DNA of 64,000 bases from Agrocybe praecox (lineage: Eukaryota; Basidiomycota; Agaricomycetes; Agaricales; Agrocybaceae): contig OZ024850.1 in the NCBI GenBank assembly GCA_964017145.1, positions 1,217,618-1,281,617 of the forward strand, given 5' to 3'. The position numbers were made by a program, and so were the translations under genes. The notes under the pieces are model-generated. The model saw only the letters and a list, made by a program, of their open reading frames with translations, was not told the DNA's origin and did not search any database. Below, piece after piece: positions 1 to 64,000 of this stretch. Position 1 is the stretch's first letter. The number at the start of each line of letters is the position of its first letter.

Positions 1-3000
1 TGTAGGTCCTTGCAAATAGGTAATTATATACCTTACAGCACTTACTTTTAAACAACTGTCCCTGTGCGTGTGCTGCCCTCCGTGTGTGTTGTTTATGTGA
101 ATATGAGATGTATAAGTGTAGATAGAGTAGATATATCTACTCACCATCAAAAGAAGCATTTTCTGCATTAAGAATACCTAGTTTTTCGTACATTACCGTG
201 ACCAACATTTTTGTGCCGCTATATATAGGAGCGCCAAAAATGGTGATGACAAGGGATGTTACTTATGATGAAGGTGGAATTAATATACAGATATCACAAT
301 AAAGGTCACAGGTTTATATAGATGCACTTGTATGAAGAGAAATGCAAGGCTTAACAACTTTATTTTTGGATGACAAAGTCCATGCCAAAATATTATTCTC
401 ATTTCAATACATGAGAATGTGACACCTTTTTTGGATTGCTGTCTAAAGCGGTCCATGCAATACCTGCTTTTGTCGCTTTTGCTGATGACTCATGTGTGTC
501 GACTGCCCTTCTGGGCACCCAAGAAGCACAAGAGTCGGGAAGAAGTCGCATACAATGATCAGACGGGAAGTATACAAGAACCAAAGCACTTCACTGAGCA
601 CCGTTCGAAGAAGAGAAGGAACGCCTTTATTCGTCATCAGACAGTAACCTTCACTCCAAGAGATTCTCAAGGCGGGAATTCGAAAACGCCTAGGAGGTAA
701 ATTTAGGGAGTCATATGGCGAGAGATTCGACAGAGTTCCATGACGCGTCGCCCTCCAGCCCGTCAAGAATGAAATTTCATTAAGGATGGCGGACATTGCA
801 CAGTCAGAAACACCGAGAATAGCAGTTCCTCGCGACAATTAGAATGATATCAGAATGATTGGTAAGTTGTAAGCTATCTTTTGGTCTCGGCGTTCGGGGT
901 TTGGGACTAACGGTCCCTATTCTACTTACCCTGACAGAGTGTTTTACTAAATTAAGTCACTCCCAGTCTAATCGTAGACAGACAAATCATCCTGGCGGAG
1001 CCTAACTATCACCCAAGGGACGCCATCTGACCCAATTTCCACCCGATCAGTTCGTAGTATGTACCTTAGTGGAACCACTTTGAACAACAATTTCATTGAC
1101 CCGCTACGCCATAGGTCATTGGTCTCTGAATGAGTAGGTGTATGTTTTGAGTCCCTCGTGCGGACAACTTGAGCCTCCTTGAGACACATAAGTTGCTTCC
1201 ATTCTTGGAGTTGACAGAGTTCAGAAGTTCGCGATAACGTTCTTCCAAAAGTTCTGCCGTTAAGAGTGCGTACTGCCTAAATTGTTTTGAGCCATTTTCC
1301 CAGATGTGTTAACGGTAAGCAGGTGAACTAAGAAAAGGAGCGCTTATTTCCGTTGGATGTTTGGACTTCGGAATGAATATGATGTTGCATCAATATCGTA
1401 CCTCCTTGTAAGAGTTCAGTGACTCGGAGTTCCAACTTCTCCGCATCATTAAGGCATTACATTTATGGCTTGCCGGTTATGCCGAGTCTATTTAAAGAGT
1501 ATGGTCACGAGACCTATAGTAATAGGCGCTTGGACTATCTTTAGCTCAACAGAAATTGAGCAGATGGCCGTTGCCCAAAAGGAAAGGAAAGGAGGGGCTG
1601 CGTCCGGCAAGCTTATACATACGCAAGCTTTTTAAAAGGTTCTGTAACAAATATCCATACAAGATTTTATCATCGTTCGGAATGCCTGCGTCATTGGATT
1701 TTTGAGTTACTCACAGTTGAGAGTAATGTCGAAATCCAGATAACGAGTATTATTGATTATCGTACTGTGAAGTCTATGGAGCCACTCATTATGTTTAAGA
1801 TGAAACAACTTTCTGATTGCCTAATACGGAGTACCACAACTCATATATTGACAATCGACTGTCATTGTTTATTTGGTCTGTTCTAAAGAGACTAAGTACT
1901 TCCGATGCAATTCTTCGCTGAGATGATCATGTAACTGGTACTGAGTAGCTGCGTTGAATGATTAAGCTCTGTAAATAAGCGATCTAATCCATGCTTATGA
2001 TCAGGCCGAAGCCGGGAGTTATTCTAATGAGTCGTTCACAAGCCCACTATGACCTTCTAGCGGAGACGTGTCGGTCAGGGGAATCTCTTCAAGCTCGAAG
2101 ATATCCTCCGAGTGTCGATCTCATCCTTCAATCACAAGTGCTCTTTCCTCGGTCATCTCAATTTACTTCAAGTTATCGATCTATACACAGACCACCATCA
2201 TTGGCTCAAGATATCTAAGCGATTCAAACACATTCACTATTCATAAGCCCGCATCCGAACTTATTTTATCCAACCCTAGAAGTGCGATGATTCTCGGATG
2301 GTTTTATGCTTATATGACCTGTGTTATCCTTATCCAACTTGCTAGCAGCCGGGTATTTTTGCACCATCGGTAAACGCAAACAATCAGTGACCATCTTACT
2401 CGCTTTTGAAAAACAGACATGGGCAGAGCAGATGCCAAAATAACAATTTGTAGTATGCATACGATAGATGTTGACAGCAACTCCACGGAGCGTATGACGA
2501 AAATCCTCCCACTGGTCCGTAAGAGAAGACAAGCAAAAGCCTGAGCCAAAAAATGATATGTTGACGTGCGACTACGTTTATCTAAATATAATCGTTAACA
2601 GTTCCATCAGACTTCTTGATCATCTTTTGACTACGGGCCTGGATACCTGTTCTGGGAAAAACACTGTTTGCCTGATACGGTGCAGTGGGTCCTATGATGA
2701 AGGCTGTTATAATTTTCTGTAGATAGAGCGACTCTCGTATAGCACTGATAGTATTGCGGGGGAGATATCTAAGCGATGTACGATATATTATGGCACCGCA
2801 TGCGGAACACGACGTGCTGTAGATCGCGCACAAATGGATTTCTATTCTGTGTTATAATTTACTAAAGGGTACACCACTTCTACCGAGTAACTCCGTTGAG
2901 CCGGATATGTAAATCTATTTTAAGCTTCAGACGAAACATGTGGGAATGGCTCAAGCTCAAGGCTTGAAGGGATGGTACAATGCTATGAAGTTATGTTACT

Positions 3001-4279
3001 GACCGACTTGTGGCTCCTTCTCCCTGGCGACTCAAAAGAGACTCGAGTGTCTACGCTGCCAAACGCACAGCTCTTAGCAGCAGTCGTAGGTATGCTATTG
3101 TAGGCCTGCATGGCGCAATCTTTGAAATTCCTCCCATTCCTGCCAAAGAAGTTGCAAGACAGCACTCTGAGTGACATTATAGCATAGATAGATAACGTTC
3201 ATGAGAATAGTTTATCGTTGTTTCTTTTTTGTAACTTGGGAGTATTATCTAGTATCATTATTCGACTAGTCAGACTTACTGTTCAATACGCGAATGCGAC
3301 CATAGTAAAGTGAGGTAAGTTCGCTAGATCGCCAAACAGAATCAGACCGCTTATCACTGACTGGAACTTCGACTCTATCATATGATCTCAGTTCACAGGA
3401 TGGTAATGGTAAACCCACGCATGACAAAAGGTTGCGGTAAATACTACACGGTGACTTCTAAGTGCTAAGTGACGGTCAAACGGACCTGCGTAGTTACGAC
3501 GCATATTTCTGTCTTGTCTGTACTGAATTTGAAAATAGCTGTCAGCTCAAAGAGACCCATGATAACGATGAAAGAGAATTGTGGAGGGGATGTTTAAGGA
3601 TTTTTGAAATAGGAAACAGCTAGGTAGGATATGCAGTGACTTACCTTTTGTCCGAACAATTCACGGTCCCTGCCCCGCTGCAGAGTAAGGAAAGACTCAG
3701 TGTAAAGAGCTGGAGCGCTCAGCTCAACGGACAAGGAGTACATACTTGCCTATGGAATGTAAAAACAGTCAAATATCATAACAGGAGCTCCGGTCGTATC
3801 CTCTGTTATTTTTCTGTCGTCAACGAGTCATTCAAGTTCAATTCCTATCAAAACAGTTACCAAACGGCGAGGTTTTCATGTGTAATACGACGCATTGGCA
3901 TTATTCGCCCTCCATGCGCATCTCTCATATTGTGAGAAACATGGCCCAATGTCAAGTACCTGACTGTCAAGTCTATGTTTGACGAACGGATGGACACCTG
4001 TGATGAAATGATGCGGCTGGGCTTCAGGTATAGATAGCAGCACTAGTCTCCAGAGACTGGTGATCTAAATATAACCGAATCTCATCAAAGATCTGCCATT
4101 GTTCTGGGACCACCAGAAACACGGAGATGATTATAAGCATCTTCCTAGTTCACTAAAAGTCTTTTTCTATTTCTCCGTAATCGTACTTATACACCTATTC
4201 GAGGCCACTTCTGGGTTGTGGTCTTCGCCGGTTACCATTCTTACTTCAGCGTCACCTCTCACCTCTACCTCTACGAACC
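1..4279. other. gene-poor stretch, no supportable gene
   Basis: Only short open frames (about 130 codons at most) are present. None shows a known motif, a codon pattern like the neighbours, or splice sites that join frames into a longer product. It may be old, decayed mobile-element or gene sequence, but no terminal repeats or protein relics could be recognised. Confidence 0.5.
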
Positions 4280-6087
4280 ATGGCTCTTGGACCGGCTGAA
4301 GTTGCGTAAGTCTTTCTAATACGTCAACGATAGTCGAGATACTCAGATACACCGCAGACACGGGCCTATGCTCGTCGGATTTACTTTCAATGCGATTCTA
4401 CTTGGTGTCATGACCACCCAAGTGTATCTGTATTTTACTTCATTCAAGAAGTGGGTTTCTGGTTGAACTAAGGTCTGTAATAATCGTCTGAATTATTATT
4501 TCTTACAGGGACAAAGTATGGATCAAGCTATTTGTCGCTGCCCTGTTCTTCTTGGATCTCCTCAATACCGCCTGCGACGCTGGATACATTTACAAGGCTC
4601 TCGTTGTACATTTTGGTACGACAAAGTCTGCGATAGGTTTATGACGATTTCTAACTGCGAATCGATACCTCCAGGCGACCTAAACTACCTTGGAACTGTC
4701 ACCTGGCGTATGTCTCCATTTTTCTTCCAACATCAACGAGCTAATGAATTGTTTTCTTCTTTCCAGTCTTCGATACTGGTAAGGTTTCTGGTCCGGCCCC
4801 GAAAATGATAGAAAACTGACTATCACAACTTGGAATCAGATCCTGCTATCACGGTGAGTCGATCTCGGCGCTCCAGTTCGGATATCAGACTGACCTTTGC
4901 CTTCGTTCTATTTTGTAGGGATTTATCGTCACAGCTGTCCAATCGTTCTTCGCATGGCGCATCTACGTTCTCACCAAAGTCTGGATATTCCCTGTGCTCA
5001 TTCTCATTACTGCAATCACTGGAGGGAGTAAGCTCGTTTCACGGTCTTTTCTTATCTATCCGACGTCACTAACGTGCTTCATGTTTTACCGCTCAGTTAC
5101 CGCCATTCTGACCCCAGTCGTGGTCTCCAGAGACCCTTTATTTAGTCAGTTGATCAAGGCCAAGGTAAGTACTCGGGGTAGGATAATTCCCGAACCTCCG
5201 GACTAATTATGTCTTACAGGTTCCTATCATTATTTGGCTCTCGTCTGAAGTGCTCGGGGACGTCCTGATTACGGTTATCCTTGTGACATATCTGTGAGTG
5301 TTCGGGCCCCGTCGACATATTTATTTATTTAACTTACAATACTTCTCCACGACAGGGTGTGTACTAGTCTCACTCCACCAGCTATCATGTGGTCAACATA
5401 CTTATATTCTTACCATAGTCAAGGCATAAGACTGGATTCCAAAAGTCTGACATGCTGATTGATAGGATCATTCGAAGTAAGCGATCGACGGCATTTACCC
5501 TAACATAGGACACGACTTATTCTTATATCTTTGTACAGTCACTATTCAAACGGGTCTCGTCACGGCCGTGGTTGCACTGACAAATCTTATCGTCTATCTG
5601 GCAAGCGTGCGTATTGGTACACGTCTCGTTGCGTTTCAAGGGATTGACGGGGGTTCTGGATCCCTTTTAGGACACTGGACTGCATTTACTTTTCAATTTC
5701 CCTCTGGCCAAGCTGTACTCCAATTCATTGATGAGTACACTTAACTCGCGCGGAATTTGGATGAGCGGTCCGAGTGGCATGTCGGTTGGAGGAAAGAGCA
5801 CGGATGATCAAGCCGCGATTTCAATGGGTAACATGAACAACAACGTATATAAGCCGCCTGTCCCTCCTCCCATGAAGCCTGTAAGCACGGGTTGTTAATG
5901 ATTGACTCTAGCCTTTGTAACTAACGCTGGACCCCAGTCAGAGATGATCAATTTCAACGGAGCGAGACATGCAGAGGTATATGTCAATGTCGAACACGAT
6001 GTCCTCGACGGGAAACGCAACAACATGAGGAGCAACCTTCCGTTAGGAAAGGGCGCTTTCGATGAACCCAAGGGGTCATTCGATTAA
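4280..6087 (+). CDS. DUF6534-type seven-helix membrane protein, copy 1
   Basis: Multipass membrane protein of the basidiomycete DUF6534 family; its function is unknown. The start at 4280 gives a short first exon (MALGPAEVA) whose intron joins phase-correctly to a GPMLVGFTFNAILLGV helix. Later exons give the family landmarks: a YLYF helix followed by a DKVWIK segment, then LNYLGTVTWLFDTDPAI, SFFAWRIYVLTKVW, SDMLIDRIIR, TGLVTAV, and the final helix FPLAKLYSNSLMSTLNSR. A hydrophilic tail of about 90 residues follows, ending at the TAA at 6085-6087. At least ten introns of ordinary size are needed. Between VTYL and SRHKTGF the frame is kept only with a one-base exon at 5356 between introns 5294-5355 and 5357-5418 (62 nt each). 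Two related genes lie at 9527-13609 and a more distant one at 42237. Family assignment is by recall of the domain pattern; the role (sensing or transport) is unknown. Confidence 0.85.
5356..5356 (+). other. candidate one-nucleotide exon (G) in DUF6534 copy 1
   Basis: The upstream exon ends in phase 2 (TAT CT, then GTGAGTG) and the downstream exon starts in phase 0 (TCA AGG CAT AAG). One base must be supplied. The pattern CGACAG-G-GTGTGT provides an acceptor, one G and a donor, completing CTG (Leu). The two resulting introns are both 62 nt, and each has a plausible branch-site region before its AG. Joining the outer sites directly shifts the frame and quickly reaches TGA. Confidence 0.75.
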
Positions 6088-7113
6088 AGATGGAGTAACG
6101 ATGTATATCAGGATCTGGGACACTTACCACTTCACGCTTATTTATCCTTTTTACGTAGTGGATACATTTTAACGTCTTTCACCTTTCGTTCCTTTATTCT
6201 TATACCCGTACATGTTGTACTTAGTACCCAACTTCCCAATCGTTAGATACTTAGCTGGTACCTAGGCCTTTGCACGACCTAAATTGTAATACTTATTAAT
6301 GTGACATATATCATCCGAACCTATTCAATCGAACGTAAACACACCAACTCCAAGGCCTTGGCTGCGCCACACAAATTATAGGGGTATTTCTAACTCGGCG
6401 CCCAATTTCAAAATTGGAACTACTATCAATACTCCCATTTATTAGGTCCTGATAGGCGCCCGTAACAAAGCCCAGCCGCCGTATGTCTAACGATGAGCTT
6501 TATGTGAAAACACGACCCTGAGCGTTTTCCGAATGTCGAAATCCCCCACGAGGTCCGGCGATGTTACTTGAACGTTTGAACAGTGATGTTACCTTGGTCT
6601 ATTTTTACCTCCAAAGACCGGGTACTTTGTCATCTTACGTTGCCGATCCCCGGACTCGAAGGCGCTGCCACGTTACCCGGGAACCTCTAACGCTAACGGT
6701 TGGCAGATCCTTATCCAAATAGTTTGCATTCTTCAGCTTCAACCCCATTCTCTCAAATTCTTGATATTGTGTCGGGCGTCATATTCCAAAGTTATCGTTA
6801 TTGGGAAAATGCGATTGACGCAATAAATGCAATATAACATTGCAGAAGGGCAGGGTCGGTATAAGTAAAGGGACACGGCAGCTACGATTCGGGACGGCTC
6901 ACGACCGGAAACCATTACGCCGAGTCGAGGATTCCCCACCGTTCATGTCGGTGTGCGACCGCAGGTCCCAGAATACTGCGATGTAGGCATTTGAACGACC
7001 GACGCGACACGTACCTCTGAGAATTTCTAAATCTCAATCACCTTACTTCCTTCCACATCCAACAACGACTTTTCGTGGTAGGTGACAGTGTTCCAAGGGT
7101 TACGTTTATCATC
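6088..7113. other. intergenic, no feature seen
   Basis: About 1 kb between two genes in the same direction. It would contain the 3' end of the DUF6534 gene and the promoter of the P450. No conserved open frame, RNA gene or clear repeat was recognised. Confidence 0.5.
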
Positions 7114-9418
7114 ATGGCACTCTCCCACTTGACAATGTCTTTCCTAATTGCGGCTCTACCGCTTTTCTTTACACTGTATACGGCTTATTCTTCGTATTTG
7201 CGATGGCTGGAATCACCAACTCGTGGATTGCCCTATCCTCCAGGTCCTTCGTCAGTTACATTACTCAACGCTTCGAAAGTACTACCACGAAGGAAACCTT
7301 GGATGGTGTATGCGGAGTGGGCTAAGAAATATGGTGTGTGTGCAGCGTTTGCGGACTTTCCACATGAAAACCCCTATTTAAACGCGACCGTGACTCAGGC
7401 GACATGGTTCATTTAAAGATATATGGTAGACATACTATCATATTGAGCAAGTTTGAAGACGCGGAAGAGCTTCTGGAGCGACGATCCGCGCAGTACTCGG
7501 ATCGTTTAAAGAGTTCATATATCGATCTGTACGTCGCCCAATCTTTACTATCATGATTTAACTCTTCTCAGCACATCACACTCTTTAGAATGGGCTGGGA
7601 CTTCAATGTTGAGTTGATGCCATATGGGAACGCCTGGCGGAAACATAGAAAGCTGGTCCAGCAATGTTTCCGAGAAAAAGCTTCACTTGCATATCAGCCT
7701 GTCCAAGCTCGTAAAATCCACGATATGCTCGCGAAACTGATTACCAAGCCCGAGGATTTCATGTCCCACTGTAGAAAGTAAGCTCGTTTCTTGATTAAAT
7801 GTGGGGCAACCAATGCAACCTTGTGTTGAAATGAATCATTTTCTCAGTACTTCCATCGCAATACTTATCTCATCTCTGTACGGAGACAATCTTACCACAG
7901 AAGATAGTGAATCATTCGTACAAGTCGCTGATCAAGTCATTGATGAACTAGCCAAGAGTTTTCTGCCTGGAAGAGTTATTCGACACTATATCCCTCTTTT
8001 ACGCTATTTGCCTGCGTGGTTTCCTGGAGCAGACTTCAAGCATCAGGCAGCTGAATTCAAGGAGCTGGCTGAGCAGATGCAGGATATGACCATGAGTTTT
8101 GTCGGACAAGCCGGCGTGAGTTTCTCTTTTCCTCTTATTTTAAAGATTTTCAAGATTTTTGACACTGCAATAGATCAAGGGAACTTCAACGTCTTCGTTG
8201 ATGTCGGATCTTCTTGAAAACTGTTATGTGCAGAGAGAGTTCGACGTTATCAAGCACGTCGCCGCTACGAGCTTTGTCGGTGAGACAATAGTATTCGCCA
8301 AGTACATATTCTCGTCTAATACTCTGTCAATTTTTCAGCTGGGGTGGATCCTGTAAGTTTCAGTTACATTTACATGTCTTAAGTAGCATGCTCATCTAGC
8401 GCCTTTGATCAAATAGACTGCCGCAGCCTTGTGTACGTTCTTCCTAGCAATGGCCTTACACCCAGACGCACAAATGCGGGCACAGGAAGAAATAGACGGA
8501 GTCTTAGGGAAAGGCCCAAATGCCCGCCTACCGGCGTTTGATGATAGATCAAAACTCCCATACGTAGAGGCGCTATATCGCGAAGTTATGCGATGGAGAC
8601 CTGTGTTCCCATTGAATACAGCACATGTCACCACGTCCGAGGACATTTACAAGGGACTTTACATTCCGAAAGGTATTCCATTTTCTCCTTGCCCCTGGCT
8701 AGTTTTATGACTGACGTCCCTGGCTTTGTCTGTTAGGCGCGAGCATTATAGCGAATAATTGGTCAGTTATCTCTTGAAATTAGCGCGGGCGCGGAAGGGC
8801 GCGGTGTGCCACGGTGCCAAGAACTATGCAATCTAATCACTGTTTCTATTTATAGGTCCATGACTCGAGATGCGGAGAAATACCCAGACCCGGAATCATT
8901 CAAACCAGAACACTTCTTGGATGAGAACGGGAACCTGAATGACGATGAAACGGTTCTAACATTTGGGTACGGTCGTCGGTTAGTGTTTCTATTACTTTCA
9001 TTCCTATTACACAGTCCGCTGGAACCAGGCCCTGTATATTTTTGATTCTATTACAGAAACTGTCCTGGAAGACATATGGCATCTGCTACGGTACCTTGAC
9101 GCCGCTTTTCCTTCACTCCCATCGTTGAGATACTGATATATTTACAATCATACTATTGCTTAGATATGGATGACCATTGTATCCGTTCTTGCTACCTTCG
9201 ATATCGGGATCAAGAAAGATGAGAAAGGAGTGGATATTCCGATCAGTCCCAACTATTCAGACGGTATGATAAGGTGAGCAACTTAATCTGCAATTTTATT
9301 CTAGTTTAGATCTGATAGAAGGATTAACCGCTTTAGCCATCCACTTCCTTTCAAGTGTTCAATAACGCCTAGAAACGAACGCGTTAAGGAACTTATACAA
9401 CCAGCCAGGGAAACATAG
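7114..9418 (+). CDS. cytochrome P450 monooxygenase
   Basis: Haem-thiolate monooxygenase of the large fungal group often labelled O-methylsterigmatocystin oxidoreductase-like; the substrate cannot be read from sequence. The start at 7114 gives an N-terminal membrane anchor (MALSHLTMSFLIAALPLFF), then the proline hinge LPYPPGPSS. Eleven introns join exons with the substrate-region motif MGWDFNVELMPYG and the I-helix AGVDPTAAAL. They also supply the K-helix EALYREVMRWRP, the ANNWSMTRD segment before YPDPESFKPEHFL, and the haem loop FGYGRRNCPGRH with its cysteine ligand. The product is roughly 530 residues, normal for the family, ending in TAG at 9416-9418. The I-helix has Pro where the first Thr of the usual AGxDTT sits, though the second Thr is kept. 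It lies between DUF6534 genes and converges on the next one, with 108 bp between stop codons. It appears intact and is probably ER-bound. Confidence 0.95.
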
Positions 9419-9526
9419 AAGTTTCAAAGATCAATGGCTGATAGATTCATATAGCATAATTTATTAGGGTGCATGCATGATAATTTAAGATGGAATAATC
9501 CTTCGAATTCAAAATAAACTTCGATA

Positions 9527-11271
9527 CTACCACTGTTCCTTGTGTACAGTTACGACGACTGAGGGTTGCTGAGGCTGCTTGACATCTGCCTATAGTTGAA
9601 AAAACCTTGTTCAACCAGCGTTTTTTTATTGATTGAATAAAGGACCACTCACCGCCGCGTTCATGACATATGCCGTGGGCTTGGGTTGTAGAATTTCAGC
9701 ACCAGACTCGCTGTAGTACCCTCTGAAGTTCCAGCCCTGCCTCGCGTTCAAGCCGCATTGGAGTGTCGTTAATAGAATCTTCGGAAGAGGAACGCTGAAG
9801 ACCAGGTACCTATATACAAGATAAGATTTTAAACTGCCATTGCTGGTACTAATTTAATTCTGAACTTACAATCCAGTATTTTGCTGTGAGCAATATACAG
9901 AATTCAAGTAGTGAGCAAGTAAATTGTAGATGTATGCGGGGAATGCCGACTAACCGAAGCAAAATATACAATCATGGCAACCAAAGCTGCTATTGGGATA
10001 ACTAAGCCTGTTTCAGCGCATACTTGATGCCGAAAGCAGATATTAGGATGGATATGCAGTTTATCAAAATGACTGACCTCTTAGAATTCGGTCCACCGTC
10101 ATCTCGTTCCGCGAGAATCGACTTTTGTTCTGGAACTGGATAAATTGAAAAAATAAGTCACGGTACATAGTCTATTAGTAGACCGCTTACACTGTTTGCG
10201 GGATAAAGAACATCGCGTAGATGGTCGCGTAAGGGATGGCTTGAATTCTCCTTGGATATAACTGATACACTCACAAATACCACAGGTGGACCCCGGCAAT
10301 GACGCAATCTGAGATTAGACCTGGTATAAGCCATATGATCATGAAGTCCTATTTAGAGATATCACATACATTAGCATAGTTCGTGGAGATGCGGAGGCTT
10401 CCTTACCTTGGTATCAAGTAAATGGCTCCAGTCCGACATTTGGAAAAGCCTCTGTGTATCGAGGATACCACCGACTACGCAAAGAAGATTTGTTTATTGG
10501 AGCAAAATATAAAGATGCGGCTCACCAGCGCTTGCGGCCCCAGTAGCAACTATGGCCACAGAATAAAGCCAGTTCCCCGTTAAGTCATATGCCCTCCTAG
10601 CAAAGAAGCATTGGCAGAACAGAATGATGATAGCCTACAAGAAAAAAAGTAAGCTCCCGGTTTATAGTCCATGCCAGGCGCTTACCGCAAGGAGAGGTTC
10701 TAATAATTGTGACAGTTAATAAGTAATGGTTCTGGATATTATCAGCACATTCACCTATCGCAATGTCTATAGAAAATACTGGTTAAATCGAGATACATGC
10801 CCATGAATTAATCTGACTTACACCAATCTATCTTCGTGAGTTCCACCTGATTTCCAAAGAATACGATCATAGTCCGATGAATGTAAACCATATTTATCGT
10901 GGAAGCGATTGTATTCAAAGCAAATAAGCCAGTGACCTAAACATATTGCGGGATATGAGGATTGTTTTCCAGACAAATGCAGCACCAGTTGATTTACGAA
11001 GAATTTGAGCCATGATTTATCCCTAGAAAAACCATAAGCATGAACGATACAATGGTATGATAAAGTACTAATAACTCGCCTCGAATGATGAGCATAGTAG
11101 TAGAGCAATTGCATTGCGGAAATCCCTAACAATATAAGACTGAATATATGACCCACGAAGAACGGCCCCAGCCTGCCACACATTGAAGATAAGATTGGCC
11201 ATCGACAATTATAGGCAGACGTTCAACAGAGGCACTTACACCGTGCTACTATCGATAGCCTCTCGAGCCAT
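9527..11271 (-). CDS. DUF6534-type membrane protein, copy 2
   Basis: Paralogue of copies 1 and 3. The first exon begins at 11271 (MAREAIDSSTV) and joins to LGPFFVGHIFSLILLGISAM. Further exons read DKSWLKFF, VTGLFALNTIASTINMVYIH, IDWLFSIDIAIEPLLA, CQCFFARRAYDLTGNW, VGGILDTQRL, DFMIIWLIPGLISDCVIAGV, NEMTVDRILR, ETGLVIPIAALVAMI and VFSVPLPKILLTTLQCGLNAR. The cytosolic tail ends at the TAG at 9527-9529. The intron after HHSR appears to use a GC donor (AG then GCGAGT). At the WYF/FQNKSRF boundary a one-base exon (10191) is needed, exactly where copy 1 needs one. It is tandem with copy 3, and the matching exon layout and similar first exons point to local duplication. Function unknown. Confidence 0.85.
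10191..10191 (-). other. candidate one-nucleotide exon (T) in DUF6534 copy 2
   Basis: On the minus strand the exon ends TGG TAT TT before GTGAGTG (phase 2), and the next coding exon starts in phase 0 with TTC CAG AAC AAA. AAACAG-T-GTAAGC supplies the missing base, giving introns 10274-10192 (83 nt) and 10190-10136 (55 nt). Skipping it produces a frameshift with a stop within about 18 codons. Confidence 0.75.
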
Positions 11272-11941
11272 AGCGAGAGGGAAGAAAAGATACGGTCAAT
11301 CACACCTGAAACATCTGCCTTCAAATTGCTTTAGCTTATTATATACAGAGGCTTCGGAATTACATACCGCTGTATCGCCTCCGTCCTTTACGACAGAGCG
11401 CAATTATTGCACTTGTAACTCCATGAGATTGTTGACCTTTGGAATATTGTCTACGGGCCAGACATGACAGCTTTGGCTGTCGTCGTTGATGCCTTTGAAT
11501 TTGATGGTCCAAGATGCATACGGCTGCAGACATCCTCGTAGTGGTAGATATGCGTTTGCTCTACACTTAGAGGAGCTCAGGCCAGCCTAGAGTTGGAGAT
11601 GCCCGAGGCCGAGAGCGGAAACATCGCAAGATGACAGCTGGGCCTTGGCCGATGGTACTCGATCGAGCTTGTGCACCCTACACATATGGACCACGGTTAA
11701 AGTGGTTAGGATACCGCACCGTACCTACCAATAATAGCAGACTGGGGCCAAAATTCAGGAGTATGGCAAGTGTTTCGCGAACCAAAGCCCGAACACAGTA
11801 CCCGCTTGTAACTTCAGAACACGAGAGAGTGCAAAAGAATGAATTGTCATGTACGACTTGTATGTACAATTTTTAGAATGTTGTATCTGTCATCGGAGGC
11901 GCCGCGAACTCGAGGACCTCTCCCTAAATATACACAATTTT
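11272..11941. other. intergenic between tandem DUF6534 genes
   Basis: Promoter region of copy 2 and 3' flank of copy 3 (both on the minus strand). Nothing beyond short unsupported frames was seen. Confidence 0.5.
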
Positions 11942-13609
11942 TTAAAATTTAGTATGCGTCTATATTGAAACGCGATAAAAAAAAATCGCAAGAAAACTGA
12001 CTGGTTTTAGGATTTCTTCATGTTCTGTATAAGCCGACTCGTTGACGTATCCCTCAAACCTCCAACCCGACCTCGTATTCAGGCAGCACATTAGGACGGC
12101 CGAATACACCTTTGGTAAGGGTAGACTAAACATCATGTACCTGTCAAGAGAACTAAGGTTCAAAAATCAACAGATTTGCAGCAGCCACAAAATGCTTACA
12201 ATCCAGTCCGTTGCTGAGGTAGAGATGCATGACGTTACTTTCTTATTTGGTAGTGATAGAAACTCGTACGTACCGATGCAACATACAAGATCATGCCAAC
12301 GAAAGCTGATAGGGGCAGAATCAGCCCAGTTTGAACAAAACCTGGGTAAATGGACGGTCTCTAGTAAATATTACTCGGTAAATTGTGCTCGGATGTTCAC
12401 CTCGTAGGAAGCGATCATAGAGCATTTCGTCTTTCGGGAAGTCTTTTTTGTGTTGACGCTAAATGAGGGGTAAAGCAGCACAGTATTCAGACCCTTGGAT
12501 TTTCGTTATTGTTTTGAAGCGGCGACGTACACTGTAGATGAGCATAAGTAAGTATAGAAATACCATCGAAAGATTATTCAACTCACAAGTACCAAAAATG
12601 AACTCCAGCTATCAAACCATCCGCGATCAAACCTGGTATGATCCAGATGATCATTGCCGCCTGAGTGAAGCATTTAGCCCCCTTTTTCGCGAATGAAGGT
12701 GGATAATATCTCACTTTGGTATCAATTATATGCTTGAAGTTAGATACCTGTCCGAGCTTTTGGCCATCCCAAATGCCTCCGACTATTTGTATTAGCAAAT
12801 ATGCCCATTCATTTTGATTAATTCAAGTACACAGAAAGACATACCTACGCTCACTGCTCCCATCGTCATTATAAAGATGGGATACCCCCATTGACCCGTC
12901 AGCTCGCGAGCTCTATGTGCGAAGAAGCATTGACATATCAGGACAATGACGGCCTGAAATTTTGGATGTGGTTACAACACAATATTGTGAACTGTGAAAG
13001 GCAACGCACATTCAAGATAGGACCTGGAATTATTGCAAAGATTAAATACAGATTGATTCTCAGAGAAACAGCCTTTATGAAACATACCGATCACAATATC
13101 TGTGATGATCGAGACGAAGGAACTCGTGTTAATCTTCAGAACACTTCGCAGACTTCGTTAGACATGCTTACTCCAGTCTGTGGTGTCCAAGACGCTCTGG
13201 TCGCCAAATGATTTGATCAGAGTTCGATACACGTAGGCCAAGTCGAACGATGAATTCAAGGTATTCGTGACGCAAAGACTTGCCACCTGGTCAAAGAAGA
13301 TAAACAGAGTAAAAAAATAGACAATTTGAGGTGCTCACATAAGTCTTCACCCATAACTTGTCCCTTCATTTCCCTGTCAGATACAGCCAAATTGTCATCT
13401 CTTGAGGCTTATTATGATGCACGTACGTCCCATACTTGATATAATACAGAAAGGCTTGAATTGCGAGTACTCCCAGAAGTATAACACTGAACGTATATCC
13501 AACAAGGAACGGCCCCAAACTGCAATGGAAGAAATAAGTTCGCTTTTCAACATACTATGGATATGATTTATACATACACTGTGCTTGCGTCTACATCCCG
13601 CCTTTCCAT
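11942..13609 (-). CDS. DUF6534-type membrane protein, copy 3
   Basis: Closest relative of copy 2. The first exon at 13609 (MERRDVDASTV) joins LGPFLVGYTFSVILLGVLAI. Later exons give DKLWVKTY, VASLCVTNTLNSSFDLAYVY, ICQCFFAHRARELTGQW, VGGIWDGQKLGQVSNFKHI, AAMIIWIIPGLIADGLIAGV, DEMLYDRFLR, GFVQTGLILPLSAFVGMI and MFSLPLPKVYSAVLMCCLNT. The TAA is at 11942-11944. A one-base exon at 12531 is needed between WYF and RQHKKDF. The exon after TTDW can only be joined in phase at an acceptor that leaves about four residues fewer than in copy 2 at the start of a helix, so either a small deletion occurred or a non-canonical site is used. The 2.6-kb transposon begins about 300 bp upstream of the start, so its promoter may be affected. 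Confidence 0.8.
12531..12531 (-). other. candidate one-nucleotide exon (T) in DUF6534 copy 3
   Basis: The minus-strand exon ends TGG TAC TT before GTGAGTT (phase 2) and the following exon begins in phase 0 with CGT CAA CAC. CTACAG-T-GTACGT gives the one base, with introns 12586-12532 (55 nt) and 12530-12459 (72 nt). Position in the protein is the same as in copies 1 and 2. Confidence 0.75.
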
Positions 13610-13905
13610 GACACGGAGATAAGAATAAGGGCAATGCAGGAACCCCAGAGCGCTATGTGCTGACCACTTGCTTTTATATATGCTGATACGTATCTATCCA
13701 AAGAAATTCCCTAGGGTGGCCAGTGCGTGTACATCTCCGTGTTTTGTTACGACATTGTGTCCTTTAGGATTAGCTTTTTGAACTTCTGCAAGTATCGGAA
13801 TACGGCGAACAATGTTATTTTGTTTGTTATCACAAGAAGCACGTTCACGGGGTCCGTCCTGCACATCTTGGTGGCGAATCAGTAGACTAAATTTCTCCAA
13901 GAGTT

Positions 13906-13913
13906 TGGATATT
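13906..13913. repeat. left target-site duplication (TGGATATT)
   Basis: This 8-bp copy directly precedes the left inverted arm of the 13914-16544 element. An identical copy directly follows the right arm at 16545-16552. Confidence 0.85.
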
Positions 13914-14529
13914 CACCTCAACATCACGTTATTTGTAACTAATTAGAATGTCGGACGTATGGGGAGCGGCAAGCTAAATAGAATAGAATGTGTATTTCCC
14001 ACTCACTGTCAATAAAGTGGTGGATATCTCCCTTTCCCCTCAAACGCTAAGTCTTAATTCTCGTGCGCTACGCGTATAGCGCGCGCTTGCTGGTGCGTAT
14101 CCGTGCATATGTGCCAGCGCATGCCTTCGGGATTGTCCGTCCCGTGCCATTCCGGCTTGCTGGCCGCGCTCCCACGTGCTTACACATCGTCTCGCCGATG
14201 TCCCGTCACTTCCTAATTTGGAACCCGTTCCCATGTACCTTTGCTCGCTGTCTGCGACGACGACGAGGGTTATTCCTTTATCCCTCAGCTTATTCCTTCA
14301 AATTTTTCTACTGTATAGATGCTATGTACTCTGTAGATAAAATACATGCCCTTTACAGTATTTATTCAGGCCAGATATGCCAAATATATGTGTATTTTCG
14401 CAGTTTTCCTCCTCATTTTACCATTGAATACCTTCCTGATAGGCTGATTGGCTAGCTATACCCATATAATGTTAGTTATACATGTATCCATGTTATATAT
14501 AATTTTTGAACAGTTTTACATAGTATATG
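13914..14529 (+). repeat. left terminal inverted repeat
   Basis: It pairs with 15929-16544 over about 616 bp. Both arms contain the same 130-codon open frame (14063-14455 and its mirror), which is a property of the repeat and not evidence for a gene. Confidence 0.85.
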
Positions 14530-15928
14530 AACCCAGAAACATGACCATACTGCCTATCAGAGCCTGCAATCTCACCTACTAGCTTCCTCATGCCTTTTGT
14601 GTCGCATATTTCAGATATTATGGCACATATAAGCCAGAGACCAGCTCTTACTGCCATATTAGAGACATTGTAAGTATTTAAAATGGTCAAACTTGCACCA
14701 AGGTGCAGATATGTATGCCATATTCCGGCACACACATAACAATCTCTAGTCTAAAAAGACCTTCTCCATGAGTATACAATGCCACAAAATTAAATATATT
14801 TATATATACATACTCTTTTGATGGTCGTACAACAACCTTGCTTGCACGAGCATGTGTCCAAAAGGAAAAAGGTACAGCTGCCAGTTACTCCATATCTGTG
14901 CCTTTATCAATGTTTTATGGAGCATCCTGGGTGCCTAAATGCTATTCTGAATAGATATTGTGAGTAGCCAATATATAATAGCACCAGATATAAGCCCATC
15001 TGCCGGAACTTAGTATCATCTTGTCGTGATAAGAGGCGCCCACCAATTACCGCCCAAAAACGGATAAATATGCGACGGTGTGACTCTGCACGCGCTTAAT
15101 CGGTCTTTTAAACTCAATATTAATCTAACGAGAACTATTAAGAATACGATACAAAAGATTTGAGGGAGATCGGTGAAAAACCTGTGAAGGTATTCATTGA
15201 TAAATTGTTTAACAATCAAATTATATGCACGTCGTCACAACAGTGACCATTGATACATCGTCTCAGCACTATTTAGTGAATACCGTCAGCAATATATACT
15301 CCATTATAATACGGTTTTCTGCTTTACGTGCGGGCAATGTACGCTCTCATACCCATTGTTTAACCTAAGAATTTGACCCAATCTACGCTCCATAGCGTGA
15401 CAATTTCTCCATATCTCGAACATCTTCTCTGCACTGACTTTGACGCCTCGCCCACCGGTATTTCAGCCTGATAGGCGCCTATATACAGTATTGGGTGACC
15501 ATCAAATCTGTTTGAATGCATATATTTGATTCCTGTACGAATTTATGACTGCTGGTATCCCTACTTAACTTCCATGTATTGGTCATGCATCCGAGACCAG
15601 TTTCGACACTAGATAGGCGTTTTAGCATGGCAAGAGTGCTTCTTTGGAAGCATGTAATATTGATAAGCCTTTGTAGTGACGAAATTTGACACGAAAATAT
15701 CATTAAAAACCACAGGAGCTAGGTAGACTCAAAGTATAACCAACATATTACTCAACCAAAGCTTCTCAGAGCAAGAAATTTAATTATACTGTGATACAGT
15801 ACACACATGAACAGCTTTAAGACTGCATATGAGGGGTAATTGAATGGTACAGAATGCCACAAGATGTGCATATATTTGGTAACCTGGATGTTGGGACTAA
15901 AGGACCAGTACTAGGATATCTGGGGGCC
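14530..15928. other. central region of the inverted-repeat element
   Basis: AT-rich, about 1.4 kb, with short frames only. No transposase motif, RNA gene or internal repeat was recognised. Confidence 0.5.
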
Positions 15929-16544
15929 CATATACTATGTAAAACTGTTCAAAAATTATATATAATATGGATACATGTATAACTAACATTATATGGCTAT
16001 AGCTAGCCAATCAGCCTATCAGGAAGGTATTCAATGGTAAAATGAGGAGGAAAACTGCGAAAATACACATATATTTGGCATATCTGGCCTGAATAAATAC
16101 TGTAAAGGGCATGTATTTTATCTACAGAGTACATAGCATCTATACAGTAGAAAAATTTGAAGGAATAAGCTGAGGGATAAGGGAATAACCCTCGTCGTCG
16201 TCGCAGACAGCGAGCAAAGGTACATGGGAACGGGTTCCAAATTAGGAAGTGACGGGACATCGGCGAGACGATGTGTAAGCACGTGGGAGCGCGGCCAGCA
16301 AGCCGGAATGGCACGGGACGGACAATCCCGAAGGCATGCGCTGGCACATATGCACGGATACGCACCAGCAAGCGCGCGCTATACGCGTAGCGCACGAGAA
16401 TTAAGACTTAGCGTTTGAGGGGAAAGGGAGATATCCACCACTTTATTGACAGTGAGTGGGAAATACACATTCTATTCTATTTAGCTTGCCGCTCCCCATA
16501 CGTCCGACATTCTAATTAGTTACAAATAACGTGATGTTGAGGTG
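15929..16544 (-). repeat. right terminal inverted repeat
   Basis: Reverse complement of the left arm with a few mismatches, ending ACGTGATGTTGAGGTG directly before the second TGGATATT copy. Confidence 0.85.
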
Positions 16545-17027
16545 TGGATATTATTCGTGGATTTATGAGTGGCTTTATTGGGTTGGAGTCCGGTCCAACG
16601 GTTGGACCGAGGTGAACGCGCTCAACTAGACCAAAGTATGAGAAACAGGGGCGTGACTTCGGACTCCCGTCGCCCGAGGCTGCCGAACAAGCAAATTCAT
16701 GCTCCGACCTAGCTTTATGCCTACTTCGTTTCGAGCGAAAGAATATTTACATACTTCATACTAAAGCACAACTCGGCAGGGGAAAAGTACAATTTCCTTC
16801 GGGGAACTCACAATTTGGGATAAAAAAAAAATTGGTTTGCAACAAAATGTAGATAATTTGAATGCAAAACTTTTCTTGCAAAGGAATTTTCCAAAAAAAA
16901 AAAAAGTCTCGGACGAGGTGCCCCATGGGGTCCGATTTGGACGTGTCCTAACTGGGCTTTGCTAATTACGGACGCGTCGTCGCGTCTCTCCTCACAGGTC
17001 CATTTTTTTCAGTGTGTTGCTCACCAC
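16545..17027. other. intergenic, with 8-bp duplication copy and a 19-bp palindrome
   Basis: Begins with the right target duplication (16545-16552). At 16591-16609 there is a perfect 9-bp-arm palindrome, CGGTCCAAC-G-GTTGGACCG, which could be a protein-binding site or chance. Long A runs occur near 16830 and 16890. No gene. Confidence 0.5.
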
Positions 17028-17437
17028 ATGCCTAGAAAAAGAAAGTATAACCTTATAGGAAACCTATCTGGCTTTACAAATTTATCGAAAAAAAAGCGAA
17101 AAATAGCAAAGAAAAAAGATGAAAGAGATAATTCATCAGGGGGTCAAGAAAAGGTGCGTCGCGTTTTTCCAGGCCCATTTTCGTCTCATTTGAGTATACA
17201 AAGATGGATCTCGGGAGCAAAATGGCCTGCAAAAGTTCTGGCAATGAAAACAGTTTGAATTCATTCCAAGGATCAAGAGAATCACTGGGTGAAATCAGAT
17301 GCACCAACTTACCCACCTTTACATCCGAGTCCGTAGTCTCGTCGTCACACACTATGGAGAGCCACGAAAACACACCAACAGACCTAAATATCCTTATAGA
17401 CGACTCAGATGGCGGAGAGGATGGCGGCAATCCCTAA
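17028..17437 (+). CDS. small basic hypothetical protein, perhaps transposon-derived
   Basis: The first exon from ATG 17028 encodes a very basic segment (MPRKRKYNLIGNLSGFTN, then KKKRKIAKKK) ending SSGGQEK. A 52-nt intron with good borders (AAG then GTGCGTC, ending TACAAAG) joins in phase to an exon starting MDLGSKMACK and running through Ser/Thr-rich and acidic sequence (DSDGGEDGGNP) to TAA at 17437. The product is about 119 residues, with a nuclear-signal-like N terminus and no recognised domain. Agaric transposon-encoded proteins often begin with similar basic leaders, so it may be the 5' remnant of a longer transposon gene. It lies next to a DNA element, between no conserved partners. Confidence 0.4.
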
Positions 17438-17851
17438 AAAAGACGGAATCGGGTATTTTTCGAAGAATCTATTGCATTCACGTCGCGAAAATTGGAAGGA
17501 GTCGTCAATAGTAGTTGATAGTTGAACAAGGAAGATAGGGCGAGGGGCTGTTCAAAAACTCGCAAAGGGAACAAATTCAGGCACTTCCTTACTACCAGAG
17601 AAATGGATTCTTTCATCGAGTAAATACAAGCATCGAGGAAAGCAACATACTTAAGATCTAGCGGCGGTCAAAGTTGTGGTCAGTGGTTGGGACCGTTCAC
17701 CCTCCGGTAATGTATTCAATTTTGTTTTTATTGTATCCCGCGAAACGACCTTATACTTGATAGTAAAACACTGATAGTGTAGTTGACTCTCCCTAAGCGC
17801 CTGTTGAGGCTCATCCACGACAGTTTTAATTCTATGACTTGCATCATAATA
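17438..17851. other. intergenic, no feature seen
   Basis: 3' flank of the small basic gene and of the convergent HET-domain gene. No further supported exon was recognised. Confidence 0.45.
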
Positions 17852-19836
17852 TTACACGATTGTGATAAGCTGCCTTGGAGTATCTATCCAATCTTTGATA
17901 TCAACAAATGGCTCTTCCTCCCAACCTTCGTCCAAAATCTGAGCATGGACATTGAAAAACCCCACGCGAACATGAACACCTTGCACATTTTTCGAGGGTA
18001 TCACCAGAATACCAAGAAGGTTGTGCAACACTGCTTTGTTGTGCTCACCAATGACGACAGCTAGCCCTTCGTTCACCTCTCCGTCAGCAAAATCATGGTA
18101 CACGAACCCGACCTCCTTGCGTTTCCCCTCAACCATCTCGTACAATGGCGAGTCATTCGAATCCCGCTGAGGCTTTCCCCAGGAAACGTGACGGACAATG
18201 GCTTCCAGTTGGATGTCGCCTCTTTCGATCTCACCGAATGGAAAATTTGGTATTTTAGGCGTTATGCTGCAATGATGGATGACTATTAGTGGATTGATAC
18301 GTCCAGGCCATCCTCCATCGGCTATGAGGCCGTCAGTAGCCGCCCACGACCAAGATGGCGCACGGTATTCTTTAGGACGGTCTGTCCTGGCAGAGGAGGA
18401 AGAGCGACACCAAAGTAAGTCTTGCGCCAATGTTGTTCTCCAAAGACCACACACATAATCGGTTTCATGTACCCATGTCCTTTGGAAAGCCTGAGCAACA
18501 CCGGAAAGAGCGACCAATTTATCTGCAGAGTTCGTCACTGAGCGACGGGTATACTCGGCCAGGACTTCTTTCCATCCAAGCCAGGACTTTCTTTCTGCGA
18601 TATCTGAATTTCCGTTCGGAATCTGCAACTCTTCCCTCTTTTTGTCGGTTAGAAAGTTGTTTCCTCCACCGACATTCTTCAGGCCTCTACGACACTGAAA
18701 TTGCAAGGTGTGCGAGGCATATACCAATGCTCTCGACGCTAGCAAACGTTCTTGAAAACACCACGCGCGTTGACTGATGGGTTCTGTCCGTGGCGCCCTC
18801 TCCTGGTCGCGAACAGAAATAGTTCCCATTTCGTGTGATGGGAGCCAGAATGGAAGTTCTGTAGACACGGGATTCTTTCTGTCGTGCAAGAAACCATCTC
18901 CGGCCTTTTTCGCACATGAGGCAATAATTGTCACGTATGCCCTTTGATAGATATCGCACATTTGCGAAATTTCTCGACCCTTGTCTTCAGGCGAATCTTG
19001 GATGATGCAAAGTGTGTCTGTCCAGAGATATCGGAGCCCTAAGGAGTGCGTTGTAGTGATGGCGTCTACGATAGTGCGTGGAAGGGCATTGATGTCGATC
19101 TTTGACATGTATTTTTCGATATTGGTGGTGAATGTGCTGTGAGGTTGGGCTTGGCCCTAGACATAGCTAAGCGCTGCATATCTTGCCTCTTGTCCTTCGC
19201 TGTGATGAAGTTTGGGGTTCTTTGGGTCGGTGCAGTCGACTACTCTGGTTGGAAGTTGTGTTTTGTCCGAAGATTGGCAGGTGTGATTGTTTGAACAATC
19301 ATCTATGCATTCGCGGGCCAGTGTGAAGCTTGCCTTCGAAGATACCTCCCAGATTATGTTTCGCCCACAGACTAGCTTCGCTGCTGGGTCATCTGAAGGT
19401 ATTTTCAATACTCTTTGATCAATGCAGCATGTTTCGCAGACGTACCTGGAGATGTATGCACCTCATATGTGTTTGGAAAGTGATCATCTCCGATATATGT
19501 CGACAGCCTCATATGATGCGGTGGATCTTTATCCTTCCTAAATTGCACCGTTATTTTCCACCTTTCGTCTTCATCTGGCCACTCTTCAGTCCTGAGGTGC
19601 TGGTCCCTCCGCTTTTTTCGATATTCGAGGATATCTCCCCATAGAAAGTCACACCAGTTACATCCTGCGTTTTCCCCGTCATCAATATTCTTCCAAGTTT
19701 GCGTCGTGTAGGTGTATCCTTGAGATAGTTTATCACTTTCTTCAAGATTGGATACAAGGGCCTTTTGGAAGTTGTTGAAGTCGAAAAGGGTTGTCCAGCA
19801 TATATTGCATATCAAGGAGCCGTTTCTCAAAACCAT
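17852..19836 (-). pseudogene. HET-domain (heterokaryon incompatibility) protein with in-frame TAG
   Basis: HET proteins mediate self/non-self recognition after hyphal fusion. The N-terminal exon starts at 19836 (MVLRNGSLICNICWTTLFDF) with a CNWCDFLWGD segment. It is joined through an intron (GTACGTC to CTTCAG) to DDPAAKLVCGRNII. The HET core follows: RYAALSYV, then LGLRYLWTDTLCIIQDSPED, REISQMCDIYQRAYVTIIA, and the late YRAPSWSWAATDG block. Between ALSYV and GQAQPHSTF, where the family has an invariant Trp (SYVWG), the codon is TAG at 19157-19159. The frame is otherwise open on both sides and the rest looks undamaged, so the lesion is young, a sequencing error, or corrected in RNA. Undisturbed, the protein would be about 640 residues. 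Typed as a pseudogene on this single lesion. Confidence 0.8.
19157..19159 (-). other. in-frame TAG at the conserved HET-domain tryptophan
   Basis: The codon reads TAG where family alignment expects TGG (SYV-W-G). On the plus strand it is CTA for expected CCA, a C-to-T change in a CpA context. Downstream GGC CAA GCC continues the same frame for over 430 codons. Confidence 0.85.
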
Positions 19837-20538
19837 TTGTGGGGAATTAGGTTCAATGCGGTGGTGTATTCTTGATTCGTTAACGATGAAATCACATACG
19901 AAACAGGTTTACATCTTCATATATAGCACCGGTGCTTTCCCGTTCCCAAGAGTCTGGAACCCATGTACAGACAAGTGCACTATGTTTCTTACTCACAGAA
20001 TTATGGTTTTTGGATCGTTATTCTTTTTCGAAGAAGATGCTAAGAAGAGACAGACCTTCGGACTGCTCTGGTTTTCGATAGACAGTGCCATTCTTGTGCC
20101 GTAATAAATTCAAACCCCGATCGTAAAAGGATTTCACGTAAGAGAATCTTTTGTTTAGCTCCTTATCAGACTACTTATAGAAAAAAGTTGCTTGGAAATA
20201 TGTATGGCTTTGAGCAAGTCAAATTTGTTAACCTATATTTGTCTCCCAGCAATTCATTCTAATGTGGTGTCACTGCTAGCAGAGAGGCGAGGAGCACACC
20301 GGGGTACGTTTTCCTCACGCTGACGAAACTTTTGCGCTTCTCTAATCTATCCACAAGGTGTCTACGCGTCGAAGAAGCACCTATCGGACGACCTCCACAC
20401 TTCAAATTGCTAATAAAAGCTCTTAAGCGTAGTGTGCTGGTCGGCTGACGTATCTGTTGACCATGCATTTTTAGGTAATGACTATAAGACCAGGCCTACT
20501 TCGCTTTGCTGTAAATCTAATTCCAGTCCTCGACTAAG
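19837..20538. other. divergent promoter region HET / GH20
   Basis: About 700 bp between the starts of two divergently transcribed genes. No clear motif or extra open frame could be supported. Confidence 0.5.
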
Positions 20539-22977
20539 ATGAAAATCCACGGCACTTCTACTTTGTTTGGGATCTTGACGTTGAGCATATGTCATTCGGT
20601 ACACGCGCTATGGCCTATGCCTCGTAACCTCCAAACAGGAACCACGCTTGTAAAGCTTTCCTCCACCTTTGACATTCAAGTTCAAGGCATATCCCAAGTT
20701 CCCCAAGACTTGCTCGATGCTATATCTCGCACCAAGACGCGACTACACTCGGATAAACATCAAAGACTTGTCGTTGGACGTGGAGCAACAGACAAGACGG
20801 CATTGACACATGCGCCTTCTCTATCAAAGCTGACCCTGTCCGTGCCGGGAAGCAAGACAGTTCAATCTATTATGCATGAGGCTACAAAGGATATCGCGTC
20901 GAGAAGCGAGGGCTACTCCCTATCTTTACCCAGTACAAGCGGAGGCACCGCAACTATCACAGCAAATTCTTCTCTCGGTCTCCTTCGAGGACTTACCACA
21001 TTCGAGCAGCTGTTCTTTGACGATGGTACTGGTGTTACTTATGCATTCCAAGCTCCTGTGACCATCAAAAACGATTCCCCAGCATTTGTAAACTCACATA
21101 CCTCTTTGTGCATGACCTTTCTCTCTGACAAGTCAATATATAGCCATGGCGCGGTTTTATGCTTGATACGTCAAGAAACTTGTGAGCATATTTACATTTT
21201 TATAATCATGGCGGTCCTAGTTGAACGTGTTGGCTAGCTTCAGAGTTTCGGACATAAAAAGAACATTGGACGCTATGAGCATGGTGAAGGTGAGGAAAAA
21301 TCTTCCCTCAAATTTGCCGTGAATTATAAATTTACAAACAACGATGACTAGATGAGCCAATTCCACTGGCACGTTGTCGACTCCCAAAGCTTCCCCTTGA
21401 CTATACCTGGCTTCCCTGAACTGGCCCAGAAAGGTGCATACTCGACGGACGAAATTTACTCTAGTGCAGACATTCAAGACATCGTCACTTATGCTGGGAC
21501 TGTAAGCTTATCTTACGAATGATCCCCTCTAGAATATAATTGCTCAATAAATTTGTCTAGCGCGGAATCGACGTTTTAGTGGTAAGCACTAAACGATACT
21601 TGAGACTCATCAATATCCATGATTCAAAAAATGCAGGAAATCGATACCCCTGGACACACAGCAATAATTTCCACCTCGCATCCCGAACACATAGCCTGCG
21701 CACAAGCCTCTCCATGGCAATCCTTCGCCAACGAGCCCCCGGCAGGACAGCTCAGACTCGCGTCAGCCGCCACCGCCAACTTCACCGCGAGTTTGATCAC
21801 TTCCCTCGCGCAGACTCTCCCGTCCACTATGTTCAGCACTGGCGGCGATGAGCTCAATGTTAACTGCTACACCCAGGATGCGCAGACTCAGGCGGATCTG
21901 AAGGCCTCTGGGAAGACGCTGGAACAAGCTCTGGATGCGTTCACGCAGACTACTCATGGCGCATTGAAGGCAATTGGGAAGACCCCTGTTGTCTGGGAAG
22001 GTTAGTTACTAGTTTCTTGCCTCGGCATGCTATCCCACACTGTCTGGTAATCATTCATCTGGCATATCGCTTCCAGAAATGGCCCTTGAACATCAAGTCA
22101 CACTGTCCAATAAAACCATCGTCATGTAAGTCTTATCATACCAGTTCATTTATTTTCTCCTTGTTTGACCATGTTCTGTAGGGTATGGATCTCATCACAA
22201 AACGCCGCTGCCGTAGCTGCCAAAGGACTCAGACTCGTACACGGACCGTCCGACTTCTTCTATCTCGTGAGTTCCAAGTTCTGAAGTTTTACTCCAAGGG
22301 ATTTCATTTCTGATTACTACACATCTTTGATAGGATTGCGGAGCCGGAGAATGGATCGGAGACGACCCCACAGCGTAAGTAACCAATGTTATATGCGCAG
22401 ATTAATATGGCTGGCAGTCCAACATAGTATTTTTTATACAGGAACAGCTGGTGTGATCCTTTCAAGTCATGGCAAAAGGTATGTATTTCCGTCCCGCTTA
22501 GGACACCCTTCATCAACAAAAGCGTTGATGATTCAATGATGCATAGGCCTACACATTCAATCCTCTCGCAAGTCTTTCAGCGGCTGAAGTACCTCTAGTT
22601 CTCGGTGGTATGTCATCAAAGGATTCATCAGACCCAAAACAACACTCACAAGGTTTTCTATCGTTTTAGGCCAGCAGCTTCTATGGGCAGAACAATCCTC
22701 GCCTCAAAATTTGGATAGTATCGCATGGCCTCGAGCGGCAGCTTCAGCGGAGGTTGGTTACTTTTCTACTTATGAGGAGAGTAGTCTTAAACGCATTCGA
22801 ATGTAGATTTTCTGGACAGGTGCAAATCTTCCTGACGGAACTCCTGTCAACGTCCGCAATGCTCTGCCTCGTCTGCATGATCTCCGTTTCAGGATGGTCC
22901 AAAGAGGCATCAACGCGATAGCTCTACAGCCGCAATGGTGTGCTCTGCGGGATGGGTCCTGCAATATTGACTCCTAA
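20539..22977 (+). CDS. secreted beta-N-acetylhexosaminidase (GH20)
   Basis: Hydrolyses terminal N-acetylglucosamine from chitin oligomers, for cell-wall turnover or chitin use. It starts with a signal peptide (MKIHGTSTLFGILTLSICHS), then LWPMPRNLQTG typical of the fungal GH20 N-terminal domain. Introns join PWRGFMLDTSRNF, SDIKRTLDAMSMVK, MSQFHWHVVDSQSFPL, RGIDVLVEIDTPGHTAII and FSTGGDELNVNCY, where the Asp-Glu pair is the family's catalytic dyad. Then come VVWEGMALEH, NSWCDPFKSWQKAYTFNPLA, LGGQQLLWAEQ, ASAEIFWTG and the C-terminal GINAIALQPQWCALRDGSC, ending TAA at 22975-22977. All junctions are in phase and all key motifs present, so the gene looks intact, about 560 residues. It converges on the WDR7-like gene with 212 bp between stops. 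Confidence 0.95.
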
Positions 22978-23189
22978 TATCTAACCTCTTAAGTTCTCTT
23001 TCAATTTTATTGTCAACATGTATGTATTATTACTAAACTTGAACAAAACAAAAACAATGAAGGTTACGTGGTATACAGAATGATATGATCGGGGAGAAAT
23101 AAAATGGAAACATATTACCTTAGATGTATAGAATTGGATGTCCGGCCTCCGAAAGTGGTCCTTATTGGAATAGAATAGAAATAGTGGTG

Positions 23190-26100
23190 CTATGTGCTGA
23201 AAGTTAGGACGCTTTGTCTGATTTTCACCCTCACGCTTCTGTCGGCTATCCATTCGACACGGACGAGGTCTAAGGTCTGAGCGGTGGACATAATTACTGC
23301 ACGATATGTATAAGCAACAGTATGCATTCAACCTAGGAAATACAAGACGTACCTTCATCGCCGATATTGAAGTTTAATGTTTTGAAGGGTTCAGATCCAC
23401 CATGTCCTTGACGTGGAGGAGCACCAGGGTTGAAGAAGCTGGCAAAACTGGAGCCAACCTTCCATACAAGGACGGCAGAATCTTTCAAAGAGATTGTAAT
23501 AAGTCTCCGACCATCGGGCGAAAAGCTACAAGCCGTTATTTGCTTCTTATGGCCTTCAAGGACATATAAACGAATGGCAGTCTTGAGATCGTACATAATC
23601 ACTGCGCCTTCGTTCGTTCCTACTGCGAGCCTCTGGGTGGACATATGGAAGTCCACAGTAGGAAATGTCTTGACGACAAAGCCGATAATTTCGGTTGCGG
23701 TGTCCAATACTACGTCGCGGTTAGAAGTTGTATTCGGATCCAAAGATTTGACAACAGCCTCCATAAGACGAGGAAGACTCGATTGCAGGATATGAGGACG
23801 CTAGAAGAAGAATCAGCGGCCGTTAAACATTCCAGGTCAGCCTCTTACCTTTCTTATCAAGAATGCCAGCACATGTAGTACGGAGCGCTGATGCTCCGTA
23901 TTCGGCGGCGTCAAGATATCTAGACAGAGTGTGCCGAGGAAAATGGGCATACTGCTTGAAGCAATGGAAAGAATGGCGAGTCTGGCTTGTGCGCTAATGT
24001 TTTGGACTGAAATGCTATCTTTCTTGACAGTGGCTGCCATGTCAAAAAGAGATCGCAGTATATCCATCGCATCTATATAATTTTGCCAGACAGTAAATCC
24101 ACGAGAGCACAAGTCAATTGCGAGTATCCGGTGAACGGATTTCTCGTCGTTAAGGTATAAACTGATTGACTTAGACAAGTCGATGAGGGTGCTAAAAATA
24201 GAATGGTCAGCAGGCGAAACGAAATTTGAGATAGACTCACTTAATGGGCATGAGAGTAAACTTGTGGGAAGCAATGGAGCCACATATGAAAAGCCCAAGA
24301 GCAGCATTCATGCCTGCCTTTTCAACGTCAGGTTGAAGAACCGGAACTAAAATAGAAATATAAGCATTGAATAAAATCTGAAAAAGTAAAAAGCATTATG
24401 ACCAAAGTGTTGCCATTTATCCACGAGCGACATAGCTGTTTCGTCGGACATATTTGTAATACTGGCGTCGAAAAGGGTTCTGATTGGTTGTCGGAGTTCA
24501 TCTGCATCATTCAGGTCAGTGTTAATTGAATAGCAACGAACGCATCATAGGCCTCACTGGATGATTCAAACCACATGCGGCCCAAAAGCTCGAGACTTGG
24601 AGCTTTAAACCGATTGCCGACACATGTCGCTAAGGATGTCGCATAAAAGGATATGACGGTATTAGCGCCTTCCATTAGCTCTGCACTTTCGTTAGCTTCG
24701 TCAAAATATCAAAATAATAGAAAATAAACCTTCGAACAAGCTCATCGCTCGGAGGACAGCAATAATTGCCAACGCTCTACACGCAGAAACATCCGCTGAC
24801 ATGCACCAGACATACTGAGGTTGAGATGGCTTTATCAATGTAGTGGACTTAGGACTGGTCTAACGTTGGCAAATTTTAATGCAGATGGATATTTAGACAT
24901 ACCTGCATAATCCCGTCAAGATAGAGGAAGGGAAAGCACCCAGCTTGCCGTAGCATATTGAGTCTACGTCTTCGTTGAGTCCAGGAGTAAGTAGAGCAGA
25001 GAGGATCAGGCGCAATCTATCGAGGGCCAACAATATTTCCCGAACTTCGTCCCTGCTGGTACTAATCGTTTTTGTGATTGAGATAGCATCGACTATAACA
25101 CGTTCGAGGTTAAGTGACAGGGTAGCGGCTGTTATGCAATAATCATTTGAACAAGCAGTTAAAGGTAGTGCAAGATATTGCGCACCAATATCTTGGCCAT
25201 CAGTTCCTTCGGCTATAGGTGTCCAGACAGTCATTGGGGCACATGCATCCTTATGTAAAACCCTGTATATTTGTGAGCCACCAGACCTATACATGGATGG
25301 AAATACTTGCAACTCGACCCAGCCTCCTTGACCCAACATTTCTAAGACCTTATCCTCTCCAAAAGACCGCCAAAGCTCCTTAGTTTGTGCATCCCATAAG
25401 CGAGCATGATGATCTCCGTATAAAATCATCAAGTTGTTTCCCCCAAGACATATGCGCGTTACGGGTGCAACTGAACCAGGTATTAGATAGCGGCTGTGAT
25501 TCAATCTTCATTAGAAATAAGTATAGATCAACAAAAAAAAACCCTACAAATGAAAGCCATCGATGACAATGACAGCAATTGTACCGTCACGTGCAATGCA
25601 CAATGCACAACCGCGCAGTGGGCCTGTGGTTTCTTTTTCGAACTCAACAACCTTAGCAAGAGGTGTATTAAACACTGTCCAGCACGCGAGAAGTTCGAAT
25701 TTACTAAGAGAAAATCGATGTAAATGCCAAATTTCAGTCTCGAATCGGAAGAGAGGCTTACCTGAAAGACCAGAAAGCTATGGAACCATCATCTCCGCCC
25801 CCCACAATGTACCTTTCTCTCGTTCGGGAATTCTGCACAATATGTAAGGCCAGAACTTTTCCACTGATCGGTGCGTCAGAGGTTTTGATAGGTGATAGGC
25901 TTGAAGTCCCTGTCTTGGTTGCTTTATGGGCCATTTGGGATAGTGAAAAGTTTCGCAAATATCCATCAGCTAATACACACCATTATTAATGATTTGACCT
26001 TAATCGAAAAAACCAAATTTACTCACAATATCCTTGAACTATTAACTCTAGTTCCAGAGGTAAGGTGGATGTAAGGATGGGATATTTCGAGGGAGTTTCG

Positions 26101-28325
26101 GCACTCTGCCAGAGAACCATTGGCGCTGATTTGGCATCCGAGAGGGAACAAGAGAGAATTTGCTGCCGCTTATCCTCCACGAGCTTTGTAACCAAGAGTT
26201 GCCCGTGGCACAACTTCATGGTATCGGACTCGTCGACTGGTATCGATCGAACAAGCTCTGGACTACATATGAAACACATTCAAGTAAATCATCTACTTGT
26301 GAATTTCCACGAATCTGACTTACTGTACATTGAAGGCAAGTGTATTGGGATTGTATGCAACCACTTCCTCGTTGTCTGCATCGACTGTCGTCACTTTATG
26401 CAACTCGGCGCGATCCTATTAGGTTGATAAGACGTTGCTCTGGGAAATCAAGCAACATAAAATACCTCAAAATAAAGGACATATGATTCATGGTCCACCC
26501 ATTCAACATCTTTAATGCCGGTTGCGAGGCTGTGAAATAATGGTTTCATTGATAGCCGTGAATATTCAAACATCTTTTGTGATAGAAAGTGTCATTGGCT
26601 ATTTTCAGCAATCGAGATTACTTAACACCGACTTACACATATCTCCCTGTATGACCATGCTAAGCCATAGAGCTTCCCGTCTGCAGAGTAATATGTTCTT
26701 GAACCAGACATGACCGTATCCGGAAACAAGATTCCCGCATCATGAGGCTCTAATAAAGTAGACTTCCCATGCACAGGACTCTTCTGCCTTTCATCTTCAA
26801 GATGCTCCGTGGACTTGGTTATCATAGACCTAAAGGCATTGGAAAGAGGAAGTGTGGAAAGGTGGAAACCGCTTTCATGTTCGCCGTCTTTGTCTTCGTC
26901 AGGTGTACTTGGTGCCTTTGAGGGAGGCAATGGAGTTCTAAGGATGAAATCCCTCAGTATTAGGTGTCCGTCGTGACTTATGGAATAGAAAGTATAAGAA
27001 CCTGCAGACAAACGCTTCAGATCCATGGGGCGTGGAAGTTGGATGAAAGGACACATACCATCCTCTTCCTCGTACACGCCGTTCCCTTTAGCAGGGCCAT
27101 GCATATCAATTTGACAAAGTACATCGAGCCTCATTTCAGAGGGCGTTGAAACCAGCTCCAAGATGACACAGCGAGAAGTATTGGGAGACGCTTCATCGCT
27201 ATCAAGTGTAAGTGCAGACAGTAGACTGTCATTGGCAGCTGTAGCCACCAGAATGATGGTCTGGGTTGCAGTTGAATTTGAAGCAACAAAAGAAATTACA
27301 TTTTCCACATACCTCTTCGATGTACGATATTGATAAACTGGACCAAGTCCATATGTCTTGGGGTTTAGGACGTTCATTTCCCATTGTAGGCGAGCTCTTA
27401 TATTCGTCTTCGCCAAGTTTGAAGGAGGCCAAGCACGATCCGTCGTCTAAGGAGAAAATAAACAGATCACTATACCCAAGGGTCAGATAATTAATCTGTT
27501 CACAATTCGAACGACTTACCCTGACGCTTGTAGAACGGCAAAGTGCTGTGCGTGGTTAAGGAATTGAATGGACGTCACAGAGTGACCGGGGCCCAAAGAT
27601 GTAGGAACGATATGGTAGTGTAGTGCCCATTGGTAAAGATGGGTTAAGGTCGAACCGATAGGTGAAGCTGGAGCCGAGAATGGCGGTGGCGTAGGTGCAC
27701 GAGAGTTCGTCGCTGACAACAACGACCTCGGAGCACCACTTTTCCTTTTGGAAGTTGGGACTGCTTCATTGATTGAGGATGGAATGGACTTAGGTGTTTT
27801 ATCTCTCTCGGAGCCAGTCTCCGAAGGAGATGGTCTTTCTCGAGGATTCTTGCCCTTCAAAATATCCTTTAGTTTGTCCGGTTCATCTTCGAAGTCCACG
27901 AAATTCTTTGGCGCCTCAACTTGCTCCGTGTTCAAACCTGAGACTACACGGGGTCTTGCTGTCACGTTAAATGTTGGAGAGAGAATGGAATGGGCGTTTG
28001 TAGGTGACGCAGACCCTGAGCGAGAATGAGTTAACTTGGGTGGCCGGGGCTTGCTTCTTGGCTTCGAAGGTAAAGGGATCGCTGCAGTGGTTGAAGCCTC
28101 GATGCGATGAAGAACGTAAACCGTGCCATCTTGACAGCCTATGACAATGCCCTGCACTTCTGAGCCTAGGCTACCCCAATATTCTAAGACCGATGGTTTC
28201 GAGTTAACAAGGCTTGTCTCTAGAATATCGTTTGCATCGCGGCTGTCCGCATCTTCATTGCCTAAGCATGAGATAGTTGGGAAAGTCAGAGGAATTTTAA
28301 AGTCGGGCGTGGTTCGTCTATCCAT
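23190..28325 (-). CDS. large WD40-repeat protein, WDR7 / rabconnectin-3 beta-like
   Basis: The start at 28325 gives MDRRTTPDFKIPLTFPT, then a WD-type blade (GSEVQGIVIGCQDGTVYVLH) interrupted by a long Ser/Pro-rich, low-complexity insertion. Further exons give WD-like stretches: DGSCLASFKLGEDEYKSS, TYYSADGKLYGLAWSY, LGGNNLMILYGDHHARLWDA. Near the C terminus sits the diagnostic block FHMSTQRLAVGTNEGAVIMY, ITACSFSPDGRRLITISLKD, VLVWKVGSS, close in pattern to WDR7. The last exon (VIMSTAQTLDLVRVEWI through TFST) ends at the TAG at 23190-23192. With many introns of about 55 nt the product is about 1,300-1,400 residues, and an alpha-helical middle separates N- and C-terminal repeats. In animals the homologue partners DMXL proteins in V-ATPase assembly (RAVE/rabconnectin); that role here is inference. 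Not every internal junction was checked. Confidence 0.8.
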
Positions 28326-28647
28326 GAGGTACCGCTAAATGATTCAATTCTCAGCACATCGCTCCAATACAGGTACGAGTCGCTAAAGATAATTGCAAGA
28401 GCCAATAGGGACCTCCAAGGATCTCTTGTGATATGTTTCGAGGTTCCACAGTAGATGGATCGTAGAAGGGTTTAGTTCAGAGAATAGTTGATAACTGATT
28501 CCCGATACTAGTTCGACAAGAGTCGGTGCTGAAGTTGAAGCGCTGACTCCTGAGTGTAGTGAATTCTGGACTGGCGCGACGAGTCAAGTCACGGGGACAG
28601 CCTAGCACAACTCATCGTGTGACCGGAGTGACCGGGTCACATTCATG
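28326..28647. other. promoter region of the WDR7-like gene and tRNA upstream
   Basis: Short intergenic space between the minus-strand WD40 gene start and the tRNA. Nothing specific recognised. Confidence 0.45.
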
Positions 28648-28763
28648 GCCCGCCTAGCTCAATCGGATAGAGCGTCAGACTTTTACGAAAGTTCAAGGGT
28701 CCAATCATTCGAAATTCGGAAAATGGAATCTGAAGGCTGCGAGTTCGACCCTCGCGGTGGGCT
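28648..28763 (+). tRNA. tRNA-Lys (anticodon UUU) with a 42-nt intron
   Basis: The acceptor arm GCCCGCC pairs with GGTGGGC (one G-U), with discriminator T at 28763. The D arm is AGCTCAATCGGATAGAGC, the T arm GCGAGTTCGACCCTCGC. The anticodon stem TCAGA/TCTGA encloses loop C-T-TTT-A plus A once 28686-28727 is removed. The intron lies one base 3' of the anticodon, the standard place for nuclear tRNA introns. Anticodon at 28682-28684. The spliced molecule is 74 nt without CCA. Confidence 0.93.
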
Positions 28764-29023
28764 AATATGTTAACCTTTTTGCATTTTACACCGTTTGTTT
28801 CTAAGTATCTTTTAGGCGACGGAGTCACGGAGAGCCTGAAATCTTATCCGGTTATATGTTCGGCAATCATTTTGCGGCTGTGCCACTTGAAAGCCGGAAA
28901 AGTGACCGGTTTACTTGGGTTTAACACACAAATCATCGTTTATTTTCTGGTTTTTATTTTCTTGGGTTTGGCGACACCCAGTCAACATCCACCTCTCAGC
29001 GCATCCCCCCAGAAATGACTACG

Positions 29024-29411
29024 TCAATCAGCCATTTTTACCGAAACTCGAAATTCATTGCCTGATGTCCAGGTTTCTTGGATTACTGTGAGACTCTGAG
29101 AATGTTCAGAGTACGATATTTTGGCGATAGTCGTCCCTTCGCAGACGATCAAAACGTCGTGGTTGAAATCCATCTTTACACCATAGGTATTACCAGCAGC
29201 GATGCTGCTGGTCTCCGATCCGACGACTATGTCGTACTGGTGCGCTGAGAGGTTAGATATTTCAATTTCTTTGAAATGAGCCCTTGGAGCACATTAAGAG
29301 ATGCATTCAACTTCCCTCCAACTAGTAATTAACACTTACTTGGACATGATCTTGATTGGGTGTTTATGAGAAAGTAATATGGCCAGTGCCTCAACCCCAG
29401 GTTCCAATGTT
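29024..29411 (-). CDS. hypothetical protein, 3' exons of a gene with unresolved start
   Basis: Two exons join cleanly. Exon 29340-29411 encodes TLEPGVEALAILLSHKHPIK and splices in phase (TCCAA then GTAAGTG; CCAAG then GGCT) to exon 29024-29282. That exon contains HFKEIEISNLSAHQYDIVVG, TSSIAAGNTYGVKMDFNHDV, LIVCEGTTIAKISYSEHSQS and ends KMAD before TGA. The composition and splicing look like a real gene of at least 110 codons. An upstream exon around 29484-29510 (VDSIASYPA) may join to it, but no convincing start codon was found, so the gene may be 5'-truncated. No family recognised. It lies downstream of DcpS on the same strand. Confidence 0.5.
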
Positions 29412-29831
29412 CTGGGTAACAGGCTAATTCATTTCTAGTAAAGTACTAAGAGTATGACACTGACCAGTGTACGCAGGATATGAAGCAATGGAGTCCACTG
29501 AAGACTAGTGATATAACGAAAGATATAACGAAACAAGGTCTTGGGTCGTCTAATGTCGAGTCATAGCACGAAATGTAATTATCACCTATCGCCTGCACAT
29601 GACCTTTGATAGATATCTTTCAAAAGTATATGTGGAACCGAAGAACAAAATCAATTGCTATTGATAATGTTCTCGGTCTGGTGAAAGGTCGCCGACCCAA
29701 TATCAGCCCGATCGACCGTGTAAACTAACATACACATCTTGAATTTCGCATCTTGGAAGAAAAGATTTTAGTACTAAACAAGTACTAAACAGCATGGTAT
29801 CTGTTTCTCGTCTGAAGTCAAAATGAACTGA

Positions 29832-31046
29832 TCACTGATTTTGCTTCAGAGCTTCGAAGAGACCATGTCGTTCGCCTAATCCGTAAGTCAGCGTCCTTCG
29901 TTCAAAAATTCCAGGCCCATCCTCTGGATCAAGCTGTAACTGTCGAAAGGTTAGCGAGAAATTTTATATTAAAAGACGCCCAGTAAACTCACCAAAGAGA
30001 TTATATCATCTAGAAGGTGTGCCTGACCGACCGCCATGCCTAAAATGTTACCTTGATAGTTTGCATTTACCATGTGTACATGAAAATGGTCTGCGAAATG
30101 TTAGGAGGCCCGTTGTAGTAAAATGTGCGACATGACAAGAAGGACTCACAGTAGCTAGGTTGATAGTGAACGTACATTCGCATTGATCCATTACCCAAGC
30201 CCCATTTCTCGCTGACTATGCGATTGACCTCTCGCTGGATAGATTTCAGCATGCCGATGTGCTGTCTACGTAGATCTCGTAGACTACGAAGAGACCTATT
30301 CTGTACAATCGCCAACAAATATAGTGAGGTCACAGTTTTGAGGTCCCATTTCATATCGGGTAGGATGAGGAAGTCAGGACAGGAGTACAAGATTTTGTGT
30401 TGTTCAGATATGCCAGTCAGAATATTCTCGACCCTAGAAGCACAATGATAAATGTATTGCAAAGATATAGTGAGCACCGTACCATTGAGTTCGATCTGGT
30501 GGAAAGGCTGCAATATACGGCTTCACGATTCTCTCGTATAACTCTGGGGTTTCGTGTACAAGAACGTGCTCCTGCTTCGAATACTGTGAATAGTACGCAA
30601 GAAATTAAAGTCGAAAGTCTTCAGATGTGATCATATCGAGATCTACCTTATTTATATGTGTTTCTGTGGCCGGACAGACGATGTTGATTTTTACGTCTCC
30701 AGATCTATCGTCTGCCAGCCATGCAAAGAGCCAAGTGTACTGTGATATTATACTGGTAAGCATCGGAGATTCAGCAACTGAACAAATGGCATACAATGTC
30801 AGTACTCTGTTCGAGTTTTATCCTAGACAGTATTCCTGACTGTCCAAAAAGACGTATGCCTTCATCGGCACTGAGCGTAGTCTTCTCAATTCGCACAACT
30901 GCTTGGACTCTCTCTTCAGCATTGTCAGGGACAGGAAATGTTCCTAAGAGGATTAAAGAGTGAGTAAAAGGATCTTCATCGAGTATTCTCTCAAACGAGA
31001 ACCGATTAAGTGCGTTCAAAGACTTTGGAGCGGCAGGGTGGGACAT
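29832..31046 (-). CDS. DCPS: scavenger mRNA decapping enzyme DcpS (HIT family)
   Basis: Hydrolyses the m7G cap left on short RNA fragments after 3'-5' decay. The start at 31046 gives MSHPAAPKSLNALNRFSFER, then NAEERVQAVVRIEKTTL in the N-terminal swapped domain. Further exons give DFLILPDMKWDLKTVTSLYL, RSLRSLRDLRRQHIGMLKSI and SEKWGLGNGSMRMYVHYQPS. The catalytic histidine triad follows as YYHFHVHMVNANYQGN, formed across an intron (TACT then GTGAGTCC). The end reads MAVGQAHLLDDIISL, then LDPEDGPGIFERRTLTYGLG and ALKQNQ before TGA at 29832-29834. All family landmarks are present in order, about 320 residues. It starts divergently from the conserved gene at 31454. Confidence 0.95.
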
Positions 31047-31453
31047 AGATGAGCGTTAAGGGGGAGTGAGATGCTACTAAGCGCGCGTGAATATTTGAAT
31101 GCCGATCGACTGTGAGAAATTTGAATTTATGTTGCAGCACGTGCAGGAGTTCCTAGGCTTGTTACTTTAAACCGTCATGGCACTACTCCACATTCACCTT
31201 GTCAGTCCCCTAGTTGGTATGCTCGGAGATCTGAATTTATGAAAACACTGTCGGTATTCAGCACGAGCTGACATGGTTTCCACTGTGGGACATGGTGGGA
31301 ATTCCCGAAAAGGGACGAAGGCAATCTCAAACGACGAACACCCCACAGGCAGTTCCACTATCATGACGTCAACCAAGTTCCAATATACAAAGGAGGACCC
31401 CCCACAGCGCCTTTTCATTCCTGTAAATTCATCTCTTAAACTCATAAACAGCA
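31047..31453. other. divergent promoter region DcpS / 31454 gene
   Basis: About 400 bp between the two divergent start codons. No supported motif beyond general promoter position. Confidence 0.5.
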
Positions 31454-32863
31454 ATGGTCACCACGAGAAGACAAGCTGCGATCGCAGAAGGCAAAATATC
31501 TCCCGCGAGAGACGCCAGTAAAGTGAAAAAGGAACATACGTCGCGGAATGCTGAGGAGCCAAAGGATTCTCACAAGAGAAGCCACGAAAACTTCGAGCAG
31601 GATGATAAAGGACCGGATGAAAAAGAGAGTCATAAAGCGACCAAGAAAAAAGTTAAGGTGGACCCAGACAATCAACAAAAGGCTGATAGATATCAAGTCG
31701 GTGGGTTAATTTGATCTCTGAAGCTCCTCAGTCGACTGATATCGCGTACAGGCACTATCGAAAGAGGTCACATTTACTTTTTCTATCGACCACGGGTACA
31801 GGTGGATAAAGTTGAATCAATCAATGATATTCGTAACTTCCACATTCTGCTCGTTCCTCGTCCCCCAGAATTTGCCGCGGGCACCGATCAATCTCCAAAT
31901 TCAACTAAGAAAGTGGACCCTGAACAGTTGGAACAAGCTGAACAAAAGGTTCTCACTCCAGGGGCTGATGCTGTTCCAGCACCGGACGGCTCAACTTCGA
32001 CTAAGAAGAAGTACAGGTTGATCACCGTCGGAAAAAAGAAATTGCCTGATCCCGAAGGTCACCAAGAAGGCAGTCGTCGAAAGGAGATTTTCTTTGCCAC
32101 CGTCACTGCAGCAGACGACGACTTGGACTCGCTTGAAAAAGGTTTGGGTGATAAAACGTATCAAACCAAGACTCGAGGTTTGCATTCATCATTTTCTCTC
32201 TCGAAAGAATCTGAAGAACGGTTCATAGGGGAGCGACATGAAGGTCCTGCACGGCTGGTGGCCCGTGGTGGATACGCAATTGTAAACTCTGACGCAAGGA
32301 CCCCATCGGCACGGGAGACGCACTTGGGTTATCACGTCTCTCACCCCCCTCCAGCTGAACTCGGTGATGTGCAGAAGTCGTTGGGAATCTATTCCGCTTC
32401 TTCCTTCGTTTTGCAAGTCAAGAACCCTCAAGCACCAGCGAATGGACCACAACAAGCTCATTCTAAAGGCGCGGAATATCCTGAATGGATTATGCGCGAC
32501 ATTTTCGGTGCACAGTCAGACGGCCATCAGACCCATACCAAAGGTCGAGAGTCATATGGATTAAGGTTCGCTAGTTGCGAGACTCCAGAATTACTGGATT
32601 ATAAAGGCGCGGACTTGTTATTGATTGCCGCGAGAGATGGCGAAGAAGGATTAGAGACGAGCCTGGGTGATGGCAGAGGCAATGGTGAGAACACACCCCA
32701 CTCCACGAGTTATGTTACACATTAAATCTCAATTTTACGTGTCGCAGCCCTTTCAGATGCCGAAAAGAAAGAAACGCGAAAATCTGTTGAGAACGTGTTC
32801 AAGGAACTCAATCTAGACTTGGAAAAATTCCCTATCGAATCGCTGGAAGGGAGTTGGATTTGA
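31454..32863 (+). CDS. conserved fungal protein with HIYFFYRPRV-type core, probably nuclear
   Basis: The start at 31454 encodes a charged leader (MVTTRRQAAIAEGK) with basic patches such as ATKKKVKVDPD that resemble nuclear signals. After one intron (TCG then GTGGGTT; GTACAG) comes the core GTIERGHIYFFYRPRVQVDK, NDIRNFHILLVPRPPE, KKKYRLITVGKKKLPDP and EIFFATVTAADDDLDSLEKG. Then follow RLVARGGYAIVN, ETHLGYHVSHPP and SFVLQVKNPQ. A second intron leads to LSDAEKKETRKSVENVFKEL and ESLEGSWI before TGA at 32861-32863. About 420 residues. Ascomycete proteins with this core are sometimes labelled BTB domain transcription factor, but no BTB fold is visible here, so that name is not adopted. Molecular role unknown. 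Confidence 0.85.
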
Positions 32864-33090
32864 TATTTGTTTACATACTAATTCAATCTCATTTAATACA
32901 ATCTCACGTAGCTTGTTGTATTATAAATATAACAAAATTATCTCTTTTTCTTAACTGGAATGGGAGCTATAAAGTCCTGCGCGGCGCGCGCGCCACCAAA
33001 ATTATATGTGACGCAAAATCGCGTTACGTCACCAAAAACGACGCGTTCACCACGTCACACCATTAGGTTCTTCAAGTTCCTACCGCGAAC

Positions 33091-34895
33091 ATGGGTATCA
33101 AAGGTCTGACTGCTTTGCTCTCTCAACATGCCCCAAACTCCATCAAAGAACATGACATCAAAACTCTCTTTGGCCGAAAAGTGGCCATCGACGCGTCTAT
33201 GTCGATCTACCAGTTTCTCATAGCTGTGCGCCAAAAAGACGGAGAAATGTTGCAGAACGACGCTGGCGAAACTACGAGTCATCTAATGGGATTCTTCTAT
33301 CGCACGATTAGAATTGTCGAGAATGGCATCAAACCAGCCTATATTTTCGATGGAAAACCTCCGGAAATGAAGAAGGGTGTTGTAAGTCCCATTTGGCGCT
33401 CTGGTCATGTCGATGCACTTGACTAAGGATTACCGTGTCATCCGTATAGCTATCTAAACGGTTTGAAAAACGCGAAGAAGCAAAAGCAGAAGGAGAAGAA
33501 GCTAAAGAAGTGGGAACAGCTGAAGACATGGATAGATTTTCGCGAAGGACGGTAAAGGTCACCCGCGAACATAACGAAGAGTGCCGGCGTCTTCTTAAGT
33601 TGATGGGTATACCGGTAGTAGTGGTATGTGCTTCTGACTTTAATGCCTGACGGTCTCCGTGCTGACATAATGGATAGGCGCCTTCAGAGGCGGAAGCTCA
33701 GTGTGCAGAATTGGCGCGGGGAGGCAAGGTACGCCTACTTGTTAATGTGTTCTCGATGTTACTGCAAAACGAACATGGCTATTAGGTATATGCAGCAGGC
33801 TCAGAAGATATGGATACCTTAACCTTCAACGCGCCTATCCTGTTCCGTCATCTTACGTTCTCGGAGGCAAAGAAAGCGCCCATCAGTGAAATTAATCTTC
33901 AAGCAGCCCTCGACGGTCTCCAAATGAATAGAAGTCAAGTGAGTACTTTGTTTTTCTCGCATTTCAGTCAGAATAACTTGAACTTCGTAGTTTATCGACC
34001 TGTGCATCCTTCTGGGTTGCGATTATCTTGAACCCATCAAAGGCGTAGGCCCAAAGTCAGCGTTCAAATTGATCAAAGAACATGGTTCCCTCAAAGCTGT
34101 TCTGAAACACTTAAGAGAAAAGTAAGCGCTACTTTCTTCTATATGGGCTCGCATCTTATATCGCTTTCAGGTCACAAAGTAAAAAGGTGGCTGAGTCGGA
34201 GGATGAAGAGGTCTCTGAGGTTGAAGAACCTGCACCGACGTCCGATGTAGAATTGCCAGACCCTGAAGATGAAGATGAGGATGAGGATGACGCCCCAAAG
34301 AAGAAATCTAGTGCAAAGGCTAAAGCACCTGCAACAAAGGGCAAAGGGAAAGGAAAGGGGAAAGGAAAGGGTGGCATCGTGGTGCCGGATGAATGGCTAT
34401 GGGAGGATGCCAAGAAAATATTCGAGCACCCGGATGTCTTGCCCGCTGACGAAGTTGAGGTATGTCTTCTTCCTTGGTCCCGTATCGTATTTTTCTAACG
34501 ATGTTGGGCACTAGTTGGAGTGGGCCAATCCTGACGTTGATGGTCTCGTCCAATTCTTAGTGACTGAAAAAGGTTTCAAGTAAGTTGAACGGTTCTCCTC
34601 TCAAAAAGGCCTTCTAACAAAGTCATGCAGTGAGGACCGTGTTCGCAAAGGTGCCGAAAAACTGCAGAAGTTCCTGAATACCAAACAACAAGGACGTTTG
34701 GATGGGTTCTTTACCGTTAAGCCTAAGGATAAGGCACCTCCGGCCAAAGGCAAGGATAAGGGTAAAGCTGACGCCAAAGGCAAGGGGGCAAAGCGGAAGG
34801 TCAGCCTTATATTATATCGCATTTCACATCGTTAACAATTTCAGCAGGGCGATGATAAGTCGGAGAGTAGTAGCAAAAAGCCACGGAAAAAATGA
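33091..34895 (+). CDS. FEN1: flap endonuclease 1 (FEN1/Rad27)
   Basis: Removes 5' flaps during Okazaki fragment maturation and long-patch repair. It begins [20 protein letters not shown], with [16 protein letters not shown] and [15 protein letters not shown] (metal-binding aspartates). Then come [20 protein letters not shown] and SEDMDTLTF, holding the catalytic acidic cluster, and [20 protein letters not shown], the last active-site Asp and H3TH motif. The C terminus carries QGRLDGFF, a PCNA-binding box, and a Lys-rich tail to TGA at 34893-34895. Between the H3TH segment and [18 protein letters not shown] there is a low-complexity insertion of about 65 residues, first acidic then a GK repeat. 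All introns join in phase and the gene appears intact, about 460 residues. Confidence 0.97.
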
Positions 34896-35057
34896 ATCAT
34901 CTTGCGTCATTTTGACTTCATGTTTGGTTTTATTTTCTTGTGTTGTATGTGTTGTATTTTTAACCTTATTTTACATTTGCTTTCGACCTGTTTTCAATAC
35001 CCATCCTGACACTGCATATCATTCATTGCGATGCGACATGGTCTTCGCCCCTTTACT

Positions 35058-36347
35058 TTATACAAGATAATCCAGATCAACCCAAGATGCAAAATCACTT
35101 CCAACTGCACTGGAAATGTTGTAGGCTTCCGCTTCGTTTTCCGATAAAACAGTAGAAAAACTTGGCCGTACGGGATGAAGGATACCACTGCCGCTGCTGT
35201 TATATTCCGCCAGGAACACATCGTCGATGCGTTCATCTCCAGGATTCCAGATAGACCATATTGTCTGGTTCAATGGTGCTGTAATAAGTGTGTTTTTGAA
35301 GATGACTCTTTAGAATTTTGGTGAGTACCTTCCAAAGAGACTCGGGTCGTTAGGGCTTACTTTGCGAAATCTGGTTTCGGACAACGCTCTTGTCAGACTA
35401 TTTCGACAGTTAGATCACAAGAAACTAACCTCCCCATGGCCTTCCAAGAAAAACATTTCCTACTGTGTTTGCAGCTGCATCTGGTGCTAGAATTATCGTG
35501 TTTTCGTTGAAGACGTCTATTGTATTGGTCATTAATTGCTTTCCTGAAATCTTAACGGCCCTTCACTTACAGCTTCCATTGTCGACTAATTCTCTCCCGC
35601 TCGCAGTAATACAGCCAGGAGCTTTTACAGCTATGGTGTTGCCCCCAAAGTACGCCAAACCGTGTCTGCCAAATATGAAGTCGACGGCTCCCTAGGAATG
35701 AAAAAATGAGTCCAATCTCATTGGCAGAGTGAATTCGAATTCTTTCTTACTTCTATATAGCTCTTCAAAAATACCTGTGCGCCCTGATTGGCGTAGAGGG
35801 TGTCTTGATAGCCAAGAAATGCGCACGCATACAGGCCAACCTGGTTACCGTACTGGCTAATGGCGATAGCTTGCGACCCAATCCCGAATGTGTTTGTGAC
35901 ATTCACATTGTACATGCGAAAATTGTCCTTGTGCACGCGCAGCGTCCCACTGGCGTCATCAGAGCCTGCAAGACTCGCCGGTAGTCCGGCCTGGATTACG
36001 ACTTGGTTGCCAGCAAAGTTCGTGGTGTCTGTGGTATAACCATAAAACTGCGATGACTTTCAGCCTAACGCGTACGGTACAGTGTTCTTCCTGCTTACTG
36101 TCAGAGGTCCAGGGCGAGTTATATTGACTTGCTCATTGTACGTCCCAGGATAAATGAATATTATGCGACTGGAGCTATCGTTTGGTAACGCGTTGAGTGC
36201 GGCATTTATCGTGTCGAACCTCCCTGATGCAGGCGCAGCCCCTGCCTGGACAGAAATGGCACCCTGAGGAGGCGAAGTACGACGTGCAGCCTCGACCAAT
36301 GTCGACACGGAACAAAGAGAAAGCACCAGAAGATTTTTAAAAATCAT
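35058..36347 (-). CDS. pectin methylesterase (CE8), copy 1
   Basis: Secreted enzyme that demethylates homogalacturonan. The start at 36347 gives the signal peptide MIFKNLLVLSLCSVSTLVEA, then ARRTSPPQGAISVQAG and the GTYNEQV strand. Introns join the FYGYTTDTT segment, VHKDNFRMYNVNVTNTFGIG and SQAIAISQYGNQVGLYACAF. Then come GYQDTLYANQGAQVFLKSYI, GAVDFIFGRHGLAYFGG and FLGRPWG. The family's active-site residues (Gln of QAIAI, Asp of QDT, Asp of DFIFG, Arg/Trp of GRPW) are all kept. It ends FASWVDLDYLV before TAA. It heads a tandem of three same-strand copies. About 330 residues, apparently functional. Confidence 0.95.
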
Positions 36348-36560
36348 CTTGGATCGAAAAGACGCGACACTTGATCACGAAACAATAACCATTAATATAC
36401 AGAATCTTACAAGTGGCTTCATAGGAACATATGGACACATGATATCTCAAGTTAGTCGGAGACGTTCCATGACAAGGCCCTGTTGAAGGAGTCAAACACT
36501 GAGATTTTTAGAGCCGGGCCGCTTGGTGGTACGGTCCGCCAAATAGGAACCTGAAATATG

Positions 36561-37814
36561 TTACAAGTACGACGTATCTACCCATGTCGCATAATCACTC
36601 CCGACAGCGCTAGAAATAGTGTATGCAGCTGCTTGACTTGCAGTCAGCTGCGTCGCAAAGGAAGCACGCGCTGCTCCGGCGATTCCACTACCTGTGGTGT
36701 TGTAATCGGCGAAAAAGACGTTGTCTGTATTTGGCGTCGCTGTGCTCCAGATAGACCAAACAGCGGGATTGAGAGCAACATTGACAACAGTGTTTTTGTA
36801 AATGACCCTAGTTCACGGTGAGACGAATCAGTTAAAATTTGACTTTGGATGGGAAGATGGTTGCTCACTTTGCGAAATTGGACCATGGTCGACCGAGGTA
36901 AAACTTGCCTGCCGTAGTGGATGCTGCACCGCTTCCGAGGACGATGGTATTGCCGTCGAAGACGTCTAATTGTAGCGTCATTGAAAATTATTTATACAAA
37001 GAAGCCACCTCACGACTCACAACTAGTACCATCATTTGAGCTGCGTCCACTAGCAGTCACAAAGCCGGGAGCCGTTACCGCGATGGTGTTCCCACTGAAG
37101 AAGGCCTGGCCTCTTTGACCAAAGATGAAGTCAGTGGCTCCCTATTAGTGCCCGTCAGCTTCATCCAGACATCAGAAGACACTCGATTGAAATTACCTGA
37201 ATGAAACCCTTCAGGAAGACTTGGGTTCCTTGTTCCACGAGAACAGTATCTTGGAAGCCGTAGAACCCGCAGCCGTAGAACCCAACGCGAGTGCCATATT
37301 GGCTGATGGCAATTGCTTGAGAACCTTGGCCAAAGGTGTTTTTGACATTGACGTTGTACAGCTTGAAATCGTTCTTGTGGACACGAACAGTACCACTAAT
37401 GTCGTCAGACCCTGCCGTACCAGCAGAGAGCCCGAATTGAATGTTGACGGTGTTCTTTAAGTAGGATGTGGTATCGGTCGTGGAACCAAAAATCTTTAAT
37501 ATGAGAAAACAAGCTAGGTCAGGATATATACTGGATAAAGAATGGCAGAAGGATAGACACACGGTCAACGGGCCAGTACGCGTGATGTTAACCTGTTCTG
37601 TGTAAGTCCCTGGATAGATGAAGATGGACCTCGATGAACTATCGTTAGGTAGGGAGTTAACGGCCTTGGATACCGTGCTGAATTCGCCTGCAGTAGTTGT
37701 CCCCGCGCGCACAACGATAGCTCCAGACGGAGGAGAAGTCCTCGAAGCGCCCAGGACAACGTCGGAGGCGCAGGCAATTATACCGAGCAAGATTACTCGA
37801 AGGGATACAAACAT
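36561..37814 (-). CDS. pectin methylesterase (CE8), copy 2
   Basis: The start is taken at 37814 (MFVSLRVILLGIIACASDVV) because it gives a proper signal peptide; an in-frame ATG 30 codons upstream does not. The mature part starts ASRTSPPSGAIVVRAGT. Conserved blocks are GTYTEQVNITR, IFGSTTDTTSYLKN, VHKNDFKLYNVNVKNTFGQG, SQAIAISQYGTRVGFYGCGF, GFQDTVLVEQGTQVFLKGFI, GATDFIFG and YLGRPWSNFAK. It ends YATWVDTSYL before TAA at 36561-36563. All catalytic positions are present. It diverges from copy 1 mainly in the QDT loop, so it may differ in pattern of action. Tandem, same strand as copies 1 and 3. Confidence 0.93.
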
Positions 37815-38220
37815 TGTAAAACCTGAGCGATGGATAGTTTGCAAGAGGTGACTGACTTGATGCAATCGTGTGTTGAAAATTTGCCTTTTAAAGGTCTCGA
37901 GCAACCTCTTCGGATGTTTAACGATTTAAAAATATCTCTAGTCTCCTTCATGAGACTACTTACGGGTGCGATTCTGCGGAGCTGCCACGTTTGATACAAA
38001 AGTTAGTTATACTCCGTCCAGCGCTTGGATCTGCTGACTTCGTAAGAAGCCTAGTATGCATGTATAAAGGAAGCGGGCCGTCGAAAATCTGGACGTTTAA
38101 ACGCGATTTATCACAAGGACATGCAGCGGAAAATATTGTCATCGATTTTATGTTCTTCGGAAAAAAATGTTATGTTCAAGTTGGTAACGAGTGGAAACAT
38201 CCCTACTAGGGACAGTAGAA
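37815..38220. other. promoter region of pectinesterase copy 2
   Basis: About 400 bp between the TAG of copy 3 and the start of copy 2. No recognisable gene or repeat. Confidence 0.45.
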
Positions 38221-39441
38221 CTAAACAAGATATGCAGAGTCCACCCAGGTCGCATAGTCGCTGCCTACCGCGGTAGAAATTGAGTACGATGCTGCTTGAG
38301 AGGCAGAAAGTAGGGTCGCAAAGCTTGCTCGGGACACGCCGGTGACACCACTGCCTGTGGTATTGAAGTCTGCTAACAAGACGTGATCCGTATTTGGGGT
38401 CGCCGAATTCCAAACCGACCACAATGCAGTATTAAGTGGCGCGGTTATAATAGTGTCTTTAAAGATCACTCTGGAGGCAAAATGGATGTCAACGGTTTAT
38501 ACTCATAGTCCTGCAAGGACACGCACTTCGCATAGTCCGACCACGGCCTTCCCAAAAATATTTTTCCATTGATTCCCGAAGCGGCCCCCGAAGCCAGAAC
38601 AATCGTGTTTTTCTCGAAGACATCTAGGAGACCGTATAAGATACATAAAAAGAGAGATGTTCACACTTACAGCTTCCTGAATCGTCTGATTGTCGACCGC
38701 TGGCAGTGATACAACCGGCAGCCTTTACAGCAATGGTGTTGCCACCGAAATATGCCAAGCCCTGTCGACCGAAAATAAAGTCTACGGCGCCCTGTTGAGG
38801 ATGTTTTAGTACCTTACAGTTAAACCAAAAGACATTCACCCACTTCGATGTAACCTTTCAAAAATACTTGTGTGCCTTGGTTGGCGTATAGGGTATCCTG
38901 ATATCCATAAAAACCACACGCGTAAAGCCCCACGCGACTACCATATTGACTTATGGCAATGGCCTAAGAACCAACTCCAAACGTGTTTTTGACGTTCACA
39001 TTGTACATCTTGAAGTCGTTCTTATGGACACGTAAGGTTCCACTGGCGTCATCTGAACCAGCTGTGCTGGCTGGCACACCTGCCTGAATTGTCACTTGGT
39101 TTGACTGGTAGGTGGTTGTATCGGTAGTGTATCCATAGATCTATATAGAGAATAGATTGGTTGGCTTGAACATTTGGTCGTAAGTAGGGACTCACAATCA
39201 GAGGACCCGAGCGTGTGATGTAAAGTTGTTCGTTGTAAGTACCAGGAAAGATGAAAAGGCTTCGGGAAGAACTATCATTGGGTAACGATTTTAGGGCTGC
39301 TGAGATAGTTGAGAACTCTCCAGTCGCCGTTGTACCCGCGCGAACGACCAAGGCCCCAGAAGGAGCCGTGGTGCGAGATGCTGCAAAGACTGAGACCACA
39401 AACGCAAAGAATACAACAGAGAATGCTATGATTCTAGTCAT
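38221..39441 (-). pseudogene. pectin methylesterase (CE8), copy 3, with premature TAG
   Basis: The start at 39441 gives signal peptide MTRIIAFSVVFFAFVVSVFA, then ASRTTAPSGALVVRAGT and GTYNEQLYITR. After an intron come IYGYTTDTTTYQSNQ and VHKNDFKMYNVNVKNTFGVG. The next codons read TCT TAG GCC where both sister copies have Ser-Gln-Ala (SQAIAISQYG), so the catalytic-region Gln codon CAG has become TAG at 38964-38966. Beyond it the frame is undamaged: GLYACGFYGYQDTLYANQGT, GAVDFIFGRQGLAYFGG, LGRPWSDYAK, ending YATWVDSAYLV before TAG at 38221-38223. Splice sites are still good. A single young nonsense change is the only lesion found; a stable protein would lack most of the beta-helix active site. 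Confidence 0.85.
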
Positions 39442-40492
39442 GCTGGAGTTGGGAAGATAACAGTTTTCTGGCAGCGCTTATATGCGTGTTACAGGGTAGT
39501 TTCCGGGAAAACCATGGAGAAGTAGCCATCGGAATGGGTCAGTAGTGCGTGGCTTCCCAATGTCAGAACATTCAGAGCATACCACGAGATCTTTAGTCGA
39601 CGAAGACCTAATGGATCAACCGTATGAGTGACGCCAGTGCATAGAAGAACAGACCCGGATCTCAGGAAAAGAAGGGAAAAGAGTGCTTCCTTGTCCAGCT
39701 TTGTCCAGACCATACATGGAAAACTTGTCCTCAAACAAAGCGATCTAGCGAGCAGTATACCACTTGCAGTAATATCCGAAGAAGAAGAAAAACACGTTTT
39801 TTGAGAGAGAATGATGGTGAAAGTTCTTTCTGAGCAGATTCCTGATAAGAGAAGAAAAGAAAGAACTGAGTGGACACTGGACATAGACTCACGAGAGGAA
39901 CACCCCTGCGTAGTGGTCTTTCAATTTTATAAACTCCGACTATTTCAGAACATTCCTCCTGACGTTGACGTTGAACGTTGAACATTTGAACTTTGAAAAA
40001 ACTCCTTTGAAGACCCAGTGCATCCTAGCGAACGTCTACGACAAGACGGCGTCATTCCGAAGGCCAATCCAATCTCTCGCCGTTGTTGTATGGCTTTGAG
40101 GCAAGGAGGTGCATGTAAGGATGAAAACCGGGCAATATCTCAATTTTACTGTGCCTGACAAACATTGTCAAGGTAAACTCCTCTTGGGCAAGACTTTTTC
40201 TGAGTCTCGCAAATCATACAGCGAGCTTGAGGAGTTCAATCCTGTTTGGTATCGTGATTCGTGAATGTGTGCCCAGTATACTTTGTATATAATTCTTACT
40301 CCTGAGGACGAGTAACAACCTCTGCTGGTTAGCCCTTCGCTTGAGTTACCAAGATTGTGCCAGGTTCCCAAATAGTACTAGTGGCGCATTATTTTAGACA
40401 TTATTCCATGTGGTACACCCCCACCACGTAAATTACTTGGGGGAGTTCTGATGTGTGGCTGTGTGCTCGGCTGTATAATTACCACGATTCAG
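39442..40492. other. intergenic, no gene recognised
   Basis: About 1 kb upstream of the pectinesterase array. Short frames only. Near 39958-39990 there is a small internal repeat (GTTGACGTTGAACGTTGAAC). The 8-bp target copy CGATTCAG of the next element lies at 40485-40492. Confidence 0.45.
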
Positions 40493-41173
40493 TAGTGCTG
40501 CCGCCGCAGTGCGGTGACTTTGTAGTGACTGTGACTGCACTGCAAGATTTTGATCTCCGACACGCTACAAAGCACGGTGAAGCGTTGATGAAGTCACTGT
40601 GCAGGCTCTTGCAGTCCGTGCTATTGAAACCGAATAACGTTGTTCCGGTCGGTAGAACCACTGTTTTTTCTTCCTGGAGGACAGATCGGTCTGGGGTAGT
40701 CCCCAAAACTTGACATTATTTTAGCCACATGGTCTAACTTGGTATCCTGTAATTTTTAAGCATATTCGACAATCTTGTCTTCCTGTATCTTTTTATTTTC
40801 CAAATGCTCGTGTTCGGGCATACGTCATCGCGTTTCAAGTATACAAATTAAAAATAGTGCACTATGTAAGGAAGTCCGAAGAAACCCGAGAAAATATGAA
40901 TTTTGCTTTCTGCTCTTTTAAAGGGTGATCCAAATGAAAATCCTCCACTTTTCTTAACGGACTAGCAAGCATATATGTTTAATTTTTCGAAAAGCAGAAA
41001 AAACTGCGAAAACCTAGCAGAAATTGCAAGAAATAGTTCATGAAGATGTTTTTTGGTGATCGTGAGAACAAACTTCACAGTCAATTTGCAGCAACTGCAT
41101 GTCACAGTGAAGCGTAATGCAGTGCCACGAGGCGGCTACAAAGCCGACTGCACTGCACTCTACGGCAGCACTA
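40493..41173. mobile_element. hAT-like MITE (681 bp) with 8-bp target duplication
   Basis: Ends are TAGTGCTGCCG and its inverse CGGCAGCACTA, flanked on both sides by CGATTCAG (40485-40492 and 41174-41181). An 8-bp duplication and tips starting TAGTG fit hAT ends. Subterminal regions are rich in short motifs on both strands (GCAGTGC, TGCACTGCA, CTTTGTAG, TCACAGTGAAGCG), like transposase-binding repeats of hAT elements. No coding capacity, so non-autonomous. Confidence 0.8.
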
Positions 41174-42236
41174 CGATTCAGAATAAATTCAGATCATTTC
41201 CTGGAGGGCACACGCCAAGTTGATGCCAAGGGAGGTGCGGAGTCTACACCGGCGTGATGGTAAAGTATCGGCATATCGGCATAAAAAACAGTGCGAACGA
41301 GGAAACGTTTGAAGGGAAGTTAAAAAATAAAATAAAAATGTAACATACCAGAGAAGCTAGAGTGAAATTATATAGCCCTTAACTATACTATATAAAACGA
41401 CAACAAACTGACAAAGGACTACTCAGTGGCAACGATGAGGTCCTATATTATTCTCAATTCTATCGTGAAGCAGAGTGCTCTTCGTAAGATAATGGCATAC
41501 AGCAGGCCTTTCCAACTTTATTTTGTGAAAAGGTGTATACAGTCGAAAAACCCGAATATTTAAGTTTGTGGATTTCAGTTATACCATGTTTCTCTATATC
41601 AATTCTTCATTTTCAGAATTTTGTACTGATAGATTTTTATTACACATATATTGAATTTTTGATTTGTATATCTTACGTTTGATACACGCTGTGTCTCCTA
41701 GCATGTTAGAAGATAGTACACGCACGGAAAAGGACTGAACAAGATCCAGCTTTGAAAGGAGAAGATTCGGCAAAGCGGCGCACCAAAATCAAAGCCGAGG
41801 AGCCAGAGTTCTGTTTGTTTATTCTCAAAGGCTTCGGAGAACAGTCCCTTCATGAGCGGATTACAACCTCTGATTTCTTCTTACATGCAATGAGCGTTTT
41901 TACATTTTAATAATGCCTTCGAAATCGGCGTTTACGAAGGAGGCACATGTTTTTTCAAAATCTCAGGCTCCGAGTAAAGTTCTGGGGTGGACATGGAAAC
42001 TCCATTTGGAAAGTTCCATTTTGTACCCGCACGACGGCACTCATTTGATCATGATATTTCTTCCGAATGGCACCCAAGGAAACTTTGAGGAACTGGAGCG
42101 CGTCAACTGTCCTTTCTCCTGACCAATAACCATTGCACCACCAGTGCTCGACGCTGTCTAGTCGCGTCCGCTGTGAAAGGTCCTCCGCTCGTTGATTTTG
42201 GCAAGACGCGTTATTTCCAGCCTTCCTTGACCAAGC
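41174..42236. other. intergenic, no gene recognised
   Basis: Right target copy CGATTCAG at 41174-41181, then about 1 kb of AT-rich sequence that includes the promoter of the 42237 gene. A 69-codon frame at 41913 has no support. Confidence 0.45.
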
Positions 42237-44217
42237 ATGGCCGCGACAATTTATAATACGCTTGGGGCAGCTTCAATCGGATTCTACGTGTCTTGCGTGG
42301 TGTTTGGGATTTTTACGACGCAGATTTTCGTTTACTTCCGAAAATTTCCCTCAGACCGGATAGCATATAAGACTCTGGTGAGTTTCATTGGGTTCTTCGT
42401 GTATGATTATCGATCTTAAGGTTTACATCTAACATCCGCGGTCTTGAAGGTCGCTTCGCTGTGGTGAGTTAAATTGGTTTTTGCAATGCGCGTCGGGGCC
42501 ATCAAATAATATTGGGCGCTTGAAGGATATTGGAATTTGTGGACCAGATCTTCATCGCGTATTCGGTGTACTACTATTCCATCACGTAAGTCCTGAAGCT
42601 TTGCGTTCATAACATCAAATTAATCAGTGTTTTTAGACACTACGGCGACACGACTGCGTTATTCACCGGAGGTATCGTATGGTCAGTCTCACCGTGCGCT
42701 GGATGTAGATAAGCCTTAATCCCAATTCTTTATACAGGTCTCTAATCGTTAGTCGTTTTCTGTCTGCCTGCACTTCTTTATTAACTTTCCATAACACCGG
42801 TTAGCTGCAAATCACCATGGCTGTGAGTTTTCTTGACTTCCATGACACTCATAACGTATGTTCTGACGTGGGTACTAGTCGATAGTTGGTACAATTGTCA
42901 AGTGGTGTGTGTTTCTGTCCATGCATAGCGCTCTTCGGTGCGACTGACTGGGCCTGTAGCTGTTTCTCTATGCGTGTGTGGCGTTGTAGGTTATTTCATA
43001 GTCAACGGCCGAAAATCATGGACTGACTCCACTGCTTCTTCATCGCCTAGTCAGCAAAAAGAATATATATATGACCGGCATCATTGTGAGTTACTTTGTT
43101 CTGCATGGCTACTTCTCTCAGCTGAACTTCGTTCTAGGTCCTCCTGATCGTCGCACAGTTCGGTAGGCAGGCAGTGAAACTAATAGTACCTTATATGCTG
43201 ACTTTTATGTTGTCGACAGCACTTGCTATCGGTATGCTTTATCTCTGGTTAAATGGAACACTGAACCGAGATTATTTCTTTAGTATTTTGCGTGAAAGGG
43301 TTAGTTGTGTGTGCCTTCATCAAGAGCTTCACATTAATCGCGCTCGTTAAACTAGTTTCCAAATCAAATCCCTTCTACATTTGCAAGATCTTCAAGTGCG
43401 TCCTTAGCGTATCCCTGTCGCCGTTTCTTACTCTTACTAAATCGTTTCTCCCCTAGGTGATTGGCAGTCTGGCACTTGGAGGTGGCGTCCTGACGGATCT
43501 TCTTATTGCTTTCGCCCTAGTATACTGTCTACGGAAGTTGCGCACTGGAAGTCGGAAGTACGTCACTCGGACAAGATGATGCTGTTAAAATATGTCTTAC
43601 TGATTATATATTCAGAGCAGATACACTCGTTAACACTCTAAGCTTATATGCTCTGAACACTGGTGCTCTGACAGGGTACGTCTTTCTCGGATATCTACGA
43701 TGCTCTCCAATCTGATAAGTCGCGTCGTATCCAGGACTGTCAGCTTCATAACCTTGCTTTTGGTATGTAATATTTGTTTCCATTATTTTGTACACTCTCT
43801 TATTTTTTGCCGCCAGTACAACTTAAGCCCAGGGACTTTTTATTTTATGGCCACATACTTCACCCTGGGAAAACGTACGTGCTTTCCATATACACACGTT
43901 TGACTTCAACCGGCTAAGTTCAACTTCCAGTATATGCGATATCGTTCCTTTGCGCCTTGAACACACGTAAGGTGCTCAGAGGAAAAGGAACTGACCAGGA
44001 AGGGAACACTAGCAACACCACTAGCCAACTGCGAAACACAATATTCCTGGTCTCGAATAATGGTCGTCTACCTAACTACCAGTCGGACTCTGCCGAACCA
44101 CAACAGAGCAAAGTAAGCCATCATTCTGCATTAGAGTTGAGCAAAGATCCAATATCTGAGGCATTATCTACAGAGCCTAGAAGTCGGCGTACGTCAAGAA
44201 GTTTCTGTTATCAGTGA
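42237..44217 (+). CDS. DUF6534-type membrane protein, copy 4 (divergent)
   Basis: The start at 42237 gives MAATIYNTLGAASIGFYVSC and the helix VVFGIFTTQIFVYFRKFPSD. Many small exons then read ILEFVDQIFIAYSVYYYSI, HYGDTTALFTGGIVWSLI, ITMASIVGTIVK, CCFSMRVWRFSKKNIYMTGI, VLLIVAQF, VIGSLALGGGVLTDLLIAFA, LVYCLRKLRTGSRK, ADTLVNTLSLYALNTGALTG and MATYFTLGKLYAISFLCALN. A polar tail ends at TGA at 44217. This matches the more typical DUF6534 pattern. The LVYCLRKLRTGSRK stretch, equivalent to the place where copies 1-3 need a one-base exon, is uninterrupted. Function unknown. Some small exon borders are less certain than the overall call. Confidence 0.8.
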
Positions 44218-44719
44218 TGTGGAGAACGGGCATGAGTACAGCAAACATATGGTATTTCTTTTGCTCTAAGCTTTTTGATTCCCTATATCTAATAGATCCG
44301 GACAGGATCCGGACTATTCAACATTTTAACCAAACTAACTCGCTAGATTTCAACAAAAAACTGTTTACTTCTCATCCCTCTTTCAAACACTCTCTTGAGG
44401 CTGTATTAAAACCTGTACATCTATCTTTCTCTAACAGCTTCCTTTTTTTCGGACCTGGCGTTTTTTATAATCTCATCTATTGTGGCCTCCCTTTTTATGT
44501 ATTAAATATTTTTGGTGATCGAGCTCTACTATCTACATCCACTATCCCAGTCTCGTACCTCATTCTTTTTCACGTATACCATTTACAACAGGCGTTGGTA
44601 CCTACATAAGCGCGAGTGCGGAGTGCGGATTGAGTATATAACTATTTATACAATTCTGATCAACGATATCAGGACAGGAGGTCAACAAAAATCCAGGTTA
44701 AAGTAGCATCGAGACTCAG
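44218..44719. other. intergenic between convergent genes
   Basis: About 500 bp between the DUF6534 gene end and the permease end. A 131-codon frame here is Phe/Leu/Ser-rich without known motifs and is not called. Confidence 0.5.
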
Positions 44720-47101
44720 TTAAATGTTCTCGGAGAGCGAGTCGACTCTCTCTTTGGTATCCTCATCAATCTCTATGTTTGTGTTCTCGGCCAAAGGTTT
44801 CAGAGTCCGTACAGGACCTTTAAACCAATAGACGCCTCCATATTTAGGGAAATAGTAATAGATAATCGACAGAAGGAGAGTGCCACCTGAAGAATATGGA
44901 TGGACGGTTAAGAACACACTTGAAATATTATAAGATATAAGAAAGGGGGCAGATACTCACCGAGAACAACGACTGTGTAATTCATATCACTCGCCGCCGA
45001 ATTCGGCGCAGCAGGGAACATGAAGACGAGCACCATGAACAACATAAATACTACGGCTATGATAGCAACAGGCAGGCTCTATTCGACATCCGAAGGATGA
45101 GAAAATTGTTCATAACCCACTGGTAATATTTTCAACGTACCATGAATCCAAGACTAAATGGCCCGGGTTTTACTTCCTGCCCGCCGGCAAACCTCGCAAC
45201 GATAGGAATAGAATATGCGATGTATTGGCCGGCAACGACTAGGGAGAATACCGCACCAATAGCGCTGCTCCCTGCAAACGCCAAAAGTCCAAGAAGGAAA
45301 GATAATGTAACGGCGAACCAGACGGCATTGATTGGCGCATGTGAGCGCTGGTTGACATTGTATAACCACGAGGAAAGGGGGAAACCTCCGTCCCGAGAAA
45401 ATGCAAATATTTGACGAGAGCAGACGGTCAGCTACAGGAACCATTTAGAGTGTATCCTTGGATGATCATGTAGTACCTGAAACCTACCATACTAGTGCCC
45501 ATTGTAAACCTGAATGATTTGAATTAGCCTTGACAGCCTTGGTTGGTTTGAAGAAAACAGAGAAAACACACTGAACAACAACTATGACGGCCCAGACAGC
45601 AAGCGTCCCTTTCTGACCGAAAGAGTTGAAGAGTATCTGGGCGTCAATCCATCGATTAGCTTTCAGAATTATGGACAATTTAAGTGTACACACGGTAGCC
45701 ATAGGTTGTCCAATTGGGCTCTCCAAAACAGCCGCTGGAGGATCGCCCATACAGAATGCCAAGGCAATCATCAAGCCTGCAAAGGACGTGTGTAAATATT
45801 TCTTTATTTCGACGGAGGTTAGCTGAAGCCCTACCCCATCCAATCACAACACTTGACGTGGTAGCAAGTATAATGGCAAATGGAATGGCCACGTTCGCGT
45901 TTGTCGCTTCCTCACTGATATGAACCGTCGAATCGAAAGCACCGATTGCCCAGAGAGGACTCAAAAAGCCGATAATAAAAGCGAAACCATTGTTCCAACC
46001 GGAAACTGTTAAACTATTAACTGCCGAAGGCCACAGAAAGACGGAAATGACTGTACGTACTGTTTTGAAAGGTCCCGAATACGACTTTAGCGTTATTTCT
46101 GAATTCTGCTGGAGTGGCGATAGGTACACCAATTATCAGAGTGGCGCAGAGCCTATTCAATCAACGGGGGTCAGATCATGCGAAGCTTTGTCGAGTGTAC
46201 AAACTTACAAGAGATTGAGGATAATATAGGGCTTCTGGAGTCTTGCGATAACGATAGGGTTCAAACTGCAGATTATGCCATGGAATAGGAGTAATCCGCA
46301 AAATACGCCGCTGCATGGATTCTCGTGATTGAATAATATGTACGGATGGTTGAATAACGTACAAAGTTTGTACAGTCGTGGCTTGGAACTTCAATCCGGA
46401 GCCTATGCTAACGGCAGCCATGATTTGAACAGCACATCCCCAGTCAACTGATGCCACGCTTGCAACATTACCCACAGTATTGGCGTCTTAAAGTACAAAA
46501 TCAAGGAATTAGACTGATTCCAAAATTGCCATACTCACATCCTACTATCCATGATAACAAACATCTCCATCGCGGTGAAGAGAATTTAAACGTCCAGTAG
46601 TAAAGGCCACCCGATGTCGGAGCTGCTGATCCCAATTCGGCCATGGCGAGAGCAATCGTCGTAAGAAATATACCGCATATAGCCCACTAAATCGCAAGAG
46701 ACATTGGAACTGAATATCAAGGTATGCTAAAGATACTTACACCCCAAACCATAGAACATGTTCCGCCATACGGTATAGAGAAAACAAGAACCGAACTATT
46801 GGTCCAATGTTGAATATGAGCTCAATGTAAAGGTGATGTTGCTTGACTCGAAATGCTCACGCAACAGAAGGGACAAGACCTATAATGCTGAAGCCAATAC
46901 CAAACACGTCTGCAGGAGAGAAGTGCCGTTTGAACTCTTCGAAAAAAGCGTGAATATAAACTATGTATCATCTTCAAACAAACAAACATGCCTACCTTGC
47001 TTGTATCCCAATCCAGCCAACACTTGTGCATCCTTATCCTCGAAAGCCGCTTGCCCATGCTCTGCGAGCGTCATACTGTTGAGCTTATCATCTGCGGACA
47101 T
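44720..47101 (-). CDS. amino-acid/GABA-type permease (APC superfamily), copy 1
   Basis: Twelve-helix plasma- or organelle-membrane transporter of the fungal GABA/choline permease branch. The start at 47101 gives MSADDKLNSMTLAEHGQ and DKDAQVLAGLGYKQ, then FKRHFSPADVFGIGFSIIGL. Further exons read SVLVFSIPYGGTCSMVWG, ELGSAAPTSGGLYYWTFKFS, ASVDWGCAVQIMAAVSIGSG, GLLLFHGIICSLNPIVIARL and SGWNNGFAFIIGFLSPLWAI, with the VHISEEATNA loop. Then come IGQPMAT, CSRQIFAFSRDGGFPLS-type loop, and KPGPFSLGF. It ends YYYFPKYGGVYWFKGPVRTL plus an acidic tail to TAA at 44720-44722. All junctions examined are in phase. First of three same-strand paralogues. Substrate not determinable. Confidence 0.92.
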
Positions 47102-48120
47102 AGTTGCATTGATAGCTGTGACCTCAAGGAAGCCTATATACTCCGAGTCCCACTCGACGTTTTAAGTTTCATAGTTAGTGTGTGCCGAAACCACGCTAGG
47201 GTACGAGTCAGGAATAGCTCCTTATCGCATCGAAGCTTAAACGTTTAGGCGTTTCTGGGAAATATTTACTGGAGTTAAAAAGGAATTTATGTCCAATAAA
47301 TAATTGGAGAGACTCATCGTTCGCTTCACGACTGAACAGTGAAAAATTAAAACAGAGCAGCGCTGAGCGCGACGCGTTAATGGCGTGGGATAATTTGCTT
47401 TATGGAACCAAATATGCATAAATACATGGTCTATTTTAAGCACAAATCGGACTTCAAATAAAAATACTTGTCGTTCGAAACCACCAATCATTGAAAATGT
47501 AAAGGTCCGCCGCAGGGCGGAGGAAGGCTCGCTTCGTCATCCTAGCTGGCGACTAAGCTGCTTATATTTTTTACAGTGTGCGTGCGTTCGGTTTGTTCAG
47601 AGCCTGTAATTCGGCGGTGTTCAGATCATGTACATCATTTCGTACACAGTGTAGTAGTGTAATGGCAAACACAGTCGTCAAACAGTTCCCGAGTCTCTTG
47701 ATTGAGGTTTCGTTCAGTGCCGGTGGTAAGCAATTTCTCACAGAGAGGCAGAAAAGGGTCAATGATAATCATAAAACAGAACAGAACAACCCAATATCTA
47801 TTCGCCGGGAAAGTGACGCGTTATAAGGGATGCGCGATAATTAAAGCGCGTCAGACACAGTGCAAAGCCAGTCAAAAAAAAACAAAAACCACAAAAAGGG
47901 ACACAGAAAAGGCGAAAACACGTAGTTTTTTTTTTATGTACGGATTTAAAAGGGGTATTACAATGATTTCATGATGAGAAAAGCCCATTCGCAGTAAAAC
48001 TTCGAGAGAGCAAGCTAAAGGAAAAATGTCACAGGGATAAGTTTTATACCCACACTTTGGCTTTGTTTGTTCGGGGCAAGTGCCCGGCTCATACCACAGA
48101 ATTACTCGCTCCGCTCGCAA
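47102..48120. other. intergenic between permease copies 1 and 2
   Basis: About 1 kb holding the promoter of copy 1 and the 3' flank of copy 2. A small GC palindrome (GTCCGCCGCAGGGCGGAG) lies near 47504-47521. No gene. Confidence 0.45.
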
Positions 48121-50524
48121 TCAACTCTCATGAGAAACACTCTCCTGTGCTTCTTTTTCTCCGTCAATGGAGTCCTTATCTGCACTTGTACCGCTATCCA
48201 CATCCATATCCAAGGTTCTTATAGGTCCCTTGAACCAATAAGTGCCACCATATTTGGGGAAGTAAAAGTAGATGATCGACAGAAGAAGAGCACCACCTTC
48301 ATATAAACATGAGTCCTTGACTAATACGAGAGAACACTCGGCACAGCGTGTAAATATATGGCTCACCTAAAACGGCAGAAGTGTAGTTCATATCACGAAA
48401 CCCGGGATTTGGGATGGCAGGGAACATGAAAATGAGGATCATAAATCCCATGAATACGACCGCTATAATGGCCACCGGTAAGCTCTGCAATAAAAATAAA
48501 TAAAATCATCAGATTATGCACTCAACTGCCGAGAGCTTACTAGAACTCCAAGACTGAACGGTCCTGGTTTTATCTCTTGCCCACCAGTAAATCTTGCTGT
48601 AATCGGGATGGAATACGAGATATATTGTCCGACCACGGCTGATGTGAAGACGGCGCCTATTGCCTTGTCGCCGGCAAATGATAGCAGCCCGAGGAGGCAA
48701 GAGAATACCACAGAAAACCATACGGCGTGAACTGGTGCGTGTGACTGCTTGTTAATATTGTATAGCCATTTCGAAAGCGGGAGACCACCGTCACGCGAGA
48801 ACGCGAAGATTTGACGTGAGCAGGCAGTCAACTATGAGATGTAAGCAAAGTATTGTCTCCGAAGGCGTTAGACCTACTATACTACTTCCAATGGCGAACC
48901 TAGTTTATTTTAGAATGTCAGGGACCTGCATAGTAATCGTGCAGGCAGCTGAAATGTGCACTGACTGAACGACGATTATGACAGTCCATACAGCAAGGGT
49001 ACCCTTCTGACCTAGTGAATTGAAGAGAATCTAGAAGGTAGAGTTACTGCCATAGTCGAACTGATAAAAATCACCAAATTTTATACATACAGTAGCCAAA
49101 GGTTGTCCAATTGGGCTATCCAATACACCAGCAAGATCCCTACCCATGCAGAATGCAAGAACGATCATTGTGCCTACACATACGTGGTTGATTAGCCAAG
49201 CTCTATATACACGCCTGAGATAATTCAGGCATAATTACCCCATCCAAGTACAACGCCCGAGACCGCAGAGAGTATGATGGCAAAAGGGAGTGCAACCTTG
49301 GCATTTGTTGCTTCCTCACTAACGTGGACAATCGAGTCGAAGACTCCGACTACCCAAAGTGGTGTCAAGAAACCAATAATAAACGCAAATCCATTATTCC
49401 AACCAGAGGCTGAGCAAGAACATGAATAAGGATATCAGAAGTCAAAAATTGCAATTAGCGCGCTTACTGTTAATGAAAGTGCCGAATACAAACTTGGCGT
49501 TATTCTTGAACTCGGATGGAGTGGCGATTGGTAAAGCGATGAACAAGATCAAACATAGCCTGTTGTACGATATGTTATACGTCAGGACATCAGATTTTGA
49601 GAGAGAGAGAACAGAAATATTTTATATCTCACAGAATATTGAGAACAATGTAGGGTTTTTGGAGGCGCGCGATAATGATGGGATTCGTGCTGCAAAGAAT
49701 TCCATGCATTATGAGCAATGCACAGTATACCCCACTGTAAACAAGCGAGTTAACAAATGCCTTCTCCTAAGGTACAACATTAATCTTCACGTACAATGTT
49801 TGTGCGTTCGTCGGTTGAAACCTCAGTCCCGAGCCTATACTTCCAGCAGCCATAATCTGCACCGCACAGCCCCAATCAACTGATGCGAGGGCAGCTACAT
49901 TGCCTACACTGTTTGCGTCTGCACGATAATGAGAACGAAAATATTGCACTGGGAGTGAAAAAAAAGCCTCACATCCGACTATCCACGACAGTAGACATCT
50001 CCATTTCGGCGACGAAAATTTAAACGTCCAGTAATAAAGGCCTCCGGAAGTTGGGGCAGCCGATCCTAGCTCGGCCACTGCCAGAGCGACTATCGTGATG
50101 AATACACCACATACTGCCCACTGTTTTGAATGAACATTAGTCGGACTAGATCCTGATGGAGAGATCAATCGAGCCGCCGGTACGTACTCCCCAGACCATC
50201 GAGTGAGTCCCACCATATGGTATAGAGAAAACCAGGACAGATCTAGGTGAGATTCATATGTAGAGGACTTCTGAGAATAATGGACGTAGGCTTACGCGAT
50301 AGATGGGACAAGACCAACGATGCTAAAGCCTATCCCGAATAACTCTAGCGGGGTGAAGTTTCGACGAAACTCTGGAGATAACATTTAACAATCTATACCT
50401 CTTCACAATTGTTCACCTTCATGCTGATACCTTGTTTGTACCCTAGGCCAGCAAGCGTTTGCGCATCTTTATCGACCAATGTCACGATCGTTGCGGGGGT
50501 CTTTCGGTAATCGTCTTTCGACAT
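48121..50524 (-). CDS. amino-acid/GABA-type permease (APC superfamily), copy 2
   Basis: The start at 50524 gives MSKDDYRKTPATIVTLVDKD and AQTLAGLGYKQ. Exons supply SIPYGGTHSMVWG, ELGSAAPTSGGLYYWTFKFS, ALASVDWGCAVQIMAAGSIG, GVYCALLIMHGILCSTNPII, IALPIATPSEFKNNAKFVFG, GWNNGFAFIIGFLTPLWVVG and VHVSEEATNAKVALPFAIIL. Then follow IGQPLAT, FAIGSSI, LTACSRQIFAFSRDGGLPLS, FTGGQEIKPGPFSLGVL, and the end YFYFPKYGGTYWFKGPIRTL with an acidic tail to TGA. The first-to-last exon order is the same as copies 1 and 3, and no lesion was found. About 530 residues. Tandem duplication is the simplest origin. Confidence 0.92.
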
Positions 50525-51059
50525 GATAACTTGTGGTGGGCAGTAGCTGGAAACAAGTTAGAGAGCGACCAGGGCTTACTTATCCTACATTACTCCACGC
50601 CACAGGCAGTGTGTACCAAGAATGCCTCAAATAGGCTTGGAATGAGCTTGAACATCGCGCAGTCACCAGAATAAGAATAGATTGTGTTGTCCGAGATAAA
50701 TCTCATGTTAACATTCCTCGGAGGTAGTGGCGAGCTCAGCTTTGTAGTAAGCGCTATAAGCAACCAATTGTGACAAACGCCAGCGTCAAACTCTCGGTCG
50801 TCGTCGTCGGTGCAAGGAAAATTAAAGAAATCCCATTTCTGAGATTATGGACCACCGAACATCGAGCGCCGGTCACGGTGGTGATGACGACGTCGTCAAC
50901 TCAACTGTTCGGAGGACAGTCCCGCGGATTTCAATCTCAGATGCCATCGGAAAATTGCCCTTTATAGAAAGATCAATACGTCTAAAAGTAAACCTTATCT
51001 CACGTCATGTATTCTTAGAAACATACAACAAATATAGATTTCACTTCAAACCTTATCGA
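50525..51059. other. intergenic between permease copies 2 and 3
   Basis: About 530 bp, promoter of copy 2 plus 3' flank of copy 3. A short GTC run (near 50799-50810) is the only repeat noticed. Confidence 0.45.
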
Positions 51060-53482
51060 TTATCTCTCGTTGGAAACACTTTCCTTTTCCTCCCTGGACC
51101 CCTCAATGATATCTTTCTCCGGATCCGAGTCGTCCTCAATAAAATCGGCTAGTAAGGTTCTTATGGGACCCTTGAACCAATAAACTCCGCCATATTTCGG
51201 GAAATAAAAGTAGATTATCGAGAGTAAAAGTGTACCGCCTGGAAGGAATGTCAATTTATTGCATTAACTGAGCAGAGGAAAGAAGATAAAAGTCAAAAAA
51301 GCTCACCAAGAACGACGACCGTATAGTTCATATTACTAGACGAAGGATTCGGGATGGCGGGGAACATAAACACGAGCACCATAAACAACATAAACACCAC
51401 CGCTACAGTCGCCACTGGTGCACTCTGTAAAAAGATACGAAAGGTATTTAATAGTGCTACCAAGTAGAATCTGATGATACTTACCAAAATCCCAAGATAA
51501 AATGGCCCCGGTTTAATCTCCTGCCCACCGACAAATCGTGCAGTGATCGGAATGGAATATGCTATATACTGACCAGCCACAGCCAGCGAGAATATAGCGC
51601 CAATTGCATTAGCCCCTGCGAAGGACAACAGCCCAAGAAGACCGGCGAGCCCGACAGAGAACCATACAGCATGTGCCGGTGCGTGCGATCGCTTGTTGAT
51701 GTTGTATAGCCATTTTGAAAATGGAAGACCACCATCCCGAGAGAACGCGAATATTTGACGAGAACATGCAGTCAGCTGGATAGAGAAGGTGAGTGAATGA
51801 ATCCATCTATCAGGAAGTTTAGGGCTAGACGTACGATACTACTTCCCATGGTAAACCTGGTCGATGTAAAATACATGAACAATTCAAAGAGGATCAAACT
51901 AGAGTAACACGCACTGAACGACAATTATCACAGCCCAAACCGCAAGCGTCCCCTTCTGACCGAATGAATTGAAGAGAATCTATCAAGCTACTGAGTGTTT
52001 TTCGTACAGCCCAAATAAATCTAACCGTACAGTTGCCAGAGGTTGCCCAATTTGGTTGTTTAATACAGCAGCGGGGCTGCTGCCCATGTTGAACGCTAAG
52101 ACAATCATCAAACCTATAATGCAGTTGAGTATCTCTCGTAACCTTCAACGAAAAGAAATAAACTTGCCCCAGCCAATTAAAATGCTCGAAGTCGCAGAAA
52201 GTATGATGGCAAAAGGGATGGCAACCTTTGCGTTTGTGGCTTCCTCGCTGATATGGACGATAGAATCGAAGGCTCCGATGACCCAAAGCGGGCTCAAGAA
52301 CCCAATGATAAATGCGAATCCATTGTTCCAACCAGAGACTAGCGAAGATGTCGATTATTAGGTCTTCGTCGAGAGCATACTACGGGAAAATGAGATGATA
52401 GATGCACTTACTGTTTATGAATGTCCCAAATACATGTTTAGCGTTATTTTTAAACTCTGCTGGAGTGGATACAGGCAAAGCAATAATCAGTGCTAAGCAC
52501 AACCTGTATGATGCTGTTGAGACTGTGAAGTCTAGAGAAACATTCGGTTGGCACTTACAGGACATTAAGAACAATGTAAGGTTTTTGGAGCCGTGCGATA
52601 ATAATAGGATTAACGCTGCAAAGCATTCCATGACACAGCAGCAATGCGCAGTAGACCCCACTATAAATATACGCCGTGTCAGTCCATGTATCTGCCAATG
52701 ATTCGTGTGATCAACATTGGCGTACAATGTTTGCGCCGTCGTCGGTTGAAACTGCATCCCAGACCCAATGCTAGCAGCAGCCATAATCTGAATAGCACAT
52801 CCCCAGTCAATCGACGCGAGACCCGCAACGTTACCGACACTATTTGCGTCTACAGAAGATGTTCAGGACAATAGAATGATAAGGGAGAAGATAAAAACGA
52901 AGCGGCTTACATCCGACGACCCATGACAAGAGACATCTCCATTTCGGCGAGGAGAACTTGAATGTCCAGTAGTACAAGCCACCAGAGGTGGGAGCAGCTG
53001 ATCCTAGCTCCGCCATGGCTAGACCAATCATCGTCAGGAATACTCCGCATACTGCCCACTGGGGTGCGAAAAACGTGATATAGGTTAAATCTCTACAAAA
53101 ATGCGAAGTTGATAACGCTTACCCCCCAAACCATTGAGTGAGTTCCACCATAGGGGATGGAGAATACGAGGACAGATCTAGGATATATGAAGCGTCAGAA
53201 ATGGAGTCAAAAGAAATGATATACTTAACGACTGACGCAATGGAAGGTACAAGACCAATAATACTGAAGCCAATCCCGAACAACTCTAATGGAGAGAAAT
53301 TTCGTCGGAATTCTGGTTACGAGACTCAGCATGCGAACAATTGATAACTATGCCTGAGAAACAGAGATACCTTGCTTGTACCCTAGTACAGCCAGCGCCT
53401 GTGCGTCCTTGTCGACGATTGAGCCCTCCGACACTGTGACTGTTCCGCTTGTCTTTCGCGTATCGATATCGTCCTTCGACAT
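51060..53482 (-). CDS. amino-acid/GABA-type permease (APC superfamily), copy 3
   Basis: The start at 53482 gives MSKDDIDTRKTSGTVTVSEG and DAQALAVLGYKQ. Exons supply FRRNFSPLELFGIGFSIIGL, SIPYGGTHSMVWG, ELGSAAPTSGGLYYWTFKFS, GLASIDWGCAIQIMAAASIG, GVYCALLLCHGMLCSVNPII, IALPVSTPAEFKNNAKHVFG, GWNNGFAFIIGFLSPLWVIG and VHISEEATNAKVAIPFAIIL. Then come IGQPLAT, FTMGSSI, LTACSRQIFAFSRDGGLPFS, FVGGQEIKPGPFYLGIL, and YFYFPKYGGVYWFKGPIRTL with an acidic tail to TAA at 51060-51062. Intact in all parts checked. An 849-bp inverted-repeat element begins about 350 bp upstream. Confidence 0.92.
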
Positions 53483-53837
53483 GGCTATTAGTAGAGAAGT
53501 ATCTGCTCTGGGAGAGAAAGAGGCCAGTACTTATCGCGATTCCAAAATATCTTCACACCAACAAGATACGGTGAAATATGGTGAGAAAAGCCACAATCGG
53601 GCTTTAAGTGTCTCCAACTGGTAGCAAAGATAGCGGAGCAAGAGTGTGGAGGAATGTTGACTGTGTCAAAAGCATCGGGGTAGTTTAAAGGGCCGAAGCA
53701 GGCACGAGTAGGGTCGATGAACATAGTTCGCGTCGTCGTTGTCGTCGACATCGCTGAGTCTCCACAAGCGTTGAACGTTGAAGCTGAGGATAATTTCCCC
53801 ATATGGAATGGCGTCTATAAATATGCAGCCTTTGTCG
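53483..53837. other. promoter region of permease copy 3
   Basis: Short upstream stretch ending with the 9-bp direct repeat copy CCTTTGTCG (53829-53837) that borders the next element. No gene. Confidence 0.45.
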
Positions 53838-54686
53838 GGATGGCCAGTCCGCCCAAACTATTGGATAAGCATTCCCACGTTTTGACAGCTGATCCGCCAT
53901 GCCGATTGACATAGACTGTCAAAATTTTTGTAGAAGCCGTCAAAGATGGTTTGGGGGAAATTAAGAAGGTTTGCCTGCCGAGACGGCCTGGGATTGCGGA
54001 ACTTTCATTGTCGAAGTCCCTTCACAGCCTATGGGCCCCGGAGGTACATATATTGAATACGATTAAAAGCTATGCTATAATATATGTTTTATTTTCTGAA
54101 ATATAACAGACCTCTGTGGGGTGCTTGACGTATTATTAACTGCCACATAATAGGTTGTACACTGAATTTAAGCCAAGTCAACGTTGCGTTGGGAAAAATT
54201 CAGTGCTTGGGTTGGACTAAAAAATGGCTTGATCGAGAACCGAACGCCATGCTACTACGACGCACGAGATTTATAAGTTGCAACGACTACAACCACTGCT
54301 CTAACACGTCTTATTTTTACTGCCGTTTGACGTCGTGACGGCGGATGCGCCTTTCCGCTTTTTTAAGTCGCAACTGATGTATTGTTGCAAATCCGAGTGG
54401 AAGTATTTTGTTACAGTAAGTATGACATTATAAACCTACAGTAATGCCATATTATAAGGAAAGTGTGTTATTTCAACACCCATCCTCCTAGATCAGGACT
54501 CAGTCGCTCAATCGGCAAGGCTATCTGGCCTAGCGAAGTTGAATATATATGTAATTCCGCCTCTCATGCCGAAAAACGCCGCATCTTCTCAGACGGGATT
54601 CTCTGTCACGTCGCGCCAAAGAAGCGGTTCTGTCAGGAAATTAACGTGGGATTGCTTATCCAATAGTTTGGGCGGACTGGGTTTTC
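53838..54686. mobile_element. candidate non-autonomous inverted-repeat element (849 bp)
   Basis: Inverted 38-bp repeats with one mismatch lie at 53844-53881 (starting CCAGTCCGCCCAAACTATTG) and 54643-54680. Six bases outside each arm sits the same 9-bp word CCTTTGTCG (53829-53837 and 54687-54695), a candidate target duplication. The outermost six bases of the two ends do not match each other well, so the exact borders and superfamily are uncertain. No coding frame inside. Confidence 0.6.
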
Positions 54687-55083
54687 CCTTTGTCGTGGGG
54701 TATTTATTTTTAGAAAGTTATGCAGTTTCACGTAGTAGTATTCGGCCAGGCTGCTTGGTTTTGGAATTGATGTTAATATAAGAAAATCATATCGATGTGC
54801 TTATTGGAAAGCATTTTTATCAATCTGCCTATACCACGGAGAAGTTCTCATGTATTAGAACATTTATTTATAACAATAATTACGAAAAGTAGAGTCGATG
54901 TGCCATTTCTCAATTCTTGACTCCATTTCTGGTTCCGGACTTAGATGTGGAACGTAGAACCATCACGACCAAGGTACCGAGAAAACTTGAGCATGAGAGA
55001 TGCAAGTGTTAAATGACTCATTCATACTCAGAAAAAGATATAAAATGGAACAGAATTATGAAGAGGAAAATCAGAAAGACAAT
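54687..55083. other. upstream region of small secreted protein gene 1
   Basis: About 400 bp starting with the right 9-bp direct repeat. The remainder would hold the promoter of the 55084 gene. Nothing else recognised. Confidence 0.45.
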
Positions 55084-55660
55084 ATGATTACACCCATAAC
55101 CAACTTGCTCTCGATCGCTCTTGCAGTCAGCCTTGCAACTACAGCAAGCGCTCTGCCCTCGACATCACTCGACAGGCGCCAGGGGATCCCTACTGCAAAT
55201 TTCGTCAATTGCGATTTCGTCCTTCAGCCCACTGCGACGATTGATCCGACTAACAATAATCTTTTATCATTCGAATTCAATAATGGTAAGTGATACATCA
55301 TGCGACTATGTGCAGAGAGCGTAAAACACCTGACTAACTCATCCCTTGTAGATATCAATGGCGCACTTTCCGGAGCGAATATCCCAGGTGGCTCTGGTTT
55401 TGTCAATGTATGAGCGTTGCTATTAATTCAAAGAGCATCGACATTAACATCAATTAACAAACTATCCACAGACCATAGCCGTAAGCTTCACAGCAAACCT
55501 TGACGCAAATAATACTTTCAACGTCCAGGAAACCCTCGGAGCGCAAAGGCTGACCGCTGCACAAACCACAACGGTCATTGAAGGATGGGTGGGTACCACC
55601 ATAGCGGGCCTCTCCTCTAACTGGATAGTGAATGCTGCGGAGTGTGTGCCATCGAATTAA
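55084..55660 (+). CDS. small secreted protein with Kex2-like site, copy 1
   Basis: The start at 55084 gives a signal peptide (MITPITNLLSIALAVSLATT) and then DRRQGIP, a dibasic Kex2-like cleavage site. The mature part reads NFVNCDFVLQPTATIDPTNN. Two introns (GTAAGTGATAC..GTAG and GTATGAGCG..CACAG) join DINGALSGANIPGGSGFVN to VSFTANLDANNTFNVQETLG and GWVGTTIAGLSSNWIVNAAE, ending ECVPSN before TAA. An upstream in-frame ATG at 55000 would bury the signal peptide and is not used. The mature protein is about 115 residues with two Cys. No known domain. It belongs to a local family with the 57209 gene and the relic between them. Effector-like or wall-associated roles are possible but unproven. Confidence 0.8.
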
Positions 55661-56159
55661 GGATGTATCATGTAGTTCGACTGGCCAGTACTACCTCTGT
55701 AGGCCAGACTGTGTACTAGAAACCCACTCAGCGCTCAGATGTAATGGTGGTGGTGATGATACACGCTGGGTCTTATTGATAAAGTAGCTCAGCGCCCATC
55801 CTCTATATATGTTGACCGTTTTGTACATTTTCAAAGATATATTCAACTTACCTGCTTCTGTCTGACAGTCTCTGAAACTTGGAAACATCTTTTGGGAATA
55901 CTCTTCACTCAAGCCCGGCCATTCTGCACCGTATTCCTCAGGATACTTAGTCACAATTTTGCCAGAAGATCAAAAAAGTTTTTTAACTTGCTTGGACTCT
56001 CAGGGTAGTTGAGCGCGCTTAAATTATGTCCCGATGCATCAGCAAAGATCAGTTATACGAATTGAGTCATAATCACCACGGTGCCGATGTGCCAGGCGTC
56101 ACATACAGAGACCATATAAAGTGTGAGTTGAAAATAGGTCAAGGAGAATCACTCACAAC
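55661..56159. other. intergenic between secreted-protein copy 1 and its relic
   Basis: About 500 bp with no supported gene. An 87-codon minus-strand frame at 55691-55954 has no recognisable features and is not called. Confidence 0.45.
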
Positions 56160-56550
56160 ATGATTTTCCCCACGCAATCAGTCCGATCTCTCCCCACTCT
56201 CGTCATCGTGGGCAGTGCCAGACGCAGCCTTTGCTCGTTGAGCGCCAAGGAGTCCCCACGGTCAATGTAGTCACGTGTAATTTTGTCGTACAACCCACCG
56301 CAGTGGTGGACCCTACGAACACGAGATTGCTGTCCATTGGGTTTTGAGCTTTGCTACTACATTTACTGCAAATCTCGACGCAAACAACACTTTTACACCT
56401 TTAACGTCCAGGGGCGGTTCGGAGGCCAGAAATTGCAGTTGATCAAGCCAAAGTAATCATTGATGGCTGGGTCGGCAAGACGTTGTCCGGGTACTCCTTA
56501 AATTGGACTGCGTGCAGTAAAATTAGTATCCCTAATAGTGCCAGGAACTT
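56160..56550 (+). pseudogene. relic of the small secreted protein family
   Basis: A decayed copy lying between the two intact genes. RQGVPTVNVVTCNFVVQPTA and VVDPTNTRLLSIGF are recognisable at 56249-56349, followed at once by a stop where the others splice. The small middle exon is missing. FTANLDANNTFT then LNVQGRFGGQKLQ appear in shifted frames and end at TAA. The GWVGKTLSGYSLNWT-type end is visible only in another frame. The signal-peptide exon frame (MIFPTQSVRSLPTLVIVG) does not run cleanly into the Kex2 region. Several stops and frameshifts make it non-functional. Confidence 0.8.
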
Positions 56551-57208
56551 GGAAGCGAAAGACAAACGAATTGTATATTACAAATTTGCAGTAGTGATTG
56601 ATTTTGTGACCGATAGGATACTCTAGGATACCTGTGCTACGTATAAGTACTCTGACAGTAACAAGTACGGGTGGTGGCGCATTGCAGATGATAACACACC
56701 CGCTTTGGAAGTGGCAACCTCAGATTAGTTGCAAACATTTTATGTTACCGTCGCCTAAGTCCTATTAATAGAACTCCGCTGATCTCTTCGTTCATCAAAT
56801 AAGCTTGCTGTGATTCTGAATTGTTTTCTAAAAATCCCCAAAGGAGAGAAGATAGGGTATAGTGGGATGAATAATCTAATCAGAGCAGTTTAAGGGCCAC
56901 CTACACCTTGCTTTTATCGCCATAGCCTATACACTTTAAATCAATCAATAATGGGTGTGAAATAACAGTGATGATGCAACTATTCAAAGCCGAGATTAAT
57001 GAGATCCCATGAAATTCTAGAAGAAAACATATGGATGTACGATCGTCGGAGGAAACGACCTGAAACGACTCGTCCAGCATCAACTCAATCAGGTCTACAT
57101 ACCAACCCTCAGGAACCGTACGCATGTAGTATATACGCGAAAAATCTACAAAAACACGAGCGAAGGCAACTCACTCGTCGACCAGATACCAACTCTTGAC
57201 TGCACAAT
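56551..57208. other. intergenic upstream of secreted-protein copy 2
   Basis: About 650 bp including the promoter of the 57209 gene. No other feature supported. Confidence 0.45.
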
Positions 57209-57802
57209 ATGTTCTCCTCCTTCATGAAGAGCATCCTCGCCCTTGTCGTCCTCTCGGGCATTATGGTCTCAGCTACGAGCCCTCTGGACGCCAGAAGATC
57301 AAGGCACCACAAGCGCCAGAGCATCCCTGAGGAGAACATCGTCAGCTGCGATTTCGTCTTGCAGCCAACGGAGGTTGTCGACCCGTCATCTAATGCGAAG
57401 GACCTTTCTTTCGAGTTTGAAACCAGTCAGTCGATCTTGCTTTGCCTTCTCTGTCGACCCTAAATACTAAATCCCACTTCATTAATACAGTCATCAGCGG
57501 TGCCCTCCAAGGCGCTATCGGCTCCACCGTGAATGTACGTGTTCTCCACCCGATTTTTCATCTCAAAAAAAAAAAAAACCCCCCAATCAGAAAGACTGAC
57601 ATTTCTTGCCACCTATTCACAGAGCATTAGCTCCAACTTCACAGCCAACCTCGACGCGAACAATACCTTCAACGTGTTCGACAAGCTTGGTGCCCAGAAT
57701 AACACCGCCACGGAGAGCAAGGGGGTTATTGGAGGCTGGGTCAACGCAAGCTTGCCAGGGTTCACCACCAACTGGGTCGTCCGCACTGCTGTTTGCCAGT
57801 AA
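57209..57802 (+). CDS. small secreted protein with Kex2-like site, copy 2
   Basis: The start at 57209 gives a signal peptide (MFSSFMKSILALVVLSGIMV) followed by HHKRQSIP, a KR cleavage site in the same place as RRQGIP in copy 1. The mature part reads NIVSCDFVLQPTEVVDPSSN. Introns (GTCAGTCG..TACAG and GTACGTGT..CACAG) join VISGALQGAIGSTVN to SISSNFTANLDANNTFNVFD and KLGAQNNTATESKGVIGGWV, ending FTTNWVVRTAVCQ before TAA. Intron positions equal those of copy 1, and the second intron contains a 13-bp A run followed by six C. No known domain. Secreted, possible N-glycosylation at NFT, NNT and NAS. Function unknown. Confidence 0.82.
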
Positions 57803-58232
57803 TCAGTGTACCAGATGTATTATTTGATCCGTTCAGCTTTAATATACCCACTGACGGACCTACCGGATTTATTATAACCAATGGGAACTTCATCTTTTAA
57901 GTGACAAACGTTTGAAACGAGCTGCCGATGATTTCCAATCTGCTAAAAGTCGTTTTTGTTCATTTTTATGGGTTTGTTCGTTCAACAACTTGAAGAGTAA
58001 AAGCGTATAACAGCCATCGACGTCATAACAGAATTGACTCGCGTCTCACATCTTGACTACTTGCAAACCACCTCCACGGTTTTTCACAATCAGAAGGATT
58101 CCAAACGAAAAATAGTCATGTTATTCGCGAAAAAAAAGAGGTAGGATATTAACTCATATAAAAATGGTTGCTCAAGAAAAGATACTGAAATACTCATGTC
58201 GTGAATACTTTCAGTCTCCAAGCAAAACCAGT
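57803..58232. other. intergenic between convergent genes
   Basis: About 430 bp between the secreted-protein gene end and the porin gene end. No gene or repeat seen. Confidence 0.5.
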
Positions 58233-59334
58233 TCATGAGTCGAAGGTGAATGACACACCAACCTGAACAAGGCGTCAGTTCAGAATTATAGACCAAAGAA
58301 AAAAAAACTTGCCTTGTGGGAGGGGCCGGTAGGGTTGACAGCGTTGAGTTTTTGGGTGTCGAGAGCGAGACCGAAGGAAGCTTTGACACCAGGGCGGAGG
58401 GACTGTGTGTAGCCTAGGAAATGGAGATATATCAGAACAATATCTTCATCTGTATTTATAGCAACGCACCGAGAGCAATGACACCAGAGTTGTTGATCTT
58501 AGCCTTGACAAAGGCAGAGGCGTCGAGGTAGGCCTTGGTGCCAACTTCGAGAGCAACACCACCCTGGGTGGCCTTGGAGTCGTAGATGGCCTTGGCACCA
58601 GCCTCGACGTCCCGGGAGACACGGTGGTAGTAGCTGGCAGAGAAGGTTTTAAGGTTGTTCAATCCATGGACGGTGACAGCGTATTCAGGGGCATTGTAGC
58701 CGATGGCAGCAGCGTAACGGGTGATGTTGCCACCAGTGACGTTGTAAGCAGCCTCAGCACCGACGAGGAATCCGTCACGTCCGAGAACAGCATCAGCGGT
58801 GAAAGTGGGTCCCTGTGGAAGATAGAAAGTAAGCCAGAAACTCTATTGACGTGTCCATCGGTACGGACCTTGAAGACATCGAGGAAAGCACGGCCGTGCA
58901 GACCAGACTGCTTGTAGGTGGTGGTGAGGAGAGCGGTCTTGGCACCCTTGTCTGGGGTCAAAGAGGTGGCAAGGTCGAGCTTGAGGCCCTTGGCAATAAG
59001 GTTGTCGAGCTCAATTTGGTTGCGGAGGACGTTGGAGGTGGTCCAGGTTTGGGTGAGGGTCAAACCGTGGACTTTGTCAGTCCATTTACCCTCAATATCA
59101 CCAGTGATGATGTCCGACTTGGTGTCGCGAGTTCCGGCAACCTTGAAGGCGACGTTGGAAGGAGTTTGGGTCTTAACTTCGAGTGAAGCACCGTGGAAGT
59201 TGTAATCCTTTCCGAGCAAGTCGTTGGAGGACTTGCCGAGATCCTAATCAACGCGTTTGTTAGATATGAAAATCATATTATTTTCCTTATCTCCATACCT
59301 TCCAGGATGGGGGAACAGGTTGAGGGAAAGACAT
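58233..59334 (-). CDS. POR1: mitochondrial outer-membrane porin (VDAC)
   Basis: Beta-barrel channel for metabolites across the mitochondrial outer membrane. The first exon at 59334 encodes MSFPQPVPPSWKDLGKSSND (the N-terminal helix) and joins LLGKDYNFHGASLEVKTQTP. Later strands read DIEGKWTDKVHGLTLTQTWT, LIAKGLKLDLATSLTPDKGA, GPTFTADAVLGRDGFLVGAE, HGLNNLKTFSASYYHRVSRD, VEAGAKAIYDSKATQGGVAL and SGVIALGYTQSLRPGVKASF. It ends VGVSFTFDS before TGA at 58233-58235. The last intron has a GC donor (CACAAG then GCAAGT). Length is close to 293 residues, as in other fungi. Codon use is strongly biased as expected for an abundant protein. Confidence 0.96.
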
Positions 59335-60346
59335 TGTGGTGGTAAATAAGTGGAATGTACTAGCGCGACAGAGTGCTTCGTGTCGTCAACAAGTTATGGG
59401 GAGGACCGTGGGAATTACAAGGGAAGAACCGGCCGGTTATGACGACAATCCTTCCATACATGTCGAGCACATTCCACTCAATAATTTCCTCAACCACCTC
59501 CAAGTAACAAGTTAACTATGACAAGCAGTCTGAAAGGATTGAGTTGCAATGCCAATTTTCAAGGCAAATTATTCGCGCTGGTCATCGATGGTACAACTTG
59601 TGGAGATAAGATATGAAAACCATTAACAAAAGAACTCTGCTGCGGGACTCCGTCAGAGAAAGGACTTCGACGAAGGATGCCAAACTTGGGACAAATAGTT
59701 GTCGGCGGGATGAACGTGTGTACGCTTTGCGCGCAAGATTAATCAAGACGCTCGTGCGTGCTTACGCGGGCTTCGGTCCCAATCGGTGGGCTTTAGGTTG
59801 CTTCAAAGTGGCTTAATAGAAAACACATGTCGCAAAAACAGATTTCATCCAGGAAGTTCATTTTCGCTCAATGACGATTTTTATGCGGGGCCAGCTGGGC
59901 TCATGCCTGCCTTACGTGTTGGTGTTTTTTGTTTGCTCTCGCAAGAAGGAAAGGGTGCGGCCTAAACACGATTGACAGAATGATTCAGAAATTCAGAGGT
60001 GGTTTCTTAGTGGGGAAAGTCCTCCATTACGCGATCACGTTGACAAAGGACGACTGCTAACGATGCTCGTTATGGACGCAACGGAAGCAAAACGAGCGGG
60101 ACTTGTGTGCCTTGTGTACCCCGCAAAACATATTTGATGGAGAGTACCTACTAGAGAAGCCTCGTGTAGGCCTCATGTATGATGGGACGCGTCTTTTTTT
60201 TTCTCACCCAGTACGCGTTGTTATGCTCTGTTGTGGCACAGTTCGAGATGAAGCAACTGCGTGTCCCGGACTTTCTAAACCTTGTTCGTTTGTACTTCTA
60301 GTCCAGTCTATTCCTCCTCTCTCATAACAGCTGGAGCTGCTGAGCA
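59335..60346. other. divergent promoter region VDAC / kinase
   Basis: About 1 kb between divergent starts. Short frames only; no tRNA, repeat or conserved motif was recognised. Confidence 0.5.
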
Positions 60347-63300
60347 ATGGACACCGCGCACGCCCAGCTCCACAACGCGTCTGCTGACGCGAACGATGTT
60401 TTCTCCTTATCCGACCAGGTGTTGTCAGAGCGCGTAGAGTTTGTTCAAGAGGTGCGGTTCATTTCGTGTAGTTTCGTTCTTTCTCTCATGTTGTACGTCG
60501 AATATAGATTGGCTGTGGAAACTGGGGAAGCGTCTGGCTATGCAGACCCAAACTATCATCTTCTGGGACTTCTGAGGAGGATGTCAAACTAGGGCCAAAG
60601 CTGGCTGCCAAAATTGTGCATCGAGAGAAGACTGCAACGACTGCCGCTCGTGTCAGATCATTGTGCGCACACATCCTCGTCATCTGAGAGTTTTGACTGA
60701 CATATATGGTGCAGGTGGAACGAAATGAAGATCGTTAGATCGTTCAAATCCGACCCTCATCCTTCCATTATTCACTTCCATTCATTCATCATCACCCCCT
60801 CTTTCGCTTTGATTACTATGTGAGTTCATTTCTTCTACTTCAACTTTCCCAGTTTCGTTTTGTCGGACATGACTTGCATGTTATTGACTTGCATGTTATT
60901 GTTATCAACCCTGGTCTCCCCATGACTACCGATATATTGATGCTAATTTCTTCCTTGTGCCTGTACACAGGACATACCTCCATACACTGATTCCGGTAGA
61001 GGTTCACGAGTCAAAAGCGCGCGAATGGTTCCGATACTTGCTTTCTGGCCTCGAATTCCTCCACAAGCGCGGGGTCGTGCATAATGATATCAAGTAAGCC
61101 GAGCATTTCATTTTCGCATGATTGAACTTGATAACTAAGCGCGTTTGCAGACCTGCCAATATTCTTTTGTCAAACAAGAATATACCCGTGCTTGTTGATT
61201 TCGGGTTTGCGGAGAAATATGATATGGAGTCTGACACTGCTTTCCATAGCAATTTGTCGTATGGAACACCAGAGGTATGTACATATTTGAAGCTGATAAC
61301 GTTGGTCTGTCTTTTTGAACATGTTATAGTATCTATCACCTGAACGCGCTCGCGGTTTACCTCACGACACGCGTAAATCAGATGTATGGTCTCTGGGAGT
61401 AACATTCTTCGAGATTCTCGTTGGACGGACGCCATTCGAATACTCGGACGGTGAAATGCTCAGTTCCACTGCGGAACTGGAGAAGTATTGGGCTCGTACA
61501 GTGTGTAATTTTTATATTCCTGTATCAAATAAATTTACTGAGAGCTTGACAGCTTCGCGGTAAATGGGTCGGCACATGGAACTGCTCTAAGTCATTAGAG
61601 AAACTTCTGCAGCGAATGGTCGCTCCGAATGCAGATTTGAGGTGCACAGCTATGCAAGCCATGGCTGATTCATACTGGAAGTCTTCGTCGGAGTCTTCCT
61701 CACACAGTGAGTCCAGTACTATATTTCGGTCGTGCAAATATTTATTTATTCTGTTTATAGAACGTGCATCAAGTTACAACTCGTCCATAGTTTTCGAGAA
61801 AGATGTTGAGAGGTTGTTGAACTTGACGCCTTCAGCTTGGAGCGGCGATGCAATTGAGGCTTCTGCCGCTCTTCGTTCACCCCCCGGTCTCGACATATTC
61901 AAGGATGATGAATCTGTGGGCAGAAAACCTACTTTGTCTAAATCCAGGTCGCAAAGTAAGGCTTTTTCAACGCGTCATCTTAGCATATATTTTAACTTTG
62001 GTTTCCTAGTCGTTCAACCAAGGAAACGCGGTCCTGCTCTTCCTGTAACCGACCTTTCTCCTATCAAGGCTTCGCCAAATGCGTCCCCAATGCCCAGCGC
62101 AACAGCGAAAGAAAACATTTCGACGTTTAACAGACTGGCAAACGTCGTTAACGCTGATAAGAAGAAGAACCCACGGTCCGAGAACATTTCGACTACTCTG
62201 AAAGACAAGTATGCCGGTCGTAAAGGAGACAAGGAGAATAGTGGCAACATTAGCGTTACAGGCGCGGGCACGCGACGCCTCTTTGGTGCTTTGGCTCAAT
62301 ATGACAGCAATATTCCACGAGCTGTAACTTCGACGCTGCATAAGAAGCCTTCGGGAAATACCCATGGAATGAAAGCTGTCAAGGTCCTCGGAGAGTTTGA
62401 CCCTAATGCTAGCGGCAATATCAGTAGGAGAGACTTCAGCTTTGATGGAGATTCCTCGGTCAACAAAAGCAAGGATTCGACGACTGCGAAAGACCGAGTT
62501 AGGGAGTGGGAGAGAGAGAAAGAGAGGTTGAGGGAGATGGAACGGTTGGCAGAGATAGAAAGAGAGAGGGATGATATGTATAAGAGGCAGAGAAAGGAGC
62601 GCCAGGCAGGTGGTGTCGGGTCGAAGGAGGATGGCAAAAGGAGCCAAACGAAGGACTCGACGCAACAGGAAGAAAGGGTAAGGAGTAGTGAGGAGAGGAG
62701 AGAGAAAAGGGACGCGTCGCTCAAGCAGATTAAGATTCCGCGACCTGGTTCTTCTGCAGCGAATAGGGAGAAGAAGAATTCAGATTGGGACAAAGAGAAC
62801 GTTGGGTCTTCGGCTACTTCGCCCGTTCTGCCTATGTTCAAACTCACATCTCCTTTGACGAATTGTGAGTTTTTTTTTCCTTTTAATAGAGATGGTTATG
62901 CTTATTCTATTGCAGCTATTCTCCGTATAGGACGAGACACACCGGCCTCTACGACCAAGGAAACCAAACAAAGCGGTAGCAGGTTCAAGCATAGTATTAA
63001 AGCATCGATCGGTGAGTTCTTCTCGTTAAGCCCAGACCAACCACCGCTGTTGCCTCAATCTCTTGAGTCAAGTTTCTTGAGTGTAACTATAACAACGCCA
63101 GGTCTGGCAAGAATATTGACAAGGGAAGCTAATGTATCATCTCTTTGACAGATAAAACAGTTCAATTTTGCAAGGGGTCTTCAATGGGACAAGTTACTTC
63201 TGGAAGGTCGACGCCTGCGCGCGGATTCTCGTTTGATATTAATAATAACAAGTCAATTACGAGCCCAGAAGCTAAGAGCTCAACGAAGGACGGACAAGAC

Positions 63301-64000
63301 GTCTGGGTTGTTGCGGATCAGGATGGAACGAGTCTTCCTGAGAGTGAGCCATTTTCTTCTTTCCATTTTATCTTCATCCCTGGAATTTCGTACCTCCGTG
63401 GTGGATGCTTGGCTTCCAGCTGTCATAGACAAGCTATAAAGCAGATACATAAATCTCGTTGAACCAATTTACTGACTTTTCTATTCTTCTCCACCATGAT
63501 CCCTTTTCCAGTTTCACCGTTGCCTATTATCAAGAATGCCGCGGAGACTGAGCAAGTTGCTGCCGACGCCAGGAATGACAGAATGAATATCTGGATGCGT
63601 AATGTTGATAGTAAGTTAAACATAGTGCTTTTTTTCGCGACGATATCTTTTCTTACGTCGTTACCTCGTTCACAGAGGTCGTTGAAGAGGCCAAACTCAA
63701 TTTTGCCATGGCATCGTCTCCTCGGGAACTTGCATTACCTCCTCTTCCTCCGCCTCTTTCACGAAACCCATCTCAAAACCGCTCGAGGCTACCTCGTCGA
63801 GTGCTTGCGGCCAGTCAAATATTCCAGTCCGATGAGAATGGGAATATCACGCCGATGATAGACACTGATCAAAGTATGATGTCTGGCGAAAACTCTTCCT
63901 TCCTCTCAGCTGGGGGTATCTCGCGAAACAACAGTCTTCCAAGTCCCTCTCGGGCGTTGAGTACACCGACCACTCCGCTGAAGATGACCTCGGTTTTGCC
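60347..64000 (+). CDS. serine/threonine protein kinase, non-RD type (3' end outside window)
   Basis: The start at 60347 (MDTAHAQLHNASADANDVFS) leads across an intron to the glycine-rich loop IGCGNWGSVWLCRPK, then the lysine strand LAAKIVHRE and the helix LWNEMKIVRSF. The catalytic loop is GVVHNDIKPANILLS, with Asn replacing the usual Arg of HRD, then the metal loop VDFGFAEKYD, SYGTPEYLSPERARG and SDVWSLGVTFFEILVGRTPF. After the kinase domain (ending near LRCTAMQAMADSYW) comes a long disordered region: phospho-like Ser/Pro stretches, a basic segment, and a charged coiled coil (EREKERLREMERLAEIERER). It continues to the window edge (NNSLPSPSRALSTPTTPLKM). The family could not be named. The tail suggests a cell-cycle or polarity kinase, which is inference only. 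Several introns late in the tail are less certain. Confidence 0.85.

Follow-up and report, generated by a model that had tools for sequence, protein, structure and literature searches.

The window, i.e., the whole 64,000-nt stretch of contig OZ024850.1 of Agrocybe praecox that was analyzed, contains three genes of the DUF6534 family (copies 1, 2 and 3), with a cytochrome P450 gene located between copies 1 and 2.

4280..6087, + strand: copy 1, DUF6534 gene (14 exons, 340 aa; frame intact with the one-base exon)
9527..11271, - strand: copy 2, DUF6534 gene (15 exons, 300 aa; frame intact with the one-base exon)
11873..13609, - strand: copy 3, DUF6534 gene (15 exons, 290 aa; frame intact with the one-base exon)

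When spliced with the one-base exon, copies 1, 2 and 3 scored 73.4, 41.0 and 44.3 bits, respectively, against Pfam PF20152 (DUF6534; curated cut-off 28.2 bits). All three are therefore members of this family, and each of the matches spans the junction at which the one-base exon is located. Exon 2 of copy 2 has a GC donor at its end. The closest named relatives of copy 1, among the best 120 of 163, are proteins of Galerina and Pholiota (∼68–70% identity), while a protein search with copy 3 returned one relative, P0121, whose C-terminus resembles the last exon of copy 3 and whose gene model is likewise broken around the junction. A profile search of solved structures identified no relative (best E 0.95). 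In a 2025 paper covering 3893 predicted sequences, the DUF6534 proteins are considered a possible new class of fungal receptors, and a seven-helix receptor (with a fold like that of G-protein-coupled receptors) is suggested (PMC12842992).

In all three copies, the exon closing the fifth hydrophobic helix stops after two bases of a codon, and the next exon opens on a codon boundary. The frame is restored by a single base inside an AG-N-GT core, and, according to the hydropathy profile, this base finishes the codon with which the fifth hydrophobic segment ends, ahead of a basic loop. The features at this site are as follows:

5294..5355, + strand: upstream intron of copy 1 (62 nt, phase 2)
5356..5356, + strand: one-base exon G of copy 1, third base of Leu179 (CT+G)
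5357..5418, + strand: downstream intron of copy 1 (62 nt, phase 0)
10192..10274, - strand: upstream intron of copy 2 (83 nt, phase 2)
10191..10191, - strand: one-base exon T of copy 2, third base of a Phe codon (TT+T)
10136..10190, - strand: downstream intron of copy 2 (55 nt, phase 0)
12532..12586, - strand: upstream intron of copy 3 (55 nt, phase 2)
12531..12531, - strand: one-base exon T of copy 3, third base of a Phe codon (TT+T)
12459..12530, - strand: downstream intron of copy 3 (72 nt, phase 0)

With slashes marking the exon ends, the junctions read TAT CT/gtgagt (62 nt) cacgacag/G/gtgtgt (62 nt) ccatag/TCA AGG in copy 1, TAT TT/gtgagt (83 nt) gcaaacag/T/gtaagc (55 nt) atccag/TTC CAG in copy 2, and TAC TT/gtgagt (55 nt) catctacag/T/gtacgt (72 nt) catttag/CGT CAA in copy 3. 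The downstream exon of copy 1 was placed by its KTGF motif together with a spliced aligner. An initial annotation of this DNA had proposed a one-base exon at the same codon in the three paralogous genes. Spliced alignment bore out the phase-2/phase-0 mismatch that it had described in copies 2 and 3, and its AG-N-GT cores at 10191 and 12531 and its intron lengths (83+55 and 55+72 nt) were exact. Copy 1 has its one-base exon at the equivalent codon (position 5356, introns of 62+62 nt), and the reading frames of all three genes are complete.

Predicted one-base exons among the DUF6534 genes of the genome

The spliced profile aligner used in this study permits GT...AG introns at any point within a codon and does not favor very short exons in its scoring. 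The one-base exon was obtained in six genes: copies 1–3, L052 (a twin of copy 1 with 94% protein identity, located on another contig), and L053a and L053b, which lie on the same contig as the window, roughly 30–35 kb before its start. Thus, the three carriers named by the initial annotation stand, but their number in the genome, as far as searched, is six. In each of the six genes, a phase-2 boundary is followed by a phase-0 boundary at codon 178/179, the flanking exons are off by exactly one base, and there is one valid AG-N-GT core, with introns of 55–83 nt having GT...AG ends. Exons of 12, 14, 109, 1, 58 and 68 nt are found at matching codons throughout the six genes.

In none of the 54 other alignments in the genome, 43 of which cover the codon, did the aligner place an exon as short as 3 nt or shorter. 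Among these 43, there are 22 with a phase-0 intron just ahead of the site or at most two codons from it, 14 with no intron at the site and a phase-2 intron nine codons further on, and 7 that differ. The genome contains at least 49 DUF6534 matches: one in the window, 47 that were taken whole, and C9:1737801, taken only in part. The 57 alignments include a few overlapping duplicates (L012/L051 and L031/L050), and some of the loci come from a protein query rather than from the Pfam model; for L032, L034, L035, L045 and L046, no alignment reached 32, and these loci are outside the counts.

When the one-base exon was forbidden (using a profile built without copy 1), the cost in the six genes was 19.6, 20.7, 33.7, 19.6, 19.6 and 24.7 nats. 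Of 39 relatives, 8 with models broken at the junction had been excluded from this profile, an omission that could favor a seamless junction. In a control with all 39 relatives in the profile, the exon was still found in 6/6 genes, at a cost of 19.3–34.1 nats.

Without the one-base exon, the intron at this site would be 119–139 nt long, compared to 49–72 nt for the 61 other aligned introns of the six genes. In each of these combined introns, a single AG-N-GT core divides the sequence into two introns that are both 49 nt or longer. In dinucleotide shuffles of the combined introns, a valid core of any quality occurred in 31–147 and an equally good one in 0–3 of 1000 sequences, depending on the gene, in agreement with the initial view that more than chance is involved. 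It should be noted that three observations count against the one-base exon: the first intron of copy 2 (83 nt) is longer than every one of the 61 other introns, the second intron of L053b has weak sites (0.9), and no more than 5 of the 12 introns at the site have a branch-like motif, [CT]T[AG]A[CT].

The junction in gene models and transcript-like sequences of other fungi

The comparison across other species rests on predicted proteins. The first sample, the best 120 of 163 relatives, was comprised of 102 gene models and 18 transcript-like rows, and the second of 75 new rows among the best 120 of 285. Rows without gene-model names were assigned to the transcript-like class by inference; 17 of those in the first sample are on contigs of ∼1–3 kb and one (P0081) is on a 7.6-kb contig, and the contigs are too short for an unspliced gene in only 16 of 31 cases.

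In the first sample, 30 of the 94 scorable gene models carry an indel at -5 to +6 residues from the junction. Elsewhere in the models, indels were found in 21/101 at the 12-nt exon, in 4–16 at the other junctions and in 0–3 at five non-junction places. Near the one-base exon, none of the transcript-like rows has an indel (0/18 in the first sample, 0/13 in the second, 0/31 in total); at other junctions, indels were present in 3 of the 18 such rows of the first sample, one each at three junctions.

The broken models are unevenly distributed among fungal orders. An indel within residues 166–190 was found in 39/73 Agaricales models of the first sample, compared to 0/29 from other orders, while the corresponding values at other junctions were 4–19/73 and 0–3/29. 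The models of other orders are cleaner at most junctions, yet the excess at the codon of the one-base exon is specific. In the second sample, the same region was affected in 23/51 Agaricales models and 0/11 from other orders, with 0–11/51 at the other Agaricales junctions. Taking both samples together, 62/124 Agaricales models have the indel and 0/40 of those from other orders (combined Fisher p = 1.7e-10), but the remaining 62/124 Agaricales models are unbroken at this codon. The order was looked up for 13 taxa from other orders and 8 from Agaricales; the remaining sampled taxa were placed in the orders to which we presume they belong.

Pairs consisting of a model and a transcript-like sequence were sought for 65 broken or odd models, 26 of which were second-sample rows chosen by eye (the indel count there being 23). 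A transcript-like partner with at least 80% identity was available for 14 of the 65, and in 14/14 cases the partner is seamless at the codon. In Armillaria gallica, P0142 and P0125 are identical at 305 of 307 residues, and P0142 carries 15 extra residues at precisely this codon; five further models from Armillaria deviate at the site in different ways. Similarly, the Leucoagaricus gongylophorus model P0118 contains a 21-residue insert that is absent from P0081 (98% identity). In six models (P0018, P0021, P0024, P0034, P0079 and P0113), residues are dropped from a site at which relatives usually have Val, i.e., a GT codon, as expected if the software seeks a phase-0 donor and finds none at the true exon end. 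"L-V-x" inserts in the models of other species were also considered as proof of the exon; however, an ordinary phase-0 intron, if retained, would produce an identical picture, and these inserts were therefore left uncounted. What the other species provide is a seamless codon together with failing models, from which a one-base exon in other genera may be inferred indirectly.

Alternative readings of the junction

According to the initial annotation, the one-base exon could act as an on/off switch: it would be left out in certain circumstances, and the protein would then end after the fifth helix. Skipping would indeed break the frame and lead to a stop within about 12–26 codons in all six genes, and a 20-nt microexon of Trichoderma virens does work as a switch in response to glucose (PMC11121469). 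However, an early stop is the outcome of any frame-breaking loss, and no skipped form occurs among the 31 transcript-like sequences, a set from which truncated or decayed forms might have escaped during assembly. The switch itself thus found no support, and we consider regulated skipping very unlikely.

A single conventional long intron using another acceptor or donor, with the loss or gain of a few residues, is no more likely. It draws on in-frame options in copy 1 and L052 (an intron of 130/134 nt with the acceptor gtcaag/G and the loss of two residues, SR), an option in L053a that adds Tyr, and the model P0050 of another species, which is two residues short at the same place. Against this reading, copy 3 has no in-frame single-intron solution within 12 nt, the options in the remaining genes have weak sites, lengths of 119–139 nt are outliers, and the two residues are kept in the closest transcript-like relatives, P0001–P0003. 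Among the findings that would overturn its proposal, the initial annotation had named homologues with a conventional intron at the junction; an intron of this kind is available in frame for copy 1 and L052, with two residues dropped, but not, within 12 nt, for copy 3. When single introns with GT/GC-AG or AT-AC ends were enumerated, each gene had 0–5 candidates within 12 nt, and the sites of all of them were weak. A further acceptor in copy 2, aacaaaag/T, lies beyond the 12-nt limit and would cost about five residues.

We attach very little probability to a stwintron, in which one of two nested introns splits a splice site of the other and no exon base is left. Fungal stwintrons have a comparable arrangement, with two adjacent introns at one site that need consecutive splicing (PMC5639578), but full removal leaves the frame one base short, with an early stop, in six of six genes, and a stwintron without a retained base was rejected on these grounds. 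Equally remote is a frameshift, a pseudogene or an assembly error, for which the phase mismatch itself is the sole argument: six separate loci share the structure and have intact frames downstream, a frameshift allowed at -12 nats was never preferred over the one-base exon in any of the six genes, and the comparison of copy 1 with L052 gives a dN/dS of 0.31 upstream of the codon and 0.16 downstream of it (based on few changes).

Origin, proposed splicing and relation to known one-base exons

In a tree of 43 rows, the six genes with the one-base exon form one clade with support of 100/99. The three sequences that the initial annotation took to be independent are paralogues from this one clade, and the most plausible reading of the shared exon is that it was inherited and retained, not arrived at separately. 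Apart from the 94% pair of copy 1 and L052, the six proteins are only 29–63% identical. Two comparisons, L053a with L053b and copy 1 with L053a, show saturation at synonymous sites, and dS between copies 2 and 3 is 2.2 in the downstream exons. This divergence suggests that the core has outlasted most of the neutral sequence surrounding it, and the genomic data support a single origin followed by retention across the six paralogues. The proposal of a conserved, ancient micro-exon marking a DUF6534 subfamily is well supported by the six-paralogue clade, the saturated sites, and the failing Agaricales models, as opposed to seamless transcript-like rows. The exon would have been present in the ancestor of this DUF6534 clade, probably within Agaricales.

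The phases, cores, intron sizes and intact frames, and their sharing by six paralogues of one clade, were observed directly in the genes. On this basis, copies 1–3 very probably each contain a genuine, constitutive one-nucleotide exon lying between two introns that are removed in turn, which was present in the ancestor of the clade and kept through duplication. In the proposed course of splicing, two ordinary GT-AG introns of ∼60 nt would flank the single base (AG/N/GT), which ends the codon, for Leu or Phe, that closes the fifth hydrophobic helix. The acceptor of the first intron and the donor of the second are one base apart and could not be used simultaneously, which implies consecutive removal. 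Both introns would be recognized by intron definition and spliced out in succession, as in fungal stwintrons, and the base would be joined into the mRNA, preserving the frame. Retention through duplication would follow from the fact that loss of the base breaks the frame ahead of the last helices.

With somewhat less confidence, we consider it likely that the one-base exon is ancestral and fixed in the whole expanded family of candidate receptors across Agaricales, i.e., in scores to hundreds of genes in at least 18 genera. This would account for the indel at the codon in half (62/124) of the Agaricales models examined. If family-wide in Agaricales, it would far exceed every other known one-nucleotide exon in extent and would systematically give rise to wrong models in the DUF6534 family, a one-base exon being a rare structure at which gene-finding software often errs. 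Models broken at this codon would disturb topology and clustering in the receptor survey of DUF6534 proteins (PMC12842992). The smallest possible exon, placed at one codon of a duplicated and diverged family, also makes retention traceable over many genes and species. The laboratory mushroom Coprinopsis cinerea AmutBmut has a gene of this DUF6534 group (P0127); if this gene carries the one-base exon, the use of splice sites one base apart would be directly testable in that species.

In the literature searched, which leaves most subscription journals outside, we found no report of a one-nucleotide exon in a DUF6534 gene, and nothing on point concerning mushroom microexons. A mitochondrial one-base exon has been reported in placozoan cox1. 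Fungal stwintrons are alike in that two adjacent introns need consecutive removal, but they leave no exon base, whereas the DUF6534 genes must keep one (PMC5639578). The microexon of Trichoderma virens Xlr2 is also fungal and its loss would alter the protein, but it is 20 nt long and glucose-regulated, unlike the single nucleotide of the DUF6534 genes, which is predicted to be constitutive (PMC11121469).

The single-nucleotide exon of Arabidopsis APC11 was demonstrated by cDNA and GFP fusions (Guo and Liu, 2015; PMC4674806). As in the mushroom genes, one coding base between AG and GT is required for the frame; however, APC11 is a single-copy plant gene with the base in a 422-nt region, whereas the mushroom base lies between two short introns in a duplicated family. 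The one-nucleotide exon of Fusarium CYP621A, shown by RNA reads, was presented by its authors as the second such case and the first from a fungus (Nelson and Syed, 2026; PMC12940212). It resembles the present case in being fungal, in the phase mismatch that served as a clue, in the wrong gene models, in its AG-G-GT core, and in a combined length about twice that of a usual intron (139 nt in CYP621A). The CYP621A exon, however, was found in the orthologues of one P450 in Fusarium and supplies the middle base of a codon, while the DUF6534 exon occurs in six diverged paralogues of one mushroom genome, supplies the third base, and is represented by both G and T. This kind of exon is therefore already known from Arabidopsis APC11 and Fusarium CYP621A; new, as far as searched, are its occurrence in a mushroom, its retention in six diverged paralogues, and its likely reach across Agaricales.

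Additional tiny exons and an apparent GC donor

Besides the one-base exon, all six genes of the clade (copies 1-3 in the window, L052 and the two genes of L053) have two more tiny exons, one 12 nt and the other 14 nt long, with lengths and codon positions identical throughout. In copy 1 they occupy the following positions:

4767-4778, plus strand, 12-nt exon
4840-4853, plus strand, 14-nt exon

In other fungi, gene models are frequently broken at the tiny exons too (at the 12-nt exon, in 21 of 101 models among the 120 listed of 163 relatives found). Exon 2 of copy 2 appears to be terminated by a GC donor; the donor at the equivalent position of copy 3 is GT.

11080-11079, minus strand, apparent GC donor of copy 2 exon 2 (TTCGAG/gcgagt)

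Genomic surroundings of the copies

Three neighbouring genes were identified in the window, the first of them between copies 1 and 2. An inverted repeat (13914-16544) lies a short way from copy 3 on its upstream side; with its arms separated by a 1389-nt spacer, the repeat has the look of a DNA transposon or foldback element bounded by long terminal inverted repeats.

about 7114-9400, plus strand, cytochrome P450 gene (Pfam match on exon 8417-8707)
17855-19156, minus strand, HET-domain (heterokaryon incompatibility) gene
20521-21234, plus strand, start of a family-20 hexosaminidase gene
13914-14534 and 15924-16544, inverted repeat arms, 621 nt each, 99% complementary

Intron positions in other DUF6534 subfamilies

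In L017, L009 and L027, examples of other DUF6534 subfamilies from the same genome, a phase-0 intron directly precedes the codon (178/179) that holds the one-base exon, two bases upstream of the first flanking intron of the six genes. The DUF6534 family overall thus has three intron positions within one codon, which makes it useful material for studies of intron gain or sliding.
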